Assembly: GCF_018069625.1 (NCBI RefSeq)
Contig: NZ_CP072941.1
Span: 6,572,001-6,636,000 of the forward strand
Length of the DNA stretch: 64,000 bases
Source of the DNA: Streptomyces yatensis
Lineage (GTDB): Bacteria; Actinomycetota; Actinomycetes; Streptomycetales; Streptomycetaceae
Direction: 5' to 3'
The first letter of the stretch is position 1; each line of letters starts with the position of its first letter. The notes under the pieces were generated by a model, which saw only the letters and a list, made by a program, of their open reading frames with translations, was not told the DNA's origin and did no database searches. Shown here piece after piece: positions 1-64,000 of the stretch. Both the position numbers and the translations under genes were made by a program.

Positions 1-3000
1 TCGGCTCTCCCGAAGAACTCTGGGAAATCGTCGCGGGCGGAAAGGATGTCATCTCCGAATTCCCGGAGACCCGGGGCTGGGATCTCGCCGGGCTTTACGA
101 CCCCGACCCCGACAGGGCGGGCAGCAGCTATACCCGCGAAGGCGGATTCCTGCACGACGCCGATGAGTTCGATCCGGCGTTCTTCGGCATTTCGCCGCGC
201 GAGGCCCTGGCGATGGACCCGCAGCAGCGGCTGCTGATGGAGACCTCCTGGGAGGTCTTCGAACGCGCCGGAATCGACCCCGCGACCCTCCGCGGCGGCC
301 GGGCCGGTGTGTTCGTCGGCGCCGAGACCCAGGACTACGGCCCCCGGCTGCACGAGGCCGAGCAGGGCTTCGAGGGCTATCTCGTCACCGGCAACGCCGC
401 CAGCGTCGCCTCCGGCCGGATCGCCTACACCTTCGGCTTCGAAGGCCCCACCGTCACCGTCGACACCGCGTGCTCCTCCTCCCTGGTCGCGCTCCACCTC
501 GCCGTCCAGGCGCTGCGCGCGGGCGAGTGCACCATGGCGCTCGCCGGTGGTGCGGCCGTCATGGCCAACCCCGGCTCGTTCATCGCCTTCAGCCGCCAGC
601 GCGGCCTCGCCGCCGACGGCCGCTGCAAGCCGTTCGCCGCCGCCGCCGACGGCACCGCCTGGGGCGAGGGCGTCGGCATGCTGCTCGTCGAACGGCTCTC
701 GGACGCCCGGAAGAACGGCCACCGGGTCCTCGCCGTCGTCCGCGGCACCGCCATCAACCAGGACGGCGCCTCCAACGGCCTCACGGCCCCCAGCGGTCCC
801 GCCCAGCAACGCGTCATCCGCCAGGCCCTCGCCAACGCCGGACTGTCGTCCGGTGACGTCGACGTCGTGGAGGCCCACGGCACCGGTACGACGCTGGGCG
901 ACCCCATCGAGGCCCAGGCGCTGCTCGCCACCTACGGCCAGGAGCGTGCGGCCGACCGGCCGCTGTGGCTCGGATCGCTCAAGTCCAACATCGGCCACAC
1001 CCAGTCCGCGGCCGGTGTCGGCGGCATCATCAAGATGGTCATGGCGATGCGCCACGGCGTCCTGCCGCGCACCCTGCACATCGACGAGCCGACCCCGCAT
1101 GTCGACTGGACCACCGGTGACATCGAGCTGCTGACCGAGGCACGGACGTGGCCGGAGAACGACCGCCCGCGCCGCGCGGGCATCTCCTCGTTCGGCATGA
1201 GCGGCACCAACGCCCACGCCATCATCGAACAGCCCCCGGCCGACGGCGAAGAGCGGAACGAGACCGAGGACCCCGACGGTGAGGGCTCCGCGGAACCCTC
1301 CGTCCTGCCCTGGACCCTGTCCGCGAAGACCACCGACGCCCTCCGCGGCCAGGCCGAGCGGCTGCACACGCTGCTGGAGGCCGACCCCGGGCTCGCCCTC
1401 ACCGACATCGGCCACTCCCTGGCCACCACCCGCGCCACCTTCGAACAGCGCGCCGTGCTCCTGGCCGGCGACCGCGACGGCTTCCTCTCCGCCCTGCGCA
1501 CCCTCGCCGAGGACGGCGACGGACCGACCGTCGTCCGCGGCGCCCCCGCCGCCGGAAAGCTCGCCCTGCTCTTCACCGGACAGGGCAGCCAGCGCCTCGC
1601 CATGGGCCGCGAGCTCTACGACGCCTACCCCGTCTTCGCCGAAGCCCTCGACGACGCCTGCTGGTACCTCGAGGAACAGCTCGAACACCCGCTGCTCGAC
1701 GTGCTCTTCGCCGAGGAGGGCAGCCCCGAGGCCGCCCTCCTGGACCGCACCGACTACACCCAGCCCGCCCTGTTCGCCGTCGAGGTCGCGCTCTACCGCC
1801 TCGTCGAGTCCTGGGGACTGCGCCCCGAACTGCTCGCCGGACACTCCATCGGCGAACTCGCCGCCGCCCATGTGGCGGGTGTGCTGTCCCTGGAGGACGC
1901 CGCCGCGCTGGTGGCCGCGCGCGGCCGGCTGATGCAGGAGCTTCCGGCCGGTGGCGCGATGATCGCGGTGCAGGCGTCGGAGGACGAGGTGCTGCCGCTG
2001 CTCGCCGGATGCGAGGACCGGATCGGCATCGCCGCCGTCAACGGCCCCCACTCCGTCGTCGTCTCCGGCGAGGAGGACGCGGCGCTGGAGATCGCGGCGG
2101 CCTTCGAGGAGCGCGGCCGCAAGACCAAGCGGCTCACCGTCAGCCACGCCTTCCACTCCCCGCTGATGGACGGCATGCTCGCCGAATTCCGGCGCGTCGC
2201 CCAGGTGCTGGACTACGCACCGCCGCGCATCCCCGTGGTCTCCACCGTCACCGGGCGCGTCGCCACCGCCGAGGAGCTGTGCTCGCCCGAGTACTGGGTG
2301 CGCCATGTCCGCGAGGCCGTCCGCTTCCTGGACGGTGTGCGGACGCTGGCCGACAAGGGCGCCACCACCTTCCTGGAGCTCGGCCCCGACGCCGTGCTCA
2401 CCGCCATGGCCCAGGACTGCCTGCCCGACGCCGACGGCACCGCCTACGCCGCCACGCTGCGCGGCGGGCGCCCCGAGGCCGAAACCCTGACCGCGGCCGT
2501 GGCGCTGGCCTACGTCCGGGGCAAGAAGGCCGACTGGGCCGCCCCGTACGCCACCACCGGCGCCCGCACGATCGACCTGCCCACCTACGCCTTCCAGCGC
2601 CAGCGGTACTGGCTCAACGCCCCGGCCCCGGCCCTGGCCGGACCGGCGGAGGCCGCCGCGTCGGGCTCGGCGGTCGATGGTCGGTTCTGGGATGTGGTGG
2701 AGCGCGGGGATGTGGCCGCGCTGGCGGCGGAGCTCGCGGTGGATCCGGGGGTGTCGCTGGGTGATGTGCTGCCTGCGTTGTCGTCGTGGCGGCGGCTGGA
2801 GTCGGTGCGTTCGACGGTGGACGGCTGGCGTTACCGGGTGGCGTGGAAGCCGGTGACGGAGCGGTCTTCGGCCGGGGTGCTGGGTGGCTGCTGGGTGGTC
2901 GTGGTCCCGGTGGACGGGGCCGAGGGTGTCTGGGCCACGGGTGTGGTGCGGACGCTGGCCGGGCGTGGTGTGGATGTGCGCGTGGTCGAGTCGGCTGCGG

Positions 3001-4599
3001 CGGACCGCGCCGGGATCGCGGATGAGCTGCGTACGGCCGTGGGCGACGCCCCGGTGACGGGTGTGGTGTCGCTTCTGGCCGTGGGCGAGGCCGCGGGCGA
3101 GGCGGATCTGCTGCGGACGGCCGCGTTGGTGCAGGCGTTGGGTGATGCGGGTGTGGGCGCGGCGCCGCTGTGGGTGGCGACGCGGGGTGCGGTGTCGGTG
3201 GGGCGTTCGGATGGTGGGGTGCGTCCGGGTCAGGCGTTGGTGTGGGGGCTCGGCCGGGTGGCGGCGTTGGAGCTGCCGGAGCGGTGGGGCGGTCTGGTCG
3301 ATCTGCCGGAGTCGGTGGACGAGCGGGTGCTGGGGCGGCTGGCGGGTGTGCTGGCCGGGGCCGGTGGCGAGGATCAGGTCGCGGTGCGTGGCTCGGGCGT
3401 CTTCGGACGCCGGCTGGTGCGGGCGGCGGCGTCGGGGTCCGCAACGGGTTCGGCCACCGGTTCGGCCACCGGTTCGGCCTCCGAGGGCTCGTGGACACCG
3501 GGCGCCGGGTCGGTGCTGGTCACGGGTGGTACGGGCGCGCTGGGTGGGCAGCTGGCCCGCTGGCTGGTGGCGAACGGCGCCGAGCATGTGGTGCTCACCA
3601 GTCGTCGGGGGCTGGATGCCCCGGGTGCGGTGGAGCTGCGGGATGAGCTGGCGGCGTCGGGCGCTCGGGTGACCGTTGCCGCGTGTGATGTGGCGGACCG
3701 GGACGCGCTCGCGGAGCTGCTGGCCGGGCTGCCGGAAGACCTTCCGCTGACCGCCGTCGTCCATGCGGCCGGTGTGCTCGACGACGGCGTACTGGACTCG
3801 CTCACGCCCGAGCGGTTCGCCTCGGTGCTCCGGGCGAAGGCCGACGCCGCCCGCCATCTGGACGAGCTGACGCGCGGCCTGGACCTTTCGGCGTTCGTCC
3901 TCTTCTCCTCGATCACCGGGTCGGTGGGCGCCGCCGGGCAGGGCAACTACGCGGCGGCGAATGCCTACTTGGACGCGCTGGCCGAGCTGCGCCGCGCCGA
4001 GGGCCTGCCCGCCACCTCGATCGCCTGGGGCCCGTGGGCCGACTCCGGTATGGCCGGTGACGACGCCATGGAGCGGCGGATGCGCCGCGAGGGTATGCCG
4101 CCGATGGCGCCCGAATCCGCCGTCGCCGCGCTGCGGCAGGCGCTGGACCTCGATGACACCGCCGTGACGGTCGCGGACATCGACTGGGAGAACTTCGCCC
4201 GCACCCTCACCGCCGTACGGCCGAGCCCGCTGATCGCCGAGCTGGCGGCGGCGGAAGCCGGGCCGCGCGCCGCGACCGGCGCCGACACCGGACAGGTCGT
4301 CACCGACGCCGACTCCGCCACCCCGCTCGGCGAGCGCCTGCGCGGCCTTCCCAAGGCCGAACAGGACCGTGCGCTGCTGGAGTTGGTGCGGACGCAGGTC
4401 GCGTCGGTGCTGGGGCACGGCGGGGCCGAGGCGGTCGAGGCCGGACGTGCCTTCAAGGAGCTGGGCTTCGACTCGCTGGCCGCCATCGAGCTGCGCAACC
4501 GGCTGAACGCGGCGACCGGCCTGCGGCTGGCCGCCACGCTCATCTACGACTACCCGAACGCCACCGCCCTCGCGGACCACCTCCGCATGGAGCTGCTGG
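1..4599 (+). other. PKS module A: KS(partial)-AT(malonyl)-KR(B-type)-ACP
   Basis: The KS runs from before the window to about 1236, with catalytic Cys 471-473 and His codons at 876 and 996. AT is about 1560-2615: GHSIG Ser at 1845, HAFHS at 2145-2159, so malonyl-CoA. A helical post-AT element (VDGRFW to SSWRR, about 2671-2800) precedes the structural KR half (about 2820-3420). The catalytic KR (about 3510-4215) has the NADPH motif GGTGALGG near 3525, LDD at 3777-3785 and Tyr at 3948. ACP Ser is 4473-4475. With no DH, the predicted product is a beta-hydroxy unit of B-type configuration. The linker before the KR carries a 12-bp tandem repeat. Confidence 0.93.
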
Positions 4600-7500
4600 G
4601 CGCGGATGCTGCGGTGACCGGTGGCGTGGCCGCGCCTGCGGTCGCGGTGGCCGATGACCCGATCGCGATCGTGGCGATGAGCTGCCGTTTCCCGGGTGGG
4701 GTGCGCTCGCCCGAGGAGCTGTGGGAGCTGCTGACGGCGGGCGGGGACGCGATTGCGGAGTTCCCGTCGGACCGTGGTTGGGATCTGGCGGGGCTGTACG
4801 ACCCGGACCCGGACCGTCCGGGCACGTCGTACGCGCGTGAGGGTGGTTTCCTCTACGACGTCGCCGACTTCGACGCCTCGTTCTTCGGGATCTCGCCGCG
4901 TGAGGCGCTCGCGATGGATCCGCAGCAGCGGCTGCTGCTGGAGACCTCCTGGGAGGCGTTCGAGCGCGCGGGCATCGACCCGGCCACGCTGCGCGGCAGC
5001 CGTACCGGTGTCTTCGCGGGCACCAACGGCCAGGACTACGCCGCCCTCGTCTCCACCCCGCCCGAGGGCCTGGAGGGCCACCTGGGCACGGGCAACGCGG
5101 CGAGCGTGGTGTCGGGGCGGGTGGCGTACACCTTCGGTCTCGAGGGCCCGGCGGTGACGGTGGACACGGCGTGTTCATCGTCGCTGGTGGCCCTGCACAT
5201 GGCCGTTCAGGCGCTGCGCGGCGGCGAGTGCACGATGGCGCTCGCCGGTGGCGTCACGGTGATGTCCACGCCGGAGGCGTTCGTCGACTTCAGCCGTCAG
5301 CGCGGGCTGGCGGAGGACGGCCGGATCAAGGCGTTCGCGGCGGGTGCGGACGGCACCGGCTGGGGCGAGGGCGTCGGCATGCTGCTAGTCGAGCGGCTGT
5401 CGGACGCGGAGAAGAACGGCCACCCGGTGCTTGCGGTCGTGCGGGGCAGCGCGATCAACCAGGACGGTGCGTCGAACGGTCTGACGGCGCCGAACGGTCC
5501 GTCGCAGCAGCGGGTCATCCGGCAGGCGCTGGCCGGTGCGGGGCTGTCGGCCGGTGATGTGGATGTGGTCGAGGCGCACGGTACGGGGACGACGCTGGGC
5601 GACCCGATCGAGGCGCAGGCGCTGCTGGCTACGTACGGCCAGGAGCGGGATGGGGAGCGGCCGTTGTGGCTCGGCTCCATCAAGTCCAACATCGGTCATA
5701 CGCAGGCGGCTGCCGGTGTCGCGGGCATCATCAAGATGGTGCTGGCGATGCGGCACGGTGTGCTGCCGCAGACGTTGCACGTGGACGCGCCGTCGCCGCA
5801 TGTGGACTGGTCGGCGGGGGCCGTCTCGCTGCTGACGGAGCAGGTGGAGTGGCCGGAGACCGGCCGCCCGCGCCGCGCGGGTGTGTCGTCCTTCGGGCTC
5901 AGTGGCACCAACGCGCACACCATCATCGAGCAGGCCCCGGCCCCGGTCCTTCCGGCCGCGGCCGTGGAGCCCGCGCCGCGTGAACTGCCCGCGCTGCCGT
6001 GGCTGCTGTCGGCGAAGGACGGGCAGGCGCTGCACGCCCAGGCCGCACAGCTGGCCACCCATCTCCGCACCCACCCCGAACTGAGCGCGACGGACGTCGC
6101 CTTCTCGCTCGCCACCAGCCGCACCGCGCTGGAGCGGCGCGCGGCGCTCATCACCACCGACCGCGAGACGTTCCTCGCGGGCCTGGATGCCGTGGCTCGG
6201 GGCGAGTCCGCCTCGGGTGTGGTCGAGGGGGCGGTGGCCGAGGGCAAGGTGGCGTTCCTGTTCACGGGGCAGGGGAGTCAGTGGCTGGGGATGGGGCGTG
6301 AGTTGTACGACGCCTATCCGGTGTTCGCGGATGCGCTGGATGAGGTGTGTGCGCATCTGGATCTGTATCTGGAGCGGCCGCTGCGGGATGTGCTGTTCGG
6401 GGATGACGCGGACGTACTGGACCAGACCGGGTTCACTCAGCCTGCGTTGTTCGCGGTCGAGGTGGCGTTGTTCCGGCTGGTGGAGGCGTGGGGTCTGACG
6501 CCGGACTTCCTCTCCGGGCATTCGATCGGTGAGCTGGCCGCCGCGCATGTGGCGGGTGTGTTGTCGCTCGCGGACGCGGCGAAGCTGGTTGCTGCGCGTG
6601 GCCGTTTGATGCAGGAGCTTCCGGCCGGTGGCGCGATGATCGCGGTGCAGGCGGCGGAGGACGAGGTCGAGCCGCTGCTGACCGAGCGCGTCGGCATCGC
6701 CGCGCTGAACGGGCCGACGTCGGTCGTGATCGCCGGTGACGAGGACGAGGCTGTCGCGATTGCGGCCGGTTTCGAGGCGCAGGGCCGGAAGACCAAGCGC
6801 CTCACCGTCAGCCACGCGTTCCACTCGCCGCGTATGGATGGGATGTTGGACGCGTTCCGTGCGGTGGCCGAGGGACTGTCGTACGAGGCCCCGCGGATCC
6901 CGATCGTCTCCAACCTCACCGGTGCCGTCGTCTCCGCCGAGGAGATCACGACCGCTGACTTCTGGGTGCGCCACGTCCGCGAAGCCGTCCGTTTCCTCGA
7001 TGGTGTGCGGACGTTGGAAGCGGAGGGCGTGACGACCTTCGTCGAGCTCGGCCCCGATGGCGTGCTCTCCGCGATGGCGCAGGAGTGCGTGACCGGCGAC
7101 GAGGCCGCGTTCGCGACCGCGCTGCGGAAGGGGCGTGCGGAGGCCGAGTCGCTGACCGCCGCCCTCGCCCTGCTGCACGTCCGGGGCCGGTCCCTGGACT
7201 GGGGCGGCTACTTCGCGGGCACCGGTGCCCGACGGGTCGAGCTGCCGACGTACGCCTTCCAGCGCACGCGGTACTGGTGGGAGGAGACCCCGGCGGCGGA
7301 GGCCGCCGCGTCGGGCAGTGCCGTCGACGGGCGGTTCTGGGCTGCGGTGGAGCGCGGGGATGTGGCCGCGCTGGCGGCGGAGCTCGCGGTGGATCCGGGG
7401 GTGTCGCTGGGTGATGTGCTGCCTGCCTTGTCGTCGTGGCGGCGGCAGGAGTCGGTGCGTTCGACGGTGGACGGCTGGCGTTACCGGGTGGCGTGGAAGC

Positions 7501-10500
7501 CGGTGACGGAGCGGTCGCCGGTCGGGGTGCTGGGCGGCTGTTGGGTGGTCGTGGTGCCGGCCGGCGAGGCCGGGGGCGTGTGGGCCACGGGTGTGGTGCG
7601 GATGCTGGCCGGGCGTGGTGTGGATGTGCGCGTGGTCGAGTCGGCTGCGGCGGACCGCGCCGGGATCGCGGATGAGCTGCGTACGGCGGTCGTGGGCGGT
7701 TCGGTGGCGGGGGTGTTCTCCCTGCTGGCGGCGGTCGACGATGCGACGGGTCTGTTGCGGACGGCCGCGTTGGTGCAGGCGTTGGGTGATGCGGGTGTGG
7801 GTGCGCCGCTGTGGGTGGCGACGCGGGGTGCGGTGTCGGTGGGGCGTTCGGACGGTGTGGTGAGCCCGCACCAGGCCCTGGTGTGGGGGCTCGGCCGGGT
7901 GGCGGCGTTGGAGCTGCCCGAGCGCTGGGGCGGTCTGGTCGACCTTCCCGAGACGGCCGACGAGCGTGCGCTCGGGCGGCTGGCGGGTGTGCTGGCCGGG
8001 CTCGGCGGCGAGGACCAGGTCGCGGTGCGTGGCTCGGGCGTCTTCGGACGCCGGCTGACGGAGGCTTCCGGGGCCCGGACGTCGGACGACGAGGGCTGGC
8101 GGCCCTCGGGTTCGGTGCTGGTCACGGGTGGTACGGGCGCGCTGGGTGGGCAGCTGGCCCGCTGGCTGGTGGCGAACGGCGCCGAGCATGTGGTGCTCAC
8201 CAGCCGCCGGGGGCTGGAGGCCCCGGGTGCGGTGGAGCTGCGGGATGAGCTGGCGGCGTCGGGCGCTCGGGTGACCGTTGCCGCGTGTGATGTGGCGGAC
8301 CGGGACGCGCTCGCGGAGCTGCTGGCGGCTATACCGGCCGAGTTCCCGCTGACCGCCGTCGTGCACGCGGCCGGTGTGCTGGACGACGGCCTTGTGGACA
8401 CGCTGGACGCCGAGCGCCTGGAGCGCGTGGTGCGCGCCAAGGCCACCTCCGCGCAGAACCTCCACGAGCTGACACGCGACCTGGACCTTACGGCGTTCGT
8501 GCTCTTCTCCTCGTTCGCCGGATCGGTGGGCGCCGCCGGACAGGGCAACTACGCGGCGGCGAACGCCTACTTGGACGCGCTGGCCGAACTGCGCCGCGCC
8601 GAGGGCCTGCCCGCCACCTCGATCGCCTGGGGCCCGTGGGCCGAGGGCGGCATGGCCGCCGACGAGGCGCTGGAGCGGCGGATGCGCCGCGACGGCGTGC
8701 CGCCCATGGCGCCCGAGTCGGCGCTCATCGCGCTGCGGCAGGCGCTGGACCTCGATGACACCGCCGTGACGGTCGCGGACATCGACTGGGACCGGTTCCT
8801 GGCCGAGTTCACCGCCGTACGGCCGAGCGCGCTGTTCGGCGAGGTGCGGGCCGCGCGTCCGGCGCCGGCCGCCGAGGGCGCGCCGCGCGCGGCCGCCACC
8901 GCCGGGAGCGGCACACTGGCGGAGCGGCTGTCCGGTCTGACGGAGAACGAGCGCGCACAGACGCTGCTGGAGCTGGTGCGGACGCAGGTCGCGTCGGTGC
9001 TGGGGCACGACGGGGCCGAGGCGGTCGAGGCCGGACGTGCCTTCAAGGAGCTGGGCTTCGACTCGCTCACCGCCGTCGAACTCCGCAACCGGCTGAACGC
9101 GGCCACCGCGCTGCGGCTGCCCGCCACGCTCGTCTACGACTACCCGAACGCCACCGCCCTGGCCGACCACCTCCGTACGGAGCTGCTGGGGGCGGATGCT
9201 GCGGTGACCGATGGCGTGGCCGCGCCTGCGGTCGCGGTGGCCGATGACCCGATCGCGATCGTGGCGATGAGCTGCCGTTTCCCGGGTGGGGTGCGCTCGC
9301 CCGAGGAGCTGTGGGAGCTGCTGACGGCCGGTGGCGACGCGATTGCGGAGTTCCCGTCGGACCGTGGTTGGGATCTGGCGGGGCTGTACGACCCGGACCC
9401 GGACCGTCCGGGCACGTCGTACGCGCGTGAGGGCGGTTTCCTCTACGACGTCGCCGACTTCGACGCCTCGTTCTTCGGGATCTCGCCGCGTGAGGCCCTG
9501 GCGATGGATCCGCAGCAGCGGCTGCTGCTGGAGACCTCCTGGGAGGCGTTCGAGCGCGCGGGCATCGACCCGGGCGCGCTGCGCGGTCAGCAGATCGGTG
9601 TCTTCGCCGGGACCAACGGCCAGGACTATCTGTCGCTGCTGATGCAGGCGCCCGAGGGCCTGGAGGGCCATCTGGGCACGGGCAACGCGGCGAGCGTGGT
9701 GTCGGGGCGGGTGGCGTACACCTTCGGTCTCGAGGGCCCGGCCGTCACGGTCGACACGGCCTGTTCGTCGTCGCTCGTGGCGCTGCATCTGGCGGTGCAG
9801 GCGCTGCGGCAGGGCGAGTGCACGATGGCGCTCGCGGGCGGCGTCACGGTGATGTCCACCCCCGAGAACTTCATCGACTTCAGCCGTCAGCGCGGACTGG
9901 CCGCCGACGGCCGGATCAAGGCGTTCGCGGCCGGGGCCGATGGCACCGGCTGGGGCGAGGGCGCGGGCATGCTGCTCGTGGAGCGGCTGTCGGACGCACG
10001 GCGCAACGGCCACCCGGTGCTTGCGGTGGTGCGGGGCAGCGCGATCAACCAGGACGGTGCGTCGAACGGTCTGACGGCGCCGAACGGTCCGTCGCAGCAG
10101 CGGGTCATCCGGCAGGCGCTGACCAGCGCCGGGCTGTCGACCGGCGATGTGGACGTCGTCGAGGCGCACGGCACCGGGACGACGCTGGGTGACCCGATCG
10201 AGGCGCAGGCGCTGCTGGCCACGTACGGCCAGGAGCGAGATGGGGACCGGCCGTTGTGGCTCGGCTCCATCAAGTCCAACATCGGTCATACGCAGGCCGC
10301 CGCCGGTGTCGCGGGCATCATCAAGATGGTGCTGGCGATGCGGCACGGTGTGCTGCCGCAGACGTTGCACGTGGACGCGCCGTCGCCGCATGTGGACTGG
10401 TCGGCGGGGGCCGTCTCGCTGCTGACGGAGCAGGTGGAGTGGCCGGAGGTCGGTCGTCCGCGCCGTGCCGGTATCTCCTCGTTCGGCATCAGTGGCACCA

Positions 10501-13500
10501 ACGCGCACACCATCATCGAGCAGGCGCCGGACCCGGTTCCGGCTCTTCCGACCGCACCGGCGGCCGAGGCGCCCGAGCGGAACGGCCTCGACGGCCTCCT
10601 GCCGTTCGTCCTGTCGGCCAAGAACGCCGAGGCGCTGCGGGAGCAGGCCGCGCGGCTGCACACCCACCTCGCGTCGCGGCCGGATTCGGCGCCGCTCGAC
10701 ATCGCCCACGCCCTGGCCGTCGGCCGCGCCGCCCTGGAGCGGCGTGCGGTGCTGACCGTCGGCGACCGGGACGAGTTGCTGCGGTCGCTCGACGCCCTGG
10801 CCCAGGGTGAGTCCGCCTCGGGTGTGGTCGAGGGGGCGGTGGCCGAGGGCAAGGTGGCGTTCCTGTTCACGGGGCAGGGGAGTCAGCGGCTCGGTATGGG
10901 CCGTGAGTTGTACGACGCCTATCCGGTGTTCGCGGATGCGCTGGATGAGGTGTGTGCGCATCTGGATCTGTATCTGGAGCGGCCGCTGCGGGATGTGCTG
11001 TTCGGGGATGACGCGGACGTACTGGACCAGACCGGGTTCACTCAGCCCGCCTTGTTCGCGGTCGAGGTGGCGCTGTTCCGGCTGGTCGAGGCATGGGGTC
11101 TGACGCCGGACTTCCTCTCCGGGCATTCGATCGGTGAGCTGGCCGCCGCGCATGTGGCGGGTGTGCTCTCGCTCGCGGATGCGGCGAAGCTGGTTGCTGC
11201 GCGTGGTCGTCTGATGCAGGAGCTTCCGGCCGGTGGCGCGATGATCGCGGTGCAGGCGGCGGAGGACGAGGTCGAGCCGCTGCTGACCGAGCGCGTCGGC
11301 ATCGCCGCGCTCAACGGGCCGACCTCCGTGGTCATCGCGGGTGACGAGGACGCGGCTCTGGAGATTGCCGCGTCGTTCGAGGCGCAGGGCCGGAAGACCA
11401 AGCGGCTCACCGTCAGCCACGCGTTCCACTCGCCGCGTATGGATGGGATGTTGGACGCGTTCCGTGCGGTGGCCGAGGGGCTGTCGTACGAGGCCCCGCG
11501 CATCCCGATCGTCTCCAACCTCACCGGTGCCGTCGTCTCCGCCGAGGAGATCACCAGCCCGGACTTCTGGGTGCGCCACGTCCGCGAGGCGGTCCGCTTC
11601 CTCGATGGCGTCCGCACGTTGGAAGCCCAGGGTGTGACGACCTTCGTCGAACTCGGCCCCGACGGCGTGCTCTCCGCGATGGCGCAGGAGTGCGTGACCG
11701 GCGAGGACACCGCCTTCGCCGCCGCGCTGCGCAAGGACCGCCCCGAGGCCGAGGCGCTGCTCTCGGCCGTCGCGCGGGCGCATGTCCGTGGGGTGACGCC
11801 GGACTGGGCGGCCGTCTTCGCCGGTGCGGGCGCCGCCCCCGTGGACCCGGCCGAGCTGGCTGTGTTGCCCACCTATCCCTTCCATCGACAGCGCTACTGG
11901 CCCAGCGCCGCCGCCCTCGCGGCGGGCGACCCCGAGTCGATCGGGCTGGGTGACATCGACCATCCGCTCCTCGGCGCGGCCGTCGCGCTCGCCGACGCCG
12001 ATGGACTCCTGCTCACGGGTGTGCTCTCCATCCGTACGCACCCCTGGCTGGCCGACCACGCGGTCATGGGCACCGTGCTGCTGCCCGGTACGGCCTTCGT
12101 CGAGCTGGCCGGCGCCGCGGGCGCCCAGGTCGGCTGCGAGCGGCTGGACGAACTGACCCTGGAAGCCCCGCTCGTGCTGCCCGAGCACACCGGGGTGCGG
12201 GTGCAGCTCGTGGTGGACGGGCCGGATGAGTCCGGCCGCCGTTCCTTCAGCCTGCATTCGCGTCGGCAGGACGCGCTGGGGACCGAGCCGTGGACGCGCC
12301 ACGCCACCGGTGTGCTCGCGCCCGGCGCCCGGATCGCCGCGTCCGGCGAGCCCGATGAGCTGGCCGTATGGCCGCCGCAGGATGCGACCCCGATCGCGGT
12401 CGAGGGGCTGTACGAGGAGCTGGCCGGGGCGGGTCTCGGCTACGGGCCGGTGTTCCAGGGGCTCAAGGGCGCCTGGCGGCTCGGCGAGAACCTCTACGCC
12501 GAGGTGGGCTTCCCCGAGGACGCGCCGCTGACGTCGGGCGCCGAGGCCGAGCGGTTCGGGCTGCACCCGGCCCTGCTGGATGCCGCGCTGCACGTCATCG
12601 GCCTCGACAGCGCCGACCGCGAGGCGGCGCTGGCCGAGGGCGCGCTGCTGCCGTTCGCCTGGAACGGCGTGCAGCTGCACGCGGCCGGGGCCGGTGCGCT
12701 CCGGGTGCGGCTGTCCGAGCGGCCGTCGAACGCGGTCTCGCTGCTGGTGGCCGACGGCACGGGCCGTCCGGTGGCCACGGTCGAGTCGGTGGCGCTGCGG
12801 GCGGCCTCCGCCGACCAGGTCCGCGCGGCGCGCGGCGGGCTGCACGAGTCGCTGTTCCGGCTGGACTGGACGGCGGTTCCGGCGCCCGCGACCGGCGCGG
12901 CCACGGGCGACTGGGCGGTGCTCGGCGCCGATGCCGGTCAATTGGCTGCGTTGGAGGGCGCGTTCGGGCCGGGGATCCGGCTCGCCGCGTACCGCGATCT
13001 GTCGGTGCTGCGGGCGGCGGTGGACGCCGGGGCGTCCGCGCCCGACACCGTCCTGCTGGCCGGTGCCGCTGTGGGTGAGGGCGCGGCGGCCGTGTACGAG
13101 GCCACGCAGACCACCCTCGCCCTGCTCCAGGAGTGGCTGGCCGATGAGCGGTTCGCCGCGTCGCGGCTGGTGCTGCTGACCCGGGGCGCGGTGGAGACCG
13201 CGCCGGGGGCGGGCGTGGCGGATCTGCCGTACGCCGCCGTGCGCGGGCTGTTCCGCTCCGCGCAGTCGGAGAACCCCGGCCGCCTGGTGCTGTTGGACGT
13301 GGACGGCGAGGAGGGCTCGTACCGTACGGTGCCCGCCGCGCTCGGCGTGGACGAGGCGGAGCTGGCGCTGCGCGCGGGCGTGGCGCTCGCGCCCCGGCTG
13401 GCCCGGGTGCCGGTCACCGAGAACACCGCTGTCACCGCTGCCACCGACGCGGGTACCGCCACCGACGCGGGTACCGCCACCGACACGGGTACCGCCGCCG

Positions 13501-16500
13501 CCCCGTCGTACGACCCCGACGGCACCGTACTGATCACCGGCGCCACCGGGACCCTCGGCGGTCTCTTCGCCCGCCACCTCGTCTCCGCCCACGGCGTACG
13601 GCGGCTCCTGCTGGTCAGCCGGCGTGGCGCCGATGCCGACGGCGCCGGGGAGCTGGCAGCCGACCTCACGGCGGCCGGTGCCACCGTGACCTGGGCGGCC
13701 TGCGATGTGGCCGACCGCGACGCGCTCGCCGCGACCCTGGCCGCCCTCCCGGCCGAGCATCCGCTGACCGCCGTGGTGCACACGGCGGGTGTCCTGGACG
13801 ACGGCATCCTGGGCTCGCTGACGCCCGAGCGCATAACCCGCGTCATGCGCCCGAAGGTGGACGCGGCGCTCAACCTGCACGAGCTGACCCGTGACCACGA
13901 GCTGTCCGCGTTCGTGCTGTTCTCCGGTGCCGCCGCCGTGTTCGGCGCGCCCGGACAGGCGAGCTACGCCGCCGCCAACTCCTTCCTGGAGGCGCTGGCC
14001 CAGCACCGCGTGGCCCAGGGGCTTCCGGCCACCGCGCTGGCCTGGGGCCTGTGGGGCGGTGCGGGCATGGGCAGCGGTCTCGACGAGGTCGATCTGCGGC
14101 GCATCGCGCGCGGTGGGGTCGCCCCGATCGCCGCCGACGAGGGGCTCGCGCTCTTCGACGCGGCCCGCGCCGACGGCGCCGCCGTGCTCTTCCCGATGCG
14201 GCTCGACTACGCGGGGCTGCGCACCGAGGCCACGGCGACCGGCACCGTCCCGGCGCTGTTCCGCGGCCTGGTGCGGACCCCGGTCCGGCGGGCCGCCGCC
14301 GCGACCGTCACCGCCGACGGCTCCTCGCTCGCCCGGCGGCTGGCCGGGCTCGCCCGGCCCGAACAGGAGCGTGAGCTGCTGGAGTTGGTGTGCGGCCGGG
14401 TCGCCGCGGTGCTCGGTTACGCGGGCCCGGACGCGGTCGAGGCCGGGCGGGCGTTCAAGGAGCTGGGCTTCGACTCGCTCACCGCCGTCGAACTCCGCAA
14501 CGACCTCAAGACCGTCACCGGGCTGCGGCTCCCGGCCACGCTCGTCTTCGACTACCCGACCCCCACCGCCCTGGCCGGTCATCTGCGCGAGGAGCTGCTG
14601 GGCGCCGAGGAGACCACGGCGCCGCTCGTCCCCGTGCGGACCGGCGCGGCCCCGGCGGTCGACGACGACCCGATCGTCATCGTCGGCATGAGCTGCCGTT
14701 TCCCCGGCGGGGTGCGCACCCCGGAGGAGCTGTGGGAGCTGGTCGCCACCGGTGGCGACGGCATCTCCGGCTTCCCCGTGGACCGTGGCTGGGATCTCGA
14801 CGGTCTGTACCACCCGGACCCCGACCACGCGGGCACCTCGTACACCCGCGAGGGCGGCTTCCTGCACGACGCGGCCGACTTCGACCCGGACTTCTTCGGC
14901 ATCTCGCCGCGTGAGGCACTGGCGATGGACCCGCAGCAGCGGCTGCTGCTGGAGACGTCGTGGGAGGCGTTCGAGCGCGCGGGCATCGACCCGGCGACCG
15001 TGCGGGGCAGCAAGACCGGCGTGTTCGCGGGCGTCATGTACCACGACTACGTGACGGGGCTGGATGGCATCCCCGACGGTGTCGAGGGCTACATCGGCAC
15101 CGGCAACGCGGGCTCCATCGCCTCGGGCCGGGTGGCCTACACCTTCGGTCTGGAGGGCCCGGCGGTCACGGTCGACACGGCGTGTTCGTCGTCGCTGGTG
15201 GCCCTGCACTGGGCGATCCAGGCGCTGCGCGCGGGCGAGTGCACCATGGCGCTGGCCGGTGGTGTGGCGGTCATGGCCACCCCCGAGACGTTCATCGACT
15301 TCAGCCGTCAGCGCGGCCTGGCCACGGACGGCCGGTGCAAATCGTTCGCGGCGTCGGCGGACGGCACGGGCTGGGCCGAGGGCGCGGGCATGCTGCTCGT
15401 GGAGCGCCTGTCGGACGCTCGCCGCAACGGCCACCCGGTGCTGGCCGTCGTGCGAGGCTCGGCGATCAACCAGGACGGTGCGTCGAACGGTCTGACGGCG
15501 CCCAACGGTCCGTCTCAGCAGCGCGTCATCCGGCAGGCGCTGGCCGCCGCCGGGCTGTCGACCGGCGATGTGGACGTCGTCGAGGCACATGGCACGGGTA
15601 CGACGCTGGGTGACCCGATCGAGGCGCAGGCGCTGCTGGCCACGTACGGCCAGGAGCGGGATGGGAACCGGCCGTTGTGGCTGGGCTCCATCAAGTCCAA
15701 CATCGGTCATACGCAGGCCGCCGCCGGTGTCGCGGGCATCATCAAGATGGTGCTGGCGATGCGCCACGGTGTGCTACCGCAGACACTGCACGTGGACGCG
15801 CCCTCGGCCAACGTCGACTGGGAGGACGGCGCGGTCGCGCTGCTCACCGAGCGGATGGAGTGGCCGGAGACCGGCCGTCCGCGCCGCGCCGGTGTGTCGT
15901 CGTTCGGCATCAGCGGCACCAACGCGCACACCATCATCGAGCAGCCGCCGGCCACCGAGGACCATGAGGCGGGGGCGGCGCTGCCCGCCGCCGTACCGCC
16001 GGTGCTGCCGTGGCCGCTGTCGGCCGTGGGCCGGGACGCCCTGCGCGACCAGGCCCGCCTGCTACGCGACCGGCTGCGTTCGGCCGACTCCGCTGACGAG
16101 GACGTGGACCTGGCCGCCATCGGCTACACCCTGGCCGCCGGGCGCACCACCTTCGAGAACCGCGCGGTGCTGGTGGCCGACGGCCACGAGGGCTTCCTGC
16201 GCGCCCTGGAGGCCCTGGCCTCCGGCGAACCGGCCACGGGCCTGGTGCAGGGCTCGCCGGTGGCCGGGAAGCTGGCCTTCCTGTTCACGGGGCAGGGGAG
16301 CCAGCGGCTGGGGATGGGGCGTGAGCTGTACGACGCCTATCCGGTGTTCGCGGAGGCGCTGGACGAGGTGTGTGCCCACCTGGACGCGCATCTGGAGCGG
16401 CCGCTGCGGGAGGTGCTGTTCGGCGACGACGCCACGACTCTGGACCGGACCGGTTTCACCCAGCCCGCGCTGTTCGCGGTCGAGGTGGCGCTGTTCCGGC

Positions 16501-19500
16501 TGGTCGAGGCGTGGGGGCTGCGGCCCGACTTCCTCTCCGGGCATTCGATCGGTGAGCTGGCCGCCGCGCATGTGGCGGGTGTGCTGTCCCTCGCGGACGC
16601 GGCGAAGCTGGTGGCCGCGCGTGGCCGTCTGATGCAGGAGCTGCCTGCCGGTGGCGCGATGATCGCCGTCCAGGCGTCCGAGGACGAGGTCACACCGCTG
16701 CTCAACGAGCGCGTGTCGATCGCCGCGCTCAACGGGCCCACTTCGGTCGTCATCGCGGGTGATGAGGACGCGGCTGTCTCGATCGCGGCGACCTTCGAGG
16801 CCCAGGGCCGTAAGACCAAGCGCCTTACCGTCAGCCACGCGTTCCACTCGCCGCGTATGGACGGCATGTTGGACGCGTTCCGCGAGGTCGCGGAGGGGCT
16901 GACCTACGAGGCCCCGCGCATTCCGATCGTCTCCAACCTCACCGGTGCCGTCGTCTCCGCCGAGGAGATCACGAGCCCCGACTTCTGGGTGCGCCACGTC
17001 CGCGAGGCCGTCCGTTTCCTCGATGGCATCCGCACCCTCGAAACCCACGGCGTCACCACCTACCTCGAACTCGGCCCCGACGGTGTGCTGTCCGCCATGG
17101 GCCAGGACTGCCTCGCCGAGGGCGACGCGGCTGCGGCCTTCGTCGCCGCCCTGCGCGGTGGCCGCTCCGAGGCCGAGACCGTCACCACCGCTCTCGCCGC
17201 GCTGCAGGTCCGGGGCGTGGCCCCGGACTGGGAGGCGTTCTACGCCGGAACCGGTGCGCGGCGCGTGGAGTTGCCGACGTACGCGTTCCAGCGGCGGCGC
17301 TACTGGCTGGACGTGCGGACCTCCGCCGCCACCCCCGACGCCACGGCTCAGGACGCGGTCGACGCCCGCTTCTGGGAGGCCGTCGAGCGCGCGGATCTGG
17401 CCTCGCTCGCCGAGACCCTGAATCTCGGCACCGAGGACAACGGCGCGCTGGAGGCCCTGCTGCCCTCGCTGTCGTCGTGGCGGCGGCAGCGGTCGGAGCG
17501 TTCGACGGTGGACGGCTGGCGCTACCGGGTGTCGTGGAAGCCGGTCACCGACCGCTCCGCCGCGTCCCCGAGCGGCCGTTGGCTCGTGGTGGTACCGGCC
17601 GAGGCGGCCGAGGACGCCTGGGTCGCGGGTGCCGTACGGATGCTGAACGAGCGCGGTGCCGACGTACGCCGCGTCGAGCTGACCGCCGACGACTTCGACC
17701 GCGCCGCGGTGGCCGAGCGGCTGACCGGGGTCGTCGGCGACGAGCCCGTGACCGGTGGCGTGCTGTCCCTGCTGGGCCTCGCGGACGGTCCGGCTCTTGC
17801 GGACGGTCCGGCTTCCGCCGACGGCGACGCGCTGCTGCGGACGGTCGCGCTGACGCAGGCCCTGGGCGACGCGGGCATCGGCGCGCCGCTGTGGGTGGCC
17901 ACGCGGGGCGCGGTGGCCGTGGGCCGTTCGGACGGTGCGGTCAGCCCCGAGGCGGCGCGGCTGTGGGGTCTGGGCCGAGTGGCCGCGCTGGAGCTGCCCG
18001 GGCGCTGGGGCGGTCTGGTCGACCTCCCGGAGACCGCCGACGAGCGTGCGCTGGGGCGCCTGGCCGAGGTGCTGGCCGGTGCCGGTTCCGGTGGCGGTGT
18101 CGGTGCCGGTGCCGGTGGCGAGGACCAGGTCGCGGTGCGGGCGTCGGGCGTGTTCGGACGCCGGCTCGTACGCGCCACCGCCTCCTCCGGCGACCCATGG
18201 ACGCCGGGCGCCGGAACGACCCTGGTCACCGGCGGTACGGGCGCGCTGGGCGCGCAGGTGGCCCGCTGGCTGGTCGCGGGCGGCGCCGAGCATGTGCTGC
18301 TCACCAGCCGCCGTGGTACCGACGCCCCCGGCGCCGTGGAGCTGCGCGATGAACTGGCCGCCTCCGGCGCCCGGGTGACCGTCGCCGCGTGCGACGTATC
18401 CGACCGGGACGCGCTCGCGCGGCTCCTCGCCGACATCCCGGCCGAGCTGCCGCTGACCGCCGTGGTGCACACGGCGGGCGTCCTGGACGACGGCGTACTG
18501 GACTCGCTCACCCCCGAGCGCTTCACCTCCGTCCTGCGCGCCAAGGCGGCCGCCGCGGCTCATCTGGATGAGCTGACGCGCGACCGGGAGCTGTCGGCCT
18601 TCGTGCTGTTCTCCTCGATCAGCGGCACGTTCGGCGCCGCTGGCCAGGGCAACTACGCCGCCGCCAACGCCTATCTGGACGCGCTGGCCGAGCGGCGCCG
18701 CGCCGAGGGCCTGCCCGCCACCTCGATCGCCTGGGGCCCGTGGGCCGAGGGCGGCATGGCGACGGACGGGGCGCTGGAGCAGCGTCTGCGCCGGGGCGGA
18801 CTGCCGCCGATGGACGCCGAGTTGGCGATGGGCGCGCTCCAGCGGGCCCTCGACCTCGACGACACCGTGGTCACCGTCGCGGACATCGACTGGGACCGGT
18901 TCGCACCGGACTTCACCGCCGCCCGGCCCAGCCGCCTGTTCACGGAGCTCCCGGAGACCCGCGCGACGGCGGAGGACACCGCCACCGAGAGCGCGGCCGA
19001 CGGCTCCTCGCTCGCCGCCCGGCTGGCCGGGCTGGGCGAGGCGGAGCGGGACCGGCTGCTGCTGGACCTGGTCCGTACGCAGGTGGCCGCGGTGCTCGGA
19101 CACGACGGTTCGGAGTCCATCGCCGCCGACCGCGCCTTCGGTGAGCTGGGCTTCGACTCGCTGACCGCCGTCGAGCTGCGCAACCGGCTCGGCGCCGCCA
19201 GCGGTGTCCAGCTCCCCGCGACCCTGGTCTTCGACTACCCGACGGCCGCCGCCCTCGCGGACTATCTGCGCGGCGAGCTCATCACGACGGACACCACCAC
19301 CGCCGGGGCCTTGCGGCCCGCGGCCATGACGGCGCCGGTCGATGACGACCCGATCGCGATCGTCGCGATGAGCTGCCGCTTCCCGGGTGGTGTCCGCACC
19401 CCCGAGGAGCTGTGGCAGCTGCTCACCGCGGGCGGGGACGCGATCGCCGAGTTCCCGGCCGACCGCGGCTGGGACCTGGACGCGCTGTACGACCCGGACC

Positions 19501-22500
19501 CCGACCGGCGGGGGACCTTCTACGCACGCGAGGGCGGTTTCCTCTACGACGCGGGCCACTTCGACGCCCCGTTCTTCGGGATCTCGCCCCGTGAGGCCCT
19601 GGCCATGGACCCGCAGCAGCGGCTGCTGCTGGAGACCTCGTGGGAGGCGTTCGAGCGCGCGGGCATCGACCCGGCGACGCTGCGCGGCACCTCCGCCGGT
19701 GTCTTCGTCGGCTCCAACGGACAGGACTACGACGCCTCGCTGCACACCGTCCCCGAGGAGGTCGAGGGCTACCTGGGCACGGGCAACGCGGCCAGCGTGG
19801 TCTCCGGCCGGCTCGCGTACACCTTCGGTCTGGAGGGTCCCGCGGTCACCGTCGACACGGCCTGCTCGTCGTCGCTGGTGGCGCTGCACTGGGCGATCCA
19901 GGCGCTGCGCCAGGGCGAGTGCTCGCTCGCGCTCGCGGGCGGTGTGACGGTCATGTCCAGCCCCGGCGCGTACATCGAGTTCAGCCGGCAGCGCGGGCTG
20001 GCTCCGGACGGCCGCTGCAAGGCGTTCGCGGCCGGTGCGGACGGCACCGGCTGGGGCGAGGGCGTGGGCATGCTCCTGGTGGAGCGGCTGTCGGACGCGC
20101 GGCGCAACGGCCATCCGGTGCTGGCGATCGTCCGTGGCTCCGCCATCAACCAGGACGGCGCCTCCAACGGTCTCACCGCGCCCAACGGCCCCGCCCAGCA
20201 GCGCGTCATCCGCCAGGCCCTGGCCGCCGCGGGCCTGACCGCCGCCGAGGTGGACGCGGTCGAGGCCCATGGCACCGGCACCCGGCTCGGCGACCCGATC
20301 GAGGCCCAGGCGCTGCTGGCCACCTACGGCCAGGAGCGGGACGCGGACCGGCCGCTGTGGCTGGGCGCCATCAAGTCCAACATCGGTCACACCCAGGCCG
20401 CCGCCGGTGTCGCGGGCATCATCAAGATGGTGCTGGCGATGCGGCACGGTGTGCTGCCGCGCACCCTGCACGTGGACGAGCCGTCGCCGCACGTGGACTG
20501 GTCGGCGGGCGCGGTGTCGCTGCTCACCGAGCAGGTGGAGTGGCCGGAGACCGGCCGTCCGCGCCGTGCGGGCGTCTCCTCGTTCGGCTTCAGCGGCACC
20601 AACGCCCATACGGTTCTGGAGCAGGCCCCGGTCCACGACGAGCCGGTCGACAGCACACCGCGAAGCCCCCTCGTCCGGCCCGATGTGGTGGCCTGGCCGC
20701 TGTCGGCCAAGGGCGAGGACGCGCTGCGGGCCCAGGCCGAGCGGCTGCGCGCCCACCTCGAGGCCGACACGGCGCTCGGCGCGGTGGACGTGGCGTACTC
20801 CCTGGCCACCACCAGGTCCGCCCTGGAGCACCGTGCGGTGGTCCTCGGCCCGGACCGGGACCGGCTGCTCGCGGGCCTCACCGCCCTGGCGCGCGGCGAG
20901 TCCGCCGCCCAGCTGATCCGGGGCGTGCCCGCCGAGGGCCGCACCGCCGTGCTCTTCACCGGGCAGGGCAGCCAGCGGCTGGGTATGGGCCGTGAGCTGT
21001 ACGAGGCCAGCCCGGTCTTCGCGGAGGCGCTGGACGCGGTCTGCGCCGAACTGGACCGGCACCTCGAACGGCCGCTGTACGACGTGCTGTTCGGGGACGA
21101 CAAGGAGTCGCTGGACCGGACCGGCTTCACCCAGCCCGCACTGTTCGCGATCGAGGTTGCGCTGTTCCGGCTGGCCGAGGCCGCCGGGCTGCGGCCGGAG
21201 GTCCTGGCCGGGCACTCCATCGGCGAGCTGGCCGCGGCGCACGTGGCCGGGGTGCTGTCGCTGGAGGACGCCGCCGCACTGGTGGCCGCGCGCGGCCGGC
21301 TGATGCAGCGACTGCCCGCCGGTGGCGCGATGATCGCGCTGCAGGCGGCGGAGGACGAGGTCGAGCCGCTGCTGACCGAGCGCGTCGGCATCGCCGCGCT
21401 CAACGGGCCGACCTCGGTGGTCATCGCGGGTGACGAGGACGCGGCGCTGGAGATCGCGGCGTCGTTCGAGGCGCGCGGCCGCAAGACCAAGCGGCTCACC
21501 GTGAGCCACGCCTTCCACTCCCCGCTGATGGACGGCATGCTCGCCGACTTCCGCAAGGTCGCCGAGGGGCTGACGTACCGCGCGCCGCGCATCCCGATCG
21601 TCTCCACGGTCACCGGGCAGCCGGTCGCCGACGAGCTGGGCATGGCCGCCGACTACTGGGTGCGCCATGTCCGCCATGCCGTCCGCTTCCTCGACGGTGT
21701 GCGCGCCCTGGAGGCCCAGGGCGTCACCACCTACGTCGAACTCGGCCCGGACGGGGTGCTGTCCGCGATGGCGCAGGACTGCGTCACGGCCGGAGGCGAC
21801 GGCGCCCACGAGGTGGCCTTCGTGCCCGTGCTGCGCGCCGGGCGCCCCGAGACGGAGACGCTGACCGCCGCCCTCGCCACGCTGCATGTGCGGGGCGCGG
21901 CCGTGGACTGGGAGGCGCTGTTCGCCGGGACCGGCGCCCACCGCGTCGAACTGCCCACGTACGCCTTCCAGCGGCGGCGTTACTGGCTGGACGGCACTCC
22001 GCGCCAGGTGTCCGGCGAGGCGGCCACGGCCGTCGACACGGCCGGTGCCCGGTTCTGGGAGGCCGTCGAGAGCGACGACCTCGCCTCGCTGTCGGACGCC
22101 GTGGGCATCGACGTGGACCAGCCGCTCAGCGCGCTGCTCCCGGCGCTGTCCGCGTGGCGGCGCCGCGAACGCGAGCAGTCCGCGCTCGACGGCCGGCGCT
22201 ACCGCGTCACCTGGAAGCCGCTGGAGGAGCCGCGGCTCGCCGCCGCCCCCGGCGTCTGGCTGGTCGCCGAACCGGCCGCGGCCGCGGGCCGCGCCGAGAC
22301 CGTACGGAGCGTCGTGGCCGCGCTGGCCGACCGGGGCGCCGACATCCGGCGTATCGGCGTCACCCCGGCCGACGGCGGGGACCTCGACCGGGACGCGCTG
22401 GCCGACCGGATCCGCAAGGCGGCGGCCGACGAACCCGTGCACGGCGTGCTGTCGCTGCTCGCGCTGGACGAGCGCCCGCACCCCGACCACCCCGCCGTGG

Positions 22501-24218
22501 CCACCGGGCTGCTGCGCACCGGAGTGCTGGTGCAGGCGCTCGGGGACGCGGGCCTGGCCGCCCCGCTGTGGTGCGCCACCACCGGCGCCGTCTCCACCGC
22601 CGCCTCGGAACCGGTCGGCAGCGCCGCACAGGCGCAGCTCTGGGGCCTGGGCCGGGTGGTGGCGCTGGAGCACCCGGAGCGCTGGGGCGGTCTGATCGAC
22701 CTGCCCGCGACGCTCGACGAACGGGCCGCCGACCGCCTGGCCGGTGTGCTCGGCGGACACGGCGACGACCACGAGGACCAGCTGGCGATCCGTACGGCAG
22801 GAATCCTGGCCCGCCGCCTCGCCCACGCCGAGTCCACCCCGGCCACCGGCACCCCCTGGCGGCCGCGGGGCACGGTCCTGGTCACCGGCGGCACCGGCGC
22901 GCTGGGCGCCCATGTGGCCCGCTGGCTGGCGGAGAACGGCGCCGAGCATCTGGTGCTCACCAGCCGCCGGGGCCCCGACGCCCCCGGCGCCACCGAGCTG
23001 CGCGAAGAACTCGCCGCCGTCGGCGCCCGGGTGACCGTCGCCGCCTGCGACGTCACCGACCGGGACGCGGTCGCCGGACTGCTGGCCCGGATCCGTGACG
23101 AACACCCGGTCCACCCGCTCACCGCCGTCGTCCACACGGCGGGCGCCGGGCAGTTCGCACCGCTCGCGGAGACCACCCCGGCCGATGTCGCCGATGTGGT
23201 CGCCGCCAAGGTCGCGGGCGCGGCCCATCTGGACGCGCTGCTCGGCGACACCGAGCTGGACGCCTTCGTGCTCTTCTCCTCCATCGCCGCGGTGTGGGGC
23301 AGTGGCGGCCAGAGCGCCTACGCGGCCGGAAACGCCTTCCTCGACGCGCTGGCCGAACAGCGCCGGGCCCGCGGTCTCACCGCCACCTCCGTGGCCTGGG
23401 GCCCGTGGGCGGACGGCGGACTCGTCACCGACGACGAGGCGGCCGAGCACCTGCGCCGCCGCGGCCTGCCGGTGATGGCCCCGCACTCCGCCATCGCCGC
23501 ACTCCAGCAGGCGCTGGACCGGAACGAGACCGTGGTGACGGTCGCCGACGTCGACTGGGACCGCTTCGCCCCCACCTTCACGGCGGCCCGCCCCAGCCCG
23601 CTCATCGCCGAGCTGCCCGAGGTCCGCGCCGCCCTGGCACCGGACCCGGCGGAGGGCGCGGACGGCGGCACGGCCGAGGCATCGGCGGAGTCCCTGCGGC
23701 AGCGGCTCACCGGGCTCACCGGGTCCGAGGCCGACAAGGTCCTGCTCGACCTCGTCCGTACGGAGGTCGCCGCCGTCCTCGGACACGACGACACCACGGC
23801 CGTCCAGGCGGGCCGGGCCTTCAAGGAGCTGGGCTTCGACTCCCTCACCGCCGTCGAACTCCGCAACCGGCTCAACGCGGCCACCGGGCTCCAGCTCACC
23901 GCCACCCTGGTCTTCGACCACCCGACCCCCGGCGCGCTCGCCGATGTGCTGCGCGCCGACCTCCTCGGCGAGGACACCACCCCCGAACTCCCGGCCCTCG
24001 CCGAAATCGACAAGCTGGAATTCACCCTTTCCCACGTCTCCGACGACGCGACGGAACGCGAACGGGTCACCGCACGACTCGAAGCGCTGCTGCGGACATG
24101 GAACGAGACCGAGAGCGCGGCGGGCGCCGACGGCGGCGAGGACGATGAACTCGCCCTCGACGCCGCCTCCGCCGAAGACATCTTCGACATCATCAACAAT
24201 GAATTCGGAAGGTCCTGA
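1..24218 (+). CDS. Modular type I polyketide synthase, five modules (A-E), 5' end outside window
   Basis: Frame is open from the first complete codon (position 3) to TGA at 24216-24218, about 8071 residues; it enters inside a KS, so the true start and perhaps more modules lie upstream. Domain order: KS(partial)-AT-KR-ACP, KS-AT-KR-ACP, KS-AT-DH-KR-ACP, KS-AT-KR-ACP, KS-AT-KR-ACP. KS cysteines are at 471, 5172, 9762, 15183 and 19863. All five ATs read GHSIG and HAFHS, the malonyl-CoA signature. KRs of A-D have LDD (B-type); the last (E) lacks it and has Trp 23295 eight residues before Tyr 23319 (A-type). ACP serines sit in GFDSL at 4473, 9063, 14475, 19158 and 23841. The C-terminal tail (about 24000-24215) has two helix-like stretches ending in [10 protein letters not shown], typical of an actinobacterial C-terminal docking domain, expected to pass the chain to the next protein. 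The first ATG inside the frame (213) is internal to the KS and is not a start. Confidence 0.97.
3447..3479 (+). repeat. 12-bp tandem repeat in the KR linker of module A
   Basis: GGTTCGGCCACC is repeated 2.8 times and encodes [13 protein letters not shown], a flexible linker between the structural and catalytic KR halves. The unit is four codons, so copy-number change would keep the frame. Confidence 0.85.
4653..9189 (+). other. PKS module B: KS-AT(malonyl)-KR(B-type)-ACP
   Basis: KS about 4653-5940 with Cys 5172 and His 5577 and 5697; the variable motif TNGQDY is at 5022-5039. AT about 6250-7275 has GHSIG Ser 6522 and HAFHS 6813-6827 (malonyl). It reads GQGSQW rather than the GQGSQR of its neighbours. 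Post-AT helical element, then KR with LDD 8379-8387 and Tyr 8550; ACP Ser 9063. Predicted to add an unbranched beta-hydroxy unit. From the post-AT linker onward it is nearly identical at DNA level to module A. Confidence 0.93.
9243..14605 (+). other. PKS module C: KS-AT(malonyl)-DH-KR(B-type)-ACP
   Basis: KS about 9243-10525, Cys 9762. AT Ser 11127, HAFHS 11418-11432 (malonyl); AT ends in the less common [11 protein letters not shown] about 11950-12810 has a complete HxxxGxxxxP motif (12057-12086), YGPVFQG, and DAALH with Asp 12579. KR has LDD 13794-13802 and Tyr 13965; ACP Ser 14475. This is the only DH of the five with the textbook Gly in the first motif. The predicted product is an alpha,beta-alkene, E geometry expected from a B-type KR. 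An 18-bp tandem repeat lies in the linker before the KR. Confidence 0.93.
13443..13496 (+). repeat. 18-bp tandem repeat in the KR linker of module C
   Basis: Three copies of ACCGACGCGGGTACCGCC, the third with one change, encode [18 protein letters not shown]. It sits at the same structural position as the module A repeat, just before the catalytic KR. Confidence 0.85.
14667..19282 (+). other. PKS module D: KS-AT(malonyl)-KR(B-type)-ACP
   Basis: KS about 14667-15945, Cys 15183. Its variable motif is VMYHDY (15033-15050), shared only with module K; both follow DH-KR modules. AT Ser 16545, HAFHS 16836-16850 (malonyl). The post-AT element [10 protein letters not shown] to SSWRR is present. KR has LDD 18483-18491 and Tyr 18654; ACP Ser 19158. 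Predicted product is a beta-hydroxy unit. The structural KR half contains short repeats encoding [15 protein letters not shown] (about 17781-17826) and a Gly/Ala/Val-rich stretch (about 18079-18120). Confidence 0.93.
19347..23967 (+). other. PKS module E: KS-AT(malonyl)-KR(A-type)-ACP
   Basis: KS about 19347-20625, Cys 19863, variable motif SNGQDY. AT Ser 21216, HAFHS 21507-21521 (malonyl), followed by PLMD as in module A rather than the PRMD of the other malonyl ATs. KR lacks LDD (it reads [11 protein letters not shown]) and has Trp 23295 eight residues before Tyr 23319, the A-type fingerprint, so the hydroxyl should have the opposite configuration to those of modules A, B and D. ACP Ser 23841. 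Last module of its protein. Confidence 0.92.
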
Positions 24219-24249
24219 CGTGATGACCGCCCACAATTCAACTGACCTC

Positions 24250-24258
24250 AGGAGGTGA
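24250..24258 (+). promoter_or_regulatory. Ribosome binding site of the second PKS gene
   Basis: AGGAGGTGA is a near-complete match to the 3' end of 16S rRNA, with GGAGG ending 10 bases before the GTG at 24266. It decides the start of the second gene. It lies in the 47-base gap (24219-24265) after the first gene, too short to suggest a separate promoter, so co-transcription is likely. Confidence 0.85.
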
Positions 24259-24265
24259 CGTTTCC

Positions 24266-27200
24266 GTGGCTAGCGCGAACGAAGAGAAGCTTCTCGACAA
24301 TCTGAAGTGGATGACCACTGAGCTGCGCCGGGCCCGTCGCCGCCTGACCGAGGTGGAGGCGGACGCGCAGGAACCGATCGCGATCACCGCGATGAGCTGC
24401 CGGTTCCCCGGTGGCGTCGGTTCGCCCGAGGACCTGTGGCACTTGGTCGCGGAGGGCGGTGACGCCATTTCCGGATTCCCCGCCGACCGCGGCTGGGACA
24501 TCGAGGGGCTGGCCGATCCGGACCCCGACCGCAAGGGCACCTTCTACAACAGCGGCGGCGGATTCCTCGACGGCGCCGCCGAATTCGACCCCGCGTTCTT
24601 CGGCATTTCGCCGCGCGAGGCCCTGGCCATGGACCCGCAGCAGCGGCTGCTGCTGGAAACCTCCTGGGAGGTTTTCGAACGCGCGGGAATCGACCCGACC
24701 TCCGTCAAGGGCAGCCGCACCGGCGTCTATGTGGGCGCCTCGGCGATGGGTTACGGCTCGGACGTTTCGGGCGCGCCGGAGGAGCTGGAGGGGCTGCTGC
24801 TCACCGGCGGCGCCACCAGCGTGCTGTCCGGCCGTATCGCCTACACCTTCGGCCTGGAGGGCCCGGCCGCCACCATCGACACGGCCTGCTCGTCGTCGCT
24901 GGTCGCCCTGCACTGGGCGGCCCAGGCGCTGCGGCAGCGCGAATGCTCGCTCGCCCTCGTCGGCGGCGTCACCGTGATGCCCAACCCGGACGTCTTCGTG
25001 GAGTTCAGCCGCCAGCGCGGCCTCGCCCCCGACGGCCGCTGCAAGTCCTTCGCCGCCTCGGCGGACGGCACCGGCTGGTCCGAGGGCGTCGGTGTGCTGC
25101 TGGTCGAGCGGCTGTCGGACGCCCGCAAGAACGGTCACCCGGTACTCGCGGTCGTGCGTGGCAGCGCGGTGAACCAGGACGGCGCGTCGAATGGTCTGAC
25201 GGCGCCGAACGGCCCGTCGCAGCGCCGCGTCATCCGCCAGGCCCTGGAGAACGCCCGGCTGTCCGCCGCCGAGATCGACGTCGTCGAGGCGCATGGCACG
25301 GGTACGACCCTGGGTGACCCGATCGAGGCGCAGGCGCTGCTGGCCACCTACGGCCAGGAGCGGCCCGAGGGCCGGCCGCTGTGGCTGGGCTCGCTCAAGT
25401 CCAACCTGGGCCACGCCCAGGCGGCGGCGGGTGTCGCGGGCGTCATCAAGATGGTCATGGCGATACGCCACGGCATCCTGCCCAAGACCCTCCACGTCGA
25501 CCAGCCGTCCCCGACCGTCGACTGGTCGGCGGGCGAAGTGTCCCTGCTGACCGAGGCCCGCCCCTGGGACGAGACCGGCAGGCCGCGCCGGGCCGGCATC
25601 TCGGCCTTCGGCGTGAGCGGCACCAACGCCCACACCATCCTGGAGCAGGCCCCCGAGCCGGAGGCCGAGGAGCCGTCGGCCACGGACGGGGACGCCACCC
25701 CGGCCCCGGTCGTCACCGCCACCGTGCTGCCGTGGGCCCTGTCCGCCGGAAACGCGGCGGCGCTGCGCGACAACGCCCGCCGCCTCGCCTCCCACCTCGA
25801 CCGCCACCCCGCCCTCGGCGCCACCGATGTGGCCTATTCGCTGGCCACCGGCCGGGCGGCGCTGGAGCGTCGTGCGGTGGTCGTGGGCGAGGACCGCGCC
25901 GGGCTGCTGTCCGGGCTGGAGGCGCTGGCGCGGGGGGAGTCCGCGCCGGGGCTGGTCCAGGGTGTTGTCGCCGAGGGCGAGCTGGCGTTCCTGTTCACGG
26001 GGCAGGGCAGCCAGCGGCTGGGGATGGGGCGTGAGCTGTACGACGCCTATCCGGTGTTCGCGGAGGCGCTGGACGCGGTGTGTGCGGAGCTGGACCCGCA
26101 CCTTGAACGGCCTGTGAAGGACGTCCTGTTCGGGGACGATGCCGAGGCGCTGGACCGGACCGGTTTCACCCAGCCCGCGTTGTTCGCGGTCGAGGTGGCG
26201 CTGTTCCGTCTCGTTGAGGCGTGGGGTCTCAAGCCCGACTATCTGTCGGGGCATTCGATCGGTGAGCTGGCCGCCGCGCATGTGGCGGGTGTGCTGTCGC
26301 TGGCGGATGCGGCGAAGCTGGTGGCGGCGCGTGGCCGTTTGATGGAGGAGCTTCCGGCCGGTGGCGCGATGATCGCGGTGCAGGCGTCGGAGGACGAGGT
26401 GACGCCGCTGCTGGCCGAGCGGGTCGGCATCGCCGCCCTCAACGGGCCCACTTCCATCGTCATCGCAGGCGATGAGGACGCGGCGCTTGAGATCGCGGCG
26501 GGCTTTGAGGCGCGGGGTCGGAAGACCAAGCGGCTCACGGTCAGCCACGCCTTCCACTCGCCGCGTATGGACGGGATGCTGGAGGCGTTCCGGCAGGTGG
26601 CGCAGGGGCTGTCGTACGAGGCTCCGAAGATCCCGATCGTGTCGAATCTGACCGGTGGCGTGGTGTCCGCCGACGAGATCACGACCGCTGACTTCTGGGT
26701 GCGCCACGTCCGCGAGGCCGTCCGCTTCCTCGACGGCGTCCGCACCCTTGAGGCCAAGGGTGTCACCACCTTCATCGAGCTGGGCCCGGACGGTGTGCTC
26801 ACCGCGATGGCGCAGGAGTGTGTGACCGACTCCGCGTCGGACGCCGCGTTCCTCTCCGCGCTGCGCAAGGACCGTCCCGAGGCCGAGGCGCTGACCACCG
26901 CCATCGCCCGCGCGCAGGTGCGCGGTGTGACGGTGGACTGGGCCGGGTTCTTCGCCGGTCGGGGCGCGGAGCAGGTGGATCTGCCGACGTACGCCTTCCA
27001 GCACGAGCGGTTCTGGCTGGAGCCGGGTGCCGGCTCGGTGGGCGATGTGGCCTCTGTGGGGCTGGAGTTGGCCGGACACCCGTTGCTGGGTGCGGCGGTG
27101 CCGCTGGCCGAGACCGATGGGCTGGTCTTCACGGGTCGGCTGGGTGTGGATACGCATCCGTGGCTGGCCGACCATGTGGTGCGGGACACGGTGGTGCTGC

Positions 27201-30200
27201 CCGGCACCGCGTTCGTGGAGCTCGCCGTGCGCGCCGGTGACCAGGTCGGCTGTGACCTGCTCGACGAGCTGACCCTGCACGCCCCGCTGGTGCTGCCCGC
27301 ACGCGGTGGCGTCCGGCTGCAGCTCACGGTGGGCGCGCCCGACGGCGCCGGACGGCGGTCCCTGACCGTGCTGTCCCGCGCGGAGGACGCCCCGGCCGAG
27401 GAGCCGTGGACGCGGCACGCCGACGGTGTGCTCGCCTCGGGCGCGCCCCGGCCGTCGTTCGCGCTGACCGCGTGGCCGCCGCAGGACGCCGAGGCGGCCC
27501 GTACCGAGGAGCTGTACGCGGCCCTCGCGGACGGTGGTCTGCGGTACGGCCCGGTGTTCCAGGGGCTCACGGCCGCCTGGCGGCGCGGGGACGAACTCTT
27601 CGCGGAGGTACGGCTGGAGGAGTCCGCCGCCTCCGACGCGCAGGCGTACGGACTGCACCCGGCGCTGCTCGACTCGGCGCTCCACGCGCTCGGCATGGAC
27701 GGCCCGGGCGACGGCGAGAGCCAGGGCGGGCGGCTGCCGTTCGCCTGGAGCGGTGTGTCGCTGTACGCGAGCGGCGCCTCGGCGCTGCGGGTGCGGCTGG
27801 TGCTGCGGGGCGCGGACGGGGTCCGGCTGGAGATCGCGGACTCGGCCGGTGCGCCGGTCGCCGCCGTGGACTCGCTGGTCCTGCGCGCCGTGTCGGCGGA
27901 GCAGGTGCGGGCCGCGCGGGCGGCGTACCACGAGTCGCTGTTCCGCGTGGAGTGGACCGAACTCCCGGCCGCAGCGGGCGCCGGCGCGCCCGGCGGCAGC
28001 CGGTGGGCGGTGCTGGGCACGGATCCGTTCGGGTTGGGTGCTACGGCATACGCGGACCTCGCGGAGCTGGGCGAGGCCCTCGATTCCGGCACGGCGCTGC
28101 CGGAGTACGTAGTGGTGTGCCCGGCACATCAAGCCCGTCCGGGCGTGCATGCGGACGGCGCGGCATCTGAAGGCCCGGGTGCGGCAATTCAAGCCCGTCC
28201 GGCGATTGAGGACACGCCCGAAGGGCGTACCCACCCGCACGCGGACGGCGCGGCACTCGAATGCCGGGGTGCGGCATCTCCAGCGCGTTTTGAGGACCGG
28301 GGCCAAGGGGCGGAGCCCATTGTTTCGGGAAGGGGCGGGGTGGGGGAAAGCCCCTCGCCCGCCACCACGGCGCATCAGGCCACCACCCAGGTGCTGGGGC
28401 TGCTCCAGCAGTGGCTGGCCGACGGCCGCTTCACGGACTCACGTCTGGTCCTGCTGACCTCGGGGGCCGTGGCCATCGAGGCCGGTGAGCCGGTGGTGGA
28501 CCTCGCGGGCGCCGCCGTCCAGGGGCTGCTGCGCACGGCGCAGGCCGAGAACCCGGACCGCTTCGTCCTGCTGGACACCGACGGCCAGGACGCGTCGTTC
28601 GCCGTGCTTCCGGCCGCGCTGGCGGCGGGCGAGGAACAGCTCGCCGTCCGTGCGGGCGTGGCCCGTATCCCGCGGCTGGCCAGGGTGCCGGTCGCGGAGG
28701 AGACGGCGGCCACCAAGGACGCCTTCGACTCCGAGGGCACGGTGCTGGTCACCGGCGCCTCCGGTTCGCTGGGCGGGCTCGTGGCCCGGCATCTGGTGGC
28801 CGAGCGTGGCGTGCGGCACCTCCTGCTGGTCAGCCGCCGTGGTGGCGAGGCCCCGGGTGCGGCCGAACTCGCCGCTGAGCTGGCCGAGTTGGGTGCCCAC
28901 GTGGCGTGGGCGGCCTGCGATGTGGCGGACCGGGACGCGCTCGCCGCGGCCCTCGCCACCGTCCCCGCAGAGCATCCGCTGACCGCCGTGGTGCACACCG
29001 CCGGTGTGCTGGACGACGGTGTGATCGGCTCCCTCACCCCCGAGCGCGTCGACCACGTCATGCGTCCGAAGGTGGACGCGGCCTGGAACCTCCACGAGCT
29101 CACCCGCGGCCTCGATCTGACGGCCTTCGTCCTGTTCTCCTCCGCCTCGGGTGTCTTCGGCACCCCCGGCCAGGGCAACTACGCGGCCGCCAACGCCTTC
29201 CTGGACGCCCTCGCCGCACACCGCCGCGCCGAGGGCCTTCCGGCCGTCTCGCCGGCCTGGGGCCCCTGGGCGGGCGCCGGTATGGCCGGTGGCCTGGACG
29301 AGGCCGACATCAGCCGGATGCGGCGCGCCGGACTGCCGCCGCTGTCCCCGGCCGAGGGCCTGGCGCTCCTGGACGCCGCGCTCGCCACGGACGAGGCGGT
29401 GCCGGTCCCGATGCGCGTGGACGCCGTGGCGCTGCGCGCCCAGGCCGCGGCGGGCGCGCTCGCGCCGCTGCTGCGCGGGCTGGTGCGGGTCCCGGTGCGC
29501 CGCGCGGTGGACGCGGCCGCGGGCGGCGGTTCCGCGCTGGCGGAGCGGCTGGCCGGGCTGAGCGCGGCCGAGCAGGACCGGCTGCTGCTGGACCTGGTCC
29601 GTACGCAGGTGGCGGCCGTCCTCGGCTATGCGGGCCCGCAGGCCGTGGAGGAGGGCCGGGCCTTCAAGGACCTGGGCTTCGACTCCCTGACCGCCGTCGA
29701 ACTGCGCAATCTGCTGCGCGAGGCGACCGGGCTGCGGCTGCCGCCCACGCTCGTCTTCGACTACCCCACCTCGACCAGCCTGGCGGGCCATCTGCGCGAG
29801 GAGATCGTCGGGGAGGCGGCCGACGCGATCGTCCCCGACCGGGTGATCAGCGCGGTGGACCGCGACGACCCGATCGCGATCGTCGCGATGAGCTGCCGCT
29901 TCCCCGGCGGTGTGCGGTCGCCCGAGGAGCTGTGGCAGCTGCTGGTCGACGGTGACGACGCCATCACCCCGTTCCCCGCCGACCGCGGCTGGGACCTCGC
30001 CACCCTCTACAGCGACGACCCCGACCTCGAGGGCACCAGCTACACCCGCGAGGGCGGCTTCCTGCACGACGTGGCCGACTTCGACGCCTCGTTCTTCGGC
30101 ATCTCGCCGCGCGAGGCCCTGGCCATGGACCCGCAGCAGCGGCTGCTGCTGGAGACCACCTGGGAGGCGTTCGAGCGGGCCGGGGTCGACCCCGCGTCCC

Positions 30201-33200
30201 TGCGCGGGAGCCGTACCGGCGTCTACATCGGCTCCAACGACCAGGACTATCTGACGCTGTGGCTGAACGAGCCGCAGGGCCTCGAAGGCCACCTCGGCAC
30301 CGGCAACTCCTCCAGCGTGGCCTCCGGCCGGCTCTCCTACGCCTTCGGGCTCGAAGGCCCGGCGGTCACCATCGACACGGCGTGCTCGTCGTCGGTGGTG
30401 GCGCTGCACCTGGCCGCGCAGGCGCTGCGCAACGGCGAATGCTCGATGGCGCTGGCCGGAGCCGTCACGGTCATGTCGACACCGGGCGCCTTCCTGGAGT
30501 TCAGCCGGCAGCGCGGATTGGCCGCCGACGGCCGGATCAAGGCGTTCTCCGGTGACGCGGACGGCACCAACTGGGCCGAAGGCGTGGGCCTCTTCCTGGT
30601 GGAGCGGCTCTCCGACGCGCGCAAGAACGGCCATCCGGTGCTCGCCGTCCTGCGCTCCACCGCCATCAACCAGGACGGTGCGTCGAACGGTCTGACCGCG
30701 CCCAACGGCCCGTCCCAGCAGCGCGTCATCCGCCAGGCCCTCGCCAACGCCGGTCTGTCGGCCACCGACATCGACGTCGTGGAGGCCCACGGCACCGGCA
30801 CGACGCTGGGCGACCCGATCGAGGCGCAGGCGCTGCTGGCCACCTACGGCCAGGACCGGCCCGAGGACCGGCCGCTGTGGCTGGGCTCGGTGAAGTCCAA
30901 CATCGGCCACACCCAGGCCGTGGCGGGCGCCGCCGGCATCATGAAGATGGTCATGGCGATGCGCCACGGTGTGCTGCCGCGGACCCTGCACGTCAGCGAG
31001 CCGACCCCGCACGTCGACTGGTCGGCGGGCGACATCGAGCTGCTGACCGAGGCCCGGCCCTGGCCGGAGACCGGCCGTCCGCGCCGCGCGGGGGTGTCGT
31101 CGTTCGGCTTCAGCGGCACCAACTCGCACGCGATCATCGAGCAGGCCCCGGCCATGGACACGGTCGCCGCGCCCGCTCCGGAGCGGTCCCTGCCCGTCCT
31201 CGCCTGGCCGGTCTCGGGCCGTACCGAGGACGCGCTACGGGCCCAGGCCGCACGGCTGCGCCCCTCCGTGGACGCCTTCGTGGGCGCCTCCGGGGACACC
31301 GGCGCCGACGGGCCGCGCCCGCTCGACCTCGCCTACTCCCTGGCCACCTCCCGTGCCGCCCTGGAACACCGGGCCGTGGCGCTCGGCCGGGACGGCGGCA
31401 TCCTCGGCGAGCAGCTCGCGGCACTGGCCGACGGGCGCGGCGCCACGGGGCTCATCGAGGGCTCGGTGACCGGTGGCAAGCTCGCCTTCCTCTTCACCGG
31501 GCAGGGCAGCCAGCGGCTGGGGATGGGGCGTGAGCTGTACGACGCCTACCCGGCGTTCGCGGACGCGCTGGACGCGGTCTGCGCGGAGCTGGACACCCGC
31601 CTTGAACGGCCTTTGCAGGACGTGCTGTTCGGGGACGACGCCGAGGCGCTGGACCGGACCGGCTTCACCCAGCCCGCGCTGTTCGCGGTCGAGGTGGCGC
31701 TGTTCCGGCTGGTGGAGGCGTGGGGGCTGAAGGCGGACTTCCTGTCGGGCCACTCGATCGGTGAGCTGGCCGCCGCGCATGTGGCCGGTGTGCTGTCCCT
31801 CGCAGACGCGTGCACGCTGGTGGCCGCGCGGGGCCGGCTGATGCAGGAGCTGCCCGCCGGTGGCGCGATGATCGCCGTCCAGGCGTCGGAGGACGAGGTG
31901 ACGCCGCTGCTCAGCGAGCGCGTCTCGATCGCCGCGCTGAACGGGCCGGCGTCGGTGGTCATCGCGGGTGACGAGGACGCGGCTCTGGAGATTGCCGCTG
32001 GTTTCGAGTCGCAGGGTCGTAAGACCAAGCGGCTCACCGTCAGCCACGCCTTCCACTCGCCCCGCATGGACGGCATGTTGGACGCGTTCCGTGAGGTGGC
32101 GCAGGGGCTGTCGTACGAGGCTCCGCGCATCCCGATCGTCTCCAACCTCACCGGTGCCATCGTCTCCGCCGAGGAGATCACCAGCCCGGACTTCTGGGTG
32201 CGCCACGTCCGCGAGGCGGTCCGCTTCCTCGATGGCGTACGGGCGTTGGAAACCCACGGCGTCACCACCTTCGTGGAGCTGGGCCCCGACGGCGTCCTGA
32301 CCGCCATGGCCCAGGAGTGCGTCGCCGACGCCGAGGTGGCGGGCTTCGCCGCCGCGCTGCGCAAGGACCGCCCCGAGGCCGAGACCCTCACCGCCGCGCT
32401 CGCCCAGGCGTATGTCCGGGGCGCCGAGGTGGACTGGGCCGGGTACTTCGCCGGGACCGGCGCCCACCGCGTCGACCTGCCGACGTACGCGTTCCAGCGC
32501 CGCCGCTACTGGCCGGAGTTCGCCCTGGAGACCGGAACCCCGGCCGAGGGCGCGGTGGACGCGGTGGACGCGCGGTTCTGGGAGGCCGTGGAGCGCGAGG
32601 ACTGGGAATCGCTCGCCACCGAGCTGCGGGTCGAGGGCGACCAGCCGCTCAGCGCGGTGCTGCCCGCCCTGTCGACGTGGCGCCGCACCCAGCGCGAGCG
32701 GTCCGCCGCCGACGGCCACCTCTACAACGTGGTGTGGAAGCCCCGTTCGCAGGGTCCGTCGGGCTCCCCGGCCCCGGCCGGCACCTGGCTGACCGTCGTC
32801 CCCGCACACCACGCCGACGACCCGCGGATCACCGCCGTGGCCGAGGACCTGACGCGGCGCGGGGTGCGGATCGTCCGCGTCGAACTGGACGCCACGGACA
32901 CCGACCCCGCGGCCGTGGCCGCCCGCCTCGCCCAGGCGTCGGCCGACGGCCCGGTGGCCGGAGTGCTCTCCCTGCTGGCGCTGGACGAGCGGCCGCACCC
33001 GGAGCATCCGGCGGTGCCGGTCGGCCTCGCGCTGACCGGTGCGCTGGCCGAGGCGCTGGCGCTGCCCGGGTCTCCGGCGCCGCGGGGCGAGGACGCCCCG
33101 GCGCGGCTGTGGTGCGCCACCCGGGGCGCGGTCGCGACCGGCGGCGCCGACCGGCTGGACAGCGCGACCCAGGCCCAGGTCTGGGGCTACGGCCGGGTCG

Positions 33201-34777
33201 TGGCCCTGGAGCAGCCCGAGCGCTGGGGCGGTCTGGTCGATCTGCCGGAGACCCTGGACGAGCGGGCGCTGGACCGGCTCGCGGCCGTGCTCGCCGGGGC
33301 CGACGACGAGGACCAGGTGGCGATCCGCGCCACCGGGGTCTTCGTACGCCGCCTCGTCCCGGCCCCGCGCGACGCGGCCACCGCCGCCGCCGAGCCCTGG
33401 ACGCCGCGCGGCACCGTGCTGGTGACCGGCGGCACCGGCGCCCTGGGGCGGCATGTCGCCCGCTGGCTGGCCCACCACGGCGCGGAGCGGCTGGTGCTGC
33501 TCAGCCGCCGGGGCCCCGACGCGCCGGGCGCGGCCGAGATCGTGGCCGAACTCTCCGGCACCGACACCGCCGTGACCGTCGAGGCATGCGATGTGGCCGA
33601 CCGCGACGCGCTCGCCGCGCTCGTGGAGAAGCTGGCCGCCAACGGCACCCCGGTGCGTGCCGTGGTGCACTCGGCCGGGATCTCCCAGGAGCCCGGCACC
33701 GGCACCGAACTCCCCGAGTTCGCCCGGATCGTGGCGGCCAAGACCACCGGGGCGGTCCACCTCGACGCCCTCTTCGGCGAGGACGCCGAGCTGGACGCCT
33801 TCGTGCTCTTCTCCTCGATCGCCGGGGTGTGGGGCAGCGGTGGCCAGGGCGCGTACGCGGCCGGAAACGCCTTCCTCGACGCGCTGGCCGAACAGCGCCG
33901 GGCCCGCGGGCTCACCGCCACCTCCGTGGCCTGGGGCCCGTGGGCGGAGGGCGGGATGGCCGCCGAGGGCGACGCGGAGGAGCAGCTGCGCCGCCGTGGA
34001 CTGCCGCCGATGGCACCGGAGCTGAACATGGTCGCCTTCCAGCGGGTGCTCTCCCGCGAGGAGACGGCCGTGACGGTGGCCGATGTCGACTGGGAGCGGT
34101 TCGCCCCGGCCTTCACCGCCGCCCGCCCCCGCCCGCTGATCGACGATCTGCCGCAGGTCGCCAAGGCCCTGCGGGGCGGCGGCGAGGCCGAATCGGCCGA
34201 CACGGCGGCGGCCGACGGCGCCTCCGCGCTGCGCGAGCGGCTCGCCCAACTGGCCGTGGCCGACCGTAAGGACGCGGTGCTGGAGGTGGTCCGCAGCCAT
34301 GTGGCCACCGCCCTCGGCCACGCCTCCGCCGACGAGGTCGGGGCCGGACGCGCCTTCAGCGAGCTGGGCTTCGACTCGCTCACCGCGGTCGAACTGCGCA
34401 CCCGGCTCGGCGCCACCACCGGCCTCAAGCTGCCCGCGAGCCTGGTCTACGACTACCCGACACCGGCCGCGCTCGCCGAGCATCTGCTGACCGAGCTGAT
34501 CCCGGACGGACCCGGCCACGGCCCCGGCAACGCCCCCGCCCATGTGGACACCGATCCGCAGGACGCCGAGCTGCGCCGCACCCTGGCCACCATCCCGATG
34601 GGGCGGATCCGGGAGGCGGGGCTGCTGGACACGCTGCTCCGGCTGGCCGATCCACAAGCAGCCACTTCCGATCCCAGCCGCGTCGAGGACGAGGCGGAGT
34701 CCATCGACGAGATGGACGTCCAGCACCTCATCGACATGGCGCTCGACCTCGACAGCCTCGACGGCAACGATTCCTGA
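24266..34777 (+). CDS. Modular type I polyketide synthase, two modules (F, G)
   Basis: 3503 residues, GTG start behind a strong ribosome binding site, TGA at 34775. Residues 1-35 form a charged helical N-terminal docking domain ([15 protein letters not shown]...). Module F: KS (Cys 208), AT (FTGQG about 577, Ser 664), DH (about 932-1212), KR (NADPH site about 1496), ACP (Ser 1807). Module G: KS (Cys 2040), AT (Ser 2497), KR (Trp 3189, Tyr 3197), ACP (Ser 3371). Both ATs are malonyl type (GHSIG, HAFHS). Module F should yield an alkene; G, with an A-type KR, a hydroxyl. Residues about 1286-1370 are an in-frame insertion derived from a non-coding Streptomyces repeat. The C-terminal tail, with [11 protein letters not shown] and a final [11 protein letters not shown] helix, is a docking type different from that of gene 1 and matches the start of gene 3. 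Confidence 0.98.
24371..29815 (+). other. PKS module F: KS-AT(malonyl)-DH-KR(B-type)-ACP
   Basis: KS about 24371-25655, Cys 24887. It reads KSNLGHA where most modules have KSNIGHT; the His is retained. AT Ser 26255, HAFHS 26546-26560 (malonyl). DH about 27060-27900 has His 27173 and the variant HxxxDxxxxP (27173-27202), YGPVFQG, and DSALH with Asp 27671. The structural KR half (about 27940-28700) is enlarged by a repeat-derived insertion at about 28121-28375. KR has LDD 29009-29017 and Tyr 29180; ACP Ser 29684. Predicted product is an alkene. Confidence 0.92.
28121..28375 (+). repeat. In-frame insertion of a Streptomyces-type intergenic hairpin repeat inside module F
   Basis: The stretch interrupts the structural KR half between EYVVV and the [10 protein letters not shown] helix. 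Modules C, H and L have only a short loop here. It holds AAGCCCGTCCGGCG followed by ATTGAGGAC (28191-28213), then a perfect 6-bp stem ACGCCC-GAA-GGGCGT (28214-28228), GGGGCGGAGCCC, and GGGAAGGGGCGGGG. I know these modules as a common repeat in Streptomyces intergenic DNA. A 90-bp internal direct repeat is seen: the 15-mer GCGGACGGCGCGGCA occurs exactly at 28151 and 28241. The frame stays open. Confidence 0.8.
29867..34505 (+). other. PKS module G: KS-AT(malonyl)-KR(A-type)-ACP
   Basis: KS about 29867-31145, Cys 30383, with several departures from its neighbours ([23 protein letters not shown]). AT Ser 31754, HAFHS 32045-32059 (malonyl). Post-AT helical element present. KR lacks LDD ([10 protein letters not shown]) and has Trp 33830 eight residues before Tyr 33854, so A-type. 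ACP Ser 34376. Predicted product is a hydroxyl with the same configuration class as module E. Last module of its protein. Confidence 0.92.
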
Positions 34778-34792
34778 CGCGGGCCCAAGCAC

Positions 34793-34796
34793 GGAG
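34793..34796 (+). promoter_or_regulatory. Ribosome binding site of the third PKS gene
   Basis: GGAG lies six bases before the ATG at 34803, in the 25-base gap after the second gene. It supports this ATG over an in-frame upstream ATG at 34542, which would overlap the previous gene by 236 bases and add residues with no docking-domain character. Confidence 0.75.
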
Positions 34797-34802
34797 TACA
34801 CG

Positions 34803-37800
34803 ATGACAACCCCCAACGAAAAGCTCGTTGACGCGCTGCGGGCCTCGCTGAAGGAAACCGAGCGGCTGCGGAAGCAGAACCAGCAGCTCACCGACGCGTC
34901 CCGGGAACCGATCGCGATCGTCGGCATGAGCTGCCGGTTCCCCGGTGGCGTCGGCAGCCCCGAGGAGCTGTGGCGGCTCGTCGCGGACGGCCGGGACGCC
35001 ATCTCCGGCTTCCCCACCGACCGCGGCTGGGACATCGAGTCGCTGTACGACCCGGACCCGGAGCGCGAGGGCACGTTCTACGCCCGCGGGGGCGGCTTCC
35101 TGTACGACGCGAGCCGGTTCGACCCGGGTTTCTTCGGCATCTCGCCGCGTGAGGCGCTGGCCATGGACCCGCAGCAGCGGCTGCTGCTGGAGACCTCCTG
35201 GGAGGCGTTCGAGCGGGCCGGGATCGACCCGGACACGATGCGGGGCTCGCGCACCGGCGTGTTCGTCGGCGCGTCCACGCAGGCGTACGGGGCGGGGGAG
35301 TACGACCTCCCGGAGGGTGTCGAGGGCCATCTGCTCACCGGCACCGCCTCCAGCGTCGCGTCCGGTCGGCTCTCCTACGCCTTCGGGCTCGAGGGCCCGG
35401 CGGCCACCATCGACACCGCCTGCTCGTCCTCCTCGGTCGCCCTGCACCTGGCCGTCCAGGCGCTGCGGCAGAGCGAGTGCTCGCTGGCGCTGGCGGCGGG
35501 CGCGACCGTGCTGTCCTCCCCGGATGTGTTCGTGGAGTTCAGCCGGCAGCGCGGCCTGTCCGCCGACGGCCGCTGCAAGTCCTTCGCGGCCTCGGCGGAC
35601 GGCACCGGCTGGTCCGAGGGTGTCGCCGTGCTGCTGGTCGAGCGGCTGTCGGACGCGCGGCGCAACGGCCACCCGGTGCTCGCGGTGGTGCGCGGCAGCG
35701 CCGTGAACCAGGACGGCGCGTCCAACGGTCTGACCGCGCCGAACGGCCCCTCGCAGCGACGCGTCATCCGGCAGGCCCTGGAGAACGCCCGCCTCACCCC
35801 CGCCGACGTGGACGCGGTGGAGGCCCATGGCACGGGCACCACGCTGGGCGACCCCATCGAGGCACAGGCCCTCCTCTCCACCTACGGCAAGGAGCGGCCC
35901 GACGGGCGGCCGCTGTGGCTCGGCTCGCTGAAGTCGAACATCGGCCACACCCAGAACGTCGCCGGTATCGGCGGCGTCATCAAGATGGTCATGGCGATGC
36001 GGCACGGGGTGCTGCCGCGGACGCTGCACGTGGACGAGCCCACCCCGCATGTCGACTGGTCGGCGGGCGAGGTGTCCCTGCTGACCGAGGCGCGGCCGTG
36101 GCCCGAGACCGGCGGGCCGCGCCGGGCGGGCGTCTCGTCCTTCGGTGTGAGCGGGACCAACGTCCACACCATCATCGAGCAGGCGCCGGAAACCGAAGCG
36201 GCGGAGGCCGCTGCGGCTCCTGAGGTGACTCCGGCCGTGGTGCCGTGGGTGCTCTCGGGGCGGGGCGCGGCCGCGCTGCGGGACCAGGCCGAGCGGCTGG
36301 TCGCGCACGTGGAGGCGGGTGGCGAGCTGCGTCCGGTGGATGTGGGGTTCTCGCTGGCGACCGGGCGCTCCGCCTTTGAACACCGTGCGGTGGTGGTGGC
36401 CGAGGACCGGGATGGGCTGCTGGCTGGTCTCGGTGCGCTGGTCGAGGGCCGTGGCGCGCCGGGTGTGGTCGAGGGCTCGGTGGCCGGTGGCAAGGTGGCG
36501 TTCCTGTTCACGGGGCAGGGCAGCCAGCGGCTGGGCATGGGGCGTGAGCTCTACCAGGCGTATCCGGTGTTCGCGCAGGCGCTGGACGCGGTGTGTGCGG
36601 CGCTGGACGCGCACCTTGAGCGGCCGCTGCGGGATGTGTTGTTCGGGGATGACGCTCAGGCGCTGGATCAGACGGGGTTCACTCAGCCTGCGCTGTTCGC
36701 GGTTGAGGTGGCGCTGTTCCGTCTCGTCGAGGCGTGGGGTCTGAAGCCGGACTTCCTGTCGGGGCATTCGATCGGTGAGCTGGCCGCCGCGCATGTGGCG
36801 GGCGTGCTGTCGCTGGGCGACGCGGCGAAGTTGGTGGCGGCGCGTGGCCGTTTGATGCAGGAGCTTCCGGCCGGTGGCGCGATGATCGCGGTGCAGGCGT
36901 CGGAGGACGAGGTGGCGCCGCTGCTGACCGAGCGGGTGTCGATCGCCGCGCTCAATGGCCCGACGTCGGTGGTCATCGCGGGTGACGAGGACGAAGCTGT
37001 CGCGATTGCGGCGGGCTTCGAGGCGCAGGGCCGTAAGGCCAAGCGGCTCACGGTCAGCCACGCGTTCCACTCGCCGCGTATGGACGGCATGCTGGATGCG
37101 TTCCGCGAGGTGGCGGAGGGTCTGACGTACGAGACCCCGCGGATCCCGATCGTCTCCAACCTGACCGGGAACGTGGTCTCCGCCGAGGAGATCACCAGCC
37201 CGGACTTCTGGGTGCGCCACGTCCGCGAGGCCGTCCGTTTCCTCGATGGCATACGGACGCTTGAGGCGCAGAACGTCTCCACCTTCATCGAGCTGGGCCC
37301 CGACGGTGTGCTCACCGCCATGGCCCAGGACTGCGCGACCGGCGAGGACGCCGCGTTCCTCTCCGCGCTGCGCAAGGACCGTCCCGAGGCCGAGGCGCTG
37401 ACCACGGCCGTCGCCCGGGCCCACGTCCGCGGCGTGGCGCCGGACTGGGCCGCCTACTTCGCCGGAACCGGCGCGGTGCGCGTCGACCTGCCGACGTACG
37501 CCTTCCAGCATGAGCGGTTCTGGCTGGAGCCGGGTGCGGCGTCCGTGGGTGATGTGGCCTCCGTCGGGCTGGAGTTGGCCGGACACCCGCTGCTGGGCGC
37601 GGCGGTGCCGCTGGCGGAGTCCGATGGACTCGTCTTCACGGGGCGGCTTGGCCTCGACACCCATCCGTGGCTGGCCGATCACACGGTCCGGGATGCGGTG
37701 GTGGTCCCCGGCTCGGCGTTCGTGGAGCTTGCCGTCCGGGCCGGTGACCAGGTCGGTTGCGACCTGGTCGACGAGCTGACCCTGCACGCCCCGCTGGTGC

Positions 37801-40800
37801 TGCCCGTCCGCGGTGGCGTCCGGCTGCAGGTCACCGCCGGTGCGCCGGACGACGCCGGGCGTCGTTCGTTCACCGTCTCCTCGCGCCCGGAGGACGCCGC
37901 CGCCGACACGGCGTGGGTGCGGAACGCGAGCGGTGTGCTCGCCACCGGCGCCCCCGGCCCGTCGTTCGACCTGGCCCAGTGGCCGCCGACCGCCGCAGAG
38001 GCGATCGAGCCCGACGCGCTCTACGCCCGGCTGGCCGAGGCCGGGCTGCGGCACGGCCCGGGGTTCCAGGGGCTCACGGCCGCCTGGCGGCGCGGGGACG
38101 ACCTCTTCGCCGAGGTCCGGCTGGACGACGACGTCAAGCCCGGCGCCGAGGAGTTCGCCGTACACCCGGCGCTGCTGGACGCCGCCCTGCACGCCCTCCA
38201 CGGCCGCGAGGGCGCCCAGCTGACCGATGTCTGGCAGGGCGTCCGGCTGTACGCGGAGGGCGCGTCCGCGCTGCGCGTACGGATCGCGCCCGCCGGAGCC
38301 GACACCGTGACCCTGGCGCTCGCCGACGCCACGGGCGAGCCGGTCGCCGCCGTTGACGCGCTGCGCTGCCGTCCGCTCCCCGACGACCTCACCGGCGACA
38401 CGGACGTGGCGCGGCAGAGCCTGTTCCGGCTCGACTGGGTGGCTCCGCAGACCGCCTCCGCCGGTCCGGACGCCGCCACCCGCCGTATCGTCCTGGGCGA
38501 GGACCCGTTCGGCCTTGTCCCGGCCGGAGTGGCCGCCGCCTCCGCCCCCGACCTGGCCGCGCTGGGCGCGTCCGTCGAGGCGGGCGACACCGCCGCCCCG
38601 GAGCTGGTCCTCGCGTCCTTCGCGCCCGCCCCCGGCGGCCCGGACGAGGACGTGGCCGAGGCCGCGCACCGGGAGGCGCGGCGTGCGCTGGCCCTGGTGC
38701 AGGGCTGGCTGGCCGATGAGCGGTTCGCCGACGCGCGCCTGGTGGTCGTCACCCGGGGCGCGATGGCCGCCGACGCCGAGGAGGGCGTCACCGACCTGGT
38801 GCACGCGCCCCTGTGGGGTCTGGTGCGCTCCGCCGAGACCGAGAACCCCGGCCGCTTCGTCCTCGTGGACGTCGATGAGACCGCTGGGGCGGCTGGCGTC
38901 GCCGGGACCGCCGAGACCGCCGGGACCGCCGAGGTCGTCTGGACGGCTGGCGCCGCTGGGTCCGACGAGGCGGCTGGCGCCGCTGGGTCCGACGAGGCGG
39001 CTGGCGTCGCCGGGGTCGCCGGGACGGCTGAAGCCGCTGGGACGGCTGGCGCCGCCGACGTCCCCGGCACCTTCGCCGACGCGCTCTCCGACGCCCTGGC
39101 CACCGGGGAGCCGGAGCTCGCCCTGCGCGCGGGCCGTGCCCTCGCGCCCAGGCTGGCCCGTGCCTCGGCACCGGCCCTTGCCTCGGTCCCGGCCTCGGGC
39201 TCGGTCCTGACGCCGGGTTCCGGTTCGGCCCCGGGCTCGGCCCAGGCCGGGGAAACCGGTTCCGCGACCGCCGCCCCGGCGTTCGACGCCGACGGCACCG
39301 TGCTCATCACCGGCGGCACCGGCGCCCTGGGGCGGCTGCTCGCCCGCCACCTGGTCGCCGAGCACGGCGTACGCCACCTCCTGCTGACCAGCCGCCGTGG
39401 CGCGGACGCCGACGGCGCCACCGAGCTGGTCGCCGAACTCCGCGAGCGCGGCGCCGAGGTCACCCTCGCCGCCTGCGACGCCGCGGACCGCGACGCGCTC
39501 GCCGCGACCCTGGCCGCCATCCCGGCCGGGCATCCGCTGACGGCCGTCGTGCACACCGCCGGTGTGCTGGACGACGGCACGGCCGCCGCCCTGACGCCCG
39601 AGCAGCTGGAGAGGGTGCTGCGCCCGAAGGTGGACGCGGCCTGGAACCTGCACGAGCTGACCCGCGACCTCGACCTGTCCGCGTTCGTGCTGTTCTCCGC
39701 CATCGCGGGCACGCTGGGCGGCGCGGGCCAGGCCAACTACGCCGCGGCCAACGTCTTCCTCGATGCGCTCGCCGCCCACCGGCACGCGGCGGGGCTGCCC
39801 GCCACCTCGCTGGTGTGGGGCCTGTGGGCCCAGTCCGGCGGTATCACCGGCGATCTGACCGAGACCGATCTGCTGCGGCTGGCCCGCAGCGGGATGGGCG
39901 CCCTCACCGACGACGAGGGCATGGCGCTCTTCGACGCCGCCCGCCGCACCGGCCGGACCCTGCTGATCCCGGCCCGGCTCGACCTCGCGGCGCTGCGCTC
40001 CGCCGCCGGATCCGGCCCGGTCCCGGCGCTGCTGCGCGGGCTGATCCGCACGACCGGCCGGCGCACCGCCGCGGGCGCGCTCGCCGCCGGTTCGTCCCTG
40101 GCCCAGCGGTTGCGCGCGCTCTCCCCGAACGAGCGCCGCCGGACGCTGCTCGACCTCGTGCGCGGCCATGTGGCCACGGCCCTCGGCCACGCCTCCGCCG
40201 ACGCCATCGAGGCCCGCCGCGCCTTCAAGGAGCTGGGCTTCGACTCGCTCACCGCCGTCGAACTGCGCAACCGGCTCTCCGCCGCCACCGGGCTCAAGCT
40301 GCCGTCCACGATCGTCTTCGACCACCCGAACCCCACCGTCCTCGCCGACCATCTGCGCGCCGAACTCATCGGCCTGGACGTCGAAGGGACCGAGGTCGAG
40401 GCCGAGCAGACGGACCCGGCGTTCCCCGCCACCGCCGCCTCCCTCGCCGACGACCCGATCGCCATCGTCGCGATGGGCTGCCGCTACCCCGGCGACGTGC
40501 GCTCGCCCGAGGACCTGTGGCAGCTCGTGGCCACCGGCTCGGACGCCATCACCGGATTCCCCGTCAACCGCAACTGGGAGAGCCAGTGGGCGGCGGACGG
40601 CGACGAGGCCGACGCGGCCCCGTCCGACTACGCCCGCGCCGGTGGCTTCCTGCACGACGCGGACCTCTTCGACGCGGCCTTCTTCGGCATCTCGCCGCGC
40701 GAGGCCCTGGCCATGGACCCGCAGCAGCGGCTGCTGCTGGAGACGTCCTGGGAGGTCTTCGAGCGCGCCGGGATCGACCCGGACTCGCTCCGTGGCCGCT

Positions 40801-43800
40801 CCGTCGGCGTGTTCGTGGGCGCGGCCTACAGCGGCTACGACGCGGGCCTGGAGCAGGCCGGCACGGAGGTCGCGGGCCATGTGATGACGGGCAACGCGGG
40901 CAGCGTCATGTCCGGCCGTATCGCCTACGCCCTCGGTCTTGAGGGCCCGGCGGTCACCGTCGACACGGCCTGCTCTTCGTCGCTGGTGGCGCTGCACTGG
41001 GCGATCCAGGCGCTGCGCCAGGGCGAGTGCACGATGGCGCTCGCGGGCGGTGTCACCGTGATGACGACGCCCGGCCACTTCACCGAGTTCGGCCGCCAGG
41101 GCGGCCTGGCCGCCGACGGCCGCTGCAAGGCGTTCGCGGCCGGTGCGGACGGCACCGGCTGGGGCGAGGGCGTCGGCATGCTGCTCGTGGAGCGGCTGTC
41201 CGACGCACGGCGCAACGGCCACCAGGTGCTGGCCGTCGTGCGCGGCTCGGCCGTCAACCAGGACGGTGCGTCGAACGGTCTGACGGCGCCGAACGGCCCG
41301 TCCCAGCAGCGCGTCATCCGCAAGGCGCTGACCAGCGCCGGGCTGACCAGCGGCGATGTGGACGTCGTGGAGGCCCACGGCACCGGTACGACGCTGGGCG
41401 ACCCGATCGAGGCGCAGGCGCTGCTGGCCACCTACGGTCAGGACCGCGACGCGGAGCGGCCGCTGTGGCTCGGCTCCATCAAGTCCAACATCGGCCACTC
41501 CCAGGCGGCGGCCGGTGTCGCGGGCATCATCAAGATGGTGATGGCGATGCGGCACGGTGTGCTGCCGCAGACGCTGCACGTGGACGAGCCCTCGCCGCAC
41601 GTCGACTGGACGGCCGGGGACATCGCGCTGCTGACGCGGGCGCAGGAGTGGCCCGAGACCGGCCGCGCGCGCCGCGCCGCCGTGTCCTCGTTCGGCATCA
41701 GCGGCACCAACGCCCACACCATCGTCGAGCAGGCCCCGGCCATGACGGCCGAACCGGTGGCGGAGGAGCCCGAGCGGGGCGGCGCCGGTGTGCTGCCGTA
41801 CGCGCTCTCGGCCAAGGGCACCGACGCGCTACGGGCCCAGGCCGAGCGGCTGTACGCCCATCTGACCGCGCACTCCGACCTCGCACCGGCCGACGTCGCC
41901 CACACCCTGGTCACCGGCCGCGCCGCGCTCGACCACCGCGCGGTGCTGGTCGCGGACGGCAGGGACGACCTGCTGCGCGGCCTCGACGCGCTGGCGCGGG
42001 GTGAGTCCGCGCCGGGGCTGGTCGAGGGTGCGGTCGCCGAGGGTGAGCTGGCGTTCCTGTTCACGGGGCAGGGGAGCCAGCGGCTGGGGATGGGGCGTGA
42101 GCTCTACCAGGCGTATCCGGTGTTCGCGGAGGCGCTGGACGCGGTCTGCGATGAGTTGGACGCGCATCTCGAACGGCCGTTGAAGACGGTGCTGTTCGGG
42201 GAGGACGCGGAGGCGCTGGATCAGACGGGGTTCACCCAGCCTGCGTTGTTCGCGGTCGAGGTGGCGTTGTTCCGTCTCGTCGAGGCGTGGGGGCTGCGGC
42301 CCGACTTCCTCTCCGGGCATTCGATCGGTGAGCTGGCCGCCGCGCATGTGGCGGGTGTGCTGTCGCTCGCGGATGCGGCGAAGTTGGTGGCGGCGCGTGG
42401 CCGTCTGATGCAGGAGCTTCCGGCGGGTGGCGCGATGATCGCGGTGCAGGCGTCGGAGGACGAGGTCACGCCGCTGCTCACCGAGCGCGTCTCGATCGCC
42501 GCGCTCAACGGGCCGACGTCGGTCGTCATCGCGGGTGACGAGGACGAGGCCGTCGCGATTGCCGATGGTTTCGAGGCGCGGGGTCGGAAGACCAAGCGGC
42601 TCACGGTCAGCCACGCCTTCCACTCCCCGCGTATGGACGGCATGTTGGACGCGTTCCGCGAGGTGGCCGAGGGCCTGTCGTACGAGGCCCCGCGCACCCC
42701 GATCGTCTCCAACCTCACCGGCACCATCGTCTCCGCCGAGGAGATCGCCGGCCCCGACTTCTGGGTGCGCCACGTCCGCGAGGCCGTCCGCTTCCTCGAC
42801 GGCGTACGGACGTTGGAAGCTCAAGGCGTCACCACCTTCGTCGAGCTGGGCCCCGATGGCGTCCTGACGGCGATGGCGCAGGAGTGTGTGACCGGTGGCA
42901 ACGCCGCGTTCGTCTCCGCGCTGCGCAAGGACCGTCCCGAAACCGAGGCGCTGACCACGGCCATCGCGCGGGCCCACGTCCGTGGCGTGGCGCCGGACTG
43001 GGCCGCGTACTTCGCCGGGACCGGCGCCCACCGCGTCGACCTGCCGACGTACGCCTTCCAGCACCGCCGCTACTGGCCCGAGGAGCCGGTGGCGAGCCTG
43101 GCCGCCGCCGGTGTCGACGGCTGGCGCTACCAGGTGGCGTGGAAGCCGCTGTCGCTGGGCTCCGCGGCCCGGCTGTCCGGGGTGTGGCTCGTCGCCGCCC
43201 CCGCCGAGGACGCCGCCGCCGACGCGTGGACGGACGGTGTCGTCCGTACGCTGACCGAGCGGGGCGCCGAGGTGCGGCGGCTCGACCTGGCCGCCGAGGA
43301 CCGCGCGGTCATCGCCGAGCGGCTGCGTACGGCGGCCGATGGCGAGGCCGTGGCCGGTGTGCTCTCGCTGCTGGCCACCGGGGACACCGATGCCCTCCTG
43401 CCCACGGCCGCCCTCGTGCAGGCCATGGGCGACGCCGCGATCGACGCGCCGCTGTGGTGTGCCACCCGGGGCGCGGTCTCCACGGGGCGTCAGGGCGAGC
43501 TGGTGGACCCGGCCCGCGCCCAGGTGTGGGGCCTTGGCCGGGTGGCGGCCCTGGAGCTGCCCGACCGCTGGGGCGGTCTCATCGACCTCCCCGGGACCAT
43601 GACCGACCGGGTGCTGTCGCGGCTCGCGGTGGTGCTCGCCGGGGCCGGGGACGAGGACCAGATCGCCGTCCGCGCCTCCGGGGTGTTCGGCCGCCGGCTG
43701 GCGCGGGCGACCGCTCGGCAGGTGGCGGAGGCCGAGGGCTGGAGCGCTCGCGGCACGGTGCTGGTGACGGGCGGTACGGGCGCGCTGGGCGGCCAGGTGG

Positions 43801-46800
43801 CCCGTTGGCTGATCGACAAGGGCGCCGAACACGTGGTGCTCACCAGCCGCCGGGGCATCGACGCCCCCGGCGCCGTGGAGTTGCGCGATGAACTCGCCGC
43901 CACCGGCGCCCGGATCACCGTCGCCGCCTGCGATGTGGCCGACCGGGAGGCCCTGGCGGGGCTGCTGGCCGACCTCCCCGCCGAACTGCCGCTGACGGCC
44001 GTGGTGCACGCGGCCGGAGTGCTGGACGACGGCATTCTGGAGTCGCTGACCCCCGAGCGCTTCGCCTCCGTGCTGCGTGCGAAGGCCGACGCCGCGCTCG
44101 CGCTGGACGAGCTGACGCGCGAGCTGGACCTGTCCGCGTTCGTGCTGTTCTCCTCGACCAGCGGCACCGTGGGCGCCGCGGGCCAGGCCAACTACGCCGC
44201 CGCGAACGCCTTCCTGGACGCGCTCGCCCAGCGGCGGCGCGCCGAGGGTCTGCCCGCCACCTCGATCGCCTGGGGCCCGTGGGCCGCGGGCGGGATGGCC
44301 GCCGACGAGGCGCTGGAGCAGCGCATGCGCCGCGCCGGGATGCCGCCCATGGACGCCGATCTCGCGATCGACGCCCTGCAGCGCGCCCTCGACCTGGGCG
44401 ACGCGGCCGTGACCGTGGCCGATGTCGACTGGGACCGGTTCGCCCCCGGCTTCACCGCGAGCCGCCCCAGCCCCCTGCTGGCCGACCTGCCCGAGGTGCG
44501 CCAGGCCACCACGCGCGGCGCCGCCGCCGCGACCGGCGAGACCGCGCCCGCCGAGACGGCCTCCGCGCTCGCGCGCCGGCTCCTCGGCCTGCCCGAGGCG
44601 GAGCGCCACCGGGCGCTGCTGGATCTCGTACGGACCCATGTGGCGGAGGTCCTCGGCCACGCCGATGCGTCCGACATCAGCGCCGAACGGGCCTTCCGCG
44701 AGATCGGCTTCGACTCCCTCACCGCCGTCGAACTGCGCAACGGCCTCAACGCCGCCACCGATCTGCGGCTCCCCGCCACCCTCATCTACGACTACCCGAC
44801 ACCGCTCGCCCTCGCCGACCACCTCTTCGCCGAACTGCTCGGCGGGCAGGTGGCGGTCACCGGCGGCGCGTCGCCGGTGGCGGGCGCGGCGGCCGACGAC
44901 GATCCGATCGCGATCGTCGCGATGAGCTGCCGTTTCCCGGGCGGTGTCCGCACCCCCGAGGAGCTGTGGCAGCTGCTGGTGTCCGGCACGGACGCCATCG
45001 TGGACATGCCCGCCGACCGCGGCTGGGACCTCCGCACGCTCTACAACCCGGACCCGGACGTCGAGGGCACCTCATACGCCCGCGAGGGCGGCTTCCTGAG
45101 CGACGCGGCCGACTTCGACCCGGCGTTCTTCGGCATCTCGCCGCGCGAGGCCCTGGCCATGGACCCGCAGCAGCGGCTGCTGCTGGAGACCTCCTGGGAG
45201 GCGTTCGAGCGGGCCGGGATCGACCCGGCGACGCTGCGCGGCTCCACGGCCGGTGTCTTCGTCGGCACCAACGGCCAGGACTATCTGTCCCTGCTGCTGG
45301 GCGACTCGCAGGGCCTCGAAGGCCATATGGGCACGGGCAACGCGGCCAGCGTGATCTCGGGCCGGCTCGCCTACACCTTCGGCCTCGAAGGCCCGGCGGT
45401 CACCATCGACACCGCCTGCTCCTCCTCGCTGGTCGCCCTCCACTCGGCGATCCAGGCGCTGCGCGGCGGCGAGTGCTCGATCGCGCTCGCGGGCGGTGTG
45501 ACCGTGATGTCGACGCCCGGTGTGTTCGTGGACTTCAGCCGTCAGCGCGGGCTGGCGGAGGACGGCCGGATCAAGGCGTTCGCGGCCGAGGCGGACGGCA
45601 CGGGCTGGGGCGAGGGCGTCGGCATGCTGCTCGTCGAGCGGCTGTCGGACGCGCGCCGCAATGGCCACCCGGTGCTCGCGCTGGTGCGCGGCACGGCCGT
45701 CAACCAGGACGGTGCGAGCAACGGTCTGACGGCGCCGAACGGTCCGTCGCAGCAGCGCGTCATCCGCCAGGCGCTCGCCGGTGCGGGTCTGTCGGCGTCC
45801 GAGGTGGACGCGGTCGAGGCCCACGGCACGGGCACCCGGCTGGGCGACCCGATCGAGGCACAGGCGCTGCTCGCCACGTACGGCCAGGACCGGGCGGAGG
45901 GGCAGCCGCTGCTGCTCGGCTCCATCAAGTCCAACATCGGCCACACGCAGGCCGCGGCCGGTGTCGCCGGTGTGATGAAGATGGTCCTCGCCATGCGGCA
46001 CGGAGTGCTGCCGCGGACGCTGCACGTGGACGAGCCCACCCCGCATGTCGACTGGTCGGCGGGCGACATCAGCCTCCTGACGGAGCAGGTGGCGTGGCCG
46101 GAGACCGGTCATCCGCGCCGCGCGGGCATCTCCTCCTTCGGCTTCAGCGGCACCAATGCCCACGCCGTGGTGGAAGAGGCCCCGGCGGCTGACGTCGTTC
46201 AGACCGTCGAGTCCGCTGATGAGGGCGGGGCGGCCCTGCCGGTGCTGCTCTCGGCCCGGACGGCGGAAGGGCTGCGCGAGCAGGCCCAGCAGCTGCACGG
46301 CCACCTGACCGAGCGGACCGGGCTGCGGACCGCCGACCTCGGCTACGCGCTCGCCGTGGGCCGCTCGGCGTTCGAGGAGCGCGCGGCGCTGATCGCCGAG
46401 GACCGGAACGGGCTGCTGTCCGGCCTGGAGGCGCTTGCCGAGGGGCGTACGGCGGCCGGGCTGGCGCAGGGCTCGGTGGCCGGGGGCCGGGTGGCGTTCC
46501 TGTTCACGGGGCAGGGCAGCCAGCGGCTCGGCATGGGCCGTGAGCTGTACTACGCGTACCCGGTGTTCGCGGAGGCGCTGGACGCGGTCTGCGATGAGCT
46601 GGACGCGCATCTGGAACGGCCGTTGAAGACGGTGCTGTTCGGGGAGGACGCTGAGGCGCTGGATCAGACGGGGTTCACTCAACCCGCGTTGTTCGCGGTT
46701 GAGGTGGCGTTGTTCCGGCTGGTGGAGGCGTGGGGTCTGCGGCCCGACTTCCTCTCCGGGCATTCGATCGGTGAGTTGGCCGCCGCGCATGTGGCGGGTG

Positions 46801-49800
46801 TGTTGTCGCTCGCGGATGCGGCGAAGTTGGTGGCGGCGCGTGGCCGTTTGATGCAGGAGCTTCCGGCCGGTGGCGCGATGATCGCGGTGCAGGCGTCGGA
46901 GGACGAGGTGGCGCCGCTGCTCGGTGAGCGTGTGTCGATCGCCGCGCTCAACGGCCCGACCTCCGTGGTCATCGCGGGTGATGAAGACGCGGCGGTGGAG
47001 ATCGCGGCGTCGTTCGAGGCGCAGGGCCGGAAGACCAAGCGGCTGACGGTGAGCCACGCGTTCCACTCGCCGCGTATGGACGGGATGCTGGAGGCGTTCC
47101 GTGAGGTGGCCGAGGGGCTGACGTACGAGGCGCCGAAGATCCCGATCGTGTCGAATCTGACCGGTGGCGTGGTGTCCGCCGAGGAGATCACGACCGCTGA
47201 CTTCTGGGTGCGCCACGTCCGCGAAGCGGTCCGCTTCCTGGATGGCGTCCGGACCCTCGAAGCGCGCAACGTCACCACGTTCATCGAGCTGGGCCCCGAC
47301 GGAGTCCTGACCGCGATGGCGCAGGAGTGTGTGACCGACGCCGGGCCGGACGCCGCGTTCGTCTCCGTGCTGCGCAAGGACCGTCCCGAGCCCGAGGCGC
47401 TGACCATGGCCGTGGCACGGGCGCATGTGCGCGGTGTGGCCGTGGACTGGTCGGCCTTCTACGCCGGGACCGGAGCCACCCGACTGGCGCCGGACGAGCT
47501 GGCCGAGCTGCCCACGTACGCCTTCCAGCGGCAGCGCTACTGGCCGAAGGTCTCGTCGCTGTTCCTCGGTGACGTGGCCGCGGTCGGGCTGGGCGAGGCC
47601 GAGCATCCGCTGCTCGGTGCCAGCGCCGAACTGCCCAGCGCGGACGGGATGTTGTTCACCGGACGGCTGGCGCTGTCCACGCACCCGTGGCTGGCCGATC
47701 ACACGATCATGGACACCGTGCTGCTGCCGGGCACCGCGTTCGTGGAGCTGGCGGTCCGGGCCGGTGACCAGGTCGGCTGCGAGGTGCTGGAGGAGCTGAC
47801 CCTCGAAGCGCCGCTGGTCCTGGCCGAGGACGGGGGCGTCCAGCTGCGGCTGTGGGTCGGCGCGGCCGATGACACCGGCCGCCGCCCGCTGGAGCTGCAC
47901 TCCCGGGCCGAACACCTGTCGGCCGAGGAGCCGTGGACCCGGCATGCGTCCGGTGTCCTGGCGTCCGGCGATGCGCCGGAGGCGTCCTTCGAGCTGACCG
48001 CATGGCCTCCGGCGGACGCCGCCGAGGTGGAGGTCGGCGACCGTTACGCCGAGCTGCGGGACGTCGGTTTCGCGTACGGCCCCGCGTTCCAGGGGCTGCG
48101 CAAGGCATGGCGGCGCGGTGGCGAGGTGTTCGCCGAGGTGGCGCTGGACGAGGACACGGCCGAGGAGGCCGCCGCGTTCGGGCTGCACCCGGCGCTGCTG
48201 GACGCCGCGTTGCACGCGCTCGGCCTGGCCGGGCTCGGCGGCACCGAGACCGAGGGGCGGCTGCCGTTCGCCTGGACCGGGGTGTCGCTGTACGCGAGCG
48301 GCGCGGCCACGCTGCGGGTGCGGATGGCCGCCGTGGGCGGCGACGGCGTCCGGCTGGAGATCGCGGACGCCACGGGCGCCCCGGTCGCGGCCGTGGACTC
48401 GCTGGTGCTGCGCCCGGTCGCGGCCGAGCAGCTGCGGAGCGCGCGGACGGCGTACCACGAGTCGCTGTACCGCGTGGAGTGGACGACGGCCGGGCTGGTG
48501 GACGCCACCGGGGCGGACGTTGCGACCGACGGCCGCTGGGCGGCGCTGGGCACGGACACGTTGGGGCTGGGCGCCCCGGCGTACGCGGACTTGGCGGCAC
48601 TGGGCGAGGCCGTCGATTCCGGCGTGGCGCTGCCGGAGTACCTAGTGGTGTCCCTGGCACACGAAGCCCATGTGGACGCGGCACTTGAAGGCCCAGGTGG
48701 GGCACATCAAGCCCGTCCGGCGATTGAGGACACGCCCGAAGGGCGTGCCGGGGCACCGGCCGGGACACTTGAAGCCCGTCCGGCGTTTGAGGGCCGGGGC
48801 CTTGGGGCGGAGCCCCACCACGCGGCGGAGCCGCATATTGATGCTGCGGGAAGGGGCGGGGTCGGGGAATCCCCCTCGCCCGCCACCACGGCGCACCAGG
48901 CCACCACTCAGGTGCTGGACCTGCTGCAGCAGTGGCTGGCCGACGACCGCTTCACGGACTCACGCCTGGTCCTGCTGACCTCGGGCACCGTGGCCACCGA
49001 GCCCGGTGAGCCGGTGACGGACCCGGCAGGCGCGGCGGTCCACGGTCTCGTGCGCTCGGCACAGTCCGAGAACCCGGACCGCCTCGTCCTGATCGACCTC
49101 GACAGCCACCACGACACACGGGCCGCACGATCCGCGCTGCCCACAGCCCTCGCAAGCGGGGAGCCCGAGGTCGCAGTGCGGCAAGGCGTCCTCAAGACCC
49201 CACGCCTGGCCCGCGCCGCGTCAACGGCCGACAGCGAGACGACGGAGTGGAACCCGGACGGCACGGTGCTGGTCACCGGCGCCTCCGGTTCGCTGGGCGG
49301 CCTGTTCGCCCGCCACCTCGTGGCGGAGCGCGGCGTACGGCAGCTCCTGCTGCTCAGCCGCCGTGGCGACCGAGCACCAGGCGCGACCGAACTCACGGCC
49401 GAGCTCACCGAGTTGGGCGCGAACGTGCGCTGGGCCGCCTGCGATGTGGCGGACCGGGACGCGCTCGCCGCGGCCCTCGCCACCATCCCCGCCGAGCATC
49501 CGCTCACCGCCGTCGTGCACACGGCAGGCGTGCTGGACGACGGCGTGATCGGCTCCCTCACCCCCGAGCGCGTCGAAACCGTCATGCGCCCGAAGGCGGA
49601 CGCGGCCTGGAACCTGCACGAGCTGACCCGCGACCAGGACCTCTCGGCGTTCGTACTCTTCTCCTCGGCCGCCGGTGTCTTCGGCGGCCCCGGCCAGGGC
49701 AACTACGCGGCCGCCAACGTCTTCCTGGACGCCCTCGCCCAGCACCGCGCCGCGCAGGGCCTGCCGGCCACCGCGCTGGCGTGGGGCCTGTGGGCCGGTG

Positions 49801-52800
49801 GCGGCATGGGCGAGACCCTCGACGAGGCCGACATCACGCGGATGCGGCGGGCCGGAGTGCCCCCGCTGCCGGTGGCGGAGGGACTGCGGCTCTTCGACGC
49901 GGCGCTGACCGTCGACGAGGCGTCGCTGGTGCCGATGCGCCTGGACCTCACGGCGCTGCGCAACCAGCCCGCCATCTCGCCGCTGCTGCGCGGCCTGGTG
50001 CGGGTCCCGGCGCGGCGCGCGGTGGACGCGGTCGCGGCGGGCGGCGAGACCGGCCTGGCCGGGCGGCTCGCCGGGCTGAGCACGGCGGAGCAGGAGCGGC
50101 TGCTGCTGGACCTGGTCCGGGCGCAGGTGGCGACCGTACTCGGCTACGCGGGTGCGGAGACCATCGGCTCCGGGCGGGCGTTCAAGGATCTGGGCTTCGA
50201 CTCCCTGACAGCCGTTGAGCTGCGCAATCAGCTCAACGCGGTCACCGGGCTGCGGCTGCCCGCGACGCTCATCTTCGACTATCCGGACCCGCAGGTCCTG
50301 GCCCGCCACCTGCGGACCGAGCTGGTGGGCGAGGAGTCGGCGGAGGTGCACACCCCGGTCCCGGTGACGGCCGTCACCGAGGACGAGCCGATCGCCATCG
50401 TCGGGATGAGCTGCCGCTACCCGGGCGGGGTCACCACCCCCGAGGAGCTGTGGCAGCTCGTCATCGGCGCCACCGACGCCATCTCCGACTTCCCCGTCGA
50501 CCGTGGCTGGGACCTCGACGCGCTCTACAGCGACGACCCCGACCAGGTGGGCACCAGCTACACCCGCGAGGGCGGCTTCCTGCACGACGCCGCCGACTTC
50601 GACCCGGACTTCTTCGGGATCAACCCGCGCGAGGCCATGGCGATGGATCCGCAGCAGCGGCTGCTGCTGGAGACGTCGTGGGAGGCGTTCGAGCGCGCGG
50701 GCATCGACCCGGCGGCCGTACGCGGCAGCAAGACCGGTGTCTTCGCGGGCGTCATGTACCACGACTACCTGACCCGGCTGACCGCCGTCCCCGAGGGGCT
50801 GGAGGGCTACCTCGGCACGGGCGGCGCGGGTTCCATCGCCTCGGGCCGGGTGGCGTACACCTTCGGGCTCGAAGGCCCGGCCGTCACCATCGACACGGCG
50901 TGCTCGTCGTCGCTGGTGGCACTGCACCTGGCCGCTCAGGCGCTGCGCAACGGCGAGTGCTCGCTGGCGCTGGCCGGTGGTGTGACCGTCATGGCCACCC
51001 CGGACACGTTCATCGACTTCAGCCGCCAGCAGGGGCTGTCCACCGACGGCCGCTGCAAGTCCTTCGCGGCGTCGGCGGACGGCACCGGCTGGGCCGAGGG
51101 CGCGGGCATGCTGCTCGTGGAGCGGTTGTCGGACGCGCGGCGCAACGGCCACCGCGTCCTGGCGATCGTGCGGGGCTCGGCCATCAACCAGGACGGTGCG
51201 TCCAACGGCCTGACGGCGCCCAACGGCCCGTCCCAGCAGCGCGTCATCCGCGACGCGCTGACCAGCGCCCGCCTCACCACCGCCGATGTCGACGTGGTGG
51301 AGGCGCACGGCACCGGCACGACGCTGGGCGACCCGATCGAGGCCCAGGCGCTGCTCGCCACCTACGGCCGCGGCCGGCCGGAGGGGCAGCCGCTGTGGCT
51401 GGGCTCGCTGAAGTCCAACATCGGCCACACCCAGGCCGCCGCGGGTGTCGCGGGCATCATCAAGATGATCATGGCGATGCGGCACGGCGTGCTTCCGCGG
51501 ACGCTGCACATCGACGAGCCCACCCCGCATGTTGACTGGTCGGCGGGGGACCTGGAGCTGCTGACCGAGGCCCGGCCGTGGCCGGAGCTCGGCCGGCCGC
51601 GCCGGGCGGCCATCTCGTCGTTCGGCGTGAGCGGCACGAACGCGCACACGATCATCGAGCAGCCCCCGGCCCCCGAGGAGATCCCCGCGACCGCTCCGGT
51701 GGCGGAGCTGCCGACGGTGCCGTGGGTGCTCTCGGGCAAGTCCGAGGCCGCCCTGCGCGGCCAGGCCGAACGGCTCCTCGCCCACCTCGGCACCCACTCC
51801 GGCCTGGACATCACCGACGTCGGCTACACACTGGCGACGGGCCGGGCGGCGCTGGAGCGGCGCGCGGTCGTCGCCGGCGAGGACCGGGACGGGCTGCTGT
51901 CCGGCCTGGAGGCGCTGGCGCGCGGCGAGTCGGCCGCGGGGCTGGTCCAGGGGACGGTGGCCGAGGGCGGCAAGGTGGCGTTCCTGTTCACCGGGCAGGG
52001 CAGCCAGCGGCTGGGGATGGGGCGTGAGCTGTACGACGCCTATCCGGTGTTCGCGGAGGCGCTGGACGCGGTCTGCGATGAGCTGGACGCGCATCTGGAA
52101 CGCCCGCTGAAGACCGTGCTGTTCGGGGAGGACGCGGAAGCGCTGGACCGGACGGGGTTCACCCAGCCTGCGTTGTTCGCGGTTGAGGTGGCGTTGTTCC
52201 GGCTGGTGGAGGCATGGGGGCTGCGGCCCGACTTCCTCTCCGGGCATTCCATTGGTGAGCTGGCCGCCGCGCATGTGGCGGGTGTGTTGTCGCTCGCCGA
52301 TGCGGCGAAGTTGGTGGCGGCGCGTGGCCGGTTGATGCAGGAGCTTCCGGCCGGTGGCGCGATGATCGCCGTCCAGGCGTCGGAGGACGAGGTCACGCCG
52401 CTGCTGACCGACCGTGTGTCGATGGCCGCGCTCAACGGGCCGACGTCGGTCGTCATCGCGGGTGATGAGGACGAGGCGCTGCAGATCGCGGCGGGCTTCG
52501 AGGCCCAGGGTCGTAAGACCAAGCGGCTGACGGTGAGCCATGCGTTCCACTCGCCGCGCATGGACGGGATGCTGGAGGCGTTCCGGGAGGTGGCACAAAG
52601 CCTCTCGTACGAGGCTCCGCGCATCCCGATCGTCTCCAACCTGACCGGCAACGTCGTCTCCGCCGAGGAGATCACCAGCCCCGACTTCTGGGTGCGCCAC
52701 GTCCGCGAGGCGGTCCGCTTCCTCGACGGCGTACGGACGCTCGAAGCCCAGGGCGTGACCACCTACGTCGAGTTGGGCCCCGACGGTGTCCTCACCGCCA

Positions 52801-55800
52801 TGGCCCAGGAGTGCGTCACCGGCGATGCCGCCGCCTTCGTCTCGGCGCTCCGCAAGGGACGTAACGAACCGGGGGCGATGACCACTGCCCTCGCCACCTT
52901 GCACACCCGGGGGCTCGCCCTGGACTGGTCGGCGTTCTTCGCCGGTACGGGAGCCCGCGCCATCGAGCTGCCGACCTACGCCTTCCAGCGGCAGCGCTTC
53001 TGGGTGGAGAACCCGGAAGAGGCCCGCGAGGCCGTCGCCGCCATGGATTCCGTGGACGCGCGATTCTGGGAGGCCGTCGAGCGCGAGGACTTGGAGGCCC
53101 TGGCCGGGACACTCCAGTCCGAGGACGCCGACGCGCTCTCCTCGCTGGGCGCCGTGCTGCCGGTGCTGTCCTCGTGGCGGCGCCGCCAGGGCGAGCGGTC
53201 CACCGTGGACGCGTGGCGCTACCAGGTGACCTGGAAGCCGGTGGCCGCCCGCGCCGAGGCGGCGCCGACCGGCCGCTGGCTGGTCGTCACCACCGCTGAA
53301 GAGGCGGACGGCGCGCTGGCCGAGGGTGTCGTACGGACGCTGTCCGCACGCGGCGCCGAGGTCCAGCGGGTCGAGCTGGCGGCCACGGACCGTACAGGCA
53401 TGGCCGAGCGGCTGGCCGAGGCGGTCGCCGACGCTCCGCCGGCCGGGGTGTTCGCGCTCCCGGCCCTGGCCGAGGGCGCCGACGGGCTGGTCAGCACGGC
53501 CGCCCTGGCGCAGGCGCTGGGCGATCTGGGCGTGGACGCGCCGCTGTGGGTCGCCACCCGCGGCGCGGTCTCGACCGGCCGCGCGGACGGTCCGGTGGAC
53601 CCGTCGCAGGCCCGGGTCTGGGGCCTGGGCCGGGTCGCGGCCCTGGAACTGGCCGAGCGCTGGGGCGGTCTGGTCGATCTGCCGGAGACGGTGGACGACC
53701 GGGCGCTGTCGCGACTGGCGGGCGTGCTGGCCGGTGGCCAGGGCGAGGACCAGGTGGCGGTGCGCGCCTCCGGCGTCTTCGGCCGCCGGCTGACCCGGTC
53801 CGCCAACGCCGGGGGTGGCCGCGACTGGCGGCCGGGCGCGGGCTCGGTCCTGGTGACCGGCGGGACGGGCGCGCTGGGCGCGCATGTGGCCCGCTGGCTG
53901 ATCGACAAGGGCGCCGAACACGTCGTGCTCACCAGCCGCCGTGGCCTCGACGCCCCCGGCGCGGCCGAACTGCGGGACGAACTCACCGCCTCGGGCGCCA
54001 GGGTCACCGTCGCGGCCTGCGACGCCGCCGACCGCGAGGCGCTGGCCGCACTGGTGGCCGGGCTTCCGGCCGAGCTGCCGCTGACGGCGGTGGTGCACGC
54101 GGCCGGGGTGCTGGACGACGGCGTTCTGGAGTCGCTGACCCCCGAGCGCTTCGCCTCCGTCCTGCGCGCCAAGGCCGATGCCGCCGCCAATCTGCACGAG
54201 CTGACGCGGGACCTGGACCTGACGGCCTTCGTCCTGTTCTCCTCGTTCGCGGGCTCGATCGGCGCCGCGGGTCAGGCCAACTACGCGGCCGCGAACGCCT
54301 TCCTGGACGCGCTCGCCGAGCGCCGCCGGGCCGAGGGCCTGCCCGCCACTTCGGTGGCCTGGGGCCCGTGGGCCGAGGGCGGGATGGCCGCGGACGACGC
54401 GCTGGAGCAGCGCATGCGCCGCGCCGGTGTGCCGCCGATGGCGGCGGACCTGGCCATCGCCGCGCTGCAGCGGGCGCTGGACCTGGACGAGACCGCGGTG
54501 ACGGTCGCGGACATCGACTGGGAGCGGCTGGCCCCCGGCTTCACCGCCTCCCGGCCGAGCCCGCTGCTGCTGGAGCTGCCCGAGGTGCGTACCGCGCTGG
54601 AGGCCGACGGCGGGCGGACGGCCCGTACCGCCGGTGGCGGCGCGGACGAGTCCTCGCTGGCCCAGCGGCTCGCGGCGGTCCCGGCGGCCGAGCGCGAGCG
54701 GATGCTGCTGGACCTGGTGCGCTCGGCCGTGGCCGATGTGCTGGGCCACTCCGACGCGGAGGCGGTGGAGGCCGACCGGGCGTTCCGGGATCTGGGCTTC
54801 GACTCGCTGACCGCCGTCGAGCTGCGCAACCGCATGAACACCGTGACCGGGCTGCGGCTGCCGCCCACGCTGGTGTACGACTACCCGTCGTCCTCGGCGC
54901 TCGCCGCCCACCTCCGCACGGAGATCCTGGGCGAGGAGAGCGCGGCCGGGGCGGTCGCGGGTGTGCCGTCCACGACGGTGGCCGTCGCCGATGATCCGAT
55001 CGCGATCGTCGGGATGAGCTGCCGCTTCCCGGGCGGTGTGCGGTCGCCGGAGGAGCTGTGGCGGCTGCTGGTCTCCGGGCAGGACGCCGTGACGGGCTTC
55101 CCGGCCGACCGCGGCTGGGACCTGGAGGCGCTGTACGACCCGGACTCCGCCACCGAGAACACCAGCTATGTCCGCGAAGGCGGATTCCTGGCCGACGCCG
55201 GGGACTTCGACGCGGCGTTCTTCGGTATCTCGCCGCGTGAGGCCTTGGCGATGGACCCGCAGCAGCGGTTGCTGCTGGAGACGTCGTGGGAGGCGTTCGA
55301 GCGGGCCGGGATCGACCCGACGACGCTGCGCGGCCAGCAGGTCGGTGTGTTCGCCGGTACCAACGGCCAGGACTACATGTCGCTCGTCCTCCACTCGCCG
55401 GACGGCGGCGATGGCTTCATGGGGACGGGCAACGCGGCCAGTGTGATGTCGGGCCGGGTGTCGTACGCGCTGGGGCTCGAAGGCCCCGCGGTGACGGTGG
55501 ATACGGCCTGTTCGTCGTCGTTGGTGGCGTTGCACTGGGCGATTCAGGCGTTGCGGGCGGGTGAGTGCTCGTTGGCGCTGGCCGGTGGTGTGACGGTGAT
55601 GTCGACGCCGGGTTCGTTCGTGGACTTCAGTCGTCAGCGTGGGCTGGCGGAGGACGGTCGGATCAAGGCGTTCGCGGCGGGTGCGGATGGCACGGGCTGG
55701 GGCGAGGGTGTGGGCATGCTGCTCGTCGAGCGGCTGTCGGACGCCCGGCGCCATGGCCATGAGGTGCTGGCGGTCGTGCGCGGCTCCGCGATCAACCAGG

Positions 55801-58800
55801 ACGGTGCGTCCAATGGTCTGACGGCGCCGAACGGTCCCTCGCAGCAGCGGGTGATCCGGCAGGCGCTGGCGGGTGCGGGTCTGTCCGCGTCCGAGGTGGA
55901 CGCGGTCGAGGCGCACGGCACCGGTACGACGCTGGGCGACCCGATCGAGGCGCAGGCCCTGCTGGCCACCTACGGCCGGGAGCGGGACCCCGAGCGGCCC
56001 CTGCTGCTCGGCTCCATCAAGTCCAACATCGGGCACACGCAGGCCGCGGCCGGTGTCGCCGGGGTGATGAAGATGGTGCTGGCGCTGCGGCACGGTGTGC
56101 TGCCGCCGACCCTGCACGTGGACGAGCCGACGCCGCATGTCGACTGGTCCGCCGGGGAGTTGGAGCTGCTGACCGAGGCGCGGGAGTGGCCGGAGACCGG
56201 CCGTCCGCGCCGGGCCGCGGTCTCCGCGTTCGGCATCAGCGGCACCAACGCGCACACCCTGCTGGAGCAGGCCCCGGAGGCGGAGGAGAAGCCCGCCGTC
56301 GCTCCGGCGGTGGAGCTGCCGACGGTGCCGTGGGTGCTGTCGGGCAAGTCCCCGGCCGCCGTTCGCGGCCAGGCCGAACGGCTCCTGGCCCACCTCGGCG
56401 GCGGGACCGCACCGGCCGCCACCGATGTGGCCTACTCGCTCGCCACGACCCGCGCCGCCCTGGACCACCGGGCCGTGCTCACCGCGGACGGCGGGGACGG
56501 GCTGCCGGCCGGTCTCGCGGCGCTGGCGCGGGGCGAGTCCGAGGTGCCGGGCCTGGTCGAGGGCTCGGTGGCCGGTGGCAAGGTGGCGTTCCTCTTCACC
56601 GGACAGGGCAGCCAGCGGCTCGGCATGGGCCGTGAGCTGTACGACACCTTCCCGGTGTTCGCGGACGCGCTGGACGAGGTGTGCGCCCACCTGGACGCGC
56701 ATCTGGAGCGGCCGCTGCGGGAGGTGCTGTTCGGCGACGACGCCACCGCACTGGACCAGACGGGGTTCACCCAGCCCGCGCTGTTCGCGGTCGAGGTGGC
56801 GCTGTTCCGACTGGTGGAGGCCTGGGGTCTGAAGGCGGACTTCCTGTCCGGCCACTCGATCGGTGAGCTGGCCGCCGCGCATGTGGCGGGTGTGTTCTCG
56901 CTCGCGGACGCGGCGAAGCTGGTGGCGGCGCGTGGCCGGTTGATGCAGGAGCTGCCCGCCGGTGGCGCGATGATCGCTCTCCAGGCGTCCGAGGACGAGG
57001 TGGCGCCGCTGCTCACCGAGCGGGTGTCGATCGCCGCGCTCAACGGGCCGACGTCGGTCGTGGTCGCGGGTGATGAGGACGAGGCTGTCGCGATCGCCGC
57101 GGCGTTCGAGGCGCAGGGCCGTAAGACCAAGCGCCTCACCGTGAGCCACGCGTTCCACTCGCCGCGTATGGACGGCATGTTGGACGCGTTCCGCGACATC
57201 GCGGAGGGGCTGACGTACGAGGCCCCGCGCATCCCCATCGTGTCCAACCTGACCGGCGAGCTGGTCTCCGCCGAGGAGATCGCCGGCCCCGGCTTCTGGG
57301 TGCGCCACGTCCGGGAGGCCGTGCGCTTCCTCGACGGCGTCCGCACCCTCGAAACCCGGGGCGTGACCACCTTCGTGGAGCTGGGCCCCGACGGTGTCCT
57401 CACCGCCATGGCCCAGGACTGCCTGGCCGGGCCCGACGCGGCCGAGCTGCTGCCCGCGCTGCGCAAGGGCAGGCCGGAGGCCGAGGCGCTGACCGGCGCG
57501 CTGGCCCGGCTGTACGTCCGTGGCCTGGCACCCGACTGGGAGGCGTTCTTCGCCGGTACGGGTGCGCGGAAGGTCGCGCTGCCGACGTACGCCTTCCAGC
57601 GCAGCCGCTACTGGGTCGACGCCCAGCTGAGCCTGGACGAGGTCGCCTCGGCGGGGCTCGGCTCGGCCGGTCACCCGCTGCTGGGCGCGGCGGTGGAGCT
57701 GCCCGACGCGGACGCGTATGTGTTCTCCGGGCGGCTGTCGCTCGCCTCGCACACATGGCTGGCGGACCACACGGTCGCGGACACGGCCGTGCTGCCCGGC
57801 TCCGCGTTCGTGGAGCTGGCGGTGCGCGCCGGGGACCATGTGGGCTGTGGGCTGCTGGAAGAGCTGACCCTGGACGAGCCGCTGATCCTGCCGGAGCGCG
57901 GCGGGGTGCGGCTGCGGGTGTCGGTCGGTGAGCCGGATGCCGATGGCCGTCGCCCGCTGGGTGTGTACGCGCGGGACGAGCGCGCGGAGGCGGACCGGCC
58001 GTGGACCCGGCACGCCGCCGGTGTGCTCGCTTCCGGCGAGGCCCTGGCGGGTGACGCCCTGGCGGGCGTGGCCCCGGCGGGTGGCGGCGTCGAGTCGCTG
58101 TCCGTGTGGCCGCCCGCCGACGCGGAAGCGGTCGACACCGATGAGCTGTACGCGAGCATGGCGCGCGCCGGACTGCTGCACGGTCCCGCGTTCCAGGGCC
58201 TGCGCCGCGTCTGGCAGCGTGGCGAGGAGCTGTTCGCGGAGGTCCGCGTCGCGGCGGAGCGGCAGCCCGAGGCCGCCCGCTTCGCCCTGCACCCGGCCCT
58301 GCTGGACGGTGCGCTGCAGCCGCTCGCGCTGGGCGCGGGCGGTGCCGCGGTGGCGCGCTCCTGGCGTGGGGTGAGCCTGTACGCGGTCGGCGCGGAGGCG
58401 CTGCGCGTGCGGCTGGCGCTGACCGAGGACGGCGCGGTGTCGATGGTGGCGGCCGATGAGACGGGTGCGCTCGTCGCGTCGGTGGACGCGCTGGAGACCG
58501 GGGCGCTGGAGGTGGACCGGATCGCCGGTGCGACCGCCTCCGACCGCCATGAGTCGCTGTTCCGCATCGACTGGGCGCCGGTGGCGGCACCCTCGAAGGA
58601 GCTCTCAACGGCCACCTCGCAGGGGCCTTCGCGGACCGGGGCGGCGGGCTTCGCCGTCATCGGCGGCGATGAGCTCAAGCTCAGCGTGGCCCTGGAGACG
58701 GCCGGGTTCCGCGCCGCGGTCCACGACGACCTCGGCTCGCTGAACGCGGCGGTCGAGGCGGGCGAGGCCGTGCCGGACACCGTACTGGTGCCGTTCCCGC

Positions 58801-60602
58801 CGGAGCCGGTCGCCGAGGGCGGCCTCGCCGCCGGTGCGCACACGGCCACCCACCGCGTCCTGGGCCTGCTCCAGGAGTGGCTGAACGGCGGCCGGCCCGG
58901 ATCGGCCCGGCTGGTCGTGGTCACCCGTGGCGCGGTCGCCACGGCCGCCGACCCGGCGGTGGCGGACCTGGCGCACGCACCGGTGTGGGGTCTGCTGCGC
59001 TCGGCGCAGACGGAGAACCCGGGCCAGTTCGTGCTGCTGGACGTGGACGGCGAGGTGTCCTACCCGGCGATCGCGGCGGCGCTGGACTCGGGCGAGCCCG
59101 AGCTGGCGCTGCGCGCCGGGGCGGCGTACGCGCCGCGCCTGGCCAGGGTCGAGACGGCCCGGGCAGCGGAGACGCCGGAGGAGAAGGCCACCGAGCCCAC
59201 CGGCAAGGCCATCGACCCGGACGGCACGGTGCTGATCACCGGCGCCACCGGCGGTCTGGGCAGGCTGTTCGCCCGCCATCTGGCCACCGCACACGGCGCC
59301 CGCCATCTGCTGCTCACCAGCCGCAGCGGCCCCGCCGCCGACGGCATGGCCGAACTGGTGGCGGAGCTGGCCGAGTTGGGCGCTCAGGCCACCGTCGCCG
59401 CATGCGACGCGGCCGACCGGGAGGCGCTGGCCGGGCTGCTGGCCACGATTCCGGCCGGCCGTCCGCTGACGGCCGTGGTGCACACCGCGGGCGTCCTGGA
59501 CGACGGTGTCATCGACATGCTGACGCCCGAGCGGGTGGACACGGCGCTGCGGCCCAAGGTCGACGCGGCGGTCAACCTGCACGAGCTGACCCGCGATCTG
59601 GACCTGTCGGCCTTCGTGCTCTTCTCGGCCGCGGCCGGCACGCTGGGCGGCGCGGGCCAGGGCGGCTACGCGGCGGCCAACGTCTTCCTCGACGCCCTCG
59701 CCGGCCACCGCCGCGCCACCGGCCGTACCGCACTGTCCCTGGTGTGGGGCATGTGGGCCGAGGAGCGGGGCATGGGCGGCCGGCTCGGCGAGGCCGACCA
59801 GCAGCGGGCGGCGCGCGGCGGGGTGCTGCCGCTGTCCGCGGAGGAGGGGCTCGCCCTGTTCGACGCGGCCCACGCCGTGGCCGACGAGGCGGTACTGGTG
59901 CCCGTACGGCTGGAGATGGCGACGCTGCGCGCCGCCGCGGCCACCGGGGAACTGCTGCCGCTCTACCGCGGCCTGGTGCGCACGCCCGTGCGCCGCGCCG
60001 CGACGGGCGGCCCCGCCGCCCCGGAGGCGGTGGCGGACACCGGGGACGGCACGCTGGCCCAGCGGCTGGCCGGACAGTCGGAGGCCCAGCAGCAGCTGAC
60101 CGCGCTGGACCTGGTCCGCCGCCAGGTGGCGGCCGTGCTGGGCTATGCCTCGAAGGACCAGGTGGGCGCCGAGCAGGCGTTCAAGGATCTGGGCTTCGAC
60201 TCGCTGACGGCCGTGGAACTGCGGAACCGGCTGAACGCGGCCACCGGGCTGCGGCTGACGGCGACGCTGGTCTACGACTACCCGACACCGGTGGCGCTCG
60301 CGCGGCATCTGCGTCAGGAAGTGGCGCCGGAGGCCGACGGCCCCGGAGTGTCCGTACTGGAGGAACTGGAGCGGCTGGAGAACAGCCTGTCCTCGCTGAC
60401 GCCGGAGGATCTGGCATCGGTGACGGAGGACGAGGCCGCGCATGCGAACATCGCGGTGCGCCTCCAGACGCTGCTCGCGAAGTGGAACGACGTGCGTCGC
60501 ACCGCGGACGACGCCGGGGCGGACGCCGAGGCGGACGCGTTCGAAGAGGTCAGTGACGACGACCTCTTCGACTTCATCGACAAGAGGTTCGGCAACGGCT
60601 GA
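34803..60602 (+). CDS. Modular type I polyketide synthase, five modules (H-L)
   Basis: 8599 residues, ATG start, TGA at 60600. The N-terminus [20 protein letters not shown]... is a docking helix of the class that pairs with the gene 2 tail. Order: H KS-AT-DH-KR-ACP, I KS-AT-KR-ACP, J KS-AT-DH-KR-ACP, K KS-AT-KR-ACP, L KS-AT-DH-KR-ACP. KS cysteines: 35421, 40971, 45417, 50901, 55509. All ATs have GHSIG and HAFHS (malonyl). All KRs have LDD (B-type). ACP serines: 40245, 44715, 50202, 54804, 60201. The regular DH-KR/KR alternation should give hydroxyls separated by isolated alkenes. The tail (about 60340-60599, [30 protein letters not shown]) is a C-terminal docking domain of the same class as the gene 1 tail, fitting the gene 4 N-terminus. 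Oddities: a repeat-derived insertion in module J, a 27-bp tandem repeat in module H, and no post-AT element in module I. Confidence 0.98.
34905..40374 (+). other. PKS module H: KS-AT(malonyl)-DH-KR(B-type)-ACP
   Basis: KS about 34905-36180, Cys 35421 in [13 protein letters not shown] Ser 36768, HAFHS 37059-37073 (malonyl). DH about 37565-38390 has His 37680 in HxxxDxxxxP (37680-37709), HGPGFQG in place of the usual YGPxFQG, and DAALH with Asp 38178. The structural KR half carries an Ala/Gly-rich insertion (about 38879-39060). KR LDD 39567-39575, Tyr 39738; ACP Ser 40245. Its DH is close to that of module F in sequence. Predicted product is an alkene, if the DH is active. Confidence 0.9.
38947..39000 (+). 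repeat. 27-bp perfect tandem repeat inside module H
   Basis: Two exact 27-base copies (38947-38973, 38974-39000) encode alternating Ala/Gly with Ser-Asp-Glu, within a longer degenerate Ala/Gly/Thr stretch (about 38879-39060) in a loop of the structural KR half. The unit is nine codons, so the frame is kept. Confidence 0.85.
40452..44845 (+). other. PKS module I: KS-AT(malonyl)-KR(B-type)-ACP, lacking the post-AT helical element
   Basis: KS about 40452-41730, Cys 40971; its N-terminal part diverges ([14 protein letters not shown] where other modules read DRGWDL plus LYDPDPD). AT Ser 42321, HAFHS 42612-42626 (malonyl). After the AT end (QHRRYW) only about a dozen residues precede GVDGWRYQV, so the FWEAVE to SSWRR element found in KR-only modules A, B, D, E, G, K and M is absent. 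KR LDD 44022-44030, Tyr 44193. ACP Ser 44715 in IGFDSL. Predicted product is a hydroxyl. Confidence 0.92.
44901..50330 (+). other. PKS module J: KS-AT(malonyl)-DH-KR(B-type)-ACP
   Basis: KS about 44901-46175, Cys 45417, motif TNGQDY. AT Ser 46764, HAFHS 47055-47069 (malonyl). DH about 47585-48430 has His 47700 in HxxxDxxxxP (47700-47729), YGPAFQG, and DAALH with Asp 48201. The structural KR half carries a repeat-derived insertion (about 48650-48895) at the same point as module F. KR LDD 49533-49541, Tyr 49704; ACP Ser 50202. The next KS (module K) has the VMYHDY form also seen after the DH-KR module C, consistent with J delivering an alkene. Confidence 0.92.
48650..48895 (+). repeat. In-frame insertion of a Streptomyces-type intergenic hairpin repeat inside module J
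   Basis: Same element and same site as in module F, between EYLVV and the [10 protein letters not shown] helix. AAGCCCGTCCGGCG occurs at 48709 and 48772 (63-bp period, 21 codons). Perfect hairpins ACGCCC-GAA-GGGCGT (48732-48746) and GGGGC-GGA-GCCCC (48804-48816) are present, then GGGAAGGGGCGGGG. The encoded peptide is rich in Ala, Gly, Pro, His and Arg and matches no PKS domain. Flanks ([15 protein letters not shown]) are shared with module F. Confidence 0.8.
50385..54932 (+). other. PKS module K: KS-AT(malonyl)-KR(B-type)-ACP
   Basis: KS about 50385-51660, Cys 50901, VMYHDY at 50751-50768. It reads [13 protein letters not shown] where all other modules have [11 protein letters not shown] Ser 52248, HAFHS 52539-52553 (malonyl). 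The post-AT element is present but slightly longer than usual. KR LDD 54111-54119, Tyr 54282; ACP Ser 54804. Predicted product is a hydroxyl. Confidence 0.93.
54993..60330 (+). other. PKS module L: KS-AT(malonyl)-DH-KR(B-type)-ACP
   Basis: KS about 54993-56270, Cys 55509, TNGQDY. AT Ser 56856, HAFHS 57147-57161 (malonyl). DH about 57650-58500 has His 57768 in HxxxDxxxxP (57768-57797), HGPAFQG, and DGALQ (Asp 58305, Gln 58317), the DxxxQ form of the second catalytic motif. KR LDD 59496-59504, Tyr 59667 in [12 protein letters not shown] Ser 60201. Predicted product is an alkene. Last module of its protein. Confidence 0.91.
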
Positions 60603-60654
60603 AGCGCGGCAGCACACCCACCCGAACCCCCCGACGAACCAGAGCATTGCGAAT

Positions 60655-60660
60655 AGGTGA
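60655..60660 (+). promoter_or_regulatory. Ribosome binding site of the fourth PKS gene
   Basis: AGGTGA ends six bases before the ATG at 60667, in the 64-base gap (60603-60666) after the third gene. I see no terminator-like hairpin or promoter pattern in the gap, so read-through transcription is likely. Confidence 0.75.
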
Positions 60661-60666
60661 ACGTCC

Positions 60667-63600
60667 ATGGCGACTGCGAACGAAGCCAAGCTCCGCGAAT
60701 ATCTGAAGAAGGTCACCACCGACCTGACCGCCGCCCACCGGCGGCTGCAGGAGGTCGACGACCAGGCCCACGAGCCGATCGCCATCGTGGGCATGAGCTG
60801 TCGCTTCCCCGGCGGGGTCAGCACCCCCGAGGAGCTGTGGGAGCTGATGGCCTCCGGTGGCGAGGCGCAGACGGAGTTCCCGGCCGACCGCGGCTGGGAC
60901 CTGCAGAACCTGTTCGACCCGGACCCGGACACCCCGGACACCACCTACACCCGCGAGGGCGGGTTCCTGGGCGACGCCACCCGGTTCGACGCGGCGTTCT
61001 TCGGGATCTCGCCGCGTGAGGCCATGGCGATGGACCCGCAGCAGCGGCTGCTGCTGGAGACGTCCTGGGAGGCGTTCGAGCGGGCCGGGATCGACCCGGC
61101 GTCCCTGCGCGGCAGCCGTACCGGTGTCTTCGCGGGCATGAACGCCTCCGACTATCTGTCGGTGGCGCTCGACGCCGAGGACGACTTCGGCGGCCACCTC
61201 GGCACCGGCAACGCCGGCAGTGTCGTCTCCGGCCGGCTCTCCTACGTCTTCGGTCTCGAGGGCCCGGCCGTCACGGTGGACACGGCCTGCTCGGCGTCGC
61301 TGGTGGCGCTGCACCTGGCCGTCCAGTCGCTGCGGCTGGGCGAATGCTCGCTGGCCCTGGCGGGCGGCGTCCATGTGATGTCCACCCCCGGTCTGTTCAT
61401 CGAGTTCAGCCGCCAGCGCGGGCTGTCGCGGGACGGCCGGTGCAAGGCGTTCGCGGCGGACGCCGACGGCTTCGGCCCGGCCGAGGGCGTGGGCGTCCTG
61501 CTGCTGGAGCGGCTCTCGGAGGCCCGTCGCCGGGGCCACAAGGTGCTGGCCGTGGTGCGCGGCTCCGCCGTCAACCAGGACGGCGCGTCCAACGGCCTGA
61601 CCGCGCCCAACGGCCCGTCCCAGCGGCGCGTCATCCAGCAGGCGCTGGCCAACGCCCGGCTGTCCGGCGGCGATGTGGACGTCGTCGAGGCCCACGGCAC
61701 GGGCACCTCGCTGGGCGACCCGATCGAGGCCCAGGCGCTGCTGGCCACCTACGGCCAGGACCGGCCCGAGGAACTGCCCCTGCTGCTCGGATCGGTGAAG
61801 TCCAACATCGGCCACACCCAGGGCGCCGCGGGCATCGCCGGGGTGATGAAGATGGTGCTGGCGATGGAGCACGGGGTGGTGCCCGAGTCGCTGCACATCG
61901 CCGAGCCGTCCCCGCACATCGACTGGGCGGCGGGCAAGGTCGCGCTGGTCAGGTCGGCCACGCCGTGGCCCGAGACCGGCCGCCCGCGCCGCGCCGGCAT
62001 CTCCTCCTTCGGCTTCAGCGGCACCAACGCGCACACCATCGTCGAGCAGGCCCCCGCCGAGGAGCCGGGCCCGGTCGAGCTGGTGTCCAAGCAGCCGGGT
62101 GTGCTGCCGTGGGTGCTCTCCGGCAAGAGCGAGGCGGCGCTGCGCGCCCAGGCGCGGCGGCTGCTGGACCGGCTCCACGACGAACCGGCGCTGCGCCCGG
62201 TGGACATCGGCCTGTCGCTGGCCACCACCCGCTCCGCGCTGGACCACCGCGGTGTGGTCCAGGGCCGGGACCGCGAGGAGCTGATGGCCGGGCTGAACGC
62301 GCTCGCCGACGGCGGCATGGCGGCCGGTGTGGAGCGGGGCACGGTGGTCGCCGGGCAGACGGCGTTCATCTTCCCCGGACAGGGGTCCCAGTGGGTGCGG
62401 ATGGGCGTGGGGCTGATGGACGCCTCGCCCGTCTTCGCGGCCCACATCGAGGAATGCGCCGCGGCGCTGGCGGAGTTCACCGACTGGTCGCTGGTGGATG
62501 TGCTGCGCGGCGCCGAGGGCGCGCCGTCGCTGGACCGGGTGGACGTGGTCCAGCCGGTGCTGTTCGCGGTGATGGTCTCCCTCGCCGAGCTATGGCGTTC
62601 CCTGGGTGTCGTCCCGTCCGCGGTGATCGGCCACTCGCAGGGCGAGATCGCCGCCGCGTACGTGGCCGGGGTCCTGTCGCTGAAGGACGCGGCGCGCGTG
62701 GTGGCGCTGCGCAGCCAGGCCATTGGCCGGGTGCTGGCGGGCAAGGGCGGCATGGTGTCGGTGGCGCTGCCGGTGGCGGACGTACGCGAGCGCATCGAGC
62801 CCTGGGGAGAGGAGCGCATCTCCATCGCGGCGGTCAACGGGCCGTCCTCGGTGGTCGTCTCCGGTGAGCCGACCGCGCTGGACGAGCTGCTGGCGTCCTG
62901 CGAGGCCGATGAGGTGCGGGCGCGCCGGGTGCCGGTGGACTACGCCTCGCACTCCGCGCAGGTCGAACTGCTCCGCGAGGAGCTGCTGGAGCTGCTGGCG
63001 CCCGTACAGCCGAAGAGTGCCCAGGTGCCGTTCCAGTCCACGGTGACGGGGGAGTGGGCCGAGGGCGCCGAGCTGGACGCCGAGTACTGGTTCACCAACC
63101 TGCGCCGCACCGTTGAGCTGGAGGGCGCGGTGCGGCGGCTGCTGGACGAGGGCTTCGGGGTGTTCATCGAGTCCAGCGCCCACCCCGTGCTGACGATGGG
63201 TGTGCAGGAGACCGCCGAGGACGCCGGTGTGGACGCGGCCGCGATCGGATCGCTGCGCCGTGACGAGGGCGGCCAGGACCGCTTCTGGGCCTCGGTCGGC
63301 GAGGCGTGGTCGCGGGGGGTGAGCGTCGACTGGGAGGCCGTGTTCGACGGCACCGGCGCCCGCCGCATCGAGCTGCCCACCTACGCCTTCCAGCAGCAGC
63401 GCTACTGGCCCGAGGCCGCGCCCGCGCGCGCCGCCGGGAAGACCGGGCACGACCCCGTGGAGGCCAAGTTCTGGGCCGCCGTGGAGGCCGAGGACTGGCA
63501 GACCCTCGCCGCCGAGCTGACCGTCGACGCCGACCAGCCGATGAGCGCCGTCCTGCCCGCCCTGGCCACCTGGCGCAAGCAGGCCCGTGAACAGTCCACG

Positions 63601-64000
63601 GTGGACGGCTGGCGCTACCGCGTCACCTGGAAGCCCCTCGCGGAGGAGCGGTCCGCGCGGCTGTCCGGCGGCTGGCTCGTCGTCGCCCCGGCCACCGAGG
63701 ACACCTGGGCCGACGCGGTGGCCGGTGTGCTCGCCGAACGCGGCGCCGACGTACGGCGGATCGCCGTGGACACCGGCACCGACGGCCGCGAGAAGCTGGC
63801 CGAGCGGCTGCGCACCGCGCTCGCCGAAGCCGACGGCGGCTCCTTCGCCGGAGTCGTCTCGCTGCTGGCCCCGGCCGAGGGCGCACACCCCGGGCACGCC
63901 TCGCTGCCCGCCGGAACCGCCGCCCAGCTCGCGCTGATCCAGGCGCTGGGCGACGCCGGAATCGGCGCCCCGCTGTGGTGCCTGACCCGCGGCGCCGTCT
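60667..64000 (+). CDS. Modular type I polyketide synthase, first module (M), 3' end outside window
   Basis: Open from ATG 60667 to the window end (1111 complete codons). Residues 1-35 ([20 protein letters not shown]...) are a helical docking domain of the same class as the gene 2 N-terminus. KS: Cys 208 (codon 61288) in TACSAS, then HGTGT and KSNIGHT. AT (about 62360-63415): FPGQGSQ, GHSQG with Ser at 62635, and YASHS at 62941-62955, the methylmalonyl-CoA signature and the only one in the window. The post-AT element ([12 protein letters not shown] to ATWRK) and the start of the structural KR half ([11 protein letters not shown] onward, about 63608) follow; this arrangement normally means a KR-only module. 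The chain should gain its first methyl branch here. Confidence 0.95.
60772..64000 (+). other. PKS module M (partial): KS-AT(methylmalonyl)-KR start
   Basis: KS about 60772-62050 with TACSAS (Cys 61288) and [12 protein letters not shown] with GHSQG and YASHS is a different AT lineage from the twelve malonyl ATs upstream. The window stops in the structural KR half, so the catalytic KR and ACP are not seen and the reduction state is inferred only from the post-AT element. Confidence 0.9.

Follow-up and report, generated by a model that had tools for sequence, protein, structure and literature searches.

REP, BIME and REPIN sequences are dispersed extragenic hairpin repeats, built of units and often situated at the 3′ ends of genes. 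Rickettsia palindromic elements (RPEs; Ogata et al. 2000, 2002) are described in a review (PMC10969869) as short palindromic repeats that occur outside genes and also in frame inside them, in unrelated metabolic genes, where they add a peptide to the host protein.

Here we describe a composite repeat of the high-GC bacterium Streptomyces yatensis that is present outside genes (77 copies) and in frame inside a polyketide synthase (PKS) cluster (10 copies). As far as the description in the review allows a comparison, this combination resembles that of RPEs; the differences are that a single protein family and a single loop are concerned and that the element appears to have been copied between synthase modules. 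Since the insert was not found in unrelated host genes, we do not class it as a Rickettsia-type element. Dispersal, hairpins and a unit-built structure are shared with REP, BIME and REPIN sequences, and so is the frequent place at gene 3′ ends: of 76 classifiable copies, 43 are flanked by convergent and one by divergent genes, versus 15 and 14 among 87 adjacent pairs taken as background. The differences are that the repeat is a longer composite with a G-quadruplex-type unit, has coding copies and showed no linkage to a PF01797 transposase. As in intragenic minisatellites, the number of a 30-codon (90-nt) unit varies between orthologs and between modules, yet much of this unit can be traced to a repeat interspersed throughout the genome. 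A search of the open-licence literature gave no account of either the repeat or the PKS insert. Our reading, to which we assign a probability of about 0.85, is that a REP-like intergenic repeat was captured in frame long ago, was spread by duplication and conversion, and is tolerated more than functional.

The insert-bearing ketoreductase loop

The window, i.e. the whole stretch of 64,000 nt that was analysed, corresponds to positions 6572001–6636000 of the 10.36-Mb single-contig genome of S. yatensis. It falls in a giant cluster of nine long plus-strand frames (6571460–6714158), which we take from its domain motifs to be a type I PKS cluster; motifs of this kind gave 24 ketosynthase and 27 acyltransferase matches across it. 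Genes for AMP-binding and flavin amine oxidoreductase proteins flank the cluster (locus L044, 2495–5911); judged from sequence, they would be compatible with an amino-acid-derived starter unit. Azalomycin was considered as the product and dropped, as its synthase is described with nineteen extension modules (PMC5518293) versus the 24 and 27 matches found here.

The letters used for modules in a preliminary description of the window correspond to our labels as F = B1, J = C3, C = A3, H = C1 and L = C5, a mapping that we infer from module order. Module F and the module next to it make up the frame that opens the following list of features.

24266..34777, plus strand: open frame of 3503 aa, presumably a two-module type I PKS (from domain motifs), second of the nine frames
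27938..28780, plus strand: KR (ketoreductase) structural half of module F, through the Rossmann motif of the catalytic half, placed by what we take to be KR motifs
28124..28372, plus strand: module F insert of 83 codons, a mosaic derived from the repeat and predicted to be disordered (KR alignment)
28130..28142, plus strand: truncated core unit CAAGCCCGTCCGG (motif scan)
28147..28198, plus strand: 90-nt (30-codon) unit, first copy of the repeated part (self-comparison)
28160..28176, plus strand: spacer GCGGCATCTGAAGGCCC, of a type present at four places in the genome, all of them long PKS inserts
28191..28212, plus strand: full core unit AAGCCCGTCCGGCGATTGAGGA, coding for QARPAIED together with its neighbours
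28214..28228, plus strand: ACGCCC-GAA-GGGCGT hairpin with a perfect stem, 3′ of the core (motif scan)
28237..28288, plus strand: 90-nt unit, second copy of the repeated part (self-comparison)
28280..28297, plus strand: degenerate third core, ARFED here versus ARPALED/ARPAFED in orthologs
28298..28318, plus strand: B unit CGGGGCCAAGGGGCGGAGCCC, containing GGGGCGGAGCCC at 28307–28318
28327..28346, plus strand: D unit, G-quadruplex-type run GGGAAGGGGCGGGGTGGGGG, within a GRGGVG-coding stretch
48657..48893, plus strand: insert of module J (C3), homologous to that of module F and 79 codons long (KR alignment)
48709..48730, plus strand: first core unit within the module J insert, exact match (core search)
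48772..48793, plus strand: second core unit within the module J insert, with 2 mismatches (core search)
48818..48862, plus strand: units C and D of the module J insert, matching an intergenic copy (chromosome position 4550791) exactly over 45 nt

The motifs named in the preliminary description, together with its perfect ACGCCC/GGGCGT stem, were all recovered by motif scan, with AAGCCCGTCCGGCG at 28191 and GGGAAGGGGCGGGG at 28327–28340. Its figure of about 85 extra residues at 28121–28375 is close to what the alignment gives, namely 83 codons with the boundaries listed above. The 90-bp internal duplication is likewise present: the segments 28147–28198 and 28237–28288 match over 52 nt with 81% identity at a spacing of 90. 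Core and hairpin of module F are identical to intergenic copy 7029011 over 37 nt, and the third core differs from its orthologs by two codons, in frame. The KR stretch that counts 281 residues in module F has 238 in module C and 237 in module L; the 306 residues of module H are due to an unrelated expansion.

We aligned 14 KR structural halves, taken from their start motif to be of DH type. The insert is present in seven of them (B1, C3, F1, F2, F3, H3 and I1, five of which sit outside the window) and absent from the other seven (A3, C1, C5, E2, F4, H1 and I2). The preliminary description was thus right that modules C, H and L lack the segment; its picture of module F as a special case does not hold, the insert of module J in the same window having been left out of its comparison. 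All seven inserts occupy the same loop in the same reading frame, between a strand (PEYVVV in B1) and the next helix. The inserts of F1–F3 are of a short form without the GRGG part. No insert was seen in ten KR domains of the other type; in module H2, the corresponding stretch is mostly ER sequence, and the search with the 22-nt core found no copy within it.

Tandem arrays of other kinds were met in KR regions of the same cluster. Module H (C1) carries a low-complexity 81-nt/27-nt array in another KR loop (window 38888–39041), which does not resemble the intergenic repeat. Module C (A3) has an 18-nt array coding for an ATDAGT-type peptide just 5′ of the KR Rossmann motif (window 13440–13520), and module I2, outside the window, shows a GQDTAN-type repeat expansion in the KR structural half (L014, ~15540–15645).

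An AlphaFold2 model built with 19 KR sequences has a mean pLDDT of 78; the adjoining strand and helix score above 90, and residues 76–145, which belong to the insert, score below 50. In this the insert differs from the remainder of the model, which Foldseek matched to modular KR structures such as 2fr0. Residues K388, S411, Y425 and N429, which we take to be catalytic, are invariant in the 19 sequences. The model predicts an intact KR fold, and the insert is probably an exposed, disordered loop.

The intergenic repeat and its homology to the inserts

With up to three mismatches allowed, a genome-wide search with the 22-nt core gave 87 matches, and one with the reversed pattern gave none. Ten of these matches are located in the seven PKS inserts. 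The surroundings of the other 77 were analysed with a purpose-written gene finder based on codon usage, and all 77 fell outside predicted genes, although predicted genes cover 80% on average of the 65 loci of ~5 kb around copies and 77–90% of six 20-kb control regions. The PKS copies outside the window lie within a predicted gene (7/7), and the three in the window lie in ORFs.

The element is a composite of the core (A), a stem B with GGGGCGGAGCCCC, frequently repeated, a stem C that is not always present and runs into CATATYGATGCTGC, and a G-rich unit D. Paired changes keep the core hairpin in the intergenic copies: CTCC/GGAG in 65 of the 77, GTCC/GGAC in eight and neither in four, one of which has a possible G-U pair. 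The ten PKS cores have GTCC/GGAC in nine cases and GTCC/GGGC in one. A G-quadruplex-type run follows on the same strand within 220 nt in 54 of the 77 intergenic copies, versus 12.5% of shuffles. Folding of six segments as RNA was not significantly better than that of shuffled sequences (z from −1.68 to 0.30), five loci compared with Rfam had no match up to an E value of 1, and none was obtained among plasmid records. As to a link with RAYT transposases, the genome has one PF01797 match, with no core in its 3.4-kb locus at up to six mismatches.

Local clusters of three to four intergenic cores were observed at chromosome positions 3450877–3451005, 3965596–3965881, 6156133–6156383, 7011667–7011746 and 7373172–7373521, which suggests local amplification.

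The seven inserts align to intergenic copies of their own genome over 944 of 1188 nt (module F, 172 of 249). Among 200 random PKS stretches of the cluster used as a control, ten aligned, with 0.7% of bases. The longest exact matches are 37 nt for B1, 45 for C3, 44 for H3, 25 for I1 and 26, 26 and 23 for F1–F3, versus 12–16 nt for flanks, and the C-unit variants of C3 and of H3 are both present in the intergenic pool. For about 20% of the insert DNA, and for 31% in module F, the intergenic pool of this genome gave no match. The inserts also differ from their surroundings in codon composition: GC3 in module F is 0.65 versus 0.91 in the flanks (Fisher p = 2e-7), and pooling the seven inserts, which are not independent of each other, gives p = 1e-22. 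The open frame is of a different standing. It does run through the insert, within the 3503-aa ORF, as the preliminary description said; the same 255-nt span, however, is open in the same frame in 40 of the 77 intergenic copies, and for this reason we dropped the open frame as evidence.

Homology alone is symmetric, so that PKS coding DNA might have escaped and given rise to the intergenic repeat. We regard this reverse direction as very improbable, given a GC3 of the inserts that is unlike coding DNA here, the wide distribution of the repeat and protein searches, limited by length and shared words, that hit PKSs only. Of 99 genomes of the order, 54 contain the exact pattern AGCCCNTCCGGCGNTTGAGGA, and all of these are Streptomyces (54/84; other genera, 0/15). 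A CAAG-type core is present in 37 of 150 genomes of the genus; S. yatensis has four exact copies, all in PKS. In six genomes picked from the 37, 40 of the 42 core copies examined lie outside predicted genes (copies were taken completely in four genomes, 4/5 in G043 and 1/3 in G083). The other two, each in a different streptomycete, overlap a predicted gene in its final part (L181 at 2452, L185 at 2506); a C-terminal extension into the repeat and an overrun of the gene finder are both possible. In genome G104, all nine copies are in long frames, which represent six KR structural halves with the same type of insert.

The protein searches with insert sequence were limited by protein length and shared words. 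With the insert alone as query we obtained 31 matches, all 31 with PKS domain sets and, where an organism was named, from Streptomyces; a query of medium length gave one match, an 876-aa DH-KR fragment. An insert in unrelated genes was not found by the insert-only searches. The KR-region query yielded 1579 relatives among 1991 scored candidates, 120 of them listed.

Positions of repeat-type peptides were analysed in 134 proteins (P0001 and P0131 are those of the window itself), which were chosen by KR or insert similarity, a choice that leaves room for inserts at other sites. In this set, 168 of 194 repeat-peptide matches sit 60–260 residues before the KR Rossmann motif, and 48 modules in 44 proteins hold at least two such peptides before the motif. 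Reading of the remaining 26 matches assigned 16 to the same insert, in six proteins that terminate or become divergent ahead of the motif, and 10 to chance in other PKS domains. In one protein of S. violaceusniger (P0130, ~residue 3250), the sequence after the insert turns arginine-rich and then ends, perhaps owing to a frameshift in the assembly or the gene. The host species, judging by their names, presumably group around S. violaceusniger.

The preliminary description had counted two findings as arguments against a captured repeat: matches confined to PKS genes, and a similar segment in homologous modules of many species. The matches are not so confined; homologous inserts do occur in PKSs of other species, where this loop holds hypervariable mosaics built from the same units, and they leave the origin claim untouched.

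Copying between modules

The insert of C3 and that of H3, which lies 80 kb away, share 94% identity over 237 nt, while their flanks (nearest 450 nt on either side) are 60–72% identical. Compared in 30-nt steps from the insert start, the two agree at 203 of 210 positions and then at 21–22 of 30, with sharp edges; past the 210-nt tract, B1 and I1 become closer to C3. Confinement of the identity to the insert means that the cassette was exchanged by itself, and gene conversion would be the simplest mechanism, as far as it can be judged from sequence. C3-like modules elsewhere (in P0033, P0078, P0104, P0122 and P0132) bear other inserts. For F1–F3, module duplication explains the likeness, since the nearby flanks (86–96% identical in most 150-nt steps) are nearly as alike as the inserts (97–100%).

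A cassette that travels by itself could be kept as a DNA-level recombination landmark, which homogenises or shuffles PKS modules. The conversion-like tract, which spans most of the cassette, and the near identity of the F1–F3 inserts would fit; for F1–F3, however, plain module duplication suffices, and we consider a landmark role quite unlikely.

With one mismatch allowed, the genome contains the spacer type GCGGCAYYTGAAGGCCC only in B1, C3, H3 and I1 (the reversed control has two matches). Its presence in all four long inserts favours one capture followed by copying and lowers the odds of repeated independent entry. Still, an element that is mobile to this day and specific for its target may have entered the same KR loop several times. 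Several observations are compatible with this: upstream of C3, once the nearest 150 nt are passed, the flank resembles E2, which has no insert, more than it does the other three modules compared; the C and D units are identical to intergenic copies, with the same site used each time; and F1–F3 contain the short form only. Against these stand the 77 other copies, every one of which avoids predicted genes, the sole PF01797 locus with no core, and the spacer, common to the four long inserts only and included in the C3/H3 tract. The KR loop could have been hit more than once; repeated entry as the general explanation is unlikely, if slightly less so than a landmark role.

Drift, tolerance and meaning

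The frame is open through the B1 segment in S. endocoffeicus, S. iranensis, S. violaceusniger, S. rugosispiralis and S. antioxidans. These assemblies are independent and the S. yatensis genome is a single contig, so an assembly or sequencing artefact has a negligible chance of being the explanation. These five species lack the first tandem unit of B1, which S. javensis (P0023) has; the unit number thus varies.

Insert length varies as well. At the H3 position, it ranges from no insert (P0031, P0048, P0081 and P0100) to ~100 residues (P0008) in 16 proteins, which are the comparable ones among 22 putative orthologs chosen by length (one lacks the start motif and five a suitable KR); P0106 has an insert of ~127 residues at another module.

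For six B1 ortholog segments, the pooled pN/pS of the insert is 0.84 and that of the flanks 0.39. Single pairs, which are not independent, range from 0.28 to 2.52 in the insert and from 0.29 to 0.52 in the flanks. The high value for the insert is partly due to its low pS (0.084 versus 0.129 in the flanks). Gap columns in the 15 pairs number zero in three and 10–52 in 12 for the insert, and 0–3 for the flanks.

These data bear on the question of whether the insert, whatever its origin, is a functional KR part under selection, such as a linker, a docking element or a timing element. Its site and frame are fixed in many modules and species, GRGG is found in 33 of the 43 listed rows of the insert comparison (five rows being chance), and the G-rich run and stems could slow ribosomes. 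A functional part, on the other hand, would hardly be expected to be absent from 7/14 modules here and 4/16 H3-position domains elsewhere, to vary so widely in length, to lack GRGG in F1–F3, to reach the pooled pN/pS given above and to be predicted as disordered. We therefore hold this explanation to be about as improbable as a landmark role; on the sequence evidence, the peptide most likely has no function.

We thus prefer capture of an intergenic repeat. Homology, distribution, codon composition and weak constraint at the protein level all support the central claim of the preliminary description, that DNA of an intergenic repeat type became coding DNA in a megasynthase. A REP-like repeat would have entered the loop of the KR structural subdomain in frame, probably once, in a giant PKS of the ancestor of several Streptomyces species around S. 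violaceusniger. It would then have spread among modules via duplication and ectopic gene conversion, and may have been rearranged as 90-nt units were gained or lost and as sequence was exchanged with other copies. The insert is presumably translated as a disordered loop, which would persist because the loop tolerates it and not because the peptide has a function. Tentatively, one may go further and see in it a self-spreading coding cassette, whose repetitiveness recruits conversion from modules and intergenic copies and so continuously rewrites the peptide across the species group; we regard this as possible, with the odds somewhat against it.

Captured in this way, the insert would be a clear bacterial example, beyond Rickettsia, of repeat DNA that came to code for protein; donor family, landing site, copying between modules and loose drift can all be read from the sequence. 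Such inserts can mislead alignments of modules. Ectopic gene conversion in PKS clusters might be measured here in a natural setting, and a KR loop naturally loaded with ~30 to 130 extra residues would be useful for PKS engineering.
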